From the NCBI RefSeq assembly GCF_009707365.1, contig NZ_CP046122.1:558001-622000 (forward strand): a DNA stretch of 64,000 nucleotides. Direction: 5' to 3'. The DNA comes from Microlunatus sp. Gsoil 973 (GTDB taxonomy: Bacteria > Actinomycetota > Actinomycetes > Propionibacteriales > Propionibacteriaceae). Made by a program: the position numbers and the translations under genes. Positions 1 through 64,000 of the stretch are shown piece after piece. Position 1 is the stretch's first letter, and each line of letters begins with the position of its first letter. The notes beneath the pieces are model-generated. The model was not told where the DNA came from and made no database searches. It was given only the letters and a program-made list of their open reading frames with translations.

Positions 1-2
1 TG

Positions 3-404
3 CAGCGGGGTCAGGCAGGAAAGCTCGGCCGCCGCGGACTGACCTACCTGTTGATGTTCCAGGTCCTGTTGCCACTGCTGGCCCCAGCGGTCGATGTCTT
101 CGCACTGTACGGTCTGATGTTCCTGAGTCCGACCCGGGTGATCGGTGTCTGGCTGGCTTTCCTCGCCCTGCAGATGATCATGGGTGGGTATGCGTTCAAG
201 CTGGACCGGGAACCCGCCGGGCCGCTCTGGGCGATGCCGCTGCAACAATTCGTCTACCGGCAGCTGATGTATCTGGTGGTGATCCAATCGGTCTTCACCG
301 CCGTGACAGGGCTGCCGCTGCGCTGGCAGCGGATGGAGCGCTACGGGTCACTGTCGGCGACCCCGAGCAGCGCTACGGGGACGCCTGGCCGTTCCCGCGC
401 TTGA
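3..404 (+). CDS. C-terminal part of a GT2-type membrane glycosyltransferase (5' truncated)
   Basis: Only the last ~133 codons are in the window; the frame is open from base 3. The protein has three hydrophobic segments and ends with QQFVYRQLMYLVVIQS followed by GLPLRWQRMERYG. This is the usual end of actinobacterial family 2 glycosyltransferases of the poly-beta-1,6-GlcNAc synthase type, often fused to a polysaccharide deacetylase. The enzyme would extend an exopolysaccharide at the cytoplasmic membrane. Catalytic motifs lie upstream of the window, so substrate and any N-terminal deacetylase cannot be judged. Its 3' end overlaps the convergent OBAP-family gene by about 30 bp. Confidence 0.75.
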   Translation, partial: QRGQAGKLGRRGLTYLLMFQVLLPLLAPAVDVFALYGLMFLSPTRVIGVWLAFLALQMIMGGYAFKLDREPAGPLWAMPLQQFVYRQLMYLVVIQSVFTAVTGLPLRWQRMERYGSLSATPSSATGTPGRSRA

Positions 405-1173
405 AATCCACCTCTTCGAGGCGGGTCTGGACTGTCCGACCGCTCTCCCAGGCGTTCGCACCGGGCAGCACCTCCGGCATCGGGATGTCGGCGCGCTTGC
501 GGCGATTGGCAAAGCTCGACACGCCGAGCCTGCGATCCCGGTCACTGACCAGCTCCTCGCGGGTCTGCCCGTCCCGGGTGAATCCCATCATCAGCTGCGG
601 AATCCCGTACGGGAAGTCATCACGGTCGTACTGCCAGGTGTGGAAGGTCTTCCCGTACGTCGTCACCAGGTCCTCGAAGTAGGCGTGCTCTGCCAGTTCC
701 GGCACCCCGGGAGCCGTCAGCGTGCCCGACTTCACCTCGTAGTGATGGCTGTGCCACAACCGCTTCTCCTCCTCGGGCAGGCTGCGGAACCGGTCGGCGC
801 TGATGATGTACTCGATACCGATCAGCCGGGCGTCGGGCGCGTTCTGATCGAAGATCACGCATTGGTGCAGGTCGTGCCGCAGATGGACGCAGAAGTGGGT
901 CGCCTCGACCTGCCGACCCATGTCGTCGGCGTACATGTGGAATCCGTTGAGGTAGGTGCTCATCGCCTCCAGTGGATACTTCCGCTGGACCACTGCGGAC
1001 GCGAGATCGAGGACTCGATGTTTCAGCGGATGCCCGCCGCCGATCTTGCCGATGCTGAGCAGTTTGCGGCCGAACAGTACGCCGAAACCTGCAGCCGCGC
1101 CCGCTGCGATTCCGGCGCCGACCGCTGTTGTCCGCCCGGCGCCACCGGTCTGCGACCCGCCCCGCTTGTCCAC
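373..1173 (-). CDS. OBAP-family (DUF1264) protein
   Basis: This 266-residue protein starts at GTG. It opens with a basic, Gly/Ala-rich hydrophobic stretch (about residues 15-35) that could be a membrane anchor or signal. The rest carries the signature of oil-body-associated protein homologues (DUF1264): YLNGFHMYADDMGRQ, a His/Cys-containing CVHLRHDLHQCVIFD, LIGIEYIISADRF, and LPEEEKRLWHSHHYEVKSG. The family occurs in plants, fungi and many bacteria, and its biochemical role is not established. The start is 57 bp from the divergent hydrolase gene, so the two probably share a promoter region. Family assignment is firm; function is open. Confidence 0.8.
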   Translation of the reverse strand: MDKRGGSQTGGAGRTTAVGAGIAAGAAAGFGVLFGRKLLSIGKIGGGHPLKHRVLDLASAVVQRKYPLEAMSTYLNGFHMYADDMGRQVEATHFCVHLRHDLHQCVIFDQNAPDARLIGIEYIISADRFRSLPEEEKRLWHSHHYEVKSGTLTAPGVPELAEHAYFEDLVTTYGKTFHTWQYDRDDFPYGIPQLMMGFTRDGQTREELVSDRDRRLGVSSFANRRKRADIPMPEVLPGANAWESGRTVQTRLEEVDFKRGNGQASP

Positions 1174-1229
1174 GAGGGCTAGCTACCCGTGGACCCCATC
1201 GCGAACCAGGGCTGTGTCAGAGTTGCGTC

Positions 1230-2354
1230 GTGGAGTCACCAGCGCTGCAGTTGCTCCGGCGTCATGTCGAAGCGGGGACGATTCCCGGAGGGGTGGTGCT
1301 GCTGGACACCGGGGACCAGGTCGAGGTGGACAGCGCCGGTCTCGAGTCCTTCGGGGGCGGGCCGATGCGGGTGGACGCGATCATGCGCATCCAGTCGATG
1401 ACCAAGATCATCGAGGCGGTCGCCGCCCTGCGCCTGGTGACGGCCGGCCGACTCGGGCTCGACCAGAGCCTGACCGAGTGGCTGCCGGAGCTCGCCGACC
1501 GGCGGGTGTTGACCAGTCCGGCTGCCGATCTCGATGACACTGTGCCGGCCCGACGCCCGATCACCCTTCGCCACCTGCTCACCAACACCTCCGGCTACGG
1601 CATGATTCTCCAGCCCTCTCCGCTGCAACGGGCCATGGACGCCAACGGCACCGCCGCCGGACCGGAACCAACGGCGTTCGGGGCCGATGAGTGGCTGCGT
1701 CGGCTGGCCGAACTGCCGCTCGCCTTCCAACCGGGAGAGGGCTGGCGCTACCACCACTCCTTCGGTCTGCTGGGCATACTGATCTCCCGGCTCTCGGGAA
1801 AGCCGCTGGGCCGGCAGCTGGCCGACGACATCTTCGAGCCGCTCGGAATGAACGACACCGCGATGTGGGTACCGGCGGCCGATCTCCACCGTCTGCCGGC
1901 TGCCTACCGTCACGACGACACCGGCTGGATCGAGACCGAACCGGTGGGCGGCGGCTGCTACGCGGCGCCGCCCGCCTTCGACGTCAGTCATGAGGAGCTC
2001 GTCTCGACGGCAGCCGACTTCCACCGCTTCCTCCGGTCGTTGGTCGATGGACAAGCGATCGACGGCCGGCCGCTGATATCTGCCGATCAGCTACGGCAGG
2101 TGACCAGTGATCAGGTCCCGGCGGCCTGCAAGACCGAGGACAGCTTCTTCCCCGGATTCTGGGACGGCAGCAGTTGGGGCTATGGCGTCAGCGTCGAAAC
2201 CCGAGGACGCCACCGGGGCCGGTACGGCTGGGCCGGTGGCCAGGGCACCGACTTCTACGTCGATCCCGACGGAGCGATCGCGATCCTGCTCACCCAGGTG
2301 GAACTCGGTGAACACCTGGGTCCTCTGCTTGACGAGTTCCAAGCGCTGCGCTGA
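1230..2354 (+). CDS. Beta-lactamase-fold serine hydrolase (class C/EstB-like)
   Basis: The protein is 374 residues from GTG 1230. An upstream in-frame start is possible, but homology begins near ESPALQLLRRHVEAG. The nucleophile motif S56-M-T-K59 is clear, and the second motif is Y174-H-H in place of Y-x-N. The usual KTG near the C-terminus is replaced by GGQGT. This pattern fits the family VIII esterase/penicillin-binding-like group rather than a true beta-lactamase. No signal peptide is visible, so it is probably cytoplasmic. It likely cleaves a small ester or amide; the substrate is unknown. It is divergent from the OBAP gene and convergent with the TauE/SafE gene, with 14 bp between stops. 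Confidence 0.85.
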   Translation: MESPALQLLRRHVEAGTIPGGVVLLDTGDQVEVDSAGLESFGGGPMRVDAIMRIQSMTKIIEAVAALRLVTAGRLGLDQSLTEWLPELADRRVLTSPAADLDDTVPARRPITLRHLLTNTSGYGMILQPSPLQRAMDANGTAAGPEPTAFGADEWLRRLAELPLAFQPGEGWRYHHSFGLLGILISRLSGKPLGRQLADDIFEPLGMNDTAMWVPAADLHRLPAAYRHDDTGWIETEPVGGGCYAAPPAFDVSHEELVSTAADFHRFLRSLVDGQAIDGRPLISADQLRQVTSDQVPAACKTEDSFFPGFWDGSSWGYGVSVETRGRHRGRYGWAGGQGTDFYVDPDGAIAILLTQVELGEHLGPLLDEFQALR

Positions 2355-2368
2355 CAGTCGGATCCGCG

Positions 2369-3415
2369 TCACAACGACGGGCCGGGCGGCTCGAAGCCTT
2401 CGGCGCCCACCGGTGCGCGGCGACCGTTCTGGTCGACGCCCAACTCGACCCGGCGTTGTTCGGCTTTCCGATTGGCGCGGCGGACCACCCAGAACCAGGC
2501 GAGATTGCCCAGCACCAGCATCACTCCTGCGGCGACCAGGACGATCAGGGTCGGAGCGCCGAGCATCTTGATGCCGGAACACACCAGCAGGATGGCCAAC
2601 GCCCGGCGAACGATCCCACCGGGGGCCCGAGAGGAGATCTGGGCGCCGATCACGGCGCCGGGTACGGCGCCGATCAGCAGCGAGAACGCGATGCCGAAAT
2701 CGGCGTCGCCGTTGATCACATGGGCCGCGGCCGCTGCGGCCACCAGCGGTACGGCCTGGACCAGGTCGGTGCCGACCAGTTGGGATGCCTTCAGCGCCGG
2801 GAACATCATCAACAGCACGACGACGATGATCGAACCGGAACCGACCGAGGTCAGCCCGACGAAGAGACCGGCGACCATGCCGAGGATGACGATCGGAACC
2901 GGACGGACGACGATCTGTGGGGTCGCCGTACGAACCGGACGTCCCTCGCCCCAGGCACTCCGGTTGATCACCAACTGCCGCCAGGCCCGATAGATCAGGC
3001 CGGCCGCGGCCACCAACAAGGCGATACCCAGGGCGTACGACATGACGGTGTTGGTGGTCTCGCCGAGGTGCAGTGCGCGCAGGGCCATCACCCCACCGAA
3101 CGCTGCCGGCACCGATCCGACGGTCAGCCAGAGGACGAGTTTCAGGTTGACGGTGCCGCGGCGCAGATGCACGATCGCCCCTGCCGGCTTCATGAAAAGG
3201 CTCGTCACCAGGTCGCTCGCCACGGCGACGAGCGGATCGATCTTGAAGAGGAACACCAGCATCGGTGTCATCAGGGCGCCGCCGCCCATCCCGGTGAGTC
3301 CGACGATGACACCGACACACAGGCCGCCGAGCAGCATCGCAGGGTTGAAGAAATCCACCTGAGCCTCGCTTGCCGTCGATCCTGTCGTGTTGGTCGGATG
3401 ATGCCGGGTTGGCAC
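2369..3415 (-). CDS. TSUP-family (TauE/SafE) membrane transporter
   Basis: This is a polytopic membrane protein of 348 residues if ATG 3415 is used; a GTG at 3355 giving VDFFNPAML is an equally plausible start. The first TauE/SafE repeat reads GLCVGVIVGLTGMGGGALMT, and a second similar repeat lies mid-protein (GMVAGLFVGLTSVGSGSII). These are the paired half-domains typical of the family, which exports sulfite, sulfoacetate or other organosulfur anions. About eight hydrophobic segments are seen. The C-terminal tail is cytosolic and charged. No sulfur-metabolism gene is adjacent, so the substrate cannot be inferred from context. Confidence 0.9.
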   Translation of the reverse strand: MPTRHHPTNTTGSTASEAQVDFFNPAMLLGGLCVGVIVGLTGMGGGALMTPMLVFLFKIDPLVAVASDLVTSLFMKPAGAIVHLRRGTVNLKLVLWLTVGSVPAAFGGVMALRALHLGETTNTVMSYALGIALLVAAAGLIYRAWRQLVINRSAWGEGRPVRTATPQIVVRPVPIVILGMVAGLFVGLTSVGSGSIIVVVLLMMFPALKASQLVGTDLVQAVPLVAAAAAAHVINGDADFGIAFSLLIGAVPGAVIGAQISSRAPGGIVRRALAILLVCSGIKMLGAPTLIVLVAAGVMLVLGNLAWFWVVRRANRKAEQRRVELGVDQNGRRAPVGAEGFEPPGPSL

Positions 3416-3558
3416 GCATTCCCCCCGAGCATACGGGGATATGTCGGGATTGCAGCGGTTCCTTCCGGATTTCGGTTACAGAATCAGTTCAGCAGCCAGT
3501 TCTGGTTCCGGTGGGTCGAATCGGTGCCTGCCCGAGTCGGACGCTTTAGGCTGGCCTG

Positions 3559-3939
3559 GTGACGGCGTGGTTCAGACTGCTGGTCGGTCTGCTGATCGGA
3601 GTCATCGGGCTGATCGCCATGGTGCGGCTGATCAGCGGAGGCTTTCCCGGCAGCGTGCTGGTGGCGGAGCTGTTCGCGGGGCTGGCTATGGTGCCCTGGG
3701 TGATCTACGCCGGATGGCGGGCCCGACACGGAAGGCTGACACCGAGGACCGCGGTGCCGGTGGTCCTGGTGGGCCTGGCCGGGTTGGCGTCGGTCTGGTG
3801 GGGGACCATCGGCCCGGTGCTGGCACTGGCCTGTTCGCTGACCGGGTTCGTGATCATCTGGGTGTACGACCTGCCGTCGCGCCGGAAACCGAGCGGGCGG
3901 TTGGTCAGGCTCGATGATCTGCAGCAGCGGCGGCCCTGA
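3559..3939 (+). CDS. Small four-helix membrane protein, unknown
   Basis: This 126-residue protein starts at GTG 3559. It is mostly four hydrophobic segments, at about residues 3-25, 34-52, 62-80 and 82-100, separated by short loops. A basic C-terminal tail (SRRKPSGRLVRLDDLQQRR) is probably cytosolic. No catalytic or binding motif is recognised, and I cannot name the family. It is divergent from the TauE/SafE gene and 50 bp upstream of the SDR gene on the same strand, so co-transcription with the SDR is possible. Confidence 0.6.
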   Translation: MTAWFRLLVGLLIGVIGLIAMVRLISGGFPGSVLVAELFAGLAMVPWVIYAGWRARHGRLTPRTAVPVVLVGLAGLASVWWGTIGPVLALACSLTGFVIIWVYDLPSRRKPSGRLVRLDDLQQRRP

Positions 3940-3989
3940 GGTCCGGCCGTCTGGAGGCAGTGGATGAACAAAAGGCGAAAGGAGCCCTG

Positions 3990-4757
<768 letters not shown>

Positions 4758-4788
4758 CCCGGTCTCCTGACCGTTTCGGAGGGTGCCC

Positions 4789-5733
4789 TCAGAGGGAGAG
4801 GGCAAGCGCTGCGGCGCCGAGCAGGCCGGCGTTCTCCAATTGAGCCGGTCGGACCCGGAGGTCCTTGACGTAGGACATGGTGGCGAATTCGGCGATGTGC
4901 CGCCGCAGCGGTTCGAAGATCACCTCACCGGCCTTGGACACCCCTCCGCCGAGCACGAAGTCAGGCACGTCCAGCAGGGTCGCCGTGGCGGCGATCCCGG
5001 CCGCGAGCGCTCGCATCCCGTTGTCGATCACGGTGCGGGCGATCTCGTTGCCGGACCGGGCGGCGGCGGTGAGCGCAACGGCGTCGTCCCCGCCGGTCCA
5101 GCCGGCGGCCTTGGCAGCCTGCACCATCGCCGGGCCGCGGGCGTACATCTCGACGCAGCCGTGGCCGCCGCAGACACACTCCTCGCCCCAGGCGTTGACG
5201 CTGATGTGTCCCAGCAACACGGCATTGCCGGTCAGCCCGCCGAACAGCCGGTCGTTGATCACGGCCCCGGCGCCGACTCCGGTGGACAACACCATGCCGA
5301 CCATGGAATGCAGGTCCTTGCCCGCGCCGAGCCAGTGCTCACCGAGGGCCATGCAGTGACCGTCCTGGGCCAGGCCGACGGCCGGTTCAGCGCCGGTTGC
5401 CGCCCGTACGGCCTCCGCGACCTTCGCCACGATCGGATACTGCCGCCAGGCCGGGATGTTGACCGGGGAGATCCACCCACCGGGTGAGTCGATCGGACCG
5501 GCCGAGCCGATGCCGACCCGCAGCGCCGTGCCCTGCAGGCCGGGCTGGGAAATGATCTCGGCGATGCCGTCGGCCAGCGGCGCGAAGGTGGCGTCGGCGT
5601 CCTGGTCGCGCAACGTGGGCACCCTCGCTTCGTGGGTGATGGTGCCGTCGGCCGCAACCACCGCGATCGCGATCTTGGTGCCGCCGATGTCGATCGCCAG
5701 CACCGACTCCGTCGGGTCAGGTTCCTTCGCCAT
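4789..5733 (-). CDS. ROK-family sugar kinase
   Basis: A ROK (repressor, ORF, kinase) protein of 314 residues with no N-terminal DNA-binding domain, so a kinase rather than a repressor. Residues 12-20 read LAIDIGGTK (ATP phosphate loop). H176 and C186-V-C-G-G-H-G-C193 form the structural zinc site of the family, followed by the signature EMYARGPA. The presumed catalytic Asp is D124 in LAQDGHC, which differs from the usual DNDANA but keeps the acid. It probably phosphorylates a hexose or N-acetylhexosamine. Its start faces the repeat-rich region at 5.8-6.3 kb, so its promoter must lie next to or inside those repeats. Confidence 0.88.
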   Translation of the reverse strand: MAKEPDPTESVLAIDIGGTKIAIAVVAADGTITHEARVPTLRDQDADATFAPLADGIAEIISQPGLQGTALRVGIGSAGPIDSPGGWISPVNIPAWRQYPIVAKVAEAVRAATGAEPAVGLAQDGHCMALGEHWLGAGKDLHSMVGMVLSTGVGAGAVINDRLFGGLTGNAVLLGHISVNAWGEECVCGGHGCVEMYARGPAMVQAAKAAGWTGGDDAVALTAAARSGNEIARTVIDNGMRALAAGIAATATLLDVPDFVLGGGVSKAGEVIFEPLRRHIAEFATMSYVKDLRVRPAQLENAGLLGAAALALSL

Positions 5734-5821
5734 GAATCCGTACGCTCCTCAGCTGCCGTGCGCCATCGGCGCTGTGGGAGCTTACTGGGCCGACACGCCG
5801 GGGCCGGCCCGCCCGTGGGCG

Positions 5822-5985
5822 GCGCACCCTTCGCGCGGTGCCGCACCCTTTGCGCGGTGCCGCACCCTTTGCGCGGTGCCGCACCCTTTGCGCGGTGCCG
5901 CACCCTTTGCGCGGCCGCGCACCGGCTGCAACGGGTGCGCCGACGAGCAGCCGGTGCGCCGTCGAGCACATGGTGCGGGAACGGT
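5822..5985. repeat. Mirrored 19-nt tandem array E1 (CGCACC left arm, GGTGCG right arm)
   Basis: Near-identical tandem units of 19 nt (GCCGCACCCTTTGCGCGGT) fill about 5822-5917; one copy is imperfect at the left edge. They lead into a centre CGCACCGGCTGCAACGGGTG at about 5918-5939. On the right side the core is inverted: two 18-19-nt units ending GGTGCG follow (to about 5980). The unit length is not a multiple of three and the open frames across it cycle, so it is not read as coding. It lies in the divergent space between the ROK kinase and SRPBCC genes. The same plan recurs at 6062, 32036 and 33845. Confidence 0.85.
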
Positions 5986-6061
5986 CGGGGTGGGGTGGCT
6001 ACGGTCCCGACAGTAGCGGCCGGGGAAAGGGGGCCGACCCGGGACTCCGGCACCGCGGGGT

Positions 6062-6240
6062 CCCGCACCACTTGCTCGGTCCCGCACTACATACTCGATG
6101 GCGCGCCCCTTACTCGGCTTCGCACCGCCTGCAACGGGTGCGAGGCCGACCAACTGGTGCGGGGTCGACCAACTGGTGCGGCGTCGACCAACTGGTGCGG
6201 GGTCGACTAACTGGTGCGCGGTCGATCAACCGGTGCGGCC
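6062..6240. repeat. Mirrored 19-nt tandem array E2
   Basis: The left arm has three divergent units beginning CGCACC or a variant. The centre, at 6121-6142, is the same as in E1 with one change (CGCACCGCCTGCAACGGGTG). The right arm has five 19-nt units with consensus GGGTCGACCAACTGGTGCG, ending at about 6236. Here the right arm is long and regular and the left arm decayed, the reverse of E1. Each right unit also carries a small internal palindrome, ACCA-AC-TGGT. Nothing gene-like is seen in 6241-6405 apart from the leader of the SRPBCC gene. Confidence 0.85.
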
Positions 6241-6405
6241 TCGGCAGGGAACCGCACCCGCGACGCGAAGCGAGCCACTTCCGTAGCCCGCGGAGGGAGT
6301 GGGGCAAGATTGCAGGCGGACGTGAGTGCGCACGGGGTCGAGGGGGTCGGCCCCCGAACCACCGCCACCCTACGGAGACCGCGGCAGCGGCAGGAAACGG
6401 ACGAG

Positions 6406-6834
6406 ATGGAATCGAGCATTGAGATTTCGGCGGCGCCGGACAAGGTGATGGCGGTGATCGCCGACCTCGATCGCTATCCGGAGTGGGTGGACTCGCTGAC
6501 GACGGTCGAGGTGCTCAGCACCGATCCGGAGGACCGGCCGGCCACCGTACGCATGGTGTTGCAGCACAAGCTGCTGTCCGACGACTACACCGTCGGATAC
6601 CACTGGGGCGAGAACGAGGTCAGTTGGAAGCTGATCACCGGTCGTACGCTCACCGCGATGGACGGCAGCTACCGGGTGGAACCCCACGGCACGGGCAGCA
6701 GGGTCAGGTACAAACTCGCCGTTGATCTCAAGCTGCCGCTGCCGGGGCTGCTGAAACGGACCGCGGAGAAGACGATCACCGACGCCGCGCTGAAGGGTCT
6801 CCGATCCCGCGTCCTCCGGGCAGGGGCTCGGTGA
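6406..6834 (+). CDS. SRPBCC (polyketide cyclase/START-like) family protein
   Basis: A 142-residue protein starting MESSIEISAAPDKVMAVIAD with the sequence DLDRYPEWVDS, the usual N-terminal signature of SRPBCC lipid- or polyketide-binding folds. It ends in a helix (TITDAALKGLRSRVL). It is in the position of M. tuberculosis Rv2185c, a family member near plsC and aroG. The ligand is unknown; proximity to two acyltransferases suggests lipid metabolism, which is inference. ATG 6406 follows CAGGAAACGG. Upstream in-frame extension would run into the repeat array and is rejected. The stop overlaps the start of the next gene by one base. Confidence 0.85.
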   Translation: MESSIEISAAPDKVMAVIADLDRYPEWVDSLTTVEVLSTDPEDRPATVRMVLQHKLLSDDYTVGYHWGENEVSWKLITGRTLTAMDGSYRVEPHGTGSRVRYKLAVDLKLPLPGLLKRTAEKTITDAALKGLRSRVLRAGAR

Positions 6835-8045
6835 TGGCCCGCGCGACGGACCGTCCGGAGGGAACCGAGCGGGTCGCAGTACGCCAGCGGGTGCCGCGGA
6901 CCTCGGCCCGGGCTGCGGCCAAGAAGACCTCGCCGCGGCCGTCCCGTCTGACCCCGCCGCCGGTCCCGTACAGCATCGGCGTGGACATCGGTGGCACGAA
7001 GGTGGCTGCCGGTGTGGTCGACGGTGCGGGCCGGATCGCCGAACGGGTGCTCGCCGCCACGCCGTCACACAGCCCGGTCGCGGTCGAGGACACCATCGCC
7101 TCGGTGGTCGCCGACCTTCGCAGACGGCATCGTGTCGAGACGGTCGGCATCGGTGCGGCGGGCTGGGTGGACACCGATCAGTCCGTGGTCCGGTTCTCCC
7201 CACATCTGGCCTGGCGGCAGGAGCCGTTGAAGGCGCGACTCGAGCAGCGGATCGACCTGCCGCTGATCGTCGACAACGACGCGAACGCCGCCGCCTGGGC
7301 CGAATACCGGTTCGGCGCGGGTTCCGGGGCGTCGGTCATGGTCTGCATCACCCTGGGCACCGGCATCGGCGGCGGGCTGGTGCTCAACGGGCAACTGTTC
7401 CGCGGCAGCTACGGGATGGCCGGTGAGTGGGGGCACATGATCGCGGTGCCCGGCGGCCACCTGTGCGAGTGCGGCAACCGGGGCTGTTGGGAGCAGTACG
7501 CCAGCGGGAACGCCCTGGTCCGCGACGCCAAAGCCCTCGTCGCCTCCGGTTCGCCGGTGGTGCAGGGATTGCTGGAGTCGGTCGGCGGACCGGACCAGAT
7601 CACCGGACCCGCGATCACCGAGGCCGCGGTCGGCGGGGAGCCGCTGGCCAGGGAGTTGCTGGCCGACATCGGGCGTTCGCTCGGCGTCGGCATCGCCAAT
7701 CTGGCGGCGGCACTCGATCCCGAACTTGTGGTCGTCGGCGGCGGGGTGAGCGCGGCCGGTGAGCTGCTCCTGGCACCAACGCGGGAATCGTTCGAACGGA
7801 CGCTGACCGGTCGCGGCTTCCGTCCCCAGGCCCGGATCGAGTTGGCCAGGTTCCGCAACGACGCCGGCCTGATCGGCGCCGCCGACCTCGCCCGACACTC
7901 GTTGATCGAGCCGCCGGGGCGGGTCATCGGCGGATTCTGGCCGCGCCGCCGTCGGGCTCGGCGGGCGCGCGTCCGCCGCGAGCCGGGACCGTTGCGGCAG
8001 GTCGCCGACCAGGTGGCGGCCAAACGCACCCAGCGTCGGATCTAG
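6834..8045 (+). CDS. ROK-family glucokinase
   Basis: A 403-residue ROK kinase. After a 45-residue basic, Pro-rich N-terminal extension it reads YSIGVDIGGTK (about 47-56), the catalytic DNDANAAAWAEY, the zinc motif CECGNRGC with WEQYASGNAL, and VVVGGGVS. This set matches actinobacterial glucokinases (glucose to glucose-6-phosphate with ATP). The C-terminal ~50 residues form an Arg-rich tail not found in the minimal enzyme. The start overlaps the SRPBCC stop by one base (GTG 6831 is also possible), so the two genes are translationally coupled. Glucose preference is inferred from family resemblance. Confidence 0.88.
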   Translation: MARATDRPEGTERVAVRQRVPRTSARAAAKKTSPRPSRLTPPPVPYSIGVDIGGTKVAAGVVDGAGRIAERVLAATPSHSPVAVEDTIASVVADLRRRHRVETVGIGAAGWVDTDQSVVRFSPHLAWRQEPLKARLEQRIDLPLIVDNDANAAAWAEYRFGAGSGASVMVCITLGTGIGGGLVLNGQLFRGSYGMAGEWGHMIAVPGGHLCECGNRGCWEQYASGNALVRDAKALVASGSPVVQGLLESVGGPDQITGPAITEAAVGGEPLARELLADIGRSLGVGIANLAAALDPELVVVGGGVSAAGELLLAPTRESFERTLTGRGFRPQARIELARFRNDAGLIGAADLARHSLIEPPGRVIGGFWPRRRRARRARVRREPGPLRQVADQVAAKRTQRRI

Positions 8046-8248
8046 CCGGACTTCCGGCGGTGCATCTTCGGTGCACCGCCGACGACCTCGGGCCCGTTGG
8101 CCTTCTGCTTGGCCGGAGCATTGTCGTGCGGCACGTCCTTGGAGCGGCTGTTCTTCGCCTCCAGTGCCGCCAACATCTGGGCCTTGACGTCGTCTGCCTG
8201 CTTTCCGGCAGCCTGCTTGTTCTTCGCGGTCGACTTCTTGGCCGGCAT
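8042..8248 (-). CDS. DUF5302 small basic protein
   Basis: This 68-residue, Lys/Ala-rich protein has a central helix (DDVKAQMLAALEAKNSRSKD) and ends PKMHRRKSG. This layout, with the K/R-rich end, is that of the DUF5302 family found next to various genes in Actinobacteria. No function is established. There is no membrane segment or catalytic motif. Its 3' end overlaps the glucokinase stop by four bases, tail to tail. Confidence 0.75.
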   Translation of the reverse strand: MPAKKSTAKNKQAAGKQADDVKAQMLAALEAKNSRSKDVPHDNAPAKQKANGPEVVGGAPKMHRRKSG

Positions 8249-8298
8249 GGATCCTCCGTACGACGTTGGCGGTGCTGTTTCGGCGTTGACTGATCAGG

Positions 8299-9096
8299 TT
8301 AACCGCGGGCGGCTGCTGATGCACGGATGAATTCCGCCGAACCCGCGAAGATCTCCTCGGCGTCGTAGTCGAGGGTCGCGACGTGGAAGCTTCGCTGCAG
8401 CATCCGTTCGGTGATCGCTGCCCCGTGCACCCGCTCGCGCAGGATGCGGGCCGAGACGGGATCGACGACATGATCGTGCACCGACCGGTAGAGCAGGATC
8501 GGCTGCTGGATGCGGTGCAACCGTGCGATCGTGTAGTCCCACAGCTCCAGCATCGAGGCCAGGGCCTTCAACGGCGTACGGGGATAGCCGAGCTCATCGC
8601 TGAACGGGCGCGCGATGTCGTTGACGATGCCCGCCGCCGACGGCATCAGGTGCTTGAGCACTGGCAGGATCCTCAACCGGGGATCTGAATTGTGCAAGGC
8701 GGGGTTGACCAGCACCAGGGCGGAGATGTCTTCGCCGTGCTGTTCGGCCAGGCGTAGGGCCAGCGCTCCGCCCATCGACAGACCGGCGACGGCGACCGTA
8801 CGGCACTCGGCGGCCAGCTCGTCGAGCGCACGGTCAACGGTCGCATACCAGTCCGGCCAGCCGGTCTGGTTCAGCTCCTGCCAACTCGTCCCGTGCCCGG
8901 GCAGCCGGGGGAGGCTGACCCGGAAGCCCTGCTCGACCAGGTATTCCGCCCAGGGGCGCAGGGACGCCGGTGACCCGCAGAAACCGTGGCAGAGCAGCAC
9001 GCCGATCTCGCCGTCACCGCCGTGGTACGCCTCCGCCCCAGCCCGGACCTGGGCCCCGGATCGGGCGACCGGCGGACGCCGGGGCAGCAGCCTCAT
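8299..9096 (-). CDS. Alpha/beta hydrolase (carboxylesterase/monoacylglycerol-lipase type)
   Basis: A 265-residue alpha/beta hydrolase. The oxyanion region HGFCGSP is at about residues 37-43. The nucleophile elbow is GLSMG with S107. The acid is Asp in SVHDHVVDP, and the base is His in RSFHVATLD. The order and lid region resemble Est30-type carboxylesterases and bacterial monoacylglycerol lipases. It lies next to two lysophospholipid-type acyltransferases, so a role in acyl-glycerol turnover is reasonable but unproven. No signal peptide is seen. It is divergent from the first acyltransferase gene. Confidence 0.87.
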   Translation of the reverse strand: MRLLPRRPPVARSGAQVRAGAEAYHGGDGEIGVLLCHGFCGSPASLRPWAEYLVEQGFRVSLPRLPGHGTSWQELNQTGWPDWYATVDRALDELAAECRTVAVAGLSMGGALALRLAEQHGEDISALVLVNPALHNSDPRLRILPVLKHLMPSAAGIVNDIARPFSDELGYPRTPLKALASMLELWDYTIARLHRIQQPILLYRSVHDHVVDPVSARILRERVHGAAITERMLQRSFHVATLDYDAEEIFAGSAEFIRASAAARG

Positions 9097-9245
9097 AGCT
9101 GCAGCGTAGTGTTCCGGCCGGCGCCGGACGTCCCGTCGTGGGAGTTGGGCCGGAGCGTGTTCTGGGAGTGGCGCGGCACACTAGTGTTAGGCGACCGCTA
9201 GCGATTGCGGTGACCGCGCCGCGCCGTCGCCCAGGAGGGTACTTG

Positions 9246-10016
9246 TTGTACTGGCTGTTGAAGCACCTGATTGCCCGGCCGCTCTTCTCGGCATGGTGGC
9301 GGCCGTGGGTGCAGGGCGAGGAGAACCTTCCGGACAAGGGCGCGGTGATCCTGGTCGCCAACCATCTGGCGGAGGGGGAGACGGTGCTGCTCCCGGCGAT
9401 CTTGAAGCGGCGGCTGGTGTTCACCCCGAAGGTCGAACTGTTCCACCTCGGTGGTGTCAAGGGCTGGGTCTTCCGGTGGTTCATGCGCAGCATCAGGATG
9501 CTGCCGCTGGACCGCTCCGGCGGCAAGAAGAGCGCCGACGACATGGCGGCGTTCGCCGACGTGCTCCGTGAGGGCCGGGTGGTGATCATGTTTCCCGAGG
9601 GCGGGCGGTCACCGGACGGCCGGTTGTACAAGGGACGGACCGGAGCGGCCAGGCTGGCACTACAGTCCGGCGTACCGGTGATTCCGGTGGCGGTATTCGA
9701 CACCCATTTCTCCAAGGGTTTGCTCGGCATCCCCCGGCTGGTCCGGCCGGGCATCCGGATCGGCAGACCGATGGATTTCTCGCGATACCGCGGTGCCGGC
9801 AACGATCGCGACACGCTGCGCTGGATCACCGACGAGATGATGAACGGGATCATGGAGCTGTCCGGCCAGACCTACGTCGACACGTACGTGTCGGCGGTCA
9901 AGGCGGAACTGCGCCGCGGCGTACCCGTCGATCTGGTCGACGTACCGGAACTGCCCCGGCCCGGCTACGGCAGACCCGTACCGCCGGTCCCCGGCCGGGA
10001 GGTGGAGGCGGCCTGA
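9246..10016 (+). CDS. PlsC-type acyltransferase, variant motif I
   Basis: A 1-acylglycerol-3-phosphate acyltransferase family protein, 256 residues from TTG 9246. This start is chosen because AGGAGG at 9233-9238 stands seven bases before it; GTG 9210 has no ribosome site. Motif I reads N-H40-L-A-E-G-E45, so the usual HX4D is HX4E. Motif III is FPEGGRSPDGRLYKGRTG, with Gly where FPEGTRS is common. The later IPVAVFDT region matches motif IV. It would acylate a lysophospholipid or related acceptor at the membrane. The variant acid might alter activity. The next gene, a paralogue, overlaps its stop by one base. Confidence 0.82.
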   Translation: MYWLLKHLIARPLFSAWWRPWVQGEENLPDKGAVILVANHLAEGETVLLPAILKRRLVFTPKVELFHLGGVKGWVFRWFMRSIRMLPLDRSGGKKSADDMAAFADVLREGRVVIMFPEGGRSPDGRLYKGRTGAARLALQSGVPVIPVAVFDTHFSKGLLGIPRLVRPGIRIGRPMDFSRYRGAGNDRDTLRWITDEMMNGIMELSGQTYVDTYVSAVKAELRRGVPVDLVDVPELPRPGYGRPVPPVPGREVEAA

Positions 10017-10924
10017 TGGCCGATCGGCAGAAGTCCGAACACCGGGCAGTGTGGGACCGGCTGCCCCGGACGGTCCGCGAGCACGTCCCGCCGGTCAGCG
10101 CGGTACGCGAGGTGGTCCGCGACCGGGTCGACCAGATCAGCGTCCCCGAGAAGCTGCGCGGGCCGGAGGACGAGGAGTCGACCCCCGGCGCCGTTCTGTA
10201 CTGGATGCTGCGCAATGTCCTGGTCGGACCGACGGTCGACCGGGTGTTCCGGCCGGTCGCCGAGGGGGTTGCGAACGTACCCGGGCACGGTCCGGCGATC
10301 CTGGCCTGCAACCACCTGTCCTACGCCGACTGGCTGTTTCTGCCGCTGATGCTGGACCGGCGGGTGACCTTCGTGGCCAAGTCGGATTATTTCACGGGTT
10401 CCGGAGTGCGGGGTTGGGCGCAGCGCCGCTTCTTCCGGGGGACCGGACAGGTGCCGGTGGACCGCAGTGGCGGCCGGGCCAGCGAGGGCGCACTGCGGGC
10501 CGGGCTTAAGGTGCTGCAGCGCGGCGAGCTGTTCGGCATCTTCCCCGAAGGCACTCGGAGTCACGACGGCCGGCTCTACAAGGGCCGGACCGGAGTCGCC
10601 CGGCTGGCGCTGGAGGCCGGCGTCCCGGTGATCCCGTGCGCGGTGATCGGGACCGACGTGATCGCCCCGCCCGGCAGGATGCTCTCCCGGGTGGTCAGCC
10701 CGACGGTCAAGTTCGGCAGGGCACTGGACTTCTCCCGCTACCAGGGCCTTGCCGGGGATCGGTTCATCCTGCGCTCGATCACCGACGAGATCATGTACGC
10801 GATCATGGAGCTGTCCGGCCAAGTCTACGTCGACAGCTACGCGACCAGCGCTCGGTCGGTGCAGCAGCGTGCCGTCGATGCCGCGCCGCAGAACGATGCG
10901 GCGCCACCAGCCGGCGCGGATTAG
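10016..10924 (+). CDS. PlsC-type lysophospholipid acyltransferase
   Basis: A second PlsC paralogue, 302 residues. It has a ~60-residue polar N-terminal extension, then the canonical motif I NHLSYADWLFLP (HX4D), motif II GTGQVPVDRSGG, and motif III FPEGTRSHDGRLYKGRTG. The family transfers a fatty acyl group to lysophosphatidic acid or a similar acceptor. M. tuberculosis Rv2182c sits in the same neighbourhood (aroG, pknL), so this pair is probably its counterpart. Overlap by one base with the preceding gene indicates coupled translation. The end is close to the DAHP synthase start (9 bp). Confidence 0.88.
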   Translation: MADRQKSEHRAVWDRLPRTVREHVPPVSAVREVVRDRVDQISVPEKLRGPEDEESTPGAVLYWMLRNVLVGPTVDRVFRPVAEGVANVPGHGPAILACNHLSYADWLFLPLMLDRRVTFVAKSDYFTGSGVRGWAQRRFFRGTGQVPVDRSGGRASEGALRAGLKVLQRGELFGIFPEGTRSHDGRLYKGRTGVARLALEAGVPVIPCAVIGTDVIAPPGRMLSRVVSPTVKFGRALDFSRYQGLAGDRFILRSITDEIMYAIMELSGQVYVDSYATSARSVQQRAVDAAPQNDAAPPAGAD

Positions 10925-10933
10925 TCTTGGCCT

Positions 10934-12337
10934 GTGCCCGAGCTGCCGAGTTTGCCGACCCTGAAAGACCTGCACGCGCTGAAACCGCTCCAGCAGCCGA
11001 CCTATCCGGACCCTGCTGAGGCGACAGACGTGGTGCGCCGGCTGCGTCGGCTGCCGCCGTTGGTGTTCGCCGGAGAGTGCGACGAGCTCCGGGAGAAGAT
11101 GGCCGGGGTCGCAGCGGGCAAGGCGTTCGTCCTGCAGGGCGGCGACTGCGCCGAAACCTTCGCCGGTGTCACCGCCGCCAACATCCAGAACAAGCTGCGC
11201 ACCCTGCTGTCGATGGCGATCGTGCTCACCTACGCGGCACAGGTGCCCGTGGTCAAGGTCGGCCGGATGGCCGGGCAGTACACCAAACCCCGCAGCTCCG
11301 ACACCGAGACCCGCGACGCCCTCACGCTTCCGGCCTACCGCGGAGACGCGGTCAACGGGTTCGAGTTCACCGAGGAGGCCAGGCGACACGATCCGCAGCG
11401 GCTGCTCGGCGTCTACAACGCCTCCTCGGCGACCCTCAACCTCGTCCGCGCCTTCGTCAAGGGCGGCTTCGCCGACATGCGGACGATGCACTCCTGGAAC
11501 TCCGACTTCGTCCGGAACAGCCCGGCCGGGGTCCGGTACGAACAGCTGACCGCCGAGATCGAGCGGGCGCTGGCCTTCATCGAGGCGTGTGGGATCGACA
11601 GTGAGGAGACCCGCACCGTCGACTTCTACGCCAGCCACGAAGGTTTGAGCCTCGAGTACGAGCACGCGATGACGCGCATCGACTCGCGTACCCATCGCCC
11701 GTACAACACGTCGGGACACCTGATCTGGATCGGCGAGCGGACCCGGCAGTTGGACGGCGCCCACGTCGAACTGATGCGGCACGTCCGCAACCCGATCGCG
11801 GTCAAGCTCGGCCCGACCACATCGGCCGACACCGCCCTGGAACTGGCCGATCGGCTGGATCCCGACGGCGAACCGGGCCGGATCACCTTCATCACCCGGA
11901 TGGGCGCCGGCAAGATCCGCGACCTGCTGCCCGACGTGGTGGAGAAGGTGACCGCGAGTGGCCGTCAGGTCGCCTGGGTCTGCGATCCGATGCACGGCAA
12001 CACGTTCGAGACCGCCAACGGCTACAAGACCCGCGCGTTCTCCGACGTGATCGACGAGGTCAACGGCTTCTTCGACGTCCACGACGAACTCGGCACCTGG
12101 CCGGGCGGCGTACACATCGAACTGACCGGCGACGACGTCACCGAATGCGTCGGCGGCGCGCAGGAGTTGGTCGAAGCCGATCTGTCCAGCCGGTACGAGA
12201 CCCTCTGCGATCCGCGGCTGAACCGCAACCAGTCGCTCGAGCTGGCCTTCCAGGTGGCGGAGCGGCTGGTACAGTCCCGCAACAGCAGGGGTGCATCGAC
12301 CCGTGCGGCAGCCAGCACGCCCGGTCTCTGGGCCTGA
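10934..12337 (+). CDS. aroG: Class II 3-deoxy-7-phosphoheptulonate (DAHP) synthase
   Basis: This 467-residue enzyme makes the first committed step of the shikimate pathway: phosphoenolpyruvate plus erythrose-4-phosphate to DAHP. It belongs to the plant-like type II family. Seen in the sequence are LQGGDCAETF, KVGRMAGQYTKPRS, SHEGLSLEYE, GHLIWIGERTRQLDGAHVE, RMGAGKIRDLLP and WVCDPMHGN, which supply the PEP, E4P and metal sites (Cys of GGDC, His of MHGN and Glu of HIELTGDD). Start is GTG 10934. Length is normal for the family. M. tuberculosis aroG (Rv2178c) has the same neighbours. Confidence 0.95.
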   Translation: MPELPSLPTLKDLHALKPLQQPTYPDPAEATDVVRRLRRLPPLVFAGECDELREKMAGVAAGKAFVLQGGDCAETFAGVTAANIQNKLRTLLSMAIVLTYAAQVPVVKVGRMAGQYTKPRSSDTETRDALTLPAYRGDAVNGFEFTEEARRHDPQRLLGVYNASSATLNLVRAFVKGGFADMRTMHSWNSDFVRNSPAGVRYEQLTAEIERALAFIEACGIDSEETRTVDFYASHEGLSLEYEHAMTRIDSRTHRPYNTSGHLIWIGERTRQLDGAHVELMRHVRNPIAVKLGPTTSADTALELADRLDPDGEPGRITFITRMGAGKIRDLLPDVVEKVTASGRQVAWVCDPMHGNTFETANGYKTRAFSDVIDEVNGFFDVHDELGTWPGGVHIELTGDDVTECVGGAQELVEADLSSRYETLCDPRLNRNQSLELAFQVAERLVQSRNSRGASTRAAASTPGLWA

Positions 12338-12398
12338 CCCGCTTACCGGGTCGCCGGCGGGCTCCGGGTCGATCCGGACGGCTCGGTACGATCTGCTC

Positions 12399-13427
12399 GT
12401 GACCGTCATCGATCTTCGCAGTGACACCCTGACCCGGCCGACGCCGGGAATGCTCGAGGCGATGACCACTGCGCCGGTCGGTGACGACGTGTACGACGAG
12501 GACCCGACGGTGCACGAGTTGGAGTCCCGGGTCGCTGAGCTGTTCGGCCACGAGGACGCACTCTTCTGCGTGACGGGATCGCTGTCCAACCAGTTGGGCA
12601 TCCGGATGCTCGTCGAGCCGGGCGAGGAGGTGCTCTGCGACGCGCAGGCGCACATCGTCCGTGCCGAGATGGGCAGCCATGCGGCCGTCGGACAGGTGAC
12701 CACCCGTACCTTCTCCTCGTCGAGCGGCCTGGCCGAGGCCGACCGCATCGCGGAGATGATCTCGGTCGGCGGCGGCCCGTACCACGTGACAACGGCCGCC
12801 GTGGCGATCGAGAACACCCTGAACTACGCAGGCGGCAGGATCCAGCCGTATGAGAACCTCGTGGAGATCTCCGAGCTGTGTCAGCGGTACGGCATCAAGC
12901 GGCACCTGGACGGTGCCCGGCTGTGGAACGCCTACATCGCAACCGGTGCGCCGCTGGTGTCCTACGGCGCGCTGTACGACACCATCAGCGTCTGCTTCTC
13001 CAAGGGCCTGGGCGCACCCATCGGCTCGGTCCTGGTCTCCTCGGCCGAGAACATCGCCCGGGCACGGATCCTGCGCAAGCGGATGGGGGCCGGCTGGCGG
13101 CAGGCCGGCCTGCTTGCCTCAGCTGCCCTGTACGCGTTGGAACACCAGCTGACCCGGCTCGCCGATGATCATGCAGCGGCGCGCGCGTTCGCCGAGGAGG
13201 TCGCCGCCGCCGCGCCGGCGGCGATCAGGCCGGAGGATGTGGAGACCAACATCGTTGTCCTCGACACCGGTGATCGCGACGCCGGGAAGATTGTGGACGC
13301 GGCCGCCCGTGAGGACGTCCGGGTGTCCCGGCTCGGTCCGCACACCCTGCGGGCCGTCACCCATCTCGACGTCGACGAGAACGGCTGCCGGACGGCGGGC
13401 AAGGTGTTGGGTTCGCTGTTGGCCTGA
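12399..13427 (+). CDS. Low-specificity L-threonine aldolase family protein
   Basis: A PLP-dependent fold type I enzyme of 342 residues from GTG 12399. The start VTVIDLRSDTLTRPTPGM is typical of the threonine aldolase / beta-eliminating lyase family. The likely Schiff-base lysine is in CFSKGLGAPIGSVL, and the upstream HLDGARLWNA holds the PLP-binding Asp and Arg. It would cleave L-threonine or allo-threonine to glycine and acetaldehyde. Upstream in-frame codons overlap the DAHP synthase 3' end and have no homology. It is 62 bp downstream of aroG on the same strand. Confidence 0.9.
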   Translation: MTVIDLRSDTLTRPTPGMLEAMTTAPVGDDVYDEDPTVHELESRVAELFGHEDALFCVTGSLSNQLGIRMLVEPGEEVLCDAQAHIVRAEMGSHAAVGQVTTRTFSSSSGLAEADRIAEMISVGGGPYHVTTAAVAIENTLNYAGGRIQPYENLVEISELCQRYGIKRHLDGARLWNAYIATGAPLVSYGALYDTISVCFSKGLGAPIGSVLVSSAENIARARILRKRMGAGWRQAGLLASAALYALEHQLTRLADDHAAARAFAEEVAAAAPAAIRPEDVETNIVVLDTGDRDAGKIVDAAAREDVRVSRLGPHTLRAVTHLDVDENGCRTAGKVLGSLLA

Positions 13428-13505
13428 CGGGTCCCAACTGTCGGCCGCTTTGAGCTGATGGGCCCCCTGATCCGCCGACATCGCAGCGCTGGTTAATCTG
13501 CAGCT

Positions 13506-14177
13506 GTGGACATCACACATCTCGGGCACGCGGCCGTGCTGGTCGAAACCGGTGACGCTCGGATCCTCATCGACCCGGGCAACATGGAGGCCCAGTGGCA
13601 CGAGCTGGTCGATCTGGACGCCGTCCTGGTCACCCACCAGCATGCCGATCATCTGGATCCGGCCCGCTTTCCCGGGTTGATCAAGGCCAACCCGGGAGCC
13701 GCCCTCTTCGTCGAGCCGTCGATCATCGGGCTGGCCGGAACCGAGGTGACAGGTGTCGGCACCGTCCCCGAAATGCCGACTGCACGACCGCTGCCGCCAG
13801 GGGACAAGATCACCATCGGTGCCCTGACGATCACCGGAGTCGGCGGTCAGCACGCGATCATCCACCGCGACATCCCACAGATCGGCAACGTCGGCTACCT
13901 GATCAGCGGTGAAGGCGAACCCACCTTCTTCCATCCCGGCGATTCCTATGAATACGTGCCCGAGGGCGTCGACGTGCTTGCCTTCCCCTCCTACGGCCCG
14001 TGGGCGGCGATGAAGGAGGGGATCGACTTCGCCCGCGAGGTCGGTGCCACCCGAGGTTTCCCGATCCACGACGCGCTGCTCAGCGAGCCCGGACGGAACA
14101 TGATCGTCGCCAGGATCTCTGCGATGACCCCCACCCAGCTGACCGACCTGCGCGGCGCGGGTCCGACCGCGTTCTGA
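13506..14177 (+). CDS. MBL-fold metal-dependent hydrolase (UlaG/YtnP-like)
   Basis: A metallo-beta-lactamase-fold protein of 223 residues. It begins MDITHLGHAAVLVETGDARI, carries THQHADHLD (HxHxDH metal motif), and later FHPGDS and FPSYGPWAAM, as in the UlaG-like/L-ascorbate-6-phosphate lactonase-like family. Start is GTG 13506, preceded by a TTAATCT box that could be a -10 element. Substrate unknown. The gene is short and complete, and is followed 10 bp later by the aldo/keto reductase gene, probably in one transcript. Confidence 0.85.
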   Translation: MDITHLGHAAVLVETGDARILIDPGNMEAQWHELVDLDAVLVTHQHADHLDPARFPGLIKANPGAALFVEPSIIGLAGTEVTGVGTVPEMPTARPLPPGDKITIGALTITGVGGQHAIIHRDIPQIGNVGYLISGEGEPTFFHPGDSYEYVPEGVDVLAFPSYGPWAAMKEGIDFAREVGATRGFPIHDALLSEPGRNMIVARISAMTPTQLTDLRGAGPTAF

Positions 14178-14187
14178 GGCGATCACT

Positions 14188-15201
14188 GTGCAGCAAAGGA
14201 TCCTGGGACGCACCGGTCGTCCCGTCTCGGTGATCGGCCTGGGCACCTGGCAACTGGGCAGCGACTGGGGCGAGGTCAGTGAAGCCGACGCGCTGGCCGT
14301 ACTGGATGCGTCCGCCGAGGCCGGTGTCACCTTCTTCGACACTGCTGATGTGTACGGCGACGGGCGCAGCGAGACGATCATCGGCACGTTCCTGGCGGCC
14401 AACGCCGGCAACGGATTCACGGTGGCGACCAAGATGGGGCGCCGAGTTGATCAAGTTCCGGAGAACTACACCCTCGACAACTTCCGGCAATGGCTCGATC
14501 GGTCCCGCAGCAATCTCGGCGTCGACGTGATCGACCTCGTTCAGCTGCACTGCCCACCGACTCCGGTCTACAACGACGACAGCGTCTTCGACGCTCTTGA
14601 TCAACTCGCCGACGAAGGCGTGATCAAGAACTACGGCGTCAGCGTGGAGACCACCGAGCAGGCGCTGGCGGCGATCGCGCGGCCGCGGGTGGCGAGCGTG
14701 CAGATCATTGTCAACCTGTTCCGGCAGAAACCGCTGGACGAGGTGTTGCCGGCCGCCGATGCAGCCGGTGTCGGGATCATTGCGCGGGTGCCGTTGGCCA
14801 GCGGGTTGCTGTCCGGTCGCTACACCGCCGCGACCACCTTCGCGCCGACGGATCATCGCAGCTACAACCGGCATGGCGAGGCGTTCGATGCCGGGGAGAC
14901 GTTCTCCGGGGTCGACTATGCGGTCGGTGTCGCGGCGGCCCAGGAGTTCACCGAGGAGGTGGCCGAGTTCTCCGCCGAACCGCCGTTCGACGACATCGAC
15001 CTGACTCCTGCCAAGGCGGCGCTGGCCTGGATCATTCAGCAACCGGGCGTGACAACGGTGATCCCGGGCGCCCGCAATGTCGAACAGGCACGGTCCAATG
15101 CTGCGGCGGCCGACGTACCGGAACTCGGGCCGCTGTTCGAGCGGGGAGTACGGCAGTTGTACGACCTCTACTTCCGGGACGCCGTGCACTCACGCTGGTG
15201 A
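14188..15201 (+). CDS. Aldo/keto reductase
   Basis: This is a 337-residue NADPH-dependent oxidoreductase of the AKR superfamily, close to the YhdN/AKR11 type. The catalytic tetrad is Asp and Tyr in FFDTADVYGDGRSE, Lys in VATKMG, and His in LVQLHCPP. The C-terminal PGARNVEQARSNAAA is the NADP-binding signature. Start is GTG 14188. It converges on the PASTA kinase gene. The apparent overlap of the kinase frame with this gene disappears when the kinase frameshift is corrected (see that entry). Confidence 0.93.
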   Translation: MQQRILGRTGRPVSVIGLGTWQLGSDWGEVSEADALAVLDASAEAGVTFFDTADVYGDGRSETIIGTFLAANAGNGFTVATKMGRRVDQVPENYTLDNFRQWLDRSRSNLGVDVIDLVQLHCPPTPVYNDDSVFDALDQLADEGVIKNYGVSVETTEQALAAIARPRVASVQIIVNLFRQKPLDEVLPAADAAGVGIIARVPLASGLLSGRYTAATTFAPTDHRSYNRHGEAFDAGETFSGVDYAVGVAAAQEFTEEVAEFSAEPPFDDIDLTPAKAALAWIIQQPGVTTVIPGARNVEQARSNAAAADVPELGPLFERGVRQLYDLYFRDAVHSRW

Positions 15202-15208
15202 CGACCGA

Positions 15209-17438
15209 TCACACCAGGTTCAGGGTGATCGTCGAGCCATTCGGTGCCTGGCTGCCCGCCGGCGGGTCGGTGGAGGCCACGTAACCCAGGCCGAGCCAGA
15301 GGATGTTCGACCGCGAGGTTCGGACCTTGAAACCCCTTCTCGTTCAGGACCTTCTTCGCCGCCAGCACACCCATCGACTTGACGTTGGGCACCTCGATCA
15401 GCTCGGGGCCGAGGGACTTGATCAGCTTGATGTGATCATGTTTGAAGCCGGTGCCGTCGTTGGGTGACTGGCTGATCACTGATCCGGCCGGCACGGTGTC
15501 GGAATGCTGGCTGCTGACGTCGACGACGAAGCCCGCTTTGGAAAGTTCATGCTCGGCGTGGCCGGCGTCCTTGCCCTCGTAGTTGGCGACGGTGATCGGC
15601 TTGCGACCCTTCGACACCACGAAGTCGATCTTGGTGTTCGGTTCCAGTCGCCCTCCGGGATCGGCCGAAGCACTCAGCACCAGGCCCTGCTTCACCTTCT
15701 CGCTGTACTTGGTGTCGATCGTGCCGACCGCCAGATGCTCCTTCGCCAGGGCCGATCTCGCCTCGTCCTCGGTCAGTCCGATGATCTTGGGCATCGGATA
15801 TCGTTCCGGCCCTCTGGAGACGACGGCATCGATCTCGCCACCCCGCAGGATCTGCCCGCCCGGCCGCGGTCTGGTGTCGATCACGTCGCCCTTCGGGACG
15901 GTTTCGGAATAACTCTTGGTGAACGAGATCTGCAGGCCGGATTCCTGGGCGACCTCCGCGGCCTGGGACTGGCTCATCGAGGTCAGCCCGGGCGTCGTGG
16001 TGAATCGGCCCTTCGTGTAGTACCAGACGCCGACGCCGCTCATTGCGGTCAGTAGCAGAACGATGATCAGTGCGATCCAGCCACGGGCGCGGTGCCGGGA
16101 CGGATGGCGCGGCCGGTGTGGCGGCACCGGACGGACAAGTGCGCCGTCGTCGGGACGCTGGTCGGCCTGACGTTCGAACGGGCCACCGAGCTCATGATCG
16201 AACCCCCGATCGAACCGGCCGTCGAATCCGTCGGCAACACCGGGGCCGGCGAACCCGACCGGCGCCGACGGCCCGCTCAGAAAGCGGATGTCGGTTGGAG
16301 TGTGCTCCCGCTCCACGGACTGCGGCTCGAACGGCGTCTCGTAGGGCTCTTCGTCGCGATAGCTCACCCGGCGGGGCAGCGCCTCGGCGTGCTGGACATC
16401 CTCGGTGACGGCCAGTTCGAGATCGGAGGCGATGGCCGTTGTCGGCATCGACCGGTCGTTGGCGTCGATAGCTGGTGTCTCCGGCTCCGAACCGGCACTC
16501 CCGCCGGGGTCGATCCGGAGCGTTCGCAGCGGCACGGTCAGGTCCTCGGTCAGTTCCGGATCGGTCCGGACACCCGCCTGCAGCGCGGATCTCACCCGCC
16601 GTACCTGGGCCAGCATGACCCGGGCGTCGTGCGGCCGCGCGTCGGCGGTGCGCGCCGTCGCCCGGGCGATCAGGCCGTCCAGATAGTCCGGGATCGGCCC
16701 TGCGGTCGGCAGGGTCGACGGGGCCGGTACGTCGTTGTGCACATGGGCGTACGCCACCTGGATCGGCGTCTCGCCGGTGTGCGGTTTCCGGCCGGTGAGC
16801 ATCTCGAACAGCACCACGCCGGTGCTGTAGACATCGGAGCGGGCATCGGCCCGACCGGTCAGCACCAGTTCCGGCGGCAGATAGGACACGGTGCCGATCA
16901 ACAGCCCGGCCGTCGCGGTCGAGGTCTGCGCAGTGACCGCACGGGCCAGGCCGAAGTCGCCGACCTTGATCTGGCCGCGCTCGGAGATGAGCACGTTCTC
17001 CGGTTTGACATCGCGGTGCACCAGTCCGGCGTCGTGTGCCGCGGCCAGGGCGCTGAGCACCGGCTCGATCAGCGCCAGCGCCCGCAGCGGGTTCAGCGGC
17101 GCCTCGCGGGCGATCACGCTGCGCAGGGTGCGTCCCTCGACCAGCTCCATCACGATGTACGGCCGACCGCCGTCGTTGCCCTGGTCGAAGACCGAGACCA
17201 CGTTGGGATGGGACAGCCGGGCGGCGGCACGGGCCTCCCGATCGAATTTCCGGGTGAAGTCGTCGTCGTCCCCGAGCCCGATATGCATCACCTTGCAGGC
17301 GACCACCCGGTCCAGCCTGGTGTCGGTGGCGCGATAGACCGTCGCCATCCCGCCGCGGGCCACGCGGTCGATGATCTGATACCGACGGTCGAGCACACGC
17401 CCGACCAAAGGGTCGTTCGTGCTCGTCGTCATCGTCAC
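15209..17438 (-). CDS. PASTA-domain Ser/Thr protein kinase (PknB/PknL-type), frameshifted near its end
   Basis: A transmembrane Hanks-type kinase. The N-lobe lysine is K49 (VACKVM), HRDVKPEN is at 141-148 and DFG at 161-163, and the activation loop contains TSTATAGLLIGT. A TM helix (WIALIIVLLLTAMSGVGVW) precedes four extracellular PASTA repeats that bind peptidoglycan fragments. As written, the last PASTA breaks after VLNEKGF and the frame runs into the neighbouring gene, to 15168. Removing one base from the CCCC run at 15333-15336 restores KVRTSRSNILWLGLGYVAST and a C-terminus ending STITLNLV, stopping at 15209. The restored product is ~742 residues and no longer overlaps the reductase gene. 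Position next to aroG matches M. tuberculosis pknL. Confidence 0.9.
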
Positions 17439-17859
17439 GCCTGCTCCAGGGTGCGTACGGGGAAGGTGGGTCTTCGCGGGACCCAGGCCCGAGTGTAGGG
17501 CCGGTCGTCAACGATTTGGGCCTAACGCGCCGTCGACGGCCCGGGCCGCGGCGTCAGCCGGCACCCCGCAACCGCCGTGGCGCGATCTCTGTCGTCGGTC
17601 CTAGGGATCGAGGATCGCGGCCAGGATGTCGTCGTCGAGCATGCTGAAAATATGCCGGCGAAGGGGCGTCCTAGCCTCCCTCGTCCGCCACGGTGACAAC
17701 GACGAGTCGGTGGTACGGCGCGCCGGATGGTAGTGAAGTCCGGCTCGGCCCGCCCGGGCACCGCGAGCGACGCTCCATCGAACAAACATCGCACCGCCGG
17801 GCCACGCCCGCGCCGAATGGGCCAAGTAGCGTTGGGGAAGCTGACGAGGAGGACAGCCG
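17439..17859. other. Divergent intergenic region between kinase and PhyH genes
   Basis: This 421-bp space should hold promoters for the PASTA kinase (leftward) and the PhyH gene (rightward). A strong ribosome site, GAGGAGGA, precedes ATG 17860. Short open frames on the minus strand have no recognisable family and no good ribosome site. M. tuberculosis has a pknL-linked DNA-binding gene (Rv2175c) here; no counterpart is seen. I find no clear operator. Confidence 0.5.
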
Positions 17860-18687
17860 ATGACCACCACCCAGACCGGCTATGACATCGCGGCCGCTCG
17901 CGAGCAGCTCTACAGCGACGGGATCACAGCGCTACGCGGCGCCTTCTCCCCGCACTGGGCGGCCCGGATGCGCGAGGACATCGAGGCGGCGTTCGCGGAT
18001 GCCCGCTCCCGCGAAGGCGGTGCGGTGGGGCGCGGCCCGAACCGCTTCTACGTGGAGATCCATCCCGAACAGTTGCGCGGGTTCGTCGAGTTGGTCAGCC
18101 ACCCCTGGGTGCGAGCGGTGTGCCAGGAGATCCTCGGGCCGGACTACCTGATCGTGGAGCTGGGCTTCGATGTTCCCTTCCCCGGCGCCAAGAACCAGCC
18201 GTGGCACCGCGATTTCCCCTCCCCGCCCGAGACCTATCGTGATCATCGACTCACCTCGCTGGCGTTCAACCTCACCGCCGTCGACACGGTGCCCGAGATG
18301 GGCCCGTTCGAGATCGCGCCGGGTACCCAGTGGGAGGACGGACTGGCATTCGATCACCAGATGTTCCCCGACCGCACCACCTGGGGTCGGTATGCCGAGC
18401 GGGCGGTACCCAAGCTGCCGAAGGCGGGAGACATCTCGGCGCGGTCGGCGCTCGCCCTGCATCGCGGTACGCAGAACGTCTCCCAGGAATCCCGTCCGGT
18501 GCTGGTGTTGGGCGTGGACGCACCAGGTGCCGGCCACGACGCGTTGCACGATCCCCAGGTGACGCAGGCCTTCTACGACTCGATGTCGGAGGAACTACGC
18601 CGGCACCTGCTGTGCCGGGTCGTTGAGGAGCTTGAGCCGATCGTGCAGAAGCACGACATCGAGGGACTGGTGATGGGGGAGGAGTGA
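17860..18687 (+). CDS. Phytanoyl-CoA dioxygenase (PhyH) family oxygenase
   Basis: A 275-residue Fe(II)/2-oxoglutarate-dependent dioxygenase of the PhyH family. The facial triad is His and Asp in QPWHRDFPS and the distal His in ALHRGTQN. A downstream Arg (ESRPVLVLG) would bind 2-oxoglutarate. It hydroxylates a small organic substrate that cannot be predicted from the sequence. Start ATG 17860 has a good GAGGAGGA site. The next gene is 27 bp downstream on the same strand. Confidence 0.85.
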   Translation: MTTTQTGYDIAAAREQLYSDGITALRGAFSPHWAARMREDIEAAFADARSREGGAVGRGPNRFYVEIHPEQLRGFVELVSHPWVRAVCQEILGPDYLIVELGFDVPFPGAKNQPWHRDFPSPPETYRDHRLTSLAFNLTAVDTVPEMGPFEIAPGTQWEDGLAFDHQMFPDRTTWGRYAERAVPKLPKAGDISARSALALHRGTQNVSQESRPVLVLGVDAPGAGHDALHDPQVTQAFYDSMSEELRRHLLCRVVEELEPIVQKHDIEGLVMGEE

Positions 18688-18714
18688 CGGCCTGCCGATC
18701 GGTAAAGTATCCGG

Positions 18715-19414
18715 GTGAACGTCCTCATCGGCATCGGTGCCCAGATCAGGCTCGCCCGCCTGGTGCTAAGCACCGACACGCGCTCGGAGACCGGCGATCT
18801 CGCCGAGTTCCTGGAATCGGTGGTGACCGGAGGCGTCGACGTCGTCCGAATCCACGAACCCGGTCTGGATCATGACGTCGAGCTCGCGGCGCTGCGGACC
18901 GCCTGGGACGTCGCGGCACGGCATCGACACCTGGTGATGGTGAGCGACTCCGCCCGGCTGGCCGCCGACTTCGGTGCCGACGCCGTTCACCTGTCCGACG
19001 CCGGCGGAACCGCGGAGCTGGCGGACTTCCGTTCCCGGCTCGGCCGGTTCACTCGGTTGGGCAGTACGGCCTCGGACGGTTCGCAGCTGCGCCGCCTGCT
19101 CGGCGAACCCACGATCGACTTCCCTCATGGTGGACGCTCGGGCCGGACTCGAACTGGCCGCCGAGGCCGCCGGCCTGGCACCAGTCGGATCGATGGGATC
19201 CAAACCCTGGTACGCCGCCGGAGAGTTCGACGCTGCCCGGTTGGAGGAGGCGATCACCGTCGGGGTCCGGCGGATCGCGGTCAGGGACACCCTGACCAGG
19301 GCCGCGGATCCGCACCGGACGGCGCAGCGGCTCTCCCAACGACTGCGCGAGGTCTGGGCCTCAGATCCCGAACTGACCCGGCTGACCTTTGCAGCCCTGG
19401 CCGACCAGTCCTGA
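18715..19414 (+). CDS. Thiamine-phosphate-synthase-like TIM-barrel protein, frameshifted
   Basis: This resembles the TMP synthase/TenI fold: VLSTDTRSE, a strand ending VDVVRIHEP (compare VDLVQLR), HLVMVSDSARLAADFGADAVHLSD, and a C-terminal GSMGSKPWYAAGEF with GVRRIAVRDTLT. The first half reads from GTG 18715 and the second half is in another frame. One extra C in the CCC run at 19122-19124 explains this: deletion gives EPTIDFLMVDARAGLELAAE and a stop at 19414, about 232 residues. Several catalytic residues of genuine ThiE (GVSVH, the PTxTK loop) are not evident, so it may have another role or be inactive. Confidence 0.7.
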
Positions 19415-19423
19415 CCGTCAATC

Positions 19424-20533
19424 TCAGCCTTCGGTGTTGCTGATGGTGGGACCGTTGGCGAGCAGGGCGACGATGTCGTCGTGCCCGGAGGCGGCAGCCA
19501 GCTCCGCTGCGGACCTGCTGCCGTAGATCGGATGGTAGCCGCGACCGTCCGGGTCGACGCCATGGTCGAGCAGCAGCCGTACCCGGTCGGTGTAGCCGTG
19601 GTCGGCGGCCCACCGCAGCTGTTCGCCGAGCATCTCCTCGGGTGTCGGGTAGCCCGTGCCGAGCCGGTCCCGCCAGACGCTGGGCCGGTCCTCGCCCAGG
19701 CCGTAGGAGAAGAGCAGTTCCAGGTGATCATTGTCCGGCCGGAACCATCGGTTGTAGAGCGCCTGGTTGTCGTTCGGATCAGCACCGGCGTCCAGCAACA
19801 TCCGGGCGATCTCGATGGCCGCCGGATGGGGAGGCTGGTCCTGCTCCCCACCGCCGAGGGCGCAGGTCAGCGCCGTGAACGGCGAGGTCAGACCGTGCCA
19901 GAGATAGCCGGTGTTCGGGTCGGCTCCGGCATCGAGGAGGATCCGGGTGCAGGCCACCGCTGCAGGCCCGTCGGCGATCCGGCCCGAGGTCAGGTAGATC
20001 AGCGGTGGCCAGTCGTACGGCCCGCCGGTCCGGTTCGCCGCGCCGGGGTCGAGGTCGAGGACCTGGCGAAGATCATCGGCTCGGCCGGTGACCGCAATGG
20101 TGAAGATGTCGGCGGTTGCCAGGTCGGGCCACCGGTCGAGCAGCCGGCGCGGCTCGTCGAAGTTCCGCTCGCGATCCCTGGTGTAGTTGAGAACGCTGAG
20201 CCGCAGCAGGTGGTCGACCAGCGCTGCGCGGTCGTCTTCATCCGGGAGCGTTCCTGCGGGTTCCGGGGTACGGGTGAATTCGGCGATGATCTCCAGCCGG
20301 TGCTTCAGTGCCGGCCAGCTGGGGAAGCCGTAACTTCGGGCCAGCAGCCATTGTGCTGTCGCCAGTGAGGGATGATCAAGGTCGAGATCACGACCGGCCG
20401 GGGCAAAGCGGGATGCCAACGCGGCCGCCTGCGGATCACCCGTTCTCAGGCCATGCTGCAGTTGGCGGGCCTCGGCTCGCAGGCGTTCGAGACGGGGAAA
20501 CTCCGGAAGGTTGCGGGGGCGTACATCGGTCAT
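19424..20533 (-). CDS. Ankyrin-repeat protein
   Basis: A 369-residue protein from ATG 20533, chosen because GAGGAG stands five bases upstream. The N-terminal part (RNLPEFPRLERLRAEARQLQ, then LARSYGFPSWPALKHRLE) is common to a group of actinobacterial ankyrin proteins. Four or more ankyrin-like repeats follow, with DAGADPN twice and LLLDHGVDPDGRG. Function is likely protein-protein interaction; no enzyme domain is present. It converges with the frameshifted thiE-like gene, with 9 bp between stops. Confidence 0.82.
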   Translation of the reverse strand: MTDVRPRNLPEFPRLERLRAEARQLQHGLRTGDPQAAALASRFAPAGRDLDLDHPSLATAQWLLARSYGFPSWPALKHRLEIIAEFTRTPEPAGTLPDEDDRAALVDHLLRLSVLNYTRDRERNFDEPRRLLDRWPDLATADIFTIAVTGRADDLRQVLDLDPGAANRTGGPYDWPPLIYLTSGRIADGPAAVACTRILLDAGADPNTGYLWHGLTSPFTALTCALGGGEQDQPPHPAAIEIARMLLDAGADPNDNQALYNRWFRPDNDHLELLFSYGLGEDRPSVWRDRLGTGYPTPEEMLGEQLRWAADHGYTDRVRLLLDHGVDPDGRGYHPIYGSRSAAELAAASGHDDIVALLANGPTISNTEG

Positions 20534-20694
20534 GAGGGCTCCTCGGCTCCGAGTCCCGTGTTCGCCGGTCGGGTGTGGAGTCAGGAACTCATCGACCAAG
20601 ATCAATAGAGCTCAGGTGGGCTGTGGCCCTTTCCGCGAACGTGGTGGCGCCCTGACGCGCTCGTCGCCACGGTAGCACGCGCCGGTTGCGCCGC

Positions 20695-21765
20695 TCAGCG
20701 TCGCCGCGGCGTGCTCTCCCGGACGATCACCGACCCGTCGATCGGCACGATCCGGCTGGCGGGATGGTCGTCCAGGGCGAGTGATACGGCGGCCTCGCCG
20801 ATCTGTTGCAGCGGCAGGGCGACGGTGGTCAGCGCGGGAGAGACGTCACGCAGCGTCTCGATGTCGTCGAATCCGGCGATCGCGATGTCGCGTCCGAGTG
20901 CCAGGCCGGCCGTCCGGAAGTACGCCATCGCGCCGACCGCCATCACGTCGTTGGCGGCGAAGACCAGTTCGGTGTCGGAGAGATCGCGTCGATGCAGCTC
21001 GGCTGCGGCGACGAATCCGCCGTCCCGGGTGAAGTCGCCGTGGACGATCCGCCGCTGCGGGATCTGCACCCCGAGTTCGCGACAACGCCCGACGAATCCG
21101 CGGACCCGGTCCCTGGCGGTGAACAGCTGTTCCGGTCCGGCCAGCACAGCCATCGACCGATAGCCGAGGCCGACCAGTTGCTCGGCCAGTTCGGCGGCGG
21201 CGTCCTCGTTGCGGATCGCGACCGTACGGAACGGCATCGTCGGCTGGGCGATCATGGTGACCCGCCCGCCGGAGGACTCGTAGGCGCCGAGCTCGGCCTG
21301 CAGGTCCTGGCTCGCCCGGGCATCCGCCCGGCGGCTGCCGACCATGATCAGCGAGCGCGGGCGCATGCCGCGCAGCGCCCGGACCAGGGCGGCCTCGCGT
21401 TCGGGACGTCGTTCGGTGATCGACATGGTGACCACCAGCCCCTGGTCCTCGCAGGCGCGCATCACTCCGGAAGCGATGGAGGAGAAGTACGGGTCGGCGA
21501 TGTCGGAGACGATCAGCGCGACGGTCTGGCTGGTTCCGCGGGCGACCGCCTGGGCGGAGTGGTTGGCCGAATAGTTCAACCGGCGGGCCGCGGCGAGAAC
21601 CCGCTGGCGGTACTCCTCGCGGACCGTCCTGCTGGACCCGTTCAGCGATCGGGAAGCCGTGGCCAACGACACCCCTGCCTCGCGCGCGACATCACTGAGC
21701 GTCGCGTTGTGGGCCGGCGGGGTGGTCTGGCTGCCGGACTCCACGTCGTTGTCGGGGTCCTTCAC
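20695..21765 (-). CDS. LacI-family transcriptional repressor
   Basis: A 356-residue regulator. A LacI HTH (ATLSDVAREAGVSLATASRSLNG at about residues 22-44, in two helices) is followed by a periplasmic-binding-protein-like sugar-sensing domain (VALIVSDIADPYFSSIASG, then FAANDVMAVGAMAYFR and IAIAGFDDIETL). Divergent from the dehydrogenase-DUF993-isomerase genes, it probably represses them and itself, with release by a sugar or sugar acid. A palindromic operator, TGGCAAGCGCTTTCCA, stands between the two starts (see 21844-21859). Confidence 0.92.
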   Translation of the reverse strand: MKDPDNDVESGSQTTPPAHNATLSDVAREAGVSLATASRSLNGSSRTVREEYRQRVLAAARRLNYSANHSAQAVARGTSQTVALIVSDIADPYFSSIASGVMRACEDQGLVVTMSITERRPEREAALVRALRGMRPRSLIMVGSRRADARASQDLQAELGAYESSGGRVTMIAQPTMPFRTVAIRNEDAAAELAEQLVGLGYRSMAVLAGPEQLFTARDRVRGFVGRCRELGVQIPQRRIVHGDFTRDGGFVAAAELHRRDLSDTELVFAANDVMAVGAMAYFRTAGLALGRDIAIAGFDDIETLRDVSPALTTVALPLQQIGEAAVSLALDDHPASRIVPIDGSVIVRESTPRRR

Positions 21766-21815
21766 GGGACCAGCCTAGACACACGCTTTCCAGTCTCGCC
21801 ACCTGATCGGTGTAA

Positions 21816-21844
21816 TTGACGCGGCCAAAGGGGACCACTACGCT
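21816..21844 (+). promoter_or_regulatory. Predicted promoter for the catabolic operon
   Basis: TTGACG at 21816-21821 and TACGCT at 21839-21844 are separated by 17 bases, near the consensus for the main sigma factor. The -10 box touches the LacI-type operator that follows, so repressor binding would block initiation. The start codon of the dehydrogenase is 85 bases downstream. Confidence 0.65.
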
Positions 21845-21859
21845 GGCAAGCGCTTTCCA
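21844..21859. promoter_or_regulatory. LacI-type operator
   Basis: TGGCAAGCGCTTTCCA is a near-perfect 16-bp palindrome centred on CG, the classical LacI/CcpA-like operator form. It overlaps the -10 of the predicted promoter. A second half-site (GCTTTCCA) is at about 21785-21792, next to the repressor start, and could allow autoregulation. Confidence 0.8.
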
Positions 21860-21928
21860 TCACGCTCGGTGACAGCTGGGCTTCGAGGACATTCGAGACA
21901 GACCGAACGGCAGAGAGAACGTAACAAC

Positions 21929-23074
21929 GTGACAACCAACGAACTCGGCATCATCGTCAACGGCGTGACCGGGCGGATGGGTTACCGGCAGCACCTGGTG
22001 CGCAGCCTGTTGGCCATCCGCGCCGACGGGGGTGTCGAGCTTGCCGGCGGCCGCCGGGTCAACGTCCGGCCGGTGCTGATGGGCCGCAGTGCGGACAAGC
22101 TGGCCGATATCGCCAAGCGGCACGACATCGCCGACTGGACCACCGACCTGGACGCCGCGTTGTCCGACGCCGGCACCGACATCTACTTCGACACCCAGTT
22201 GACCAGCGCCCGGGTGCCCGCGGTCAAGAAGGCGATCGCGGCCGGGAAGCATATCTACGCCGAGAAGCCGATCGCGGAGACCTCCCAGGAGGCCGAGGAG
22301 CTGATCCGGCTGGCCGAGGCCGCCGGGCTGAAGAACGGCGTGGTGCACGACAAGCTCTATCTGCCGGGCCTGCGGAAGCTGCGGCTGTTGATCGACTCCG
22401 GGTTCTTCGGGCGGATCTTCGCGGTCCGCGGCGAGTTCGGCTACTGGGTCTTCGAGGGCGACTGGATGCCGGCGCAACGGCCGAGCTGGAACTACCGGGC
22501 CGAGGACGGCGGTGGCATCGTGATGGACATGTTCCCGCACTGGAACTACGTGCTGGAGAACCTGTTCGGCCGGGTCGAGTCGGTCTACGCCCGGGCAGCG
22601 ACGCACATACCCCAGCGGGTCGACGAGCAGGGCAGGACCTACACCGCCACCGCCGACGACGCGGCGTACGCGGTGTTCGAACTCGAAGGCGGAGTGATCG
22701 CCCAGATCAACTCCAGCTGGGACGTCAGGGTCAATCGCCGGGAGCTGGTCGAGTTCCAGGTGGACGGCACCCATGGCAGCGCCGTTGTCGGACTGTTCGG
22801 CGCCCGGATCCAGCCGCGGAACGCGACCCCGCGGCCGACCTGGAATCCCGACGTCAGAGATGATCATGACTATCTGGCCGACTGGCACGAGGTGCCGGAG
22901 ACGAGTCCGATGGGCAACGGGTTCCGTGCCCAGTGGGAGGATTTCATCCGGCATGTCGTCGAGGACGGCCCGCACCCGTACGACTTCCGGTCCGGTGCCC
23001 GCGGCGTGCGGCTGGCCGAGCTGGCCGCCCGGAGTTCCTTGACCGGTAGCCGGGTCGAGGTGCCCGCCCGATGA
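21929..23074 (+). CDS. Gfo/Idh/MocA-family oxidoreductase
   Basis: A 381-residue NAD(P)-dependent sugar or inositol dehydrogenase-like protein. The N-terminal dinucleotide site reads IIVNGVTGRMGYRQHL, followed by AAGKHIYAEKPIAE with the catalytic Lys of the EKP motif. The C-terminal half has AEDGGGIVMDMFPHWNYVLE, with a His typical of the active site. Start is GTG 21929, with GAGAG upstream. It would oxidise a sugar or sugar acid, the first enzyme of a three-gene set controlled by the divergent LacI repressor. The next gene overlaps by four bases. Confidence 0.88.
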   Translation: MTTNELGIIVNGVTGRMGYRQHLVRSLLAIRADGGVELAGGRRVNVRPVLMGRSADKLADIAKRHDIADWTTDLDAALSDAGTDIYFDTQLTSARVPAVKKAIAAGKHIYAEKPIAETSQEAEELIRLAEAAGLKNGVVHDKLYLPGLRKLRLLIDSGFFGRIFAVRGEFGYWVFEGDWMPAQRPSWNYRAEDGGGIVMDMFPHWNYVLENLFGRVESVYARAATHIPQRVDEQGRTYTATADDAAYAVFELEGGVIAQINSSWDVRVNRRELVEFQVDGTHGSAVVGLFGARIQPRNATPRPTWNPDVRDDHDYLADWHEVPETSPMGNGFRAQWEDFIRHVVEDGPHPYDFRSGARGVRLAELAARSSLTGSRVEVPAR

Positions 23075-24255
23075 CCTCGGTCACTCTGGTCGATGATCAT
23101 GGCCGGTTGACGTCGTACCCGATCGGCGCAGCCGAGCCGCTGGCCCGGCCGACCGGGCCGCTGCGGTCCCGGACGGCCTTCGCCGCTGCACACGTGGTGC
23201 CGCTGGCCTGGGCGGACAACGTGCCCGGAGCGCCGGCGGAGATCGACTGGGACGCCACCCTCGGCTTCCGCCGCCACCTGTGGTCCTGGGGGCTCGGGGT
23301 CGCGGACGCGATGGACACCGCGCAGCGGAACATGGGTCTCGACGCGGCGGCCACCCGGGAGTTGATCAAGCGGAGCACCGCCGAGGCCAGGGGGGAATCG
23401 GGTTTCGCTGATCTTTCCGACGCCATCGTCGTCGGGGTGAACACCGATCACATCGACGAGCCGGTGATCGGCCTCGATCGGGTCGTCGCGGGATATCTCG
23501 AGCAGCTCGCGTTCGCGCAGGACCAGGGAGCCGGCGTCGTACTGATGGCCAGCCGTCATCTGGCCCGCGCGGCGCGGTCGGCCGAGGACTACCTGACCGT
23601 CTACGACCGCGTGCTTGCTGAGGCAGAGCGTCCGGTGATCCTGCACTGGCTCGGTGAGGCGTTCGATCCGCAACTTGCCGGCTACTTCGGTAGTCCGGAC
23701 ACCGGTGACGCGAGCAAGATCGTCCTGGAGATCATCGGTGATCATGTCGCGCGGGTGCGCGGGATCAAGATGAGTCTGCTGGACGCCGAGGCGGAGATCA
23801 GCCTGCGCGCCGAACTGCCGGACGGGGTACGGCTGTTCACCGGCGACGACTACAACTACTCGCGACTGATCGAAGGTGACGGCCGGCGGTATTCCGACGC
23901 TCTGCTCGGCGCCTTCGCCGCGGTCGCCCCGAACGCCTCTGCCGCGATCCAGGCGCTGGACGCGGATGATCATGATCGGTATCACGCACTGCTCGATCCG
24001 ACCGAGGCCCTGGCCCGGCAGATCTTCGCTACGCCGACGTTCTACTACAAGACCGGAGTGGCGTTCCTCTCCTGGCTGAACGGGCACCAGCCGAGTCCGG
24101 CGATGGTCGGCGGCCTGCACAGTGCCCGCAGCCTGCCGCATCTGTCGGAGATCGTCCGGTTGGCGATCGATGCCAATGCGCTGACCGCCCCCGATCTTGC
24201 CGCGGCGCGATGGCATGGATTCCTTGCCCTGAACGGAATCGAGGCCGTGTCGTGA
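23071..24255 (+). CDS. DUF993/dihydrodipicolinate synthase family protein
   Basis: A 394-residue protein of the DUF993 group, distantly related to DHDPS/NAL aldolases. It carries AFAAAHVVPLAWADN, WSWGLGVADAMDTAQRNMGL, VILHWLGEAFDP and VRGIKMSLLD, whose Lys is a plausible Schiff-base residue. The group is usually found in actinobacterial clusters with Gfo/Idh dehydrogenases and TIM-barrel isomerases, as here, and probably acts on a keto sugar acid. ATGA overlap with both neighbours indicates coupled translation. Confidence 0.8.
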   Translation: MTSVTLVDDHGRLTSYPIGAAEPLARPTGPLRSRTAFAAAHVVPLAWADNVPGAPAEIDWDATLGFRRHLWSWGLGVADAMDTAQRNMGLDAAATRELIKRSTAEARGESGFADLSDAIVVGVNTDHIDEPVIGLDRVVAGYLEQLAFAQDQGAGVVLMASRHLARAARSAEDYLTVYDRVLAEAERPVILHWLGEAFDPQLAGYFGSPDTGDASKIVLEIIGDHVARVRGIKMSLLDAEAEISLRAELPDGVRLFTGDDYNYSRLIEGDGRRYSDALLGAFAAVAPNASAAIQALDADDHDRYHALLDPTEALARQIFATPTFYYKTGVAFLSWLNGHQPSPAMVGGLHSARSLPHLSEIVRLAIDANALTAPDLAAARWHGFLALNGIEAVS

Positions 24256-25100
24256 GCGCGACAACCAGTCACGGGCGACTCTCGCTGAACCAGGCGACGA
24301 TCAAGTACGCGACCCTGTCCGAAGCCCTGCAGGTCGCCGTCGACGCCGGCTACCGCAGCATCGGATTGTGGCGGGAGCCGGTCCAGGAGGTCGGCCTGGA
24401 CAGGGCCGTCGACCTGGTCGCAGACTCCGGACTCCGGGTCTCCAGCCTGTGCCGCGGCGGCTTCTTCACGGTCGCGTCGGGGCCCGAACGGGACAGGGCT
24501 CTGGACGACAACCGACGTGCGCTGGAGGAGGCGCACCGGCTCGGCACCGAGATCCTGGTGCTGGTCTGCGGGGGACTCCCGGCGGGTGACCGAGATCTTG
24601 TCGGCGCCCGGGAGCGGGTCAGGGACGCGATCGGCGCATTGGCCGGTGACGCCGCCGATGCCGGGGTCACCCTGGCGCTGGAACCCCTGCATCCGATGTA
24701 TGCCGCGGACCGGGCGGTGATCAACACGCTTGGCCAGGCTCTGGACATCGCCGAGCAGTTCCCGGCGGAGGCGGTCGGCGTCGTCGTCGACACCTTCCAC
24801 CTGTGGTGGGATCCGGAGGTGATCGCCCAGATCGCCCGCGCCGGCCGGGAACGGATCACGAGCTATCAGGTCTGCGACTGGATCACCCCGCTGCCGGCGG
24901 ACAATCTGCTGGCCCGCGGCGTTCCGGGAGACGGGCACATCGACTTCGGGCCGATCACCGCCGCGGTCGCCGCCACCGGCTACGCCGGCGATGTGGAGTG
25001 CGAGATCTTCAACGCAGATGTCTGGGACCGCCCCTTCGCCGAGGTCGCGGCCCTGGTCGCCGACCGCTACCACGCCCTCATCGAACCCCACCTCCCCTGA
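24252..25100 (+). CDS. Sugar phosphate isomerase/epimerase (xylose isomerase-like TIM barrel)
   Basis: The protein is 282 residues from GTG 24252, which overlaps the preceding stop. It has the AP-endonuclease-2/xylose-isomerase-like fold: AVDAGYRSIGLWREP, LALEPLHPMYAADRAVI (metal-binding Glu), VGVVVDTFHLWWDPE (Asp, His), GDGHIDFGPI and VECEIFNADVW. These are the positions of a metal-dependent sugar isomerase or epimerase. It ends the LacI-controlled three-gene set. A copy of the 45-nt repeat begins at the base right after the stop codon. Confidence 0.88.
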   Translation: MSATTSHGRLSLNQATIKYATLSEALQVAVDAGYRSIGLWREPVQEVGLDRAVDLVADSGLRVSSLCRGGFFTVASGPERDRALDDNRRALEEAHRLGTEILVLVCGGLPAGDRDLVGARERVRDAIGALAGDAADAGVTLALEPLHPMYAADRAVINTLGQALDIAEQFPAEAVGVVVDTFHLWWDPEVIAQIARAGRERITSYQVCDWITPLPADNLLARGVPGDGHIDFGPITAAVAATGYAGDVECEIFNADVWDRPFAEVAALVADRYHALIEPHLP

Positions 25101-25147
25101 CGCCGAGGGGTCACTAAATCCCCTCATATTGGCGGTGTGTCGCGACC
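25101..25147 (+). repeat. 3'-end element copy a (CGCCGAGGGGTCA...GCGGTGTGTCGCGACC)
   Basis: The 47-nt element starts at the first base after the isomerase stop. It contains the 5' core CGCCGAGGGGTCA, a small hairpin (GAGGGG-TCACTAAAT-CCCTC), and the 3' core GCGGTGTGTCGCGACC. Copies are also at 25154, 31079, 31161 (minus), 32622 (minus) and 32570 (minus). Confidence 0.85.
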
Positions 25148-25153
25148 CGCTCA

Positions 25154-25197
25154 TGCCGAGGGGTCACAAAATCCCCAATCCCTGCGGTGTCGCGACC
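25154..25197 (+). repeat. 3'-end element copy b
   Basis: A direct second copy six bases after copy a, starting TGCCGAGGGGTCACAAAATC and ending TGCGGTGTCGCGACC. The linker CGCTCA-TGCCGAGGGG between copies a and b recurs as CCCTCA-TGCCGAGGGG in the pair at 32.6 kb, so the dimer itself is conserved. Confidence 0.85.
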
Positions 25198-25495
25198 GGG
25201 GCCGCGGCCGCAACGATTGCCTCGACCGAATTGCACCAAATTTCAATCAAATCGTACGAATTCCGTACGCGAACGCCGGACAGACGCCGGGCCCAACTTC
25301 TCAGCATCCAACGCTTAAGCGGTTCGACACCAGGCGAAACGCAGATGTTCCAGCAAACCCCGATCCTTGCGTCCCGAATTCGAACCATTTTCCCGTAGGA
25401 GCTTGACCGGGACATAGTTCAGCCGCTTGATTAATCCCCAAGCACCACCAGTGGTTGTGTGACAACGACGTACCGAGCGCTGGAAGGAGATGGCT
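25198..25495. promoter_or_regulatory. Leader and probable promoter region of the ABC importer operon
   Basis: After the repeats comes an AT-richer stretch (25226-25265) with CGTACGAATTCCGTACG, in which a self-complementary CGTACG occurs twice. At 25310-25324 stands AACGCTTAAGCGGTT, with a perfect 10-bp core CGCTTAAGCG, a possible operator. The change in base composition suggests a promoter here, so the transporter may be transcribed separately from the catabolic genes. No coding sequence is supported. Confidence 0.4.
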
Positions 25496-27352
25496 ATGCC
25501 CATTTCTCGACGTCCCCCTCAACGCCATGTCGAAGACGTCGCCGACGTCCTGCGATATCTGAGTCGGCGCAATCTGCTCGCCGGCGGAGCCGCGGTCGCG
25601 GCCGGCGGCTTGCTGAGTGCCTGTTCCGGAGGAGGTGGCGGTTCCTACAGTGACCGCAACTCCGGAAACAACGGAGGCAAGAAGAACACGATGCCGCTCG
25701 AGGTCGGGAAGGCGAACATCCCGACTCCGCGCGAGCAGACCTTGATCGTCGCGCAGACCGACTTCACGGTGTTCAACAACTGGAACTCCATGGTGCCCAA
25801 TGGCGCACCGGGCGCGTCCGGGTTCGACATCTTCGTCAAGGAGTACATGTTCTATCTAAACCTGGCGACTGGCGAGCTGATGCCGTGGTTGTGCACCGAC
25901 TACAAGTACAACGACGACTTCACCGAACTGACCTTCCACTTCGACCCGAACGCCAAGTGGAACGACGGCCAGGCGCTGACCTCGGCCGACTTCAAGTTCA
26001 CCGTCGATCTGTTGCGGAGCAGGCAGGATCTGCTCGGCGGCGGCGGAGACCTGACCGAGTTCACCAAGTCGGTCGACACACCGGATCCGCAGACCGCGGT
26101 GATCACCATGACCAAACCGAACCCGCGGTTCCACTACGGGTTCATCGCGGTGATAGTCGGCGGCTTCGACATCCGCCCCAAGCACGTCTGGGAGGGCAAG
26201 GATCCGCTGAAGTTCCGGGACAACCCGCCGGTGCGCAGCGGACCGTACGTCCTGGACAAGGCCATCCAGAGCCAGAAGATGTTTGTCTGGAAGAAGAATC
26301 CCGACTACTGGAACAAGGCCAAGCTCGACCCCAAGCCTCAGTACGTGGTCTACATCAGCACCGCGAAACAGGCCGACTCCGCGTCTCTGGCCTTCGAACG
26401 CGCACAGGTCGACGTCGGTTCGATCGACGAGGAACACGCGAAAGCGCTGCGTGCCAAGGGCTATCCGGCGCTGGTCACCACCCAGTTCCACGACCCGTGC
26501 CCGCGGGCCTTCTGGCTGAACAACGACCCCTCCCGCGGCATCATCGCCGAGCCGAAGATGCACTGGGTGATCAACTACCTGATCGACCGGGTCAAGGACG
26601 GTACGAACGTCTGGCCGGTCAAGGTGCCGCCGGCCCACTATCCCTGGGCCGACTATCCCAGCAACAAGAAGTGGGAGGACCAGGAGGTCGCGGACAAGTA
26701 CCCGTTCACCTACGACCCGGCCAAGGCCGAGGACCTGCTGGACGAGATCGCCCCGAAGGGCAGCAACGGCAAGCGGATGTACAAGGGCAAGCCGGCCTCC
26801 ATCGAGATCATCACGCCGGTCGCCGTCGACGGAGCCGAGTACGTGATGGCCAAGCTGGTCAGGGACCAACTGGTCAAGCTGGGCGTCGATGCGACCATCC
26901 GCAGTCTCAGCGGCTCGGTACACGACGACAAGTGGCAGCGCGGCGAGTTCGACATCAGCTCCCAGTGGGTGTGCGACGTCTCCTGGGATCCCGAGCAGCT
27001 GTACCGCAACCTGCAGAGCGATCGGGCGGTGCCGGTGGGCAAGAACGCGGTCGGCCGGAACAACGTGCGGTTGCGCGACAAGCGGCTGGATGATCTGTCC
27101 AAGCAGTTGGCCAACATGGATCCCACGTCCAACGAGGCCAAGCAGTTGCTGGCCAAGGCACTGGAGATCTACTACGAGGACCTGCCGGTGATCCCGATCA
27201 TCCAGACCGGTTACCCGCAGTACTTCAACACGGCGTTCTGGACCGGTTGGCCGACCGACAACAACCTCTACCAGGTGCCGTTGAACTGGTGGGGCCATTT
27301 CATGTTCGTCATCGGCAAGATCCAGCCGAGCGGCCGGAAAGCGCCGGCATGA
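25496..27352 (+). CDS. ABC importer substrate-binding lipoprotein (SBP family 5)
   Basis: A 618-residue extracellular binding protein of the oligopeptide/oligosaccharide (OppA/DppA-like) family. ATG 25496 is preferred because GGAAGGAG ends about six bases upstream; the earlier ATG 25490 touches it. Twin arginines (SRRNLLAGGA, 23-32) and a lipobox LLSAC with C43 mark it as a Tat-exported lipoprotein. The mature part opens with a Gly/Ser/Asn-rich linker. Family 5 motifs include FHFDPNAKWNDGQALTSADF and VRSGPYVLDKA. It captures a peptide or, given its neighbours, an oligosaccharide. Confidence 0.92.
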   Translation: MPISRRPPQRHVEDVADVLRYLSRRNLLAGGAAVAAGGLLSACSGGGGGSYSDRNSGNNGGKKNTMPLEVGKANIPTPREQTLIVAQTDFTVFNNWNSMVPNGAPGASGFDIFVKEYMFYLNLATGELMPWLCTDYKYNDDFTELTFHFDPNAKWNDGQALTSADFKFTVDLLRSRQDLLGGGGDLTEFTKSVDTPDPQTAVITMTKPNPRFHYGFIAVIVGGFDIRPKHVWEGKDPLKFRDNPPVRSGPYVLDKAIQSQKMFVWKKNPDYWNKAKLDPKPQYVVYISTAKQADSASLAFERAQVDVGSIDEEHAKALRAKGYPALVTTQFHDPCPRAFWLNNDPSRGIIAEPKMHWVINYLIDRVKDGTNVWPVKVPPAHYPWADYPSNKKWEDQEVADKYPFTYDPAKAEDLLDEIAPKGSNGKRMYKGKPASIEIITPVAVDGAEYVMAKLVRDQLVKLGVDATIRSLSGSVHDDKWQRGEFDISSQWVCDVSWDPEQLYRNLQSDRAVPVGKNAVGRNNVRLRDKRLDDLSKQLANMDPTSNEAKQLLAKALEIYYEDLPVIPIIQTGYPQYFNTAFWTGWPTDNNLYQVPLNWWGHFMFVIGKIQPSGRKAPA

Positions 27353-28455
27353 CCTCGATGGCGACGACCCGGGCGGACGATCGCAAGTCCCCACCCGATC
27401 CGGTGCCGGCCGCCCGGGCGGTCGGTGTCCGGTCGGTCCTCGCCCGGCATCCACTCGTTGCGTACGCGGTCCGCCGCTTCGGGCTGTACCTGATCGAGAT
27501 GTGGGGCGCGTTGACCATCGCGTTCTTCTTCTTCCGGTTGATCCCGGGCGATCCGATCCAGACCTTCATCCAGACCCTCCAGCAGAACTACGTCTACAAC
27601 GTGCAGGCCAGCGCGGAGGTGATCGCCCGGTACCAGCACGAGTTCGGCCTGGACGGCAACATCTTCGTGCAGTATCTGCACCACATGAAGAAGTTGATCA
27701 TCGATCATGACTTCGGTCCGTCCTTGATCAACTATCCGACCCCGGCGCAGGACGTGATCATGCAGTCGCTGCCCTGGACGATCGGACTGTTGGGCATCTC
27801 GGCGGTGATCGCCTGGGTTGCCGGGTTGGGTGCCGGGGCGGTGGCGGGCTGGCGCCGCGGCAAGCCGGGTGCCGAGGTCGCCACCAACCTGGCGATCATG
27901 CTCGGGCACGTGCCGTTCTACTTCGTGGCGCTGATCCTGGTCTACGTCTTCGCCTATTCGCTGGGCTGGTTGCCGGCGCGGTCGGCGTACGACTCCAACA
28001 TCCCGGTGGCGTTCTCGCCGCAATTCATCGGCAGTGTGCTGCAGCACGGGATCCTGCCGGCGGCGTCGATCGTGATCATCGGCATCTTCAACTGGTTGCT
28101 GTCGACGCGAATGCTGATGATCCCGGTGCTCGGTGAGGACTACCTGCTCTATGCCGAGGCCAAGGGGCTTCGTCCCGGCGACATCCTGACCCGGTACGCC
28201 CTCCGGAACTGTTACCTGCCGCAGGTGACGGCCTTCGGCCTGTCGTTGGGCTTCATCTTCAACGGCAACGTGTTGGTCGAACAGCTGTTCAACTATCCCG
28301 GACTGGGCAGCACGCTGGTCACGGCGATCCAGCAGTTGGACTTCAACACGATCCTGGCGGTCACCGACATGGCGATCATCTCGGTGCTGACCATCAACCT
28401 GATCCTGGACCTGGTGCTGCCGTTCCTGGATCCGCGCGTGAAGTACTGGGGGTGA
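27349..28455 (+). CDS. ABC importer permease, DppB type
   Basis: A 368-residue inner-membrane permease. About six TM helices follow a ~40-residue polar N-terminus. FFFRLIPGDPIQTF is the start signature of the DppB/OppB group, and EAKGLRPGDILTRYALRN is the cytoplasmic EAA loop contacting the ATPase. The end reads LPFLDPRVKYWG. ATG 27349 overlaps the stop of the binding-protein gene. It pairs with the DppC-type permease that follows. Confidence 0.93.
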   Translation: MTSMATTRADDRKSPPDPVPAARAVGVRSVLARHPLVAYAVRRFGLYLIEMWGALTIAFFFFRLIPGDPIQTFIQTLQQNYVYNVQASAEVIARYQHEFGLDGNIFVQYLHHMKKLIIDHDFGPSLINYPTPAQDVIMQSLPWTIGLLGISAVIAWVAGLGAGAVAGWRRGKPGAEVATNLAIMLGHVPFYFVALILVYVFAYSLGWLPARSAYDSNIPVAFSPQFIGSVLQHGILPAASIVIIGIFNWLLSTRMLMIPVLGEDYLLYAEAKGLRPGDILTRYALRNCYLPQVTAFGLSLGFIFNGNVLVEQLFNYPGLGSTLVTAIQQLDFNTILAVTDMAIISVLTINLILDLVLPFLDPRVKYWG

Positions 28456-28462
28456 CGGACTG

Positions 28463-29362
28463 ATGTCGATCATGACTTCGACGGCAACGATCGGCCGGGT
28501 GCTCAGGGCGCCGGTCGGCGTCGTCCGCAGCAGTCCGAAGTTGGCCGGCGGGCTGATCGTCCTGGCCCTGCTGGTGTTGGCATCGTTGAGCAGTCCGCTG
28601 GTCAGTAGGGCAATCGGACACGGGTCCGACCCGGTCGCGGTGGCTGCCTACGAACGCTGGCTGGTGCCGTCTCCGGCACATCCGCTCGGCACCGATCAAT
28701 TGGGCCGGGACGTCCTGTCGATGATCATCGGATCGATGTCGACCTCGCTGCAGATCGGCGCAATCGCGGGCGTGATCTCGACTGCGATCGGTGTGGTGGT
28801 GGCGTTCCTGGCCGGCTATCTCGGCGGCTGGGTCGACGCCGTACTGTCGACGTTCACCGGAATCCTGCTGGTGATTCCCACGTTCCCGCTGCTGATCGCG
28901 CTGTCGGCGTACGCGAAGGAGGTGACCCTCTTCCAGGTCGGCCTGATGTTGTCGATCTTCAGTTGGCCGTTCGCTGCCAAGATCATCAGATCGCAGGTGC
29001 TCAGCCTGCGCACCAGGCCGTACGTCGAACTGGCCAAGGTGAGCAAGGCCGGGGCGATGGAGGTGATCGTCACCGAGCTGCTGCCCAATCTTGCGCCGTT
29101 CATCGGTGTCGGTTTTGCATCGGCTGCACTCGGCGCGATCTTCGGCCTGGTCGGTCTCGAGGTCATCGGCCTCGGGCCGAGCGGCGTGATCGATCTGGGT
29201 CACATCATCTATTCGGCGATCTCCACCGGTGCGTTGACGCTGGGCGCGTGGCCGATGTTCGTGGTACCGATCGGCCTGCTGACGTTGCTGTTCGCGGCGT
29301 TGAACATGGTCAACATCGGACTGGAGGAGGTCTACAACCCGAGACTGAGGAGTGAGCGGTGA
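28463..29362 (+). CDS. ABC importer permease, DppC type
   Basis: A 299-residue second permease. The N-terminal signature HPLGTDQLGRDVLS is that of DppC/OppC. Five or six TM helices surround the EAA-like loop VELAKVSKAGAMEVIVTELLPN. The C-terminus ENMVNIGLEEVYNPRL form (here ALNMVNIGLEEVYNPRLRS) matches the family. The stop overlaps the start of the first ATPase gene by four bases. Together with the DppB-type subunit it forms the transmembrane channel. Confidence 0.93.
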   Translation: MSIMTSTATIGRVLRAPVGVVRSSPKLAGGLIVLALLVLASLSSPLVSRAIGHGSDPVAVAAYERWLVPSPAHPLGTDQLGRDVLSMIIGSMSTSLQIGAIAGVISTAIGVVVAFLAGYLGGWVDAVLSTFTGILLVIPTFPLLIALSAYAKEVTLFQVGLMLSIFSWPFAAKIIRSQVLSLRTRPYVELAKVSKAGAMEVIVTELLPNLAPFIGVGFASAALGAIFGLVGLEVIGLGPSGVIDLGHIIYSAISTGALTLGAWPMFVVPIGLLTLLFAALNMVNIGLEEVYNPRLRSER

Positions 29363-30192
29363 CGGATCGAGCGTCGGAGCCGGACGACATTCTGCAGATC
29401 TCCGATCTGACCGTCAGGTACAGCAGCCGGCCGGGTACGCCGTCGGCTGTCGACGGTGTTGATCTTGCCGTACGCCGGGGCGAGATCCTCGGCGTGGCGG
29501 GGGAGTCCGGGAGTGGCAAGAGCACCTTGGCTGTTGCGCTGCTGCGGTTGCTCAAGCGGCCCGGCAGAGTGACCGCCGGATCGATCCTCTTCCGTCCCCG
29601 GGACAGAAGCGAAGTTGATCTTCTCCGGGTGGGGGGACAAGGCGCTGCGCGGGCTACGCTGGCGCAATCTGGCCTATCTGCCGCAAGGGTCGATGAACTC
29701 ACTCAACCCGGTGGCCAGGATCCGTGACCAGTTCGCCGATGTCATTGTCGAACACGCCCCGCATCGTCGGGGGAGTTGGGCGAACTCGTACCGCGGCTGT
29801 TGGGCACGGTGGGGCTGCCGGCCCGGGTGGCGAACATGTATCCGCACGAGCTGTCCGGCGGGATGCGACAGCGGGTGTTGATGGCGATCTGCATCGCGCT
29901 GGAGCCGGACCTGATCGTCGCCGACGAGCCGACCACCGCGCTCGACGTGACGATCCAGCGGGTGATCCTGCAGACGCTGTCGGATCTGCGCAACGACTTC
30001 GGCGTGACATTGATCCTGATCTCCCACGACATGGGCGTACACGCCCAGCTCGCTGATCGGGTCGCTGTGATGTACGAGGGCAGGATCGTCGAGGTCGGCG
30101 ACACTCGGCAGATCTTCAAGGATCCGCAGGATCCTTACACAACGGCCTTGATCGACTCCATTCCGACGATCGAGGAACGGAGGGCATCGTGA
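29359..30192 (+). CDS. ABC importer ATPase, DppD type, with two compensating frameshifts
   Basis: The first part reads from GTG 29359 with Walker A GESGSGKST. The middle (about 29638-29769) is in the +1 frame and contains LAYLPQGSMNSLNPV (Q-loop). The last part returns to the first frame, with ABC signature ELSGGMRQR, Walker B LIVADEPTTALD and the switch His in ISHDMG. A G6 run at 29632-29637 with one G too many and a G5 run at 29769-29773 with one too few would restore a single ~277-residue protein. As written, translation stops at 29727. Sequencing error is likely, but a real lesion would disable import. Confidence 0.85.
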
Positions 30193-31070
30193 CTACGGAG
30201 TCGGCGGGTCATCGGATCGACCTGGACAACGTGAGCCAGGAGTTCCATGCCCGGGGCACCACGAGCGGCTTCATGACCGCCGTGGACGGGGTGAGCTTCA
30301 CACTGACCTCGGAGGCGGCCCAGGTGGTCAGCCTGGTCGGCCAGAGCGGCAGCGGGAAGAGCACCATCGCCCGGATCATCCTCGGGCTGCAGAAACCGAG
30401 TGCCGGCGAGGTCACCTATGACGGCAAGGACATCTACCGGCTGTCCCGGAGCGGCTCCAACGACTATCGACGACAGGTCCAGCCGGTGTTCCAGGATCCG
30501 TACGCGATCTTCAACCCGGTCTACCGGGTCGATCGGGTGCTCTGGAAGGCCGCGCACAAGTTCGGTGTGGCGAACAGCCGGGCGGCGGCCGAGGAACGGA
30601 TCGAGGAGTCGCTGACAGCCGTACGGTTGGACCCGAAACAGGTGCTGGGTCGGTATCCGCATCAGCTGTCCGGCGGGCAGCGGCAACGGATCATGCTGGC
30701 CCGGGTGCATCTGCTCCGGCCGGCGTTCATCATCGCCGACGAGCCGGTGTCGATGCTGGACGCCCAGGTGCGCAAGTCGTTCCTGGACATCCTGCTCGAC
30801 TTCGGTGAGAAGTACCGGATGACCACGTTGTTCATCACCCATGACCTGTCCACCGTGTCCTATCTGGGCGGCGAGATGATGGTGATCACCAACGGCAAGG
30901 TCGTCGAGAGTGGTTCGGTGCATACGGTGATGGCCGAGCCGTCGCATCCCTACACCCGACTGCTGTTGGACTCGGTTCCCCGACCTGATCCCGACCAGCG
31001 CTGGACCGACCGGATCACCGTCGACGACAAGGGCGACCAGATCCTGATCGACCAGCCCCTCATCGACTAG
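30189..31070 (+). CDS. ABC importer ATPase, DppF type
   Basis: A 293-residue nucleotide-binding subunit with Walker A GQSGSGKST, Q-loop PVFQDPYAIFNP, signature QLSGGQRQR, Walker B FIIADEPVSMLD and H-loop FITHDLS. The C-terminal SHPYTRLLLDSVP is typical of DppF/OppF subunits. ATGA-type overlap with the upstream ATPase. It drives import together with the DppD-type subunit. A copy of the 45-nt element begins 8 bp after its stop. Confidence 0.93.
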   Translation: MTTESAGHRIDLDNVSQEFHARGTTSGFMTAVDGVSFTLTSEAAQVVSLVGQSGSGKSTIARIILGLQKPSAGEVTYDGKDIYRLSRSGSNDYRRQVQPVFQDPYAIFNPVYRVDRVLWKAAHKFGVANSRAAAEERIEESLTAVRLDPKQVLGRYPHQLSGGQRQRIMLARVHLLRPAFIIADEPVSMLDAQVRKSFLDILLDFGEKYRMTTLFITHDLSTVSYLGGEMMVITNGKVVESGSVHTVMAEPSHPYTRLLLDSVPRPDPDQRWTDRITVDDKGDQILIDQPLID

Positions 31071-31078
31071 CCCTGACT

Positions 31079-31119
31079 CGCCGAGGGGTCAGATATTCCC
31101 TGATATTCGCGGTGTGTCG
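31079..31119 (+). repeat. 3'-end element copy c
   Basis: CGCCGAGGGGTCAGATATTC at the 5' end and GCGGTGTGTCG at the 3' end, in sense orientation 8 bp after the DppF-type gene stop. It abuts an inverted copy (c'), together making a large palindrome between two convergent genes. Confidence 0.85.
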
Positions 31120-31161
31120 TCGGCACACACCGCCGGATCCGAGAAGATCGACCCCTCGGCG
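31120..31161 (-). repeat. 3'-end element copy c' (inverted)
   Basis: Read on the minus strand it starts CGCCGAGGGGTCGATCTTC and reaches GCGGTGTGTGCCGA. It begins 7 bp after the stop of the minus-strand SRPBCC gene, so again in sense orientation to the gene just ended. With copy c it can pair as an outer 12-bp stem (CGCCGAGGGGTC) and an inner 9-bp stem (GCGGTGTGT), which could act as a bidirectional terminator. Confidence 0.8.
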
Positions 31162-31168
31162 CCGGCCG

Positions 31169-31651
31169 TCAGCCGGCCGCTGCGGCGAACCGCTGCAGGT
31201 AGAGCGGCCAGCCGTCGGCGCCGGAAACGCCTTCGCGCAGGTTCTCCCAGCCCTCACCGTGGCGATCGAGATTGCGGTGCTCGAGTTCGACGCGGGTACG
31301 GCTGGCGTCCAGGGACGTGAAGGTGACCTCGATCTCGCTGCACTGGTCGGGGTCGGTCTCGATTCGCCAATTCGGATCGATGTCCCAGCTGATCACGAAT
31401 CGATGCGGCGGCTCGAAGACCAGGACTCGCGACCAGCGGCTCTCGCTACCGTCCTCCAGCCTGTCGTACAGATGGCCGCCGACACGCGGCTCGAAGACCG
31501 ATTCGACGACCGGTGAGGCCTGTGGATTGTGATCATGTGGCTTGATCTTGTCCCACTGCTCGTGGAAGACCGCGAACGCATGATCGATCGGTACGCCGAT
31601 CTCGATCTCGTGACGGATCGCAGTGGGTGCGGCTGTCTCGGTCATGATCAT
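31169..31651 (-). CDS. SRPBCC/AHSA1-type domain protein
   Basis: A 160-residue protein with the activator-of-Hsp90-like START fold used by many ArsR-linked genes: IGVPIDHAFAVFHEQWDKI at the N-terminus, VFEPRVGGHLYDR and WSRVLVFEPPHRFVISWD in the middle, and DGWPLYLQRFAA at the end. The function is unknown; such proteins probably bind small hydrophobic ligands. Its start overlaps the ArsR-type gene stop by four bases, so the two are co-translated. ATG 31645 is an alternative start. Confidence 0.88.
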   Translation of the reverse strand: MIMTETAAPTAIRHEIEIGVPIDHAFAVFHEQWDKIKPHDHNPQASPVVESVFEPRVGGHLYDRLEDGSESRWSRVLVFEPPHRFVISWDIDPNWRIETDPDQCSEIEVTFTSLDASRTRVELEHRNLDRHGEGWENLREGVSGADGWPLYLQRFAAAAG

Positions 31652-31974
31652 TCCCCTTGTGTTGAGTGAAAAGTCTCTTCTGCGACGCGTTTGAGGTTCT
31701 GCAATGTCGTCGTCCAGAAGCGGTCCAGGTCGCGGCGGAGCGGCTCGAGGCCCGCCGGGTCGGCGTGATAGATGCGGCGGGTTCCCCGTTGATCAACAGC
31801 GACCAGCCGGGCGTCGTGCAACACCTTGAGGTGCTGGGACACCGCCGGTCGGCTGATCGGCAGGGTCTTGGCGAGCTCGGCCACCGACAGCGGTTGCTGT
31901 GCCAGGCGCTCGAGGATGTCCCGCCGTCGCGGATCTCCGAGTGCCGTCCACCCATCGACTTGGTAAGTCGTCAC
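31648..31974 (-). CDS. ArsR-family winged-helix regulator
   Basis: A 108-residue HTH protein. The recognition region is LSVAELAKTLPISRPAVSQHLKVLHDARLV, preceded by ALGDPRRRDILERLAQQP, the usual ArsR layout. It lacks the Cys-rich metal sites of true ArsR/SmtB sensors, like most members linked to SRPBCC/AHSA1 genes. GTG 31974 is the start. A palindrome just upstream is its probable operator. Confidence 0.9.
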   Translation of the reverse strand: MTTYQVDGWTALGDPRRRDILERLAQQPLSVAELAKTLPISRPAVSQHLKVLHDARLVAVDQRGTRRIYHADPAGLEPLRRDLDRFWTTTLQNLKRVAEETFHSTQGE

Positions 31975-31978
31975 GAAC

Positions 31979-31996
31979 GGTAAGTTACTGCTTACC
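31979..31996. promoter_or_regulatory. Probable ArsR-type operator
   Basis: GGTAAGTTACTGCTTACC is a perfect inverted repeat (GGTAAG, six-base spacer, CTTACC) four bases upstream of the regulator start. A further half-site GGTAAG lies at 31962-31967, inside the gene. Position and form fit autorepression of the ArsR/SRPBCC pair. Confidence 0.7.
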
Positions 31997-32035
31997 GATG
32001 GGTTGAGTCAACAGGCATTCGCAGGCGATTTCCGG

Positions 32036-32485
32036 CCGCGCACCGCTCGCGTCGACGGGGCCGTGCTCGCCGCGCACGGCAGGCTCGAACGGCGCACTGC
32101 GGCTCGACGTCGCACCACGTTCTCGGCCACGCCCGGCTTCTCCGCCGCGCACCACTTTCTCGACGGCGCACCACTTCCTCGTCGGCGCACCACTTCCTCG
32201 GCCGCGCACCTCCTGCAGCCGGTGCGGCGCCGAGGAAAGGTTGCGGGAGCGACGAACTGGTGCGGGGGCGACGAACTGGTGCGCCGTCGGGGAACTGGTG
32301 CGGGGGCGACGAACTGGTGCGGGGAAGAACTTGTGCGGGAAGTACTTGTGCGGGGGCGACCAACTGGTGCGGGGACGAACTTGTGCGCGGTCGACCACCT
32401 GGTGGGAGACCAACGGCCGGGTGCGGGAGCGACGAACTGGTGCGTGGTCGAGCAACCCGTGCGGGGGCCACCAACCCGGTGCGCG
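32036..32485. repeat. Mirrored array E3, the largest copy (~450 bp)
   Basis: The left arm (about 32036-32205) carries CGCACC-type units, the last three nearly identical (GCGCACCACTTCCTCGTCG form). The centre is at about 32205-32226, with CTGCAG in the middle. The right arm (to about 32485) has ten or more GGTGCG-type units, mostly 19 nt (GGGGCGACGAACTGGTGCG), with some 15-16-nt units that have lost the middle. Same plan as E1 and E2. The spread of unit lengths suggests slippage. It lies between the ArsR-type start and the 3'-end elements that follow the polyprenyl synthetase gene. Confidence 0.85.
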
Positions 32486-32528
32486 AACGAGCATCACCCA
32501 TGCAGGCTGGACACACCCACCCGGCACC

Positions 32529-32570
32529 GCGACACGCCGACCAGATGAGGGATTTACTGACCCCTCGGCA
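32529..32570 (-). repeat. 3'-end element copy e
   Basis: Minus-strand copy starting TGCCGAGGGGTCAGTAAATC and ending GTCGGCGTGTCGC. It follows copy d in tandem, with the same linker type as in the pair at 25.1 kb. Confidence 0.8.
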
Positions 32571-32576
32571 TGAGGG

Positions 32577-32622
32577 GGTGGCGACACGCCGCGAAGATCA
32601 GGGTTTTTGTGACCCCTCGGCG
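32577..32622 (-). repeat. 3'-end element copy d
   Basis: Minus-strand copy starting CGCCGAGGGGTCACAAAAAC and ending GCGGCGTGTCGCCACC, seven bases after the polyprenyl synthetase stop and in its sense direction. With copy e it forms a dimer homologous to copies a and b. Confidence 0.85.
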
Positions 32623-32629
32623 GGAGGGG

Positions 32630-33769
32630 CTAGAACTCGCGGCGGACGGCAGCGGAGGCGAGGGCGGTCAGGGCGGTAAGGCCGTCATCGGTGATGTCGG
32701 CGCCGGCGAGGGCGGCGAGCGCCTCGGTGTGATCGTTGTCGATCATCTTCTCCACGGCCTCGCGGGCACCCGAGGCGATGATCACCTCTTGCAGTTGACC
32801 GATGCCGTCCGCGTCGAGGTCGGGATTGCCGATCTGGGTCTCCAGCAGCTTGCGCCCGGCGGAGTCGGCGCCGGCCAGTGCCTGGGCGACAAGTACCGTG
32901 CGCTTTCCCTCCCGAAGATCATCGCCGCTGGGCTTCCCGGTGAGTTGGCTGTCACCGAAGACGCCGAGCAGATCGTCGCGATACTGGAACGCCCGGCCGA
33001 TCGGGGAACCGAACGCGCCCAATCGCTGCTGGAGTTGATCATCCGCGCCACCGAGTGCCGCACCGAACTGGAGCGGTCGACGTACGGTGTAGCGGGCCGA
33101 CTTGTACTCCACCACCCGACTGGCCTCATCCAGCGCCCGTTGCAGCCGCTTCTGATCATCGGCCATCTCGGCGGGTCGATAACTGAACCGGTCCTGGGCC
33201 TGGGACACCACGTCGAGGAACTGCCCCGCAGTGACCTCGGTACGCATCACCTCGAGCACCGGCAGGCCGCGATCGAGTACGCCGAGGCCGATACCGGAAT
33301 CGTGCAACATCTGCATCGACCAGATCAGCAGCAGATCGCCGGCCAGGATCGCGCCCGATCGCCCGAAGGCCTCAGGGTCGCCGAGGAACCCCAGGTCGCT
33401 GTGCAGCTGTTGGAACTGGCGATGCGCGGCCGGCCGGCCGCGGCGCAGATCGGAGGCGTCCATCACGTCGTCGTGGACCAGCGCGCTGGCATGCAACAGG
33501 TCGAGACTCGCAGCCGCCCGCAGCAGCCCGGCCCGCAAGTCGTCCGGCGGGCTGCCGGCTGCGGCGACGTACCCCCAGTAACAGAAGGCCGGCCGCAGCC
33601 GCTTGCCGCCGGCGGCCAGATCCCGGGCGATCCGCAGCAATGGCTCGGTCTCGGTGCCCATGCTGGCCAGAATCGCGGCCTGCCGGTCGAGGAAATCGGC
33701 GATGGCGTCCGACACGGCTCCGGTGAAGGCCGGGCTGAGCGGTGCGGAGGGATCCGGCAGGGTGGTCAC
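32630..33769 (-). CDS. Polyprenyl diphosphate synthase (trans-isoprenyl, IdsA-type)
   Basis: A 379-residue all-trans prenyltransferase. The first Asp-rich motif is LVHDDVMDASD, the second is QYRDDLLGVFGD, with upstream GGKRLRPAFCYW and the Lys of GKPSGDDLREGKRT. It condenses isopentenyl units onto an allylic diphosphate to make geranylgeranyl or longer diphosphate. Residues before the first motif are Ala/Ser-Leu rather than bulky, which usually permits C20 or longer, but I cannot fix chain length. It is the counterpart of idsA2 (Rv2173) by position. Start is GTG 33769. Confidence 0.92.
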   Translation of the reverse strand: MTTLPDPSAPLSPAFTGAVSDAIADFLDRQAAILASMGTETEPLLRIARDLAAGGKRLRPAFCYWGYVAAAGSPPDDLRAGLLRAAASLDLLHASALVHDDVMDASDLRRGRPAAHRQFQQLHSDLGFLGDPEAFGRSGAILAGDLLLIWSMQMLHDSGIGLGVLDRGLPVLEVMRTEVTAGQFLDVVSQAQDRFSYRPAEMADDQKRLQRALDEASRVVEYKSARYTVRRPLQFGAALGGADDQLQQRLGAFGSPIGRAFQYRDDLLGVFGDSQLTGKPSGDDLREGKRTVLVAQALAGADSAGRKLLETQIGNPDLDADGIGQLQEVIIASGAREAVEKMIDNDHTEALAALAGADITDDGLTALTALASAAVRREF

Positions 33770-33844
33770 GAATAGAGCGTACGGCGTCGATTCTGCGCCG
33801 GACAGCCACCTACTACAAATCGTAGGATTTCCGGGCCACCTGTT

Positions 33845-33907
33845 CCCGCACCAAGCACTGCATCCCGCACCAGGTACACCTGGTGCGGGATGCAGCAGCT
33901 GGTGCGG
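33845..33907. repeat. Mirrored element E4 (minimal form with perfect hairpin)
   Basis: One left unit (CCCGCACCAAGCACTGCAT), a centre CCCGCACCAGGT-AC-ACCTGGTGCGGG (a perfect 12-bp stem with a two-base loop, 33864-33889), and one right unit (ATGCAGCAGCTGGTGCGG) that pairs imperfectly with the left one. This is the simplest version of E1-E3. It lies between two minus-strand genes, upstream of the polyprenyl synthetase start. Confidence 0.85.
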
Positions 33908-33931
33908 CTGGAGGGGCTGGCAGGCGACTGA

Positions 33932-35125
33932 TCACTCTGTGGGCGGTAGCGGCTGCTTGGGCAGTCGCTTCACGCGCGGCCGGCGCTTCGGTCGCTCGGG
34001 GATCAGCGATCGCATCTCCTCCAGCTTGCCGAAGCACAACAGCCGGTCGTCGGCCTCCAGGATGTGGTCGGCCTGCGGATTGGGGATGACCGACGGCCCG
34101 CGGTGCAGGGTGAGCACGGCGATGTCCCGCTCGCGTAGCCCGGAGTCGCCCAGCGTCTTGCCGATCAGGTTGGCATCGCCGTGCACGACAAGTTCGGCGA
34201 CACCGTAGCCCGTGGACACCGACAGGCGCTCGCGGACGTCGATCTGCGGAAAGGCGACCTGGTTGGCGATGTAGTCGATCACCGCGCCGGCGACATCCAG
34301 GTTGGTGGCGGTCTCGATGCCCTGCAGCCCGGGGGAGGAGTTGACCTCCATGACCAGAGGGCCGTCGTTGCCCTCGAGCATGTCGACGCCGGCCACCTTG
34401 AGTCCCATGATCTGGGCAGCACGGACCGCGGTGCGGGCGTAGTGGTCGTCGAGTTCGACCTTCGCGACACCACCGCCGCGATGCACATTGGACCGGAACT
34501 CCTCGCCGTTGGCGGTGCGGCGCATCGCCGCGACGACCCGGTCACCGATCACGAAGGCGCGGATGTCCCGGCCCCGGGACTCCCGGATGAACTTCTGGAT
34601 CAGGACGTTCTGGCGGGTGGACTGCAGCGTCTCGATGATCGCTTCGGCGACCTTGATGTCCGGGGCCAGGATCACCCCGATGCCCTGAGTGCCCTCCAGC
34701 AGTTTGAGTACGACCGGCGCGCCGCCGACGCGTTCGATGGCCGGGATCACGTCCGCCTTGTCCCGGACGAACGCGGTCGGCGGCATCGCGATGCCGTGCC
34801 GGGACAGGATCTGGTTGGCGCGCAGCTTGTCGCGGGAGTTGGAGATGCCGGCTGCCGGGTTCGGCGTGTAGACGTCCATCTGCTCGAACTGCCGTACGAC
34901 AGCGGTGCCGTAGTAGGTGATCGAGTTTCCGATCCTGGGGACGATCGCGTCGTAGTCGCTCAACCGGCGGCCGCGGTACTGCAGGTCGGCTTCGTCCCCG
35001 GACAGGTCGATCGCGAACCGCATCGTGTCCAGCACGCGCGCCGCGTGGCCGCGATCGAGGGCCGCAGCGCGCAGCCGCTGGGTGCTGTAGCTGTGCGGTG
35101 CACGGGACAGGATGGCGATCTTCAC
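33932..35125 (-). CDS. rimK: RimK-family alpha-L-glutamate ligase with C-terminal TrkA-C (RCK_C) domain
   Basis: A 397-residue ATP-grasp ligase. Residues 1-300 match RimK, which adds glutamates to the C-terminus of ribosomal protein S6: VKIAILSRAPHSYSTQRL, GNSITYYGTAVVRQFEQMD, KLLEGTQGIGVILA, FIRESRGRDIRAFV and GPLVMEVNSSPGLQGIE. The remaining ~90 residues are a TrkA-C-like ligand-binding domain (VAELVVHGDANLIGKTLGDS, then VIPNPQADHILEADDRLL), followed by a basic tail. GTG 35125 is chosen for the AAGAAGGG site five bases upstream. The partner protease gene is divergent, 51 bp away. Confidence 0.9.
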   Translation of the reverse strand: MKIAILSRAPHSYSTQRLRAAALDRGHAARVLDTMRFAIDLSGDEADLQYRGRRLSDYDAIVPRIGNSITYYGTAVVRQFEQMDVYTPNPAAGISNSRDKLRANQILSRHGIAMPPTAFVRDKADVIPAIERVGGAPVVLKLLEGTQGIGVILAPDIKVAEAIIETLQSTRQNVLIQKFIRESRGRDIRAFVIGDRVVAAMRRTANGEEFRSNVHRGGGVAKVELDDHYARTAVRAAQIMGLKVAGVDMLEGNDGPLVMEVNSSPGLQGIETATNLDVAGAVIDYIANQVAFPQIDVRERLSVSTGYGVAELVVHGDANLIGKTLGDSGLRERDIAVLTLHRGPSVIPNPQADHILEADDRLLCFGKLEEMRSLIPERPKRRPRVKRLPKQPLPPTE

Positions 35126-35176
35126 AGAGGCCCTTCTTACCCGATGGTGTGTGAACCGATGGTGCGGCCTGGTTGG

Positions 35177-35683
35177 ATGGTGGCTGTGACAGCCGATCCA
35201 GCCGATGCGCCGACCCGTGTCGTGGGCTGGCGGGAGTGGATCGGACTGCCCGGCCTGGGCGTCGATTGGCTCAAGGCCAAGATTGACACAGGGGCCCAGA
35301 CGTCGTCGCTGCACGCCTTCGGCACCGAGGAATTCGTCCGCGACGGCACCGACTGGGTGCGCTTCGAGATCCACCCGCTGCAGCGCAACGCCCGGGACGC
35401 GGTGTGGGTCGAATTGCCGGTGCACGACCGCCGCCGGGTGCGCAGTTCCAACGGGTTGGCCCAGGACCGGTTCGTGGTGCTGATGGACGTCCGGCTGCTC
35501 GACCGGGTGATCACCGCGGAGGTGACGTTGACCCGCCGGGACGCCATGGGTTATCGGATGTTGATCGGCCGGGAGGCGTTGGCGCAGGGCTTCATGGTGG
35601 ACTCCCGCGTCGTCGTATCTCGGCAGCCGACCACGCCGCCGGATCCGTGCCCGGCATGCAGAAACGGACTAGTCGGCTGGTGA
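35177..35683 (+). CDS. Retropepsin-like zinc-protease family protein (RimB-type)
   Basis: A 168-residue protein of the DUF785/"ATP-dependent zinc protease" family, which has a retroviral-protease-like fold. The catalytic Asp is in KAKIDTGAQTSSLHA. Later motifs are FEIHPLQRNARDAVWVELPV and YRMLIGREALAQGFMVDS. RimB, encoded beside RimK in Pseudomonas, processes the glutamated S6 tail, so this is the likely partner of the adjacent RimK. A C-terminal PCPACRNG adds two cysteines. Start may be ATG 35177 or GTG at 35180 or 35186. Confidence 0.85.
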   Translation: MVAVTADPADAPTRVVGWREWIGLPGLGVDWLKAKIDTGAQTSSLHAFGTEEFVRDGTDWVRFEIHPLQRNARDAVWVELPVHDRRRVRSSNGLAQDRFVVLMDVRLLDRVITAEVTLTRRDAMGYRMLIGREALAQGFMVDSRVVVSRQPTTPPDPCPACRNGLVGW

Positions 35684-35704
35684 CCGCGGGTTAGTGTTGG
35701 CCCC

Positions 35705-36619
35705 ATGTCCGTGACCGCGCGCGCCGAACGCCGGGCTTCGATCTCCGATCTGCTCCGGGGGAACAGCCGACCGCTGTTCTCCTTCGAGTTGTATCCACCG
35801 CGCAACGAGGAGGAGACCCAGCGCGCCTGGTTCACCGTTCGCCGGTTGGAGTCGCTGGCGCCGGACTTCGTCTCGGTGACTTACGGCGCCAACGGGTCGA
35901 CCCGGGACCGGACAATCACGATGACCAAGGACATCGCCGAGACCACGACATTGCGCACCATGGCGCACCTGACGGCGGCGTCCCAGAGCCGTGATCAACT
36001 GCGCCGGGTGATCGGCTCGTACGCCGCCGCCGGGATCCGTCACGTGCTGGCCATCCGCGGCGACATGCCCGGCGGGCCGCTGGTCCCGTGGGAACAACAT
36101 CCCGAGGGCCTGGCCAACGCCACCGAACTGGTGGCGATGATCAGGGAACTCGGTGACTTCTGCATCGGGGTGGCTGCCTTTCCCGACCTGCACCCGCAGA
36201 CCCGCGATGCCGATCTTGATGCCCGGGTGTTGAAGGAGAAGGCGGATGCCGGCGCTGACTTCGCGCTGACCCAGTTGTTCTTCACCCCGGCCCGTTATTT
36301 CGAGCTCGTCGACCGGGTCCGGTCGATCGGTTGCGACATCCCGATCATCCCCGGGATCCAGCCGGTCACCCGGCTGGCGCAGATCGAGCGGTTCGCCGAG
36401 CTGTCCGGAGCCGAGTTGCCGCCGCCGGTGGTCGCCCGCCTGCAGGCGGCGGGCGACGACCCGAAGCGGGTACGCAAGGTCGGCGTCGACATCGCGACCG
36501 AGCAGGCCTCGGAACTGTTGGCCGGAGGTGCACCGGGGGTGCACCTCTACACCATGAACCGGTCGCTGGCTACCCGAGAGGTCTACGCCAGGCTGCGCCC
36601 GGAGTTCGATCGAGCGTGA
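35705..36619 (+). CDS. metF: Methylenetetrahydrofolate reductase
   Basis: A 304-residue flavoenzyme reducing 5,10-methylene-THF to 5-methyl-THF for methionine synthesis. The start FSFELYPPRNEEETQRAW with its catalytic Glu, DFVSVTYGANGSTRDR, HVLAIRGDMP, ADFALTQLFF and PIIPGIQPVT are the family blocks. The length matches the bacterial single-domain enzyme. It sits 21 bp after the RimB-type gene. Its 3' end overlaps the convergent helicase gene by 50 bp. Confidence 0.95.
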   Translation: MSVTARAERRASISDLLRGNSRPLFSFELYPPRNEEETQRAWFTVRRLESLAPDFVSVTYGANGSTRDRTITMTKDIAETTTLRTMAHLTAASQSRDQLRRVIGSYAAAGIRHVLAIRGDMPGGPLVPWEQHPEGLANATELVAMIRELGDFCIGVAAFPDLHPQTRDADLDARVLKEKADAGADFALTQLFFTPARYFELVDRVRSIGCDIPIIPGIQPVTRLAQIERFAELSGAELPPPVVARLQAAGDDPKRVRKVGVDIATEQASELLAGGAPGVHLYTMNRSLATREVYARLRPEFDRA

Positions 36620-38870
36620 TCAACCGCTGGGTCGGCCGGGTCAACGCGACGTAGAGCACCCGCGATCCGCCCGGAGACTCGGCGACGATGTCGTCGGGGG
36701 AGACCACCAGCACGCCGTCGTACTCAAGACCCTTGGCCTGCAGGGCGGTGACCACGAGCACCCGCTGCAGATCATGATCATCGACGCGGGCCTCGACAGC
36801 GGCGGTGACCTGCTCGACCTGTGACGGCGGGCAGATGACGCCGACCGTACCTTCCACCGCGCCGAGCAGGTCGCGGACCGCCTGGACGGCCGAGCTTTCA
36901 TGATCACCGTCGGCGGTCCGCAGGTCCGGGTCGACGCCGGTGGACCGGACCGCCCGGGGCAGGTCGGCCTGCGGGTAGGCGTCCAGGGCGACCTTGGCGG
37001 CCAGTTCGAAGACCTCGGACGGGCTGCGGTAGTTGGTGCTCATCCGGAACTCCCGGTGCGGCGCGTTGCCGATCACCTGTTGCAGCGCCTGCTGGGCCTC
37101 CTCGGGGTCCGGCCAGGAGCTCTGCGCCAGGTCGCCGACGATGGTCCAACTGGCGTGCTGACCACGGCGGCGCAACATCCGCCACTGCATCGGCGAGATG
37201 TCCTGCGCCTCGTCGAGCAGGATGTGGGCGTAGGTCTGGTACGGCTCGGCGAACGGGTCGACCTCGCGCTGCACCGCCAGCCGGTCGGCGGTGGTGACCA
37301 CCTCGCGGACCTCGGTGCCGTCATCGTCGAGGAAGATGTTCGGCTCCGCCTCGCCTTCGGGCAGCGGGCCGATCCGGTCGATCAGTTCGTCGAGCAGGGC
37401 TCCGTCAGCGACGGTCGGTTCGCCACCGGCCCGGATGCTCTCCGCCAGCACCTGTTGATCATGCTCGGACAGATCGCCCGCGACCCGCGCCACCGTCTCC
37501 GGGTCACCCAGCCTGGCCAGCGCCTCCTCGGCCGACAGGTACGGCCACCAGGCGTTGCAGAACATCCGGAAGGTGGCCATCTCGCTGACCAGGTCATCGA
37601 ACTGGTCCCGTTCCAGTTCGATCTCCTCGGGCTTGCGCTGCCACAGTGCGTTGATCAACGCCGTCTCGGCTGCTGCCCGCCCCTGATTGACCCGATAGCG
37701 GGACATCACGTCGGAACGGATCCTGGCGAGGGTGTCGGCGCGCAGCACCAACGGCTCGCCCTTGATGGTGATCGCCAGCATGTCCGGCGCGCCCTTCGGC
37801 GGTTCCGCGGCCAGTCGCTTGAGGATGCCGACCATCGACAGCCGGCCCTTGATCGTCGCGACCTCGGCGCTGTCGTTCCGTTCGCCGCTCACCCTGACCA
37901 CGTCGTCGGCGACGGCGCCGATCGGGCGCAGGGTCACCGATTCCTCACCCAATGACGGCAGCACCCGTTCGATGTAGTTCATGAACACCCGGCTCGGTCC
38001 GACCACCAGGACCCCGCCGGACTCGAACCGCCGCCGGTTGGAGTAGAGCAGATACGCCGCCCGGTGCAGGGCGACAACGGTCTTGCCGGTGCCGGGGCCG
38101 CCGGTGATCATCGTTACGCCCTGGTACGGCGCGCGGATCGCCTCGTCCTGTTCGGCCTGGATGGTCGCCACGATGTCGCGCATCTGCGGGCCCCGTGCCC
38201 GGGTCAACGCCGCCATCAGCGCACCCTCGCCGACCACGACCAGGGTCTCGTCGCTCTGATCGCCGTCCAGCAGATCGTCCTCGATCCCGATCACCTGCTG
38301 GCCGCGGGATCGCAACACCCGGCGGCGGACAATGTCCATCGGCCGGGTCGGGGTGGCACGGTAGAACGGCTCGGCGGCGGGCGCCCGCCAGTCGATCACC
38401 AACGGCTCGTAGTCGTCGTCCCGGACACCGATCCGGCCGATGTAGTGGGTCTCGGAGTTCGTGCGGTCCAGGCGGCCGAACACCAGGCCCTCGTGCTCGG
38501 CATCCAGGGTGGCCAACCGCTTGGCCGCCTGGAACGCGAACACGTCGCGCTCGTAGAGGCCGGTTCCGTCCTCCTCGCGCACATAGCTGTTGCGATCGGA
38601 CTGGTAGAGCGCCCGGCCCTCCGATGCGACCTGCCGGGCCGAGCGGGCGGCCTCGGCGAGGCGGGCATAGACCCTGTCGACGTGAGCCTGTTCGCCGGCG
38701 ATCTCGGCGGCGATCACCTCGGGTGAGGTGGTCGGGCGGGTGCCGCCCCTGCCGTTGGGATGGTGCTGTGCCGATTGTCCGGCCGACTGTTGAGTTGTGG
38801 TGTGCGTTGTCGATTCCGAAGACGTGGACATTCTCGAGGTCTGCGTCGGAGTCTCACCGGGAGTTGTCAA
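36570..38870 (-). CDS. HelD/HelR-type UvrD-like ATPase acting on RNA polymerase
   Basis: About 766 residues from TTG 38870, which has AAGGA five bases upstream; ATG 38831 is the next candidate. A Ser/Thr-rich N-terminus precedes an antiparallel coiled-coil arm (AAEIAGEQAHVDRVYARLAE, then RLATLDAEHEGLVFGRLD), then DWRAPAAEPFYRATP, Walker A GGPGTGKTVVALHRA, Walker B LLDEAQDISPMQWRML, MSTNYRSPSEVF and VTALQAKGLEYD. This is the layout of actinobacterial HelD/HelR, which removes stalled RNA polymerase from DNA and can shield it from rifampicin. A role in rifampicin resistance is not shown here. Confidence 0.9.
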   Translation of the reverse strand: MTTPGETPTQTSRMSTSSESTTHTTTQQSAGQSAQHHPNGRGGTRPTTSPEVIAAEIAGEQAHVDRVYARLAEAARSARQVASEGRALYQSDRNSYVREEDGTGLYERDVFAFQAAKRLATLDAEHEGLVFGRLDRTNSETHYIGRIGVRDDDYEPLVIDWRAPAAEPFYRATPTRPMDIVRRRVLRSRGQQVIGIEDDLLDGDQSDETLVVVGEGALMAALTRARGPQMRDIVATIQAEQDEAIRAPYQGVTMITGGPGTGKTVVALHRAAYLLYSNRRRFESGGVLVVGPSRVFMNYIERVLPSLGEESVTLRPIGAVADDVVRVSGERNDSAEVATIKGRLSMVGILKRLAAEPPKGAPDMLAITIKGEPLVLRADTLARIRSDVMSRYRVNQGRAAAETALINALWQRKPEEIELERDQFDDLVSEMATFRMFCNAWWPYLSAEEALARLGDPETVARVAGDLSEHDQQVLAESIRAGGEPTVADGALLDELIDRIGPLPEGEAEPNIFLDDDGTEVREVVTTADRLAVQREVDPFAEPYQTYAHILLDEAQDISPMQWRMLRRRGQHASWTIVGDLAQSSWPDPEEAQQALQQVIGNAPHREFRMSTNYRSPSEVFELAAKVALDAYPQADLPRAVRSTGVDPDLRTADGDHESSAVQAVRDLLGAVEGTVGVICPPSQVEQVTAAVEARVDDHDLQRVLVVTALQAKGLEYDGVLVVSPDDIVAESPGGSRVLYVALTRPTQRLITLDRTPGAAWRRPLG

Positions 38871-38935
38871 AACGATCCTTACCCCATTGGTCGAATAGGC
38901 GAGTCTACCCGTTCCGGACCCCGGCCGGGAGGTGT

Positions 38936-40207
38936 TCAACGGGGTTCCAACGGGTGGTCGGGTGCGATCAACCGTTGGACGGCGTAGGCGGCGAGCGCGC
39001 CGGACAGGATCTGCTGGGAGGTGCCCGGCCCGCCGCGGCCGAACGGCCCGGCGGTGAACAGTCCATGGACCGAGCTGGCGGTCGGCGGACGGTCGAGCCA
39101 GCTGCCGAAACCGCGCCAGGCGAGGCCGGCAGCCGGATCGGGGCGCCCGGACCGGTAGTCGCAGGTGAGCTCGAGGGTCCGGCCGGCCACCCGCCGGGTG
39201 TAGCTGATCGTCGGGGCGGCCGCCCGGTTGTGTCGTACGGTCTCGGTCGGTCCGGCATCGGTGTGGAGGTCCGCCCAGGCCAGACCGGTGGCAGGTGCCA
39301 GCGCGGGCTGCAACCGGCCCACCCGGCGGCGTTCGGCCGCCGCGACCGAGCCCGGAAGGAGCCGCTGATAGAGCTGATGGGCGTCGCAGGTGGCCACAAC
39401 GGCCCGGGTCACGATGGTGTCCCGGTCGGTGGTCACCGAGAGCGGGCCGGTGCCGATCGCGGTCGCACGGGTGCCGGTGCGGATCTCCACCCGGCGCAGC
39501 TCCAGCCGCTGCCGCAGCGTGTTGATCATGGTCGTCCCGGACCCGGCGGTCCAGCGTCCGAACGTCCGGTCCAGATACAGCTGGACGGCGATGAAGGCCG
39601 GTGTGCTGTCCGGGCGGGACCCGAACTGGAAGGCCAGATCGGTGATCACCGCCGACAGCTGCGGATGATCAAGATCGGCGGCAAGGTTCGCCAACGACCT
39701 CCTGTGCAGCAAGGTTTTGCGCACCGTTCGGGACAGCTGCTTCCCGTCCACGAGTTCGGCCTCGACACCCAACGGCCGGAGTGCCTGCCAGACCTCGCCC
39801 AGGCTGTCCAGGAGATCGCGCCACCGGTCGGCGGCGGTGCGTCCGAACCGGTCGTCGATGGCGGCATGTTGATCACCACGGCCGATCGGCAGGACGAATT
39901 GGGTGCCGTCGGCGAAGATGTGCCGCGCCGGGGGAGCGGGAACCAGGTCCTCGCCACTGCGAGCGAACTCCGCCTCCAGGGCGCGACCGCTCTTGCGGAA
40001 CAGATCGCGCCACGGCGCCGGGAAGGAGAAGATCGGCGGCGCGGCGTCAACGGTCACCCCGTCCAGTTCCTGCGTGGCCCAGCCGCCGCCGATCCGGTCG
40101 CGCTGTTCCAGCAGGATGACCCGATGACGCGCCTTGGCCAGCCGGGCGGCCGCAGCGATGCCGGCCAGCCCGGCGCCGATGACCACCACATCGCATTCCT
40201 CGGGCAC
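38936..40207 (-). CDS. Phytoene-desaturase-like FAD oxidoreductase
   Basis: A 423-residue flavoprotein of the CrtI/amine-oxidase group. The N-terminal Rossmann motif VVVIGAGLAGIAAAARLAKA is followed by ILLEQRDRIGGGWA; a C-terminal FAD block reads GLFTAGPFGRGGPGTSQQIL. It probably oxidises an isoprenoid or other lipid. The P450 gene is only 5 bp upstream on the same strand, so the pair is an operon. Start is GTG 40207. The exact substrate is unknown. Confidence 0.82.
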   Translation of the reverse strand: MPEECDVVVIGAGLAGIAAAARLAKARHRVILLEQRDRIGGGWATQELDGVTVDAAPPIFSFPAPWRDLFRKSGRALEAEFARSGEDLVPAPPARHIFADGTQFVLPIGRGDQHAAIDDRFGRTAADRWRDLLDSLGEVWQALRPLGVEAELVDGKQLSRTVRKTLLHRRSLANLAADLDHPQLSAVITDLAFQFGSRPDSTPAFIAVQLYLDRTFGRWTAGSGTTMINTLRQRLELRRVEIRTGTRATAIGTGPLSVTTDRDTIVTRAVVATCDAHQLYQRLLPGSVAAAERRRVGRLQPALAPATGLAWADLHTDAGPTETVRHNRAAAPTISYTRRVAGRTLELTCDYRSGRPDPAAGLAWRGFGSWLDRPPTASSVHGLFTAGPFGRGGPGTSQQILSGALAAYAVQRLIAPDHPLEPR

Positions 40208-40212
40208 AGCGG

Positions 40213-41505
40213 TCAGAGGGTCGCCGTCTGTTCGCTGTGCAGCCGTACGGGCAGCGACTTGACCCCGTAGACGATCGAGAGCCGCTGGAACTCGAGCTCA
40301 CCGGGTTCAACGGCCAATCTCATCTCGGGATACTGGCGGGCCAGGGCGACGAAGGCGGCGCGCAACTCCATCCGGGCCAATTCCGCACCGACACAGCGAT
40401 GCATGCCGTAGCCGAAACCGAAGTGGGACTGGCCCGGATTGCGATGCGGGTCGAACGCGTCGGGATGATCACCGAACTGCCGCGGATCCCGGTTGGCGCC
40501 GCTGAGCGAGACGAGGATCGGGTCGCCGGCCTTGATCCGCCGGCCGCCCAGTTCATGGTCCTGTTTGGCGAACCGGGGGAAGCCGATCTGCACCACGCTG
40601 AGATAGCGGAGCATCTCCTCGACGATCTGGTCGACGCTGCCGGGGTCGTCGGTCAGCATCCGGATCGCCTCCGGGTTGCGCATCAGCACCAGCGAACCCA
40701 GCGACAGCATGCTTACCGAGGTTTCGTAGCCGCCGGTGAAGACGCCGTCGACCAGGCCGGCGATCTCCAGGTCGGTGGCATCGGGATTGTTCACGATCAA
40801 CTGGCCGATCAAACCGTCACCGGGATCGGCCCGCTGGCGGCGTACGGCTTGGATGATGAAGGTCCGTGACGTGGCACCGGCACCCAACGCACCCATGCCA
40901 CCCGACATCAGGTCGAAGCGCGCCGGGCCGAGTTCGAGGAACTCGTCGCGATCCTCCACCGGCAGGCCGAGCAGGTCGCAGATCACCCCGAACGGGATCG
41001 GGAACGCGAAGTCCCGGACCAGATCGACGATCGGGCCGCGGCTGCTGAGATCGTCGAGCTGGCGCTGGATGGTCTGGGAGATCAGTGGGTCGAGCCGCTG
41101 CAGCCGCCGCCTGGTGAATTCCGGGGTGAGCATCTTGCGCAGCCTGGTGTGGTCGGGCGGGTCGGTGAAGCCCAGGCCGCCGATGTCATGTGCGTCGGAG
41201 GTGTCCCGGTTTCCGACGTACGGCCGGACGTCGTTGCTGTAGCCGTCCCGGTGGCCGAGGACCTCCCTGGCCTCCGGATATCCCGACACCAGCCAGATAC
41301 TCAGCCCGAAGAGCTTTCCCAGCCGGGTCACCGGTTCGGCATCCCGCCGATCGCCGAGCGCGGGAACGGGATCGAGGCCGGTCCGCAGCAGCGGCAACCG
41401 GAACGGGCGCGGAACGCTCTCCAGCCGGGACAGGTCGAGTTGCCCTCCGGTGCGGCTGAGAATCCGCCGACCTATCCAAGAACCGACCCAGGACCGAATC
41501 CCCAT
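40213..41505 (-). CDS. Cytochrome P450
   Basis: A 430-residue bacterial class I P450. The heme-binding loop is FGFGYGMHRC371VGAEL. The ExxR motif is EEMLR, and the I-helix reads DGVFTGGYETSVSML with the acid-Thr pair. The C-helix region DPPDHTRLRKML is conserved. The enzyme needs a ferredoxin and reductase encoded elsewhere. It is the first gene of a pair with the desaturase-like FAD enzyme, suggesting oxidative tailoring of a terpenoid or steroid-like molecule; this is inference. Confidence 0.93.
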   Translation of the reverse strand: MGIRSWVGSWIGRRILSRTGGQLDLSRLESVPRPFRLPLLRTGLDPVPALGDRRDAEPVTRLGKLFGLSIWLVSGYPEAREVLGHRDGYSNDVRPYVGNRDTSDAHDIGGLGFTDPPDHTRLRKMLTPEFTRRRLQRLDPLISQTIQRQLDDLSSRGPIVDLVRDFAFPIPFGVICDLLGLPVEDRDEFLELGPARFDLMSGGMGALGAGATSRTFIIQAVRRQRADPGDGLIGQLIVNNPDATDLEIAGLVDGVFTGGYETSVSMLSLGSLVLMRNPEAIRMLTDDPGSVDQIVEEMLRYLSVVQIGFPRFAKQDHELGGRRIKAGDPILVSLSGANRDPRQFGDHPDAFDPHRNPGQSHFGFGYGMHRCVGAELARMELRAAFVALARQYPEMRLAVEPGELEFQRLSIVYGVKSLPVRLHSEQTATL

Positions 41506-41965
41506 CCTCTACCCCCGTCCTGCGTCACAGCGCATGTTTGACCCAACATCTCAGGTGTTCACCAACAAATATCGTGAACCTACCGGGACGCCGGTTCTCG
41601 GCGTACCAACAAAACGCCTCCCGCTCAGCATCGGGCCGATTGCGGCGCACCCGGACACATCCGCGCGTCGACTCTGGAAATTGTCGGACCCTGCCTGTAG
41701 TGTTCAGTTCTGTCGAACACGCGTTCGAATCGGGAACTTGGGGAAGGGACCGGATCGAACGCAACGACGGCGCCGTGTTCGCGGCACGGACGCATCCGGG
41801 CTGCTCCGGCCGGACGGACCTCGACCCCCGTCCCGGCCGGGGCTCCGGCCGACATCGCAGGGACACCTTGGCGCGACGGAGGCGGGGACTTGAGAAGATC
41901 GTCCCAGGGCCGCAGCGTGACTGCCGGTCCGGTAACCGGTTCTGATGCGGCGCAGGAGGTCAACC
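41506..41965. promoter_or_regulatory. Divergent region between P450 and methyltransferase-dinB units
   Basis: Near the P450 start, CCAACA occurs at 41543, 41562 and 41606, and an inverted pair GTTCAC (41557-41562)/GTGAAC (41574-41579) is centred in an AT-richer stretch, possibly a regulator site. At 41713-41728 is the LexA box. AGGAGG at 41954-41959 precedes the methyltransferase ATG. Open frames across this region have no recognisable family. Confidence 0.45.
41713..41728. promoter_or_regulatory. LexA (SOS) box
   Basis: TCGAACACGCGTTCGA is a perfect match to the actinobacterial/Bacillus-type SOS box, TCGAAC-N4-GTTCGA. It lies upstream of the methyltransferase-dinB unit and would place the translesion polymerase under DNA-damage control. 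Confidence 0.85.
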
Positions 41966-42700
41966 ATGGGCGAGGTCCGACGACAGTCCCGCCCGCATCG
42001 TCCGCGATCGGTCGCCGATGCGTTGCTGGTGGATCGGCTGTCGGCGCAACTATCGAACTGGCAGACATCTCGGGGACTTGCCGACTACGCGGTGACCGAT
42101 CTCGGCGGCGGCACCGGAACGCTGGCGATGAGCCTGGCCGAAGCAGGACACCGGGTGACCGTCGTCGACCCGAGCCTGGACGCGTTGGCCTCCCTGCAAC
42201 GTCGTACGGCAGAACGCGGCCTGGCCGACCGGTTGCAGGGCATCCAGGGCGATGCGGGGAACCTCGTCGAGTTGCTCGGGGAGGCGTCGACCGATGTGAT
42301 GATCTGCCACCGGACGCTGGAGGTCGTCGACGACGTTGCGACCGCGCTGTCCGCGATGGCCACCGCGGTCCGATCCGGCGGCGTGCTCAGTGTTGTCGTG
42401 CCGCAACGCCGCGCCGCGGTCATCTCCCAGGCACTGCAGGGACACATCGGGGCCGCTCTGGAAGCCATCGACGATCCCTCCCGATTCGACCTGGACCAGG
42501 TGTGCTCCATGATCACCGAGGCCGGCTTCCGGATCGCCGAGATCGAGGGCATCGGCGTGCTGTCCCACCACGTGCCGGCCGCGATGATCGAATCCGAAAC
42601 CGGTCTGGCCGAGCAGTTGTACCAGCTGGAGTCCCGGTTGAGCCGAGATCCGGCCTTCCGAGCAGTGGCCGCCTGGGCGCACATCTTCGCGTCCCGCTGA
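41966..42700 (+). CDS. Class I SAM-dependent methyltransferase
   Basis: 244 residues from ATG 41966, chosen for the AGGAGG site six bases upstream. Motif I is VTDLGGGTGTLAMSLAE, followed by VTVVDPSLDALASLQ and the post-motif GIQGDAGNLVELL. It belongs to the UbiE/SmtA-like group; the target is unknown. It is 31 bp upstream of dinB and downstream of a LexA box, so it may be damage-inducible together with dinB. Confidence 0.87.
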   Translation: MGEVRRQSRPHRPRSVADALLVDRLSAQLSNWQTSRGLADYAVTDLGGGTGTLAMSLAEAGHRVTVVDPSLDALASLQRRTAERGLADRLQGIQGDAGNLVELLGEASTDVMICHRTLEVVDDVATALSAMATAVRSGGVLSVVVPQRRAAVISQALQGHIGAALEAIDDPSRFDLDQVCSMITEAGFRIAEIEGIGVLSHHVPAAMIESETGLAEQLYQLESRLSRDPAFRAVAAWAHIFASR

Positions 42701-42731
42701 ACCCCGGCACCCCGTCGGCGGGCGGTGCCCC

Positions 42732-43964
42732 GTGAGCACAATCATGCACGTCGACATGGACGCGTTCTTCGCCTCGGTCGCGCTGCGGCACCGGCCGGAG
42801 TTGTGGGACGTGCCGGTGATCGTCGGCGGCGCCCACCGCAGTGTCGTCCTGGCGGCCAACTATCCGGCCCGCAAACTCGGCATCAGCTCCGGCATGCCGG
42901 CCATGCGCGCCCGCCGGATGGTGCCGGAGCTGGTCACCGTGCCGCCCGACTACGACAGTTTCAGTACGGTCTCGGCGGGCGTCTTCGCGATCTTCGACAG
43001 TGTGACCGACCGGGTGGAACGCGGATCGATCGAGGAGGCGTTCCTCGACATCACCGGCAGCACCCGGCGGCTGGGCACGCCGCGGGAGATCGGGGAGTTC
43101 ATCCGGGCAACGGTCGCCGACGAGCAGCAGATCACCTGCTCGGTCGGGATCGCGCCGACCCGGTTCGTCGCCAAGGTCGCGTCCCGGCAGGCCAAACCTG
43201 ACGGGCTGCTCGAGATCACCGCCGACGCCATCGCCGACTTCCTGCATCCGCTGAAGGTGGAGGACCTGTGGGGGATCGGCCGGTCCACCGCCGACACCCT
43301 GCACCGGCTCGGCATCTTCACGGTGGCCGACCTCGCCCGCATGCCGCGGCCGGTCCTCCAGCACACCTTCGGTCCGCGGTACGGCGCCCAGCTGGCCGAC
43401 CTGGCCTGGGGACGAGACGCCCGCAGGGTCACTCTCGGCGCTCGGGAACACAGCACCGGAGCATCGGAGACCTTTGCCGTCGACACCTCGGATCCGGTGA
43501 TCATCGAACGGGAACTGCTCCGAATGTCCGACCGGGTCGCCCGCCGGATGAGGGCCTCCGGGCATCTCGCCCGGACCCTCAGCATCACCATCCGTTACTC
43601 CGACTTCTCCACGATCAACCGGTCGGCCGTCCTGCCGACCCCGTCCGATGTCACCGGAGAACTGCATGCCGTGGCCGTACGGCTCTTCGCACCGCTGGCC
43701 AAGCGTCGCCGCAAGATCCGCAAGGTCGGTGTCCGCGGCGAGCAGATGGTCCGCGCCGACCGCACGTATCGCCAACCACAGCTCACCGACCCGGAACGCG
43801 GCTGGCGGGAGCTGGAGTTCGCGGTGGACGCAGCCACCGAGAAGTTCGGCCGGTCATCGGTGCAGCGGCTCGCCCTGGTCCGCCGCCCGGTCGGAACCGC
43901 CGCCGGGTTCGACCCGCCGGCCCCGCAACGCACCACGCCGCATCCCCGGCTTCGGTCGGGTTGA
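42732..43964 (+). CDS. dinB: DNA polymerase IV (Y-family)
   Basis: A 410-residue translesion polymerase. The first catalytic acid is D8 in MHVDMDAFFAS, and YPARKLGISSGMPAMRAR holds the nucleotide-contacting residues. The second motif reads GSIE101E102AFLD, where the usual form is SIDEAFLD, so one catalytic Asp is Glu. VEDLWGIGRSTADTLHRLGI is the HhH region, and the little-finger domain follows. The start is GTG 42732. No clear beta-clamp-binding QxxLF peptide is seen at the C-terminus. Confidence 0.93.
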   Translation: MSTIMHVDMDAFFASVALRHRPELWDVPVIVGGAHRSVVLAANYPARKLGISSGMPAMRARRMVPELVTVPPDYDSFSTVSAGVFAIFDSVTDRVERGSIEEAFLDITGSTRRLGTPREIGEFIRATVADEQQITCSVGIAPTRFVAKVASRQAKPDGLLEITADAIADFLHPLKVEDLWGIGRSTADTLHRLGIFTVADLARMPRPVLQHTFGPRYGAQLADLAWGRDARRVTLGAREHSTGASETFAVDTSDPVIIERELLRMSDRVARRMRASGHLARTLSITIRYSDFSTINRSAVLPTPSDVTGELHAVAVRLFAPLAKRRRKIRKVGVRGEQMVRADRTYRQPQLTDPERGWRELEFAVDAATEKFGRSSVQRLALVRRPVGTAAGFDPPAPQRTTPHPRLRSG

Positions 43965-44156
43965 CCGACCGTTACCGTCTCGCGCTTGCCTTCGGACCGT
44001 CTCGGCCCATATGGTCAGGCCAGGTCCGGAAGTTCAGGGATCGTTACGGGGGAATGCCGGTTGATGTTTCCCACAACCCCCTGGACGCCTAGACTGTCTG
44101 TAATCACGCCACACACGTGGATGAGGCGGACCAAACGAAACGGTGGGAGGTGGCCC

Positions 44157-44546
44157 ATGGCCCTCTCAGAGGAAGAGGAACGGCTGCTCCGTCAGATGGA
44201 GGCCGCTCTGACAGCTGAGGATCCGAAGCTGTCTCACGCCCTCAGCGGCAAGGGGAGCCGCCGCGTGCATCGCAGACGCGCCGGTTTCGCAGGTGTCGGC
44301 TTCTTCCTCGGCCTGGCCCTTCTGATCGTTGGGATGTCGATCAATCCGGTGCTCAGCGTGATTGGTTTCGTGGTCATGCTCGCCGCGGCCGTGACGGCGA
44401 TCTACTCCTGGCAGCACGTGAATGACGCGCCGTCGGATGCCGGACCCCATGAGCGTCCCAAGACCCACCAGCCGATGCCCGGCACGCACGGTTTCATGGA
44501 CCGCATCGAGGAACGCTGGCGCAAGCGCCGCGACGAGGGCCTGTGA
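44157..44546 (+). CDS. DUF3040 membrane protein
   Basis: A 129-residue actinobacterial protein. It begins MALSEEEERLLRQMEAAL, the DUF3040 signature. Two TM helices follow (AGVGFFLGLALLIVGMS and VLSVIGFVVMLAAAVTAIYS), then a charged tail ending FMDRIEERWRKRRDEGL. Function unknown; the gene is regularly found upstream of mraZ in this phylum. GGGAGG stands a few bases before ATG 44157. An intrinsic terminator is found 160 bases downstream. Confidence 0.9.
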   Translation: MALSEEEERLLRQMEAALTAEDPKLSHALSGKGSRRVHRRRAGFAGVGFFLGLALLIVGMSINPVLSVIGFVVMLAAAVTAIYSWQHVNDAPSDAGPHERPKTHQPMPGTHGFMDRIEERWRKRRDEGL

Positions 44547-44665
44547 ACGAAGGGCCGTGATCCAAGGTCCCTGATCCAACGCCGATCCAACGCCTGGTTC
44601 GCGAATCCGTTGATGGCCCGACCCTGATACCGATGCCGCCGCCCCGGGGCCAGGAGCCCTGAACC

Positions 44666-44730
44666 GCTGGCGTACGCAACGTCAGCCGGCAACTCGAAAC
44701 AGCAGCGCCCCGCATCCGCGGGGCTTTTTT
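44666..44730 (+). terminator. Intrinsic terminator with an upstream hairpin
   Basis: GCCCCGC (44707-44713), loop ATCC, GCGGGGC (44718-44724) and six T residues form a clear Rho-independent terminator. A hairpin GCTGGCG/CGTCAGC at 44666-44686 precedes it. The two may be the 3' end of the DUF3040 transcript or of a small RNA; see findings. Confidence 0.85.
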
Positions 44731-44767
44731 GGTGCCCGTCGGCCTCTCCCCGGGCCAGTTGCCGCCG

Positions 44768-47020
44768 CTACTTCTCCCGGCGGCGGAGGATCGATCTCGG
44801 GACGAGCGTCATCGCCATCCTCGACCGGGACGAGCGATCGGCCAGCAGTCCGTGACGGATCGTTCTGACCAGGCCCGCCACTGCGGCCGCGCCGGCAACA
44901 TCGCCGAAACTGCGTGCGTAGCGTCCGCGCTCGACCAGAAGCGCCAGCGTGCCCAACGCGTCCTGGGTCGTCCGGTCGGTATGTCTGCCGGTCGCGACCG
45001 CGATGGACCGCGGCGAACCGGTCGGCCAGCTGCGACCAAGATCCCGCACTGTGTCACGCACCTCGGACCAGCCCGCCTCCACCCGCTCGGCCGGATCGGC
45101 GAAGGATCCGTCGAGACGGGACCGGCGCCGGGCGATCCGGATCGTCCCCGGCGTCCCCAGGGCGGCCAGCAACAGGATGAATCCGCCACCCACTCCGGCG
45201 ACTGCACCCCAGTTGACGCCCTGGTCCGCGGTCGTGCCGGAGACATGTCCCTGTTGCTGCTGCTGGTCGGGACGTAGCGTCGGTTGGGCTGTGACTGTCG
45301 GCTGGGCCGGTTCCGCGTTGGTCGACGGGAGATTGTCCGGCGTCTCCGCCCGGGCCACCGACCAGGTCGGTGCGGCGCCGGTCACCGAGGACGGCGTGGG
45401 TTCGTAGCGAACCCAGCCGTAGCCGCTGTAGTAGAGCTCCGGCCAGGCGTGGGAATCCCGGGCGGTGACCGTCCAAACGTCACCATGCCGGGTGCCCGGC
45501 AGGAAGCCGACCGCGACGCGGCTCGGGATGCCGACCGCCCGGGCCATCACCGCCATCGACGCTGCGAACTGTTCGCAGTAGCCGTGCTTGTCGCGGAACA
45601 GAAAGTTCTCCAGCGCCTGATAGCCGCTTCCCGGTCGCGGGTCGGTGCTGTAGGTGAAGTTGTCTGGGTTCCGCAGATAGGACTGGATGGCCGCGGCCTT
45701 GGCGGCTGGTGACGATACGCCGCTGGTGATCCGCCGGGCGAGGTTGACGATGTTCTTCGGCAGGTCCTGGGGCAATGCCGTGGTCCGATCGACATCGGGC
45801 GGGTTGCCGACCAGGGACTGCTCGAGTCCGCGGGCATCGGGAGTGACGTCCCGGCTGGTGACCGAGTATTCGAGCCCCTGCGTCGCGTTGTCGCGATCAC
45901 CCCTCCGGTCGGACGAGATCACCACCAGGGACTGCGGGTCGTATCCCCAGCTACCGCGGGCATCGAAGGACACCGGGGCGAACGGCAACGGCAGGTACTC
46001 GCTGGCGAAGTCCTGGATCTTGATCGTCGTCCTGCGGTTCTTGCCGGTCGCCTCGGTCAGACCCGGGGGCTGCGGCAGGTGATCGCCCTGTTCGATCTGC
46101 GTCTGGGCGTTCTGCCATCCGGCCTGGCTGAACGCCGGCAGCGAGGCCATCCGCAGATAGGTCCCGGTCGGCTTGTTTGTGCGATAGGTGAGCACAACCT
46201 TGTTCTGCGGAAGTGTCAGATTGCGCTTGAGGTCGAGGGTCGGGTCGGACAATCGCAGCGGGCCCCCGGATCCGGATCCGTCGCCGAAGCTCCAACTGCC
46301 CAGCGCGAGGGTCGGGAGCACCGCCGAGCCGATCAGCGCGAACACCAGGGCCGGTGCGGCGACATACGTGGCGGCCCGCCAGACCACGACGCCGGCCTCA
46401 CCCGCCATGGATCCCGCGGCGGAGTCGCTGCTCAGCCCGCGGGTCCACCGGGCTGTGGTGTTCAGGCCGTCGGCGATCAAGATGCCCAGGTAACCGACCG
46501 CCAGGCACAGGAACGGCCACCACCCGGTGTCCGCACTCAGCCCGATGGCGGGGACCAGGAAGACGGTGAGTGGCGGTGCGAGGCCGAGCACCGGTCGGCG
46601 GAGGCTCACCACGAGCACGTCGGTGAGGATCGTGATCACACCGATCGACCCGATGAACAGCAACTTGACGCCGTCGTCGGGCGGCATCGGCGCCGCCTCC
46701 GACTGGACATGCACCCCGGCCTCGTTCAGCAGGTAGGCCATCCGGTCCAGGAAGTCGTACTCCTTGGCGCCCGGGAGATCGGCGGTCAGCTGCTTGCTGA
46801 CCAGATAGAGGAATCCCAGAAGTGCGAGCACCTGGCCGGCGAGCGCTCCTCCCGAACCGAGCCGGGTACGCCGGGCGAGCACCCCGATCGCGTTGATGGC
46901 GATGATCAACAACCAGCTCGGGCCGAGGAACGACGGGTCCTGGGTCAGCGGTGCCAGGGTGAAGCTGGCCAGGATGCAGGCGACCGTGACGGCGACCCCG
47001 TACCGGATTCCCGCGCGCAT
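44768..47020 (-). CDS. TgpA-like transglutaminase-domain membrane protein
   Basis: The protein has 750 residues. Five or six TM helices at the N-terminus (DUF3488 part) are followed by an extracytoplasmic transglutaminase core: catalytic Cys in DKHGYCEQFAASMAVMARA, His in ARDSHAWPELYY, and GYGWVRYEPTPS. A further TM helix (VNWGAVAGVGGGFILLLAAL) leads to a cytoplasmic domain (DUF4129-like). Such proteins accompany MoxR and DUF58 proteins, as here, and may process or crosslink envelope proteins. Its start overlaps the DUF58 stop by one base. Confidence 0.9.
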   Translation of the reverse strand: MRAGIRYGVAVTVACILASFTLAPLTQDPSFLGPSWLLIIAINAIGVLARRTRLGSGGALAGQVLALLGFLYLVSKQLTADLPGAKEYDFLDRMAYLLNEAGVHVQSEAAPMPPDDGVKLLFIGSIGVITILTDVLVVSLRRPVLGLAPPLTVFLVPAIGLSADTGWWPFLCLAVGYLGILIADGLNTTARWTRGLSSDSAAGSMAGEAGVVVWRAATYVAAPALVFALIGSAVLPTLALGSWSFGDGSGSGGPLRLSDPTLDLKRNLTLPQNKVVLTYRTNKPTGTYLRMASLPAFSQAGWQNAQTQIEQGDHLPQPPGLTEATGKNRRTTIKIQDFASEYLPLPFAPVSFDARGSWGYDPQSLVVISSDRRGDRDNATQGLEYSVTSRDVTPDARGLEQSLVGNPPDVDRTTALPQDLPKNIVNLARRITSGVSSPAAKAAAIQSYLRNPDNFTYSTDPRPGSGYQALENFLFRDKHGYCEQFAASMAVMARAVGIPSRVAVGFLPGTRHGDVWTVTARDSHAWPELYYSGYGWVRYEPTPSSVTGAAPTWSVARAETPDNLPSTNAEPAQPTVTAQPTLRPDQQQQQGHVSGTTADQGVNWGAVAGVGGGFILLLAALGTPGTIRIARRRSRLDGSFADPAERVEAGWSEVRDTVRDLGRSWPTGSPRSIAVATGRHTDRTTQDALGTLALLVERGRYARSFGDVAGAAAVAGLVRTIRHGLLADRSSRSRMAMTLVPRSILRRREK

Positions 47021-48417
47021 CAGGACACCTCGGCAACCGTTGCGGAGACGCCCAGATGGGATCGGTCCGACGGGGATCGGTCCGACGGAGATCTGGGCGT
47101 CTGGGCGGCCGTCGGGTGCGCGCGCCGACCGGCGACCGGATCCAGGGCAGCCCAGGCGTCGGCAACGCTCATCCCCCGGGTGACCACGACGACCCGCCAG
47201 CCCTCGCCACGCAGCAGCCGTACGGTCGCGTCCAAATCGTCGGACGGCGCCCGCCCGTTCGACGCCGGTCTCGCCTCGGTGGCCGCGTGACCCGCCTGGG
47301 CGAAGCTGTCGACGTCGATGACCATCGCGAGTCCGGTGGTGCGCGAACGCTTGGTCCGCAGTAGGCCGTGGGCGTCGTCCGCGGACAGCCTGCCCACCAC
47401 AGCGATGACCAGTTCGCCGGTCTGCTCGGCGGCCATCGACTCCAGCGCATACCGAAGACTGAAGGTCCGCCGCGCCCGGAGGTCGGTCAAGCGAGAGATC
47501 AGCAGATCACCGGAGACCTGCCGGTTTCCGGCGCTCATCGAGGCGATCTCCAACGAGCCGTCGGCCTCGAACACCTCGGTCCGATAACCGTCCTCGATGA
47601 AGCGCAACCCCATCGAGGCAACCGCGGAGACCGCCCACTCCAAGGAATTGAACACGCCCGCCCCGGCGTGCGCCGCGGCACGCGAGTCCAGAATGATGCG
47701 CGCTGCGGGATCCCATGCCTGTTCTTCACGGCGTACCATCAGGTCGCCTCGGCGGGCGGTCGACCGCCAGTGCACCCGCCGCACGTCGTCGCCATGGCGA
47801 TACTCCCGGATCAACACGTCGTCGGCACCGACGACTCCGATCCGGTGCGGCTGCGACTCTCCGGACCTCCCGGCACCGCCGCCCGCGGCCAGCGAGGTGA
47901 GCCGGACGATCTGCGGGGTGACCATCACCTCGGTCGTCGCGGTGAACTGTTGTTCGCGGCTGACCAGGCCGAACGGGTCGGTGGTCCGCACTGACAACGG
48001 GCCGCAGCGCCAGCGGCCGCGGACCCGGCCGAGCAGCGGATACTCGATCTCCCGTTCCCAGGTCAGTCCCGGCCGGTCGATACTGAACCGCGGCTGATGG
48101 CCGAGTTCGCTCGGAACGTGATCCTCCAGCAGGACCATGCCGATCGGTAGCCGGCTCTCCAGAGACAGCCGGATCCGGCCGACCATCGGAGTTCCCAGTT
48201 GGACCCGTTGCGGCACGATCGACCGGCGCGAGGACAACCGGAGCCGGGCAACCGAGATCATGATCATCGCGATCACCGGCAGCGCCAGCAGCAACAGGCC
48301 GACCCGCATCACATCCCGTTGCCCGGCGAACATCGCAACGATCACCACGAGGACGCCCAGCGCCAGCATCAACCGGCCGCGCAGGGTAAGCAGTCGGAAT
48401 CCCCGGGCCTCCTTCAT
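47020..48417 (-). CDS. DUF58-domain membrane protein
   Basis: 465 residues from ATG 48417. Two TM helices near the N-terminus (LGVLVVIVAMFAG and LLLALPVIAMIMISV) precede a vWA-related DUF58 domain with the hallmark REYRHGDDVRRVHWRSTARR. The usual partner of a MoxR ATPase. The gene lies 10 bp from the MoxR stop and overlaps TgpA, so the three form one operon running away from mraZ. Its molecular task is not established. Confidence 0.9.
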   Translation of the reverse strand: MKEARGFRLLTLRGRLMLALGVLVVIVAMFAGQRDVMRVGLLLLALPVIAMIMISVARLRLSSRRSIVPQRVQLGTPMVGRIRLSLESRLPIGMVLLEDHVPSELGHQPRFSIDRPGLTWEREIEYPLLGRVRGRWRCGPLSVRTTDPFGLVSREQQFTATTEVMVTPQIVRLTSLAAGGGAGRSGESQPHRIGVVGADDVLIREYRHGDDVRRVHWRSTARRGDLMVRREEQAWDPAARIILDSRAAAHAGAGVFNSLEWAVSAVASMGLRFIEDGYRTEVFEADGSLEIASMSAGNRQVSGDLLISRLTDLRARRTFSLRYALESMAAEQTGELVIAVVGRLSADDAHGLLRTKRSRTTGLAMVIDVDSFAQAGHAATEARPASNGRAPSDDLDATVRLLRGEGWRVVVVTRGMSVADAWAALDPVAGRRAHPTAAQTPRSPSDRSPSDRSHLGVSATVAEVS

Positions 48418-48427
48418 CGCCTGACGC

Positions 48428-49504
48428 CTAGCGTTTGTCCGGCACCGCGACGGTCCGGACCGCGGTATGGATGATGTCTTCGGGCGCATGTCGGGCCAAC
48501 TGGGCCTCGGTCGACGGCAGCACCCGGTGGGCGAGCACCGGGACCGCCAGCGCGGAGATGTCGTCCGGGCTGACGTAGTCGCGTCCGGCCAGCGCGGCCC
48601 TGGCGCGGGCAGCCCGCATCAGTTGCAGTGTGGCGCGTGGCGAGGCCCCGAGCCGGAGATCACGCGAGTGCCGGGTGGCGTTGACGATCGAGACGAGATA
48701 CTGCTTCACCGCGGGGGAGACGTAGGTCTTGGTCGTTGCCGCGATCAGGCCGCGGACGGTCGCCGCATCGGTCACCGGGCGCAGCGCGGTGAGCGGATTG
48801 CTCGAGCCGTGGGCGTCCAGCATGTCCAACTCCGAGGCCGGCGTCGGATAGCCCATCTCGATCCTGGCCATGAAGCGGTCGCGCTGGGCCTCCGGCAGCG
48901 GATAGGTCCCCTCCATCTCGACCGGGTTCTGGGTGGCGACCACCATGAACGGTGCTTCGAGACGATAGGTGGTGCCGTCGACCGACACCTGACCCTCCTC
49001 CATCGACTCCAGCAGTGCCGACTGGGTCTTGGGGGAGGCGCGATTGATCTCGTCGCCGACGACGATGTTGGCGAAGATGCCGCCCGGTTTGAACTCGAAC
49101 TCGCGGTTCTCGGCGTTGAACACCGACACACCGGTGATGTCGGACGGCAAGAGGTCCGGCGTGAACTGGATCCGCCGGACCGTGCAGTCGATCGATCGGC
49201 CTAGTGCCTTGGCCAACATGGTCTTGCCGACCCCGGGGACGTCCTCGACCAGGAGGTGTCCCTCGGCCAGCAGCACCGTCAGCGCCAGGTCGATCGATTC
49301 ACGCTTCCCCTCGATGACCTGTTCCATGGCCGTGCGGACCCGGGCCATCACCTCGACGACATCGGACAGCTCGTACGGCCCGCGGTCACCATCTCTGTCC
49401 GCGGCGGCTCTCTCTCGGCCGCCGACAACCGTGGCGGTCTCACCGGACGGCCCCGTCGCCGTCTCGTCGTACGCCTCGGTCGTGTCGTCGAACCTCAATG
49501 TCAC
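48428..49504 (-). CDS. MoxR-family AAA+ ATPase
   Basis: 358 residues. The N-terminal ~50 are acidic and poorly conserved. The AAA+ core has Walker A LVEDVPGVGKTMLAKALG, Walker B IVVGDEINRASPKTQSALLE, sensor 1 VVATQNPVEMEGTYPLPEAQ and an Arg finger in RDRFMARIEMG. MoxR proteins act as chaperones for partner proteins such as the DUF58 and TgpA products encoded next. The start is GTG 49504. The promoter lies in the 330-bp gap facing mraZ. Confidence 0.93.
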   Translation of the reverse strand: MTLRFDDTTEAYDETATGPSGETATVVGGRERAAADRDGDRGPYELSDVVEVMARVRTAMEQVIEGKRESIDLALTVLLAEGHLLVEDVPGVGKTMLAKALGRSIDCTVRRIQFTPDLLPSDITGVSVFNAENREFEFKPGGIFANIVVGDEINRASPKTQSALLESMEEGQVSVDGTTYRLEAPFMVVATQNPVEMEGTYPLPEAQRDRFMARIEMGYPTPASELDMLDAHGSSNPLTALRPVTDAATVRGLIAATTKTYVSPAVKQYLVSIVNATRHSRDLRLGASPRATLQLMRAARARAALAGRDYVSPDDISALAVPVLAHRVLPSTEAQLARHAPEDIIHTAVRTVAVPDKR

Positions 49505-49750
49505 CTGGTGTCCTCTCGCAGCGGACGGCGTCCCTGGTGGCGGATTACCCCGCCGGCTGGCTGCGGACCCGCCTGGTGGCGTACGGATTCGGATCGGCGC
49601 CTGCTCGCTACATGCTAAGCGCCAGCGCCAACAGCAGGGGCCAAAGTCAGGCAGATCCGGTTATCCAACGAGGCCGGTTCGCGTTCGGTTCATCCGGGTC
49701 GGGCCGTGTGCTGAGCGGAGGGTGCGAAAAGGGGGGAAAAGCTGCGGGAA
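49505..49750. other. Divergent space between moxR and mraZ operator
   Basis: This space should contain the leftward promoter of the MoxR operon and the rightward promoter of the dcw operon. No coding sequence is supported, and apart from G-rich tracts near 49731 (GGGGGG) I see no specific element before the MraZ repeats at 49751. Confidence 0.4.
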
Positions 49751-49800
49751 AATGGGCCAGGTGGAGGAGAATGGAGTACAGTGGCGCGAAATGGAGGAGA
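49751..49800 (+). promoter_or_regulatory. MraZ operator: five direct repeats in 10-bp phase
   Basis: The stretch divides into 10-mers AATGGGCCAG, GTGGAGGAGA, ATGGAGTACA, GTGGCGCGAA, ATGGAGGAGA. Each carries TGG at the same place, so binding sites repeat once per helical turn. MraZ forms a ring that binds direct repeats of this kind upstream of its own gene, so this is the autoregulatory site of the dcw operon. Confidence 0.85.
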
Positions 49801-49833
49801 TCGGGCTGATGGTGGGGCTGGGAGGTGTGGACC

Positions 49834-50262
49834 GTGTTCCTCGGTACGCACACCCCGAAGCTCGACGAGAAGGGCCGGCTCATCCTTCCCGCCAAGTTCC
49901 GCGAAGAGTTGGCGGAGGGATTGGTCATCACACGTGCCCAGGACCGGTGTCTTGCCATCTATCCGATGGCGACGTTCGTGGAGATGACGAAATCGATCTC
50001 CACGGCGCCGACCAGTGTCAAACAGGTCCGCGACTTCCAGCGGATGCTCGCTGCCGGGGCATCCGACGAGAAGCCGGACAAGCAGGGGCGGATCACCATT
50101 CCGCAGCAACTCCGCGGTTACGCGGGCTTGCAGACCAACGTCGTGGTGGTCGGAGCGATCAACCGCGTGGAGGTCTGGGACGCCGGCGCCTGGGAGGAGT
50201 ACTCCACCCAGCAGGAGTCGACGTTCGCCGAAATGAACGAAGAGGTGTTCCCAGGCATGTGA
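49834..50262 (+). CDS. mraZ: Transcriptional regulator MraZ
   Basis: 142 residues from GTG 49834, with GGGAGG eight bases upstream. Two SpoVT/AbrB-like halves are seen: TPKLDEKGRLILPAKFREEL and DKQGRITIPQQLRGYAGLQ. MraZ oligomers bind the repeats at 49751-49800 and regulate the division operon. In E. coli it opposes RsmH action. First gene of the dcw operon; complete and of normal length. Confidence 0.96.
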   Translation: MFLGTHTPKLDEKGRLILPAKFREELAEGLVITRAQDRCLAIYPMATFVEMTKSISTAPTSVKQVRDFQRMLAAGASDEKPDKQGRITIPQQLRGYAGLQTNVVVVGAINRVEVWDAGAWEEYSTQQESTFAEMNEEVFPGM

Positions 50263-50305
50263 CCGTCGGCTGACGGTCGCATGAGATGTGAACGGGCTCG
50301 TGTCC

Positions 50306-50395
50306 TCAGGCTTCAGTCCGAGGGTCTGACTCCCTGGCACAACTTCCCCGGTGCCAGGTAGTACTTCCCGCAGACCCCGGGCTGAAACCCGAGGG
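50306..50395 (+). ncRNA. mraW RNA motif
   Basis: Between mraZ and rsmH the sequence can fold as an outer stem (TTCAG with CTGAA, GGGTCTG with CAGACCC) enclosing a hairpin CTGGCAC-AACTTCCCCG-GTGCCAG. This arrangement and its position match the mraW motif, a conserved actinobacterial RNA found upstream of mraW (rsmH). Its role is thought to be cis-regulatory. Confidence 0.8.
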
Positions 50396-50479
50396 CACGA
50401 TCCCGCAGCCAGTACAGGTCAGCGGGCAGAGCGAGGGTCGAGATGTCAGTGTCGGGCGGCTACGAGAGCGACCGGCTCG

Positions 50480-51454
50480 ATGGCTGAGCAGCATGTGCCG
50501 GTCATGCTGACCGAGATCACCGAGCTGCTCAGTCCCGCCCTGACCCCGGCCGGCCCCGGCACGACCCCGGTACTGGTTGACTGCACGCTCGGACTCGGCG
50601 GACATGCCGCGGCACTCCTCGAGGCGTGCCCTCAGGCTCGGCTGATCGGCCTGGACCGTGACACTGACGCATTGGCCGTCGCCGAGCAGCGACTGGCGCC
50701 GTACTCGGATCGGATCGACTTGGTCCATGCCGTCTACGACGAACTGCCCGCGGTGCTGGCCGAACGCGACATCGACCGCGTCCAAGGCGTCCTGCTGGAT
50801 CTCGGACTGTCCTCCCTGCAGATCGACCGCACCGATCGCGGATTCGCTTACGCAACCGACGCACCGTTGGACATGCGGATGGACCGGACCGAACCGCTCA
50901 CCGCGGCAGATGTGGTCAACACCTATCCGGTACGCGACCTGGCCCGCATCCTGCGCGAGTACGGCGAGGAGCGGTTCGCCGACCGGATCGCTTCGGCCAT
51001 CGGTCGGGAACGTGACACGGAGCCGATCACCGACTCCGCCCGCCTGGTCCGCATCATCGTCGGCGCCGTACCGATGGCCGCTCAGCGCACCGGCGGTCAT
51101 CCGGCCAAGCGGACCTTCCAGGCGTTGCGGATCGAGGTCAACCGCGAGTTGGACGCTCTGCGCCGTGTCCTCCCGGAGGCGGTCGCCGCGCTGGAGCTCG
51201 GTGGCCGGATCGCGGTGCTGGCCTACCACTCGCTTGAGGACCGGTTGGTCAAACAGGTGCTGCGGCTGGCCAGCAGCGATCGGGCGCCGAGGGGTCTACC
51301 GGTGGTGCCGCCCGAACTCGGGCCCGAGCTCCGGTTGCTGACCCGCGGCGCGCAGCGGCCGACCACCGCCGAATCGGCGGTCAATCCCAGGGCCGCGTCG
51401 GCCCGACTGCGAGCCGCCGAGCGGATCGCCGATCCCGGACGGAAGGCGGCGTGA
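50480..51454 (+). CDS. rsmH: 16S rRNA (cytosine1402-N4)-methyltransferase RsmH
   Basis: 324 residues from ATG 50480; upstream in-frame codons lie in the mraW RNA motif. [16 protein letters not shown] is the family N-terminus. The SAM site is [17 protein letters not shown], with [41 protein letters not shown] and [15 protein letters not shown] complete the set. It N4-methylates C1402 in the decoding centre of 16S rRNA. Second gene of the dcw operon. Confidence 0.96.
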
Positions 51455-51512
51455 TGGTCGGGAAGCTGTTGATCACCGAGCTGGTGGAGTCGAGCATTGA
51501 GGGGGCTGTTCG

Positions 51513-52106
51513 ATGAGTGCACTGTGGGCCGAACCGTCGACGGGACTCGCCGACCGGGAGCCGACGGCCCGCCCGACCCGGCCACGGGTGATCGACGGCG
51601 GCGCGGGTACCGCCCGGCTCGGACGAGTCCCGTTCGTCCTGGCGTTGATCATGATCCTCGGCATCGGGATGGCCGGGTTGCTTGCCCTCAACACCAGCCT
51701 GCAGACGCAGGCGTTCGAAGCACGATCGCTGCATCAGAAGGCCAACCAGCTCACCTATCAGCAGGCCAGCCTGCATACCCAGGTTGCCGAGCTGCGGTCC
51801 TCCGACAACCTGGCGGCCAGGGCGTTCAAGCTGGGTATGCGGCCCGATCCCAGCCCCGGCTTCATCCGGTTGCCCGACGGACAGGTGATCGGCAAGGCCA
51901 AGAGGATCAACGGCGACGAGGTCCCGATGATCATCAAGACGCCCGAGCAGGTGACCGCTGAGCGAAAGGCCGAGGAGGCCAAGAAGCACGCCGAGGAGGC
52001 CAAGCGACAGGCCGCCGAAGCCAGACGCCAGGCCGATACCCAGACCGGCCGGACGTCAACAGACCAGAATCAACCAGGCCAACAGGACAACGGCGGACGG
52101 GGCTGA
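51513..52106 (+). CDS. ftsL: FtsL-like division protein
   Basis: The protein has 197 residues. A ~38-residue cytoplasmic start, one TM helix (VPFVLALIMILGIGMAGLLA, about 39-58), a leucine-rich coiled coil (LHQKANQLTYQQASLHTQVAEL) and the stretch ARAFKLGMRPDPSPGFIRLPDG are typical of actinobacterial FtsL. FtsL joins FtsQ and FtsB to activate FtsW/FtsI. The last ~55 residues are a Lys/Glu/Ala/Gln-rich helix, longer than in most homologues. Position between rsmH and ftsI supports the call, as sequence alone is weak for this family. Confidence 0.85.
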   Translation: MSALWAEPSTGLADREPTARPTRPRVIDGGAGTARLGRVPFVLALIMILGIGMAGLLALNTSLQTQAFEARSLHQKANQLTYQQASLHTQVAELRSSDNLAARAFKLGMRPDPSPGFIRLPDGQVIGKAKRINGDEVPMIIKTPEQVTAERKAEEAKKHAEEAKRQAAEARRQADTQTGRTSTDQNQPGQQDNGGRG

Positions 52107-52109
52107 TCG

Positions 52110-54140
52110 ATGGGCGAGCGGCGGCAACATCCCTCCAAGCGCAACGCGTCGACGACCGCCAGGACCAGCTCCCGGCAGCTGCGAACTCCCCGTACCACTC
52201 CTGCCGCAGCACCGCGGCCGACGACCGGCAGACCCAAGATCAACACGACCAAGATCAACAAGACCAAGATCAACAAGACTAAGATCACCAAGGCCAAGAT
52301 CACCAAGACTGGCAAGGCCAGGCGTCACGGCGTCCGCAAGACGCTGATCGTGCCGTTGGGTTCGGGCACGCGGCGGGTGCGGATCATCGGCATCGCGATG
52401 GCCATCGCGATCTCGTTGTGCGCCGGCAGGCTGCTGCAACTGCAGGGATTCGACTCGGCCGCATACGGCGCGATCGCCACGGCCAGCCTGACCACGACAA
52501 CGCCACTGCTGCCGGCTCGCGGCGAGATCACCGGCCGGGACGGCACCGTACTCGCCGGAACCCAGCCGGCGGTCGACATCACGGCGGACCCGACACTGAC
52601 CAGCCAGGACTGCAGCGAGACCTACGTCGGCGACCTGTGCGGTCTGGCCCAGGCCACCAAGATCACCCAGGTGATTGCCTCGCACATCAAGATCGATCAG
52701 CCGAAGACGATCGCCACCCTGATGCGGCACGACACCCATTTCGTCTACGTCGCCAAGAAGGTCCCGGCCGACGTCTACACCGACATCGCCAACCAGCTCG
52801 ACAGCGACAACCTGCCCGGGATCTACCGGGAGAACGACCCGATCCGGACCTATCCCAACGGGCCGATCGCGTCCAACATCGTCGGTTTCGTCAACGGTGA
52901 GAACGAGGGTCGGGCCGGCCTGGAGTATTCGTTGAACTCATCACTTGCCGGTGTCGAAGGCAAGGAGAGCTACGAGAGCGCGCCCAACGGCAGCAAGATC
53001 CCGCTCGGCGACAGCAGCATCACCCCGGCCAAGAACGGCACCAACTACCAGCTGACCATCGATCCCGAACTGCAGTGGATGATGCAGCGCCGGATCGACT
53101 CGCAGCGCGCCCGGACCGGCGCCGACTGGATCACCGCCATAACCATGGACGTCACCACCGGAGAGGTGCTGGCCATGGCACAGACCCCCGGCTACGACTC
53201 CAGCGACCCCGGGGCAAGCAAACCGAGCAATCTCGGTGACCGAGCGGTCAGTCAGGCCTACGAACCAGGCAGTGTCGAGAAGGTCCTCACCTCGGCGGCG
53301 CTGATCGACAGCGGCGCCGCGAACCCCGAGACCAAGGTCGTCGTGCCGCCGACCATCGCCTCCGGTGACGGCCGGATCAAGGACGCCGAGGGGCACGGCA
53401 CGGTGCACTACACGATGCGCGGCATCATCGCGAACTCCTCCAACATCGGCACCCTGATGCTGACCCGGCAGATGGACAAGACCACGCTGCGCAACTACCT
53501 GAGCAGCTTCGGTCTCGGCCGGACCACAGGTGTCGAACTGCCGGGTGAGTCGGCCGGGTCACTGCCGACGGCCGACATGAAGGACTACACCCGCGACCAG
53601 ATCGCCTTCGGACAGGGCCTGTCGGTGACGACGCTGCAGGAGGCCACCGCCATCTCCGCCATCGTCAACGGTGGCATCTACCACACCCCGACGGTGATCA
53701 AGTCGGCCAGCACCGCCGACGGCACCGCCGTCCCGATCGACCGTCCGGCCCCGCGTCGGGTGATCTCGGCCAAGACCTCGGCCGAGGTCCGGGACATGAT
53801 GGAGGCGGTCGTCACCCACACCGCCGTCAGCCAGAAGTACCTGATGCTCAGCCACTACCGCAGCGGCGGCAAGACCGGCACCGCGCAGCGCTACGACCCC
53901 AAGTGTGGTTGCTACCGCGGCTACGTCACCTCGTTCGTCGGGTTCGCCCCGCTGGACAACCCCCGGCTGCTGACCTACGTGGTGGTGAACAATCCCAAGC
54001 GTGGCGACTCCGGCACCGGCACCGCCGGCCCGGTGTACCGCGACATCATGCAGTACGCCCTGCCGCGGTACGGGATCGTGCCCGACCAGAAGAACAAGGC
54101 CTGGGGGGCCCGGCAGATGGACCGCCCGCTGACGTGGTGA
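52110..54140 (+). CDS. ftsI: Septal penicillin-binding protein FtsI (PBP3/PBP2b)
   Basis: A 676-residue class B transpeptidase. A long basic cytoplasmic tail contains five 5-residue repeats (about 42-66, KINKT type). A TM helix (IIGIAMAIAISLCAGRLLQ) is followed by a dimerisation domain (PARGEITGRDGTVLA) and the transpeptidase: AYEPGS388VEK391, the SSN of GIIANSSNIGTLML, and GGKTGTAQRYD. It crosslinks peptidoglycan at the septum with FtsW. The Cys pair in DPKCGCYRG and in DCSETYVGDLCG are also seen. It starts three bases after ftsL. Confidence 0.95.
   Translation: MGERRQHPSKRNASTTARTSSRQLRTPRTTPAAAPRPTTGRPKINTTKINKTKINKTKITKAKITKTGKARRHGVRKTLIVPLGSGTRRVRIIGIAMAIAISLCAGRLLQLQGFDSAAYGAIATASLTTTTPLLPARGEITGRDGTVLAGTQPAVDITADPTLTSQDCSETYVGDLCGLAQATKITQVIASHIKIDQPKTIATLMRHDTHFVYVAKKVPADVYTDIANQLDSDNLPGIYRENDPIRTYPNGPIASNIVGFVNGENEGRAGLEYSLNSSLAGVEGKESYESAPNGSKIPLGDSSITPAKNGTNYQLTIDPELQWMMQRRIDSQRARTGADWITAITMDVTTGEVLAMAQTPGYDSSDPGASKPSNLGDRAVSQAYEPGSVEKVLTSAALIDSGAANPETKVVVPPTIASGDGRIKDAEGHGTVHYTMRGIIANSSNIGTLMLTRQMDKTTLRNYLSSFGLGRTTGVELPGESAGSLPTADMKDYTRDQIAFGQGLSVTTLQEATAISAIVNGGIYHTPTVIKSASTADGTAVPIDRPAPRRVISAKTSAEVRDMMEAVVTHTAVSQKYLMLSHYRSGGKTGTAQRYDPKCGCYRGYVTSFVGFAPLDNPRLLTYVVVNNPKRGDSGTGTAGPVYRDIMQYALPRYGIVPDQKNKAWGARQMDRPLTW
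52235..52309 (+). repeat. Five 15-bp tandem repeats inside ftsI
   Basis: AAGATCAACAAGACC repeats five times with few changes, encoding KINTT, KINKT, KINKT, KITKA, KITKT. The low number of synonymous changes suggests recent expansion. See the ftsI entry and findings. Confidence 0.85.
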
Positions 54141-54193
54141 CACGGGCGGACGGGATTCCTGCTCCCGCCGCCGCGGCGGGTAGCGTCAGGGCC

Positions 54194-55810
54194 GTGCCTG
54201 CCCGATCACCAGCCACCGGCCTGCGCCCCGAACTGACGCCGCCGTACCCGTTGGACCGGTTGGCCGGGCTGCTGGGCGCTGACCGGTCCGGTGCACGGGC
54301 GGAGCCGACGGTGACCGGCGTCGCCTTCGACAACCGGCAGGTGCGTCCGGGGGACCTGTATGTCGGGTTGCCCGGTGCCAACACCCACGGCGCACGCTTC
54401 GCTCGAGAGGCGGTGCAGGCGGGTGCCGTCGCGGTGCTGACCGACGCCGCCGGCGCCGGGCTGATCGCCCACCCGGACGAGCTGGACACCCCGGTGCTCC
54501 GGGTAGCCGATCCCCGGCGGGCCATGTCCACCGCCGCCGCGGAGGTGTATGGCAGGCCGGCGACGAAGTTGATCATGATCGGGGTGACCGGAACCAACGG
54601 CAAGACCACAACCAGCGACCTGACGGCCGCCGGACTGCGAGCCACCGGACTGCACTGCGGCGTGATCGGGACGCTCGGCTACTTCCTGGACGGCGGGGAA
54701 CTGCCCGGAAACCGGACCACGATCACCACACCGGAGTCGCCCGACGTGCAGGCCCTGCTGGCGATCATGGTCGAGCACGGCGCCGACGTCGTGGTGATGG
54801 AGGTGTCCTCGCACGCCCTGGCGCTGGGCCGGGTCGACGAGATCGTCTTCGATGTCGCCGGGTTCACCAACCTCGGGCGCGACCATCTGGATTTCCACGG
54901 CAGCGAGGAGGCCTACTTCGAGGCCAAGGCGCAGCTGTTCACGCCGCAACACGCCAGGCGGGCCGTGATCAACATCGACGACGCCCGCGGGCCGGAACTC
55001 CTGTCCCGGTCGACGGCGGGCGGTCTGCAGGTGGCCACCACCAGCCTCGCCGGCTCGCCCGGCGCCGGCGTCGACCACTACCGGTGCCTGTCCTACGACG
55101 CGGTCGCCGATCCGGTCGAGGTCTCGATCCAGACGCCCGCCGGCGAGCTGGATTTCCGCCTCGGCCTGCCCGGGTCCTACAACGTCGCCAACGCGATCAC
55201 CGCACTCGCCATGCTCGACCGGCTCGGCATCGACCTTCCCACCGCCGCCGGTGGGTTGGCCGCTGCTGCCGTACCCGGCCGACTGCAGCGGGTCGAACTG
55301 TCCGACGGGCCGAGGGCGTACGTCGATTTCGCCCACACCCCGCAGGCGATCCGGTCGGTGCTCACCGAACTGGCGGCCACCGTCGCGGACGGCCGGTTGA
55401 TCACCGTCCTCGGCTGCGGCGGCGACCGGGATCCGGCCAAACGGGGGCCGATGGGCGCGGCGGCCGCCGAACTGTCCGATCTGGTGATCATCACCGACGA
55501 CAACCCGCGCAGCGAGGACCCCCGGCTGATCCGTGCGGCCGCCCTGGCCGGCGCCCGGGAACAGGCGGACCGGCAGTCGCGCCCGGTCGACATCCTCGAC
55601 GGCGGAGATCGTGCCGGCGCGATCCGCACGGCGCTGGCCGCGGCGGGCAGGTCCGATGTCGTCGCTGTACTCGGCAAGGGCCACGAGCACGGGCAGGAGA
55701 TCAACGGCACGGTGGTGGCGTTCGACGATGCCGAGCAACTCGCCTCCGGGTGGCACGAGCTGGCCGCCGGAACGCCGGCGGAGTCGACCGGAAAGGCAGG
55801 CAGGGCATGA
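54194..55810 (+). CDS. murE: UDP-MurNAc-tripeptide synthetase MurE
   Basis: 538 residues from GTG 54194; GTG 54137 would overlap the ftsI stop and is an alternative. DNRQVRPGDLYVGLPG, the ATP loop [34 protein letters not shown] and the C-terminal TDDNPRSEDP are seen. The DNPR motif marks enzymes that add diaminopimelate rather than lysine, consistent with DAP-type peptidoglycan; Propionibacteriales usually use the LL form. It acts in the cytoplasm, third-residue addition. It overlaps murF by ATGA. Confidence 0.95.
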   Translation: MPARSPATGLRPELTPPYPLDRLAGLLGADRSGARAEPTVTGVAFDNRQVRPGDLYVGLPGANTHGARFAREAVQAGAVAVLTDAAGAGLIAHPDELDTPVLRVADPRRAMSTAAAEVYGRPATKLIMIGVTGTNGKTTTSDLTAAGLRATGLHCGVIGTLGYFLDGGELPGNRTTITTPESPDVQALLAIMVEHGADVVVMEVSSHALALGRVDEIVFDVAGFTNLGRDHLDFHGSEEAYFEAKAQLFTPQHARRAVINIDDARGPELLSRSTAGGLQVATTSLAGSPGAGVDHYRCLSYDAVADPVEVSIQTPAGELDFRLGLPGSYNVANAITALAMLDRLGIDLPTAAGGLAAAAVPGRLQRVELSDGPRAYVDFAHTPQAIRSVLTELAATVADGRLITVLGCGGDRDPAKRGPMGAAAAELSDLVIITDDNPRSEDPRLIRAAALAGAREQADRQSRPVDILDGGDRAGAIRTALAAAGRSDVVAVLGKGHEHGQEINGTVVAFDDAEQLASGWHELAAGTPAESTGKAGRA

Positions 55811-57282
55811 TCAACAACTCCGTCGGCGAACTGGCCGGACTGATCGGCGCCGACGCCGTGGTCGACGACGGACCGGTGGACCGCAGCCGGCTCGAGGCCC
55901 AGGTCACCGACCTCGTCTACGACTCACGCGACGCCGGGCCAGGCAGCCTGTTCGTCGCCCTGCCCGGAGAGCACACCGACGGCCACGACTTCGCCGGGCG
56001 GGCCTGGCGGGCCGGCGCGGTGGCCGCGATCACCACCCATCCGGTGCCCGGCGGCCTGTGCCTGGTCACCGAGGACCCGATCGCGGCGATGGGCGTGATC
56101 GGGCAACACGTGACGGCTGCCGCGAAGGCCACCGGTCTCCTGGTCATCGGCATCACCGGTTCGGCCGGCAAGAGCACAACCAAGGACCTGCTCGCCCAGA
56201 TCCTCGAGCAGGTTGCCCCGGTCGTTGCACCGCGTGGCTCGATGAACAACGAGATCGGACTTCCGACGACAGCCAGCTGGGTCACCGCCGACACCCGGTT
56301 CCTGATCTCGGAGATGGGTGCCAAGGGTGTCGGGCACATCAGCTACCTGTGCTCGATCACTCCGCCGGACATCGGTGTCGTGCTCAACGTCGGCGCGGCA
56401 CATCTGGGCAAGTTCGGCAGCCAGGACGCCATCGCCCGGGCCAAGGGCGAGCTGATCGAGGCACTGCCCGGCCAGGGACGCGCGGTGTTGAACGCCGGCG
56501 ATCCGCGGGTCCGGGCAATGGCATCGCGAACGACGGCGCCGGCGATCTACTTCGCCGTCGAGGGCGACGCCGTCGACGGCGTCCGACCCGAGGTGTCCGC
56601 CGTCGGACTGGACCGGGATGATCTCGACCGGTGGTCCTTCGAACTGCGGCTCGGCGACGAGTCACATCGGGTCACGCTTCGGCTGCTCGGCCGGCATCAG
56701 GTCAGCAACGCCGTCGCTGCTGCCGCTGCCGCCTTCGCCGCGGGCGTGCCGTCGGTGGTGATCGCCGATGCCCTCAGCCACGCGGAGAGCCGCTCACACT
56801 GGCGGATGGAACTCCACGACCTACCCGGCGGCGGGGTACTGATCAACGACGCCTACAACGCCAACCCGGTCTCGATGTCGGCAGCACTTGACTCCCTGGC
56901 CACCATCGGCAAACACCGCAAGTCGGGCGACCCGACCGTCACCACGACAGCCGTCCTCGGCGAGATGCTGGAACTCGGCGAGGACTCCATGCGGCTGCAC
57001 GAGGAGGTCGGCCGGGAAGTGGCCGAACGCGGCATCGATCGGTTGATCACGGTAGGCGCCGGTGCCAAGCCGATCGGCGTCGGCGCCCTGTCCGCCGGAA
57101 TGGACCGTGGCGCCGTCCACCAGGTCGCCGACACCGCTGCGGCACTGCAACGGCTGGCCGACCGCGGACCAGGTGACGTGGTGTTGATCAAGGCGTCCCG
57201 GGACGTCGGCCTGGAGATCATCGGCGACCGGCTGTTGGCCGCCGAGCCCGATTCCGGGTCGGCAATCGGAAGCAGGAACTGA
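55807..57282 (+). CDS. murF: UDP-MurNAc-tripeptide D-Ala-D-Ala ligase MurF
   Basis: 491 residues. DSRDAGPGSLFVALPGEHTD, ATP loop GITGSAGKSTTKDLL, RGSMNNEIGLPTT, NVGAAHLGKFGS, INDAYNANPVSMSAALD and GEMLELGEDSMRLHEEVG are the family blocks. It adds D-Ala-D-Ala to complete the pentapeptide. It starts by ATGA overlap with murE and ends 9 bp before mraY. Confidence 0.96.
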   Translation: MINNSVGELAGLIGADAVVDDGPVDRSRLEAQVTDLVYDSRDAGPGSLFVALPGEHTDGHDFAGRAWRAGAVAAITTHPVPGGLCLVTEDPIAAMGVIGQHVTAAAKATGLLVIGITGSAGKSTTKDLLAQILEQVAPVVAPRGSMNNEIGLPTTASWVTADTRFLISEMGAKGVGHISYLCSITPPDIGVVLNVGAAHLGKFGSQDAIARAKGELIEALPGQGRAVLNAGDPRVRAMASRTTAPAIYFAVEGDAVDGVRPEVSAVGLDRDDLDRWSFELRLGDESHRVTLRLLGRHQVSNAVAAAAAAFAAGVPSVVIADALSHAESRSHWRMELHDLPGGGVLINDAYNANPVSMSAALDSLATIGKHRKSGDPTVTTTAVLGEMLELGEDSMRLHEEVGREVAERGIDRLITVGAGAKPIGVGALSAGMDRGAVHQVADTAAALQRLADRGPGDVVLIKASRDVGLEIIGDRLLAAEPDSGSAIGSRN

Positions 57283-57291
57283 GGACGCATC

Positions 57292-58371
57292 GTGATCGCC
57301 ATCGCGATAGCCGGGATCCTTTCGCTGTTCGGGTCCCTTCTCGGCACCCGGATCGCCGTCGACACGTTCGGTCGGCTCGGCTACGGCCAGCCGTTCCGGG
57401 ACGGCACACCCGCCACCCACCAGGTCAAGCGCGGAACTCCGACGATGGGCGGGGTGGTGATCATCCTCGCCGTCGACGTCGGCTATCTCGGCGGGCAGCT
57501 GATCACCATGTCGGTGCCGAGCCTTTCGGCGTTGCTGGTGTTGTTCCTGATCAACGGGTTGGGTGTCGTCGGCTTCCTCGACGACTTCCTGAAGACGACC
57601 CAGCAACACTCCAAGGGCCTGCATCCCTGGGCCAAGATCGGCGGCCAGACGCTGATCGGTGCGGTGTTCGCCGTACTGGCCCTGCACTTCCCGGACTCGC
57701 GAGGCATGACTCCGGCATCACCGTTCATCTCCTTCCTGCGCGACATCCCACCGCAACTGCCGCTGGCGCTGGCGGCGATCTGGATCGTTCTGGTGATCAT
57801 CGGCGCCAGCAACGGGGTGAACCTGACCGACGGGCTGGACGGCCTGGCGGCCGGTGCCTGCGTGATGATCTTCGGCGCGTACGCGTTGATCAACATCTGG
57901 CAGTACAACCAGTCCTGCGCCCGGGTTCTGTCGGCCGGGCCGAACTGCTACGAGGTGCGTGATCCGTACGACCTGGCAGCCGTCGCATTGGCGTTGGCCG
58001 GCGGCTGTTTCGGATTCCTGTGGTGGAACGCCAAACCGGCCCGGATCATCATGGGCGACACCGGGGCACTGTCCCTGGGCGGCGGCCTGGCGGCCTTCGC
58101 GGTCTTCACTCGCACCGACCTGCTGTTGATCATGCTCGGAGGGCTGATGGTGATCGAGGTGGGCTCACTGATCCTGCAGACCACCTATTTCAAGGCCACC
58201 CGACGGCTCACCGGTACACCGAAACGATTGTTCAAGAACTCGCCGCTGCACAACCACCTGGAGATGCTCGGCTGGGGCGAGGTGACCATCGTGATGAGAT
58301 TCTGGATCATCGCGGGTTTGTGTGTGGCGGGCGGACTGGGCATCTTCTATGCCGAGTGGCTGGTGCGGTAG
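57292..58371 (+). CDS. mraY: Phospho-MurNAc-pentapeptide transferase MraY
   Basis: A 359-residue polytopic enzyme (about ten TM helices) that attaches the pentapeptide precursor to undecaprenyl phosphate to make lipid I. Start is GTG 57292 with GAGGA seven bases upstream. GTPTMGGVVIILA, the catalytic GFLDDFLKTTQQHSKGL, GVNLTDGLDGLAAG and RIIMGDTGALSLGG are present. The His motif reads LHNHLEMLGW where LHHHFE is more common. Confidence 0.96.
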   Translation: MIAIAIAGILSLFGSLLGTRIAVDTFGRLGYGQPFRDGTPATHQVKRGTPTMGGVVIILAVDVGYLGGQLITMSVPSLSALLVLFLINGLGVVGFLDDFLKTTQQHSKGLHPWAKIGGQTLIGAVFAVLALHFPDSRGMTPASPFISFLRDIPPQLPLALAAIWIVLVIIGASNGVNLTDGLDGLAAGACVMIFGAYALINIWQYNQSCARVLSAGPNCYEVRDPYDLAAVALALAGGCFGFLWWNAKPARIIMGDTGALSLGGGLAAFAVFTRTDLLLIMLGGLMVIEVGSLILQTTYFKATRRLTGTPKRLFKNSPLHNHLEMLGWGEVTIVMRFWIIAGLCVAGGLGIFYAEWLVR

Positions 58372-58434
58372 CGCCGGTACCGGGCCAGTCAGGAGGAGCG
58401 GCACAGTGAGCGGCACAATGAGGACGGAAACACA

Positions 58435-59920
58435 GTGAGCATGATCGATTGGCTGACCACTGCCGACGGGGCCAGCGACTGGAGCCGCGTCCACGTCGTG
58501 GTGGCAGGCATCGGCGTCGCCGGATTCGCCGCCGGCGACGCGCTGCTGGAGTTCGGTGCCCGGGTCACCGCGCTGGACAGCGGCGACAGCGACCGGCTCC
58601 GGGAACGGGCCACGCTGTTGGAGACACTCGGCGCAACCGTGCGGATCGGGCCGGGCAGCACCGATCAGCTGCCGGCCGGCGCCGATCTTGTCATCACCAC
58701 CGGTCTGCCGCCGCACCAGGCGATGATGGTCGAGGCGGCAGGACGCGGCGTCCCGGTCTGGAGTGAACCGGAACTGGCCTGGCGGCTGATGCAACCGCAG
58801 AAGCCGGTTCCGTGGCTGGGTATCACCGGCACCAACGGCAAGACCACGACAACCGAGATGTTGGCCTCCATGCTCGCGGCCGCCGGCCTGCGTACGGCAG
58901 CGGTCGGCAACATCGGCCGGCCGCTGACCGAGATCGTGCTCGACACCGCCTCCTACGACGTCCTGGCCGTCGAGTTGTCGGCCCAGCAACTGCACCGGAT
59001 GTACACCGTCTCGTTGCACTCGGCGGCCGTACTGAACCTGCATCCCGACCATCTGGAATGGCACGGGACGCTGGAGCAGTACGCCGCCGACAAGGCCCGG
59101 ATCTATCAACGGGTCCAGCAGTCGGCCGTCTACAACGTCGCGGGAGGAGGCGACCCGGACCATGGTCGAGGAGGCCGAGGTCATCGAGGGCGCCCGGGCG
59201 ATCGGTTTCACCCTCGGCGTACCGAAGGTGGCGATGGTCGGCCTGGTCGAGGACATCCTGGTCGATCGTGCCTTCATCGAGCAGCGGCAGACCTCCGCCG
59301 TCGAACTGGCGACGATCGCCGATGTCGCTCCCGACGAGTCCGGTGCCGGCTCCGCGGCACACAACGTCGCCAACGCGCTGGCTGCCGCCGCCCTGGCCCG
59401 CTCCTTCGGCGTCCGACCGAGCGCGGTACGCGACGGCCTGCGGGCGATGCGGGTAGGCGGGCACCGGATCCAGACAGTCGGAATCATCGACGACGTGCGT
59501 TATGTCGACGACTCCAAGGCGACCAACCCGCACGCCGCCCAGGCTTCACTGGCGGCCTTCGACCGCGTGGTCTGGGTGGCCGGTGGCCAGGCCAAGGGGG
59601 TCAGCTTCGACGACCTGGTGATCACCAACCGGGACCGGCTCCGCGGGGCGGTTCTGCTGGGTGTCGACCGGGATCTGGTGGCCGACGCCCTGGCCCGACA
59701 CGCGCCCGAAGTCCCCGTGATCAGCGTGCCGGACAAGGACACTGGTGCCATGACTCGGGTCGTCGGTGCGGCCGCGTCGCTGGCCCGTCCCGGGGACGTG
59801 GTGCTGTTGGCACCGGCCTGTGCGAGTCGCGACATGTACGTCGACTATGCCGAACGGGGCGATGCCTTCGCCGCCGCGGTGGGCAACCTGCAGAACGCGG
59901 GATCGGCCGGAGGGGAGTGA
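58435..59920 (+). CDS. murD: UDP-MurNAc-L-alanine:D-glutamate ligase MurD, frameshifted
   Basis: The N-terminal half ([22 protein letters not shown] loop [35 protein letters not shown]) reads from GTG 58435. The C-terminal half ([54 protein letters not shown]) is in the +1 frame from about 59145. Removing one G from GGG at 59142-59144 gives [17 protein letters not shown] and a 494-residue protein, the normal length. As written, the first frame instead runs through nonsense into ftsW. The essential gene makes a consensus error most likely. It overlaps ftsW by GTGA. Confidence 0.92.
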
Positions 59921-61290
59921 CCACCAGCGTGAGCAGCACCACCAGCCCAACCACCCGCACCCGTTCCGACAGCAGATCCTCCCCACCGCCGGGCTCCTCA
60001 AGCCGATCGACCACCGATGCGGCGACCGGTGGCGCCGCCGCCGCAAAGCCCGGCCGGCTGGACTGGATCCGAGTGATGCTGGACAAGCCGCTGGCGAGTT
60101 TTCATCTCGTCCTCGCCTCGGCAGGGATGCTGGTGGCCCTCGGGTTGATGATGGTGCTGTCCAGTTCGAGTGTGTACGCCTACCAGTACGAGGGCGACGC
60201 CTACTACTACCTGAAGCGCCAGTCGGTCTTCCTCGGCGTCGGTCTGGTCGGCGCCTATGTGGTCACCCGACTGTCCCGCCCCTTGCTGCGGGTGGTCGGC
60301 TGGATCTCACTGTTCGGCTCAGCGGGCCTGCTGATCCTGACCTACACACCGCTGGGTGTGACGATCAACGGCAACCGCAACTGGGTGCAGCTCGGTTCCC
60401 CGTCGCTGCAACTGCAGCCCTCGGAGTTCGCCAAGCTCGCCATGATCATCTGGGCCGCCGATGTGCTGGCCCGCAAGGACAAACTGCTCGACCAACCCAA
60501 GCACCTGCTGATCCCGTTCCTGCCGGTGACCGGGTTGATGATCTTGTTGGTGGTGTTCCAGGGTGACGCCGGGACCGCGGTCGTGATGGCCGGGATCGTT
60601 GCCGGCGTGTTGTGGATCGTCGGTGCGCCGATGCGCATCTTCGCCTCGATCGGCGTCGTCGGCGTCGTCGGGGTGATCGGGCTGTTCGTCACCAGCCCCA
60701 ACCGGATGGGCCGGCTGATGGCCTTCCTGAACCCGTCGGCCGACACCGCCGGCACCAACCTGCAGGCGACCGTGGCGATGCGCGGCATCGCCTCGGGCGG
60801 ATGGTGGGGCGTCGGCCTGGGAGCCAGCCGGGAGAAGTGGGGCAGTCTGCCCGAGGCGCATACCGACTTCATCTTCGCCGTGATCGGCGAGGAACTCGGC
60901 CTGTTCGGCAGCCTTGCCGTGCTCGGTCTGTTCCTGGTGCTCGGCTATGCGGGCCTGCGGATCGCGTCCCGGGCCGACGACAAGTTCCATCGCTATCTGG
61001 CTGCCGGGGTGACCAGCTGGTTCATGGTGCAGGCGCTGATCAACCTCGGCGTCGTGCTGCGGCTGCTGCCGATCGCCGGCGTTCCGCTCCCGCTGCTGTC
61101 CTACGGCGGATCGGCGCTGATGGCCAACGTGATCGCGGTCGGCGTCCTGGTGACCTGTGCCCGGAACGAACCCGCCGCCCGCAGGGTGCTGTCCCGTGCT
61201 CCGCGGCCGGTGCGGCCGGAGATGACCACCGTTGTCGACGGTCGCGGCGGGTCGCGGCGCAGACCCCGGTCGGGGCGCGGACGCCGATGA
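59917..61290 (+). CDS. ftsW: Septal peptidoglycan polymerase FtsW
   Basis: A SEDS-family glycosyltransferase of about 457 residues. A Ser/Thr/Arg-rich cytoplasmic N-terminus precedes ten TM helices. [74 protein letters not shown] and [17 protein letters not shown] are the SEDS signatures, with the catalytic Asp in the extracellular AHTDFIFAV loop region or nearby. GTG 59917 overlaps the murD stop; GTG 59929 is an alternative. The end overlaps murG by ATGA. Confidence 0.94.
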
Positions 61291-62435
61291 GTCACAGCGT
61301 CGTCCTGGCGGGCGGCGGCTCGGCCGGCCACACCTCGCCGCTGATCGCCACCGCCGAGCAACTCAGGCAACTGGAGCCCGACATCGCGCTGACCGCCATC
61401 GGCACCGCACGCGGTCTGGAGACGCGAACGATCCCCGCCGCCGGGCTGCCGCTGGAGCTGATCCCGCCGGTGCCGATGCCGCGCAAGCCCGGCGCGGATC
61501 TGATCAGGCTGCCGGTCCGACTGGGCAAGGCCGTCTCCGAAGCCGTCGCGATCCTCCGGCGCAGCGAGGCCGATGTGCTGCTCGGCTTCGGCGGGTACGT
61601 CGCGACCCCCGCCTATCTGGCCGCCCGCCGGCTCGGTATCCCGGTGGTGATCCACGAACAGAACGCGCTGCCCGGGCTGGCCAATCGGTTGGCTGCCCGC
61701 TTCACCACCCACGTGGCGACCTCGTTCCCCGACACGCCGTTGCGCCACGCCGACTGGCTGGGGCTGCCGCTCCGGGAGTCGATCACCCGGCTCGCCGAGG
61801 CACCTGCCGAGGATCGCCGCCGGCTCAAGGCCGAGGCCCGGACCGAGTTCGGCCTCGACCCGGACACCCCGACGTTGCTGGTGACCGGCGGCTCCCAGGG
61901 CGCTGCCCGGATCAACCGGTCGGTGGCCGACGCGCGATCCGGACTGCTGGCCGAAGGCATCCAGATCCTCCACCAGCTGGGTGGTAACCAGATCAGCGCC
62001 GCCGACGTGCCGATCACCGACCCGCAGACCGAAGTGAGCTACGTACCGGTCGGCTTCATCGAGCAGATGGAGAAGGCCTACGCCGCCGCCGACCTCGTGC
62101 TCTGCCGGGCCGGCGCCAATTCGGTTCTCGAGGCCGCCCTGCTCGGTCTGCCCACCCTGCTGGTCCCGTACGCGGTGGGCAACGGCGAACAGGCACGCAA
62201 CGCAACCGCAGTGGTCAGGGCGGGCGGCGCGCGGCTACTGGACGACTCGACATTGACCGGTGACGTCCTGCTGACGGCCGTACCCGCGATCCTGGACGAT
62301 CGCCAGGTGCTCGAAGCCATGTCGACGGCGGCCCGCAGCGTAGCCTCGTCGGATGCCGGCCGACGGTTGGCGCGGCTGACCCTGGCCGTGGCCGACGGGC
62401 AACCGACCGGCGCCGACCACCAGGGAGACCGACTG
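61287..62435 (+). CDS. murG: MurG (lipid II-forming GlcNAc transferase), continuous in frame with MurC
   Basis: The segment is 383 codons. The Gly-rich [22 protein letters not shown] is the family N-terminus; [29 protein letters not shown] and [22 protein letters not shown] are the UDP-GlcNAc and lipid I sites. It makes lipid II at the inner membrane face. No stop codon separates it from MurC: the tail [16 protein letters not shown] runs into MPLIDPTPM. A TGA in the +1 frame at 62434-62436 overlaps the MurC start, so a lost base upstream or a genuine fusion are both possible. Confidence 0.9.
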
Positions 62436-63974
62436 ATGCCGCTGATCGACCCGACCCCGATGGACCAGATCCCCGATCCCGAGGATCTCGGGCCGGTGCA
62501 CTTCATCGCGATCGGCGGCTCCGGCATGAACGGGATCGCGACCGTCTTCGCCCAACGTGGGATCGAGGTCAGCGGAAGCGACCGCCAGGATTCGGACTAC
62601 CTCCGCTCCCTGGCAGACATCGGCGTCCGGGCCCACATCGGCCACGCCGCCGAGCAGTTGGGCGACGCCCGCGCCGTTGTCGCCTCCTCGGCCATCCGGG
62701 AGGACAATCCGGAGATGGTCGAGGCCCGTCGACGCGGGCTGCCGGTGCTCCATCGCAGCGTCGCGCTGGCCTCGCTGATGAAGTCCGGGCCCAGCAGCAG
62801 CAGTCGCCGGGTGATCTCCATCGCGGGCACCCACGGCAAAACGACCACGACGGCCATGACGGCCCACCTGCTGACCACACTCGGCGCCGATCCCTCGTAC
62901 GTGATCGGCGGCGTCCTCTACCACCCCGCCGACGACGGCATCCGTCACGCCAAGACCGGCGGGCACCTGGGCCACGGTCAGGACTTCGTCGTCGAGGCCG
63001 ACGAGTCCGACGGCACCTTCCTGCAATATCCGACCCAGGTCGCGGTGGTCACCAACGTCGATCCCGACCACCTGGTCAACTGGGGTACACCGGAGAACTA
63101 CCGGGCGGGGTTCGAGCGGTTCGCCACGGGACCGACCGTCAGCCTGCTCGTGGTCAGCGCGGACGATCCCGGGGCGGTGGCGCTGACCGAGAGACTGCGG
63201 GACATCGACGAACTCTCGATCGTCACCTTCGGCCGCACCGCCGGTGCCGACATCAGGATCGCCGACGAGTCGTACCCCTCGCTGGGATCGTCCTTCACGC
63301 TGATCGACGGCGGTGCCGGCCTGAACGTCGGCTCGGACAGACCCGAAGGGTCAACCGGAGCTTCAGGGTCGGTGCGGTTGAACGTCCCCTTCGACTACAA
63401 CGTGCTGAACGCAGCCGCGGCGTACGCGGTGGCGACTCGGCTCGGGCACGATCCGGACCGCGTCCGGCACGCCCTGGCCGGGTTCCCGGGCACCTACCGC
63501 CGCTTCCAACTGGTCGGCGCCGAGAACGGCATCCGGGTCTTCGACGACTACTCCCACCACCCGACCGAGGTGGGCAACACCGTACGCGCCGCACGCGAGG
63601 CCATCGACCGACTCGGCGAGGGTCGCGTGGTGGCGGTCATGCAACCGCACCTCTACTCCCGCACCCGGGACTTCTGGAAGGAGTTCGGGGAGTCGCTGCG
63701 GCCGGCGCACGAGGCGATCGTGATGGACGTCTGCGGCGACCGGGAGGATCCCATCCCGGGCATCACCGGAAAGCTCGTCGCCGAGGCCGTACCAACCGGG
63801 ACCGCCAACGTGACCTACGAACCCGACTGGGACGCCACCGCCGCGACCGTGGCGCGCATCGCCCGGCCCGGCGACGTGGTGATCACCCTGGGCTGTGGCG
63901 ACGTCACCAAGATCGCGCCAAGGATCGTCTCGGAGATCGTTGGGGCCGCCGGCACCGCGAGGCGGGGGGAGTGA
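62436..63974 (+). CDS. murC: UDP-MurNAc:L-alanine ligase MurC, continuous with MurG
   Basis: 512 residues from ATG 62436, which has its own AGGGAG eight bases upstream, so independent initiation is expected. VHFIAIGGSGMNGIATVFAQ is the Rossmann start, ATP loop SIAGTHGKTTTTAMTAHL, VVEADESDGTFL, TNVDPDHL and FDDYSHHPTEV follow. It adds L-Ala to UDP-MurNAc, the first peptide step. It is in the same frame as MurG with no intervening stop. The next gene starts by overlap TGATG. Confidence 0.94.
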   Translation: MPLIDPTPMDQIPDPEDLGPVHFIAIGGSGMNGIATVFAQRGIEVSGSDRQDSDYLRSLADIGVRAHIGHAAEQLGDARAVVASSAIREDNPEMVEARRRGLPVLHRSVALASLMKSGPSSSSRRVISIAGTHGKTTTTAMTAHLLTTLGADPSYVIGGVLYHPADDGIRHAKTGGHLGHGQDFVVEADESDGTFLQYPTQVAVVTNVDPDHLVNWGTPENYRAGFERFATGPTVSLLVVSADDPGAVALTERLRDIDELSIVTFGRTAGADIRIADESYPSLGSSFTLIDGGAGLNVGSDRPEGSTGASGSVRLNVPFDYNVLNAAAAYAVATRLGHDPDRVRHALAGFPGTYRRFQLVGAENGIRVFDDYSHHPTEVGNTVRAAREAIDRLGEGRVVAVMQPHLYSRTRDFWKEFGESLRPAHEAIVMDVCGDREDPIPGITGKLVAEAVPTGTANVTYEPDWDATAATVARIARPGDVVITLGCGDVTKIAPRIVSEIVGAAGTARRGE

Positions 63975-64000
63975 TGGCGATCAGTCCAGCGGAGGTGCGG
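63974..64000 (+). CDS. Start of the next dcw gene (ftsQ position), truncated
   Basis: ATG 63974 overlaps the murC stop and opens MAISPAEVR before the window ends. In actinobacterial dcw clusters ftsQ follows murC, so this is probably the first nine codons of ftsQ, but nine residues cannot confirm it. Confidence 0.55.

Follow-up and report, generated by a model that had tools for sequence, protein, structure and literature searches.

A REP-like repeat of Microlunatus with its 5' end past stop codons more often than expected by chance

A repeat of about 40 nt occurs in at least 97 copies in the genome of Microlunatus sp. Gsoil 973 (G000, 4.9 Mb), and its 5' end follows stop codons at short distance more often than expected by chance. 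The coupling of this end to stops is real throughout the genome, yet not strict, and it is a coupling of the 5' end with the stop; orientation alone is hardly biased. The repeat probably represents a mobile actinobacterial DNA element, palindromic and REP-like, that is copied in trans and comes to lie with its 5' end past stops beyond chance. We favour this reading because copies are present or absent between species, some lie in frame inside genes, the occurrence of the repeat is patchy and an IS110-family element uses it; both its mobility and any effect that it may have on RNA are inferred. An initial annotation of this DNA had proposed a terminator, an mRNA stabiliser or a mobile element with strict target choice. 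Mobility is the best supported of these, whereas copies that stand alone are unlikely to act as strong intrinsic terminators.

The window, i.e., the whole stretch of 64,000 nt that was analysed (positions 558,001 to 622,000 of contig NZ_CP046122.1), contains all six copies described initially, with coordinates and strands confirmed by a sequence check (Table 1). The distances from stop codon to repeat (0, 8, 7 and 7 nt, counted to CGCC) also stood when the stop codons were checked, and the names given to the four preceding genes agree with their Pfam matches. Within the window alone, single cores show no excess: the 13-base core occurs 10 times with up to two mismatches (7.4 ± 2.7 by chance) and the 3' core 45 times (62 by chance). 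That the repeat exceeds chance follows from the two cores taken jointly and from the whole genome, not from single cores in the window.

Table 1. Repeat copies and their preceding genes in the window, and places with a copy in Microlunatus sp. Gsoil 973 that are empty in M. endophyticus (G107).
Feature	Coordinates	Strand	Remarks
Copy a	25102..25142	+	41-nt unit; 1 nt past TGA (25098-25100) of TIM-barrel gene
Copy b	25155..25192	+	Direct dimer partner of a; 3' core shortened (GCGGTGTCG)
Copy c	31080..31119	+	9 nt past TAG (31068-31070) of ABC ATPase gene
Copy c'	31119..31160	-	Degenerate (GCCGAGGGGTCG...GCGGTGTGTGCCGAC); inverted partner of c; past TGA (31171-31169) of AHSA1/SRPBCC gene
Copy d	32582..32621	-	8 nt past TAG (32632-32630) of polyprenyl synthetase gene
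Copy e	32530..32569	-	Direct dimer partner of d
Xylose-isomerase-like TIM barrel gene	24210..25100	+	PF01261; precedes copies a and b; start at 24252 possible instead
Oligopeptide-type ABC ATPase gene	30189..31070	+	PF00005 (ABC_tran), PF08352 (oligo_HPY); precedes copy c
AHSA1/SRPBCC-type gene	31169..31651	-	PF08327; precedes copy c'
Polyprenyl synthetase gene	32630..33769	-	PF00348 (polyprenyl_synt); precedes copies d and e
Places empty in M. endophyticus	266884, 942615, 1126532, 1698421, 2150441, 3479804, 4329045		2150441 lies past tRNA-Gln

The 5' core, GCCGAGGGGTCA, has 61 exact occurrences in G000 and 118 with at most one mismatch, compared with 36 for the reversed control. A sequence-only model of 40 nt (R1) was built from 55 copies, 29 of them from this genome, 20 from Microlunatus endophyticus CGMCC 4.7306 of the same genus (G107) and six from Nocardioides ferulae SZ4R5S7 (G348). 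In G000 it finds at least 97 copies with E <= 4.5e-5, besides two at E 0.6-0.8; the number is a lower bound, as scoring covered 150 of 3248 candidates and the set lacks the degenerate copy at 31160. Seventy-four of the 97 lie in gaps without an overlapping predicted gene, where genes were predicted with our own codon-score script, which misses short genes. Column frequencies of the 97 copies define the repeat unit as GCCGAGGGGTCA, about 17 variable bases, GCGGYGTGTCG and then often YSG. The first bases of the 5' core vary (GCCG, GGCG, CGCG), CCC and AT are steadier points in the variable middle, and the lead-in at -11..-1 before the 5' core is usually C-rich and G-poor. Neighbouring copies within 130 nt are arranged tail-to-tail (10) or directly (8), and never head-to-head (0). 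Plus and minus copies are nearly equal in number in each quarter of the chromosome (11/12, 14/14, 14/14 and 7/11; the origin was not located), and replication strand was therefore rejected as the cause of orientation.

Next, we focused on the position of the repeat relative to genes. The 5' end lies 0-15 nt past a sense stop in 34 of the 74 gap copies, against 10.8 expected (maximum 19) when place and orientation were redrawn 4000 times inside the identical gaps. Gene ends are hugged at about three times the chance level in G000, and only the 5' end is involved: in the 50 gaps that leave over 100 nt free, the 5' end is found at 0-15 nt in 16 cases and the 3' end in one, and a 3' end faces a stop at this distance in seven of all 97 copies. 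When the range is widened to -17..+60 nt of the 5' end, 55 of the 97 copies have the end of a coding-like sense ORF or tRNA there (38 at 0-15 nt, nine with the stop inside the element and eight further away), compared with 181 of 4000 random places and 466 of 3000 random intergenic places. Two copies lie 7-9 nt past the ends of tRNA-Gln and tRNA-Gly genes, and 42 have neither a sense stop nor a tRNA end nearby. Orientation with the preceding gene, as initially stated for all six copies, describes those in the window but not the genome. A lack of bias in distance or orientation among genome-wide copies had been named beforehand as the result that would speak against the claim; the bias in distance is clear, whereas orientation alone is nearly even, with 22 sense and 19 antisense copies in codirectional gaps. 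The preference for gene ends is also looser than a strict target choice, with these 19 of 41 in antisense, seven copies in divergent gaps and some inside genes.

The search proposed by the initial annotation extended to related genomes, and the stop pattern was repeated in four of them. The 5' end was 0-15 nt past a stop in 17 of 43 copies in M. endophyticus (reverse, 2), in 20 of 39 in N. ferulae, 12 of them exactly 1 nt past (reverse, 7), in five of 13 in genome G125 (reverse, 1) and in four of six in genome G177 (reverse, 1), while random placement in these genomes gave 24-37 of 3000. The counts refer to copies caught by a search pattern or by a fixed-61-nt filter, and the corresponding model matches number 67 (stretches), 73, 17 and 8.

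A host-maintained element could produce such a pattern if a cellular RNA- or DNA-binding protein read the two cores and selection kept the copies past stops, acting through pausing, through Rho-assisted termination downstream of the C-rich lead-in or through protection of mRNA ends. The hugging of stops in four genomes, the C-rich, G-poor lead-in, the copies 7-9 nt past the two tRNA genes and the kept cores over saturated middles at shared places (see below) are all compatible with it. We nevertheless consider it unlikely, if a serious contender, given the 42 copies away from any sense stop or tRNA end, the antisense copies in codirectional gaps and those in divergent gaps, the in-frame copies inside enzymes and the different places occupied in different species. 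If the repeat is a mobile element, the copies past stops may have been kept where they do least harm, or through a mild change that they would make to mRNA 3' ends; a putative effect of the copies on these ends is possible.

Folding separates lone from paired copies. The 63 lone copies had a mean z of -0.81 against shuffles, compared with -0.21 for control DNA, and the hairpin reported for copy a is weaker than described, at z -1.19 no better than shuffled sequence, with an equally good fold in 25 of 200 shuffles. Copies c and c' together form a single hairpin of -49.4 kcal/mol (z -7.1), and the nine tail-to-tail pairs that span 102-118 nt fold strongly (mean z -12.6). Homogenisation of the arms within these nine inverted pairs was not significant (0.71 vs 0.67, p 0.15). 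Because the folding of lone copies barely beats shuffles and T-rich DNA follows just four of the 97 copies, lone copies are unlikely to be intrinsic terminators with a stable hairpin and a U tract, and this identity was rejected for them.

The unit takes the form of a 61-nt hairpin in N. ferulae, G177 and G125, and it contains the same GGCGTGTCG segment. Fifty-seven of the 58 hairpins align without gaps (alignment A2; one copy with an indel was omitted, and all 58 were used in the stop and folding counts), with a geometry of 11 + 5 bp and a 19-nt inner loop. At these pairs, 84.9% of cells pair (77.9 shuffled), 51 cells are changed on both sides (16.5 ± 3.1 shuffled) and the covariation score is 0.172 (0.066 shuffled), none of which was reached in 500 shuffles; slid versions score lower. 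The number of pairs with a double change (8 vs 6.5; 98 of 500 shuffles) and of further pair types (16 vs 13.9; 71 of 500) did not go beyond shuffles. Template switching at DNA palindromes can also explain the arm covariation, and the invariance of the motif in A2 is partly selected, since the fixed-61-nt filter requires parts of it. The 40-nt form of Microlunatus may represent half of this hairpin.

The strong folding of the inverted pairs and of the 13 hairpins in G125 (mean z -6.75) would suit the 'I-shaped' intrinsic terminators without a U tail that are described for GC-rich actinobacteria, and U-less hairpins past genes are described as common in mycobacteria in PMC5335608. This identity is improbable in view of the weak folding of the lone copies, the rarity of T-rich DNA after the repeat and the sense copies found in frame inside three enzyme genes, in one of them, for a ribonucleotide reductase, near its beginning. 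The N. ferulae hairpins, moreover, fold no worse on the reverse strand (-2.53 vs -1.82).

To follow the repeat between species, we compared G000 with M. endophyticus, which is syntenic and matches at 73-95% identity. Twenty of the 22 places that could be compared were aligned, the other two being too long; among the 20, 13 hold a copy in both species and seven are empty in M. endophyticus (Table 1). Two of these seven copies lie 0-15 nt past a stop, one lies past a tRNA and one ends a gene, numbers too small to tell targeting from survival. The copy at 3479804 includes the end of a LysE-type gene. The distribution of the repeat probably reflects its own movement and not repeated loss; at the empty sites themselves, gain and loss look alike because these sit in diverged intergenic DNA, and no clean target duplication was seen at the compared places. 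Two shared gene ends, at 1964954 and 4419081, have a copy shifted by about 20-30 nt between the species as judged by eye, which fits indels or separate arrivals.

The 12 shared copies that were compared have identical cores at 203 of 216 positions, whereas their middles agree at 160 of 228 (70%), close to the 67% found between copies paired at random within one genome. The comparison excludes two groups in which copy numbers were unequal, and the search pattern missed two partners that had diverged; the contrast is somewhat inflated, as detection of a shared copy needs the cores. Steady cores over saturated middles point to a continuing recognition of the cores, by a moving enzyme or by a host protein, either of which may bind them as DNA. 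Judged from such comparisons, the combination resembles selection for function as much as mobility.

Three copies are read in frame as part of a gene: one (942615) close to the start of a ribonucleotide reductase ORF that has an ATP cone, one (4407740) in an AMP-binding ORF and one (4857846) in an E1/transketolase-type ORF. All three translate as [AG]EGSxxPxxxRRV. The Rickettsia palindromic elements are palindromic repeats inside protein genes. Unlike these, the Microlunatus repeat is mostly intergenic, with few copies in frame inside genes. A title on coding palindromes in Rickettsia is among the references of PMC1525189.

The repeat also serves as a landing site. G000 holds five copies of a 1.4-kb insertion sequence whose transposase matches DEDD_Tnp_IS110 and Transposase_20, and each of the five breaks the repeat at the same position, between ...GC and CGGCGTGTCG. 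We predict that the repeat is copied about the genome by an enzyme that acts in trans; searches for Y1_Tnp and RVT_1 did not lead to this enzyme. Y1_Tnp/RAYT (PF01797) was absent from the four genomes searched (G000, G107, G125 and G147), so that a RAYT-driven REPIN in the strict sense was rejected. RVT_1 genes were present in G107, G125, G400 and G261 and absent from the other two of the six genomes searched, G000 and N. ferulae, both of which are rich in copies. A retro-element-like unit that a reverse transcriptase inserts at the 3' ends of RNAs, leading with its 5' end, would match the placement past stops and tRNAs and the four genomes with RVT_1. It is very improbable, as the missing RVT_1 in the two copy-rich genomes counts against it unless the enzyme was lost, and we rejected reverse transcription on this basis; nor does any Rfam family overlap the repeats. 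The Rfam search of window positions 24900-32800 gave three matches at E <= 5, all below the gathering score and none on the repeats, so a known RNA family was rejected too. A DNA-uptake sequence and an integron attC site were set aside by reasoning alone.

The mobile element that we favour is REP-like in behaviour, and by the features tested it is outside the GTAG and CGTC classes. Like the REP, BIME and REPIN sequences of Proteobacteria (GTAG class, RAYT-associated), it is short, numerous and mostly intergenic, with singles and inverted pairs; its 97 or more copies, 74 without an overlapping gene, and its 10 tail-to-tail and eight direct arrangements agree with a broad definition of REPs. The unit is palindromic in the 61-nt relatives and in inverted pairs; the 63 lone copies barely outdo shuffles in folding. 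Proteobacterial REPs are likewise targets of IS110-family elements, as stated in parts of PMC1525189 and PMC2817692. In contrast to GTAG-class REPs, the Microlunatus repeat has no GTAG tag at the hairpin foot in the column frequencies of the 97 copies and no Y1/RAYT gene in four genomes, its lone copies are half-hairpins of asymmetric sequence, and its 5' end alone hugs stops. CGTC-class REPs, as characterised in the main text of PMC3733652, where Actinobacteria are not mentioned, are palindromic repeats that resemble it in lacking a transposase of their own, in frequently forming inverted pairs and in being partly intragenic; they differ by stems of 8-9 bp, loops of 4-5 nt and a CGTC tag, and the geometry of A2 does not agree with theirs. 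Many E. coli REPs lie within 15 nt of stop codons, according to PMC12306157, and REPs in this position are reported to affect translation (Liang 2015, as cited there). By analogy, it is possible that copies near stops alter translation in Microlunatus. It has long been asked whether targeting or survival makes REPs cluster past stops, a question that can now be tested outside Proteobacteria, and the distinguishable ends of the Microlunatus repeat, with the 5' end alone hugging stops, can be used to test gene-end settling. Gene-end targeting, if true, would point to an enzyme, as yet unknown, whose action is tied to the end of transcripts or of translation. The repeat constitutes a REP-like family in genomes in which no RAYT was found, and is the sole landing site of an IS110 element. 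No published intergenic repeat of Microlunatus was found in the open-access literature that was searched, which does not prove its absence in print; of the literature matches to the repeat sequence strings, the two examined were primers.

The repeat is possibly linked to hairpins across actinobacterial families. A model built on A2 (R2), which itself contains the GGCGTGTCG segment, has matches in 23 of the 391 genomes searched in the order and in 19 of the 394 in the class, including our own; of 18 further genomes in the genus, 12 gave no match. These group searches scored far fewer candidates per genome than R1 in G000 (150 of 3248). Among 42 R2 matches that were read, GGCGTGTCG was exact in 28, near in four and missing in 10, some of which are plainly other hairpins or coding DNA. 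We consider it doubtful, though conceivable, that these sequences represent an undescribed class of mobile hairpin DNA throughout Actinomycetia, with a conserved GCGGYGTGTCG, arms exchanged completely in each lineage, 5'-end-first placement at gene 3' ends by sensing the end of transcription or translation, an enzyme without relation to RAYTs and a still-moving 40-nt half-hairpin in Microlunatus. A phage or plasmid vehicle was rejected: one hairpin of the genus g43 (see below) had no match in plasmids and phages, and viral contigs gave four stretches with the GAGGGGTCA form, none of which proved to be a clear copy on reading (one, L313, has GTGTCG twice), and none with the CCGACCCGTCA form.

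Nine of the 19 class genomes with R2 matches belong to this one genus, g43. Its hairpins resemble the repeat in these matches, in the presence of GGCGTGTCG in all 12 matches examined and in a fixed length near 58-62 nt, and differ in their arms. Hairpins with CGAGCAGAC arms occur in seven g43 genomes, with 6-90 in each and 257 in total (control 0). Among 75 GAGCAGAC hairpins listed from g43, 68 are 58 nt long, and GGCGTGTCG was seen by eye on either strand in just eight, which makes the tie to the repeat tentative. The genus g43 probably corresponds to the mycobacteria. M. tuberculosis is listed among genomes with REPs in PMC1525189, and an M. tuberculosis primer given in PMC4155686 contains GCGAGCAGACGC, which helps to place g43 among the mycobacteria.

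All five near-identical copies of an IS110-family element in the genome of Microlunatus sp. Gsoil 973 (G000) lie within the repeat, as listed in the table. This element provides a ready case in which its guide RNA could be read against a known target, the repeat.

Three in-frame copies of the repeat, at G000:C1:942615, 4407740 and 4857846, encode one peptide pattern, [AG]EGSxxPxxxRRV. Their host genes are unrelated enzymes (ribonucleotide reductase, AMP-binding and E1/transketolase types, respectively), and the reading frame of the repeat is common to all three. A copy also adjoins the selenocysteine tRNA gene in both G000 and M. endophyticus, its 3' end facing the tRNA 3' end in each species.

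Genomes of genus g43 (G480, G701 and others), presumably mycobacteria, contain hairpins with CGAGCAGAC arms, at a maximum of 90 per genome. Nearly all of those listed are 58 nt long, and their inner stems are wholly changed between copies, with complementarity kept.

In the window, degenerate tandem repeats of ~19 nt (5.7 and 12.5 copies, matches 71–77%) occupy the gap from the ArsR-like gene to the repeat dimer behind the polyprenyl synthetase gene (32103-32483). The DppD-type ATPase frame (29359-30192, +) is apparently interrupted, and looks like a pseudogene or a sequence error.

Coordinates of the features described
Feature	Position	Strand	Remark
IS110-family copy	G000:C1:2720467-2721964		in the repeat
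IS110-family copy	G000:C1:2893196-2894705		in the repeat
IS110-family copy	G000:C1:3029875-3031511		in the repeat
IS110-family copy	G000:C1:3609590 (right end)		in the repeat
IS110-family copy	G000:C1:4292461-4293967		in the repeat
Repeat copy beside selenocysteine tRNA	stretch L105 2500-2675 (G000 near 1796008); M. endophyticus stretch L044		
DppD-type ATPase, first ORF	window 29359-29727	+	closes with in-frame TGA
DppD-type ATPase, second ORF	window 29776-30192	+	same frame as first ORF
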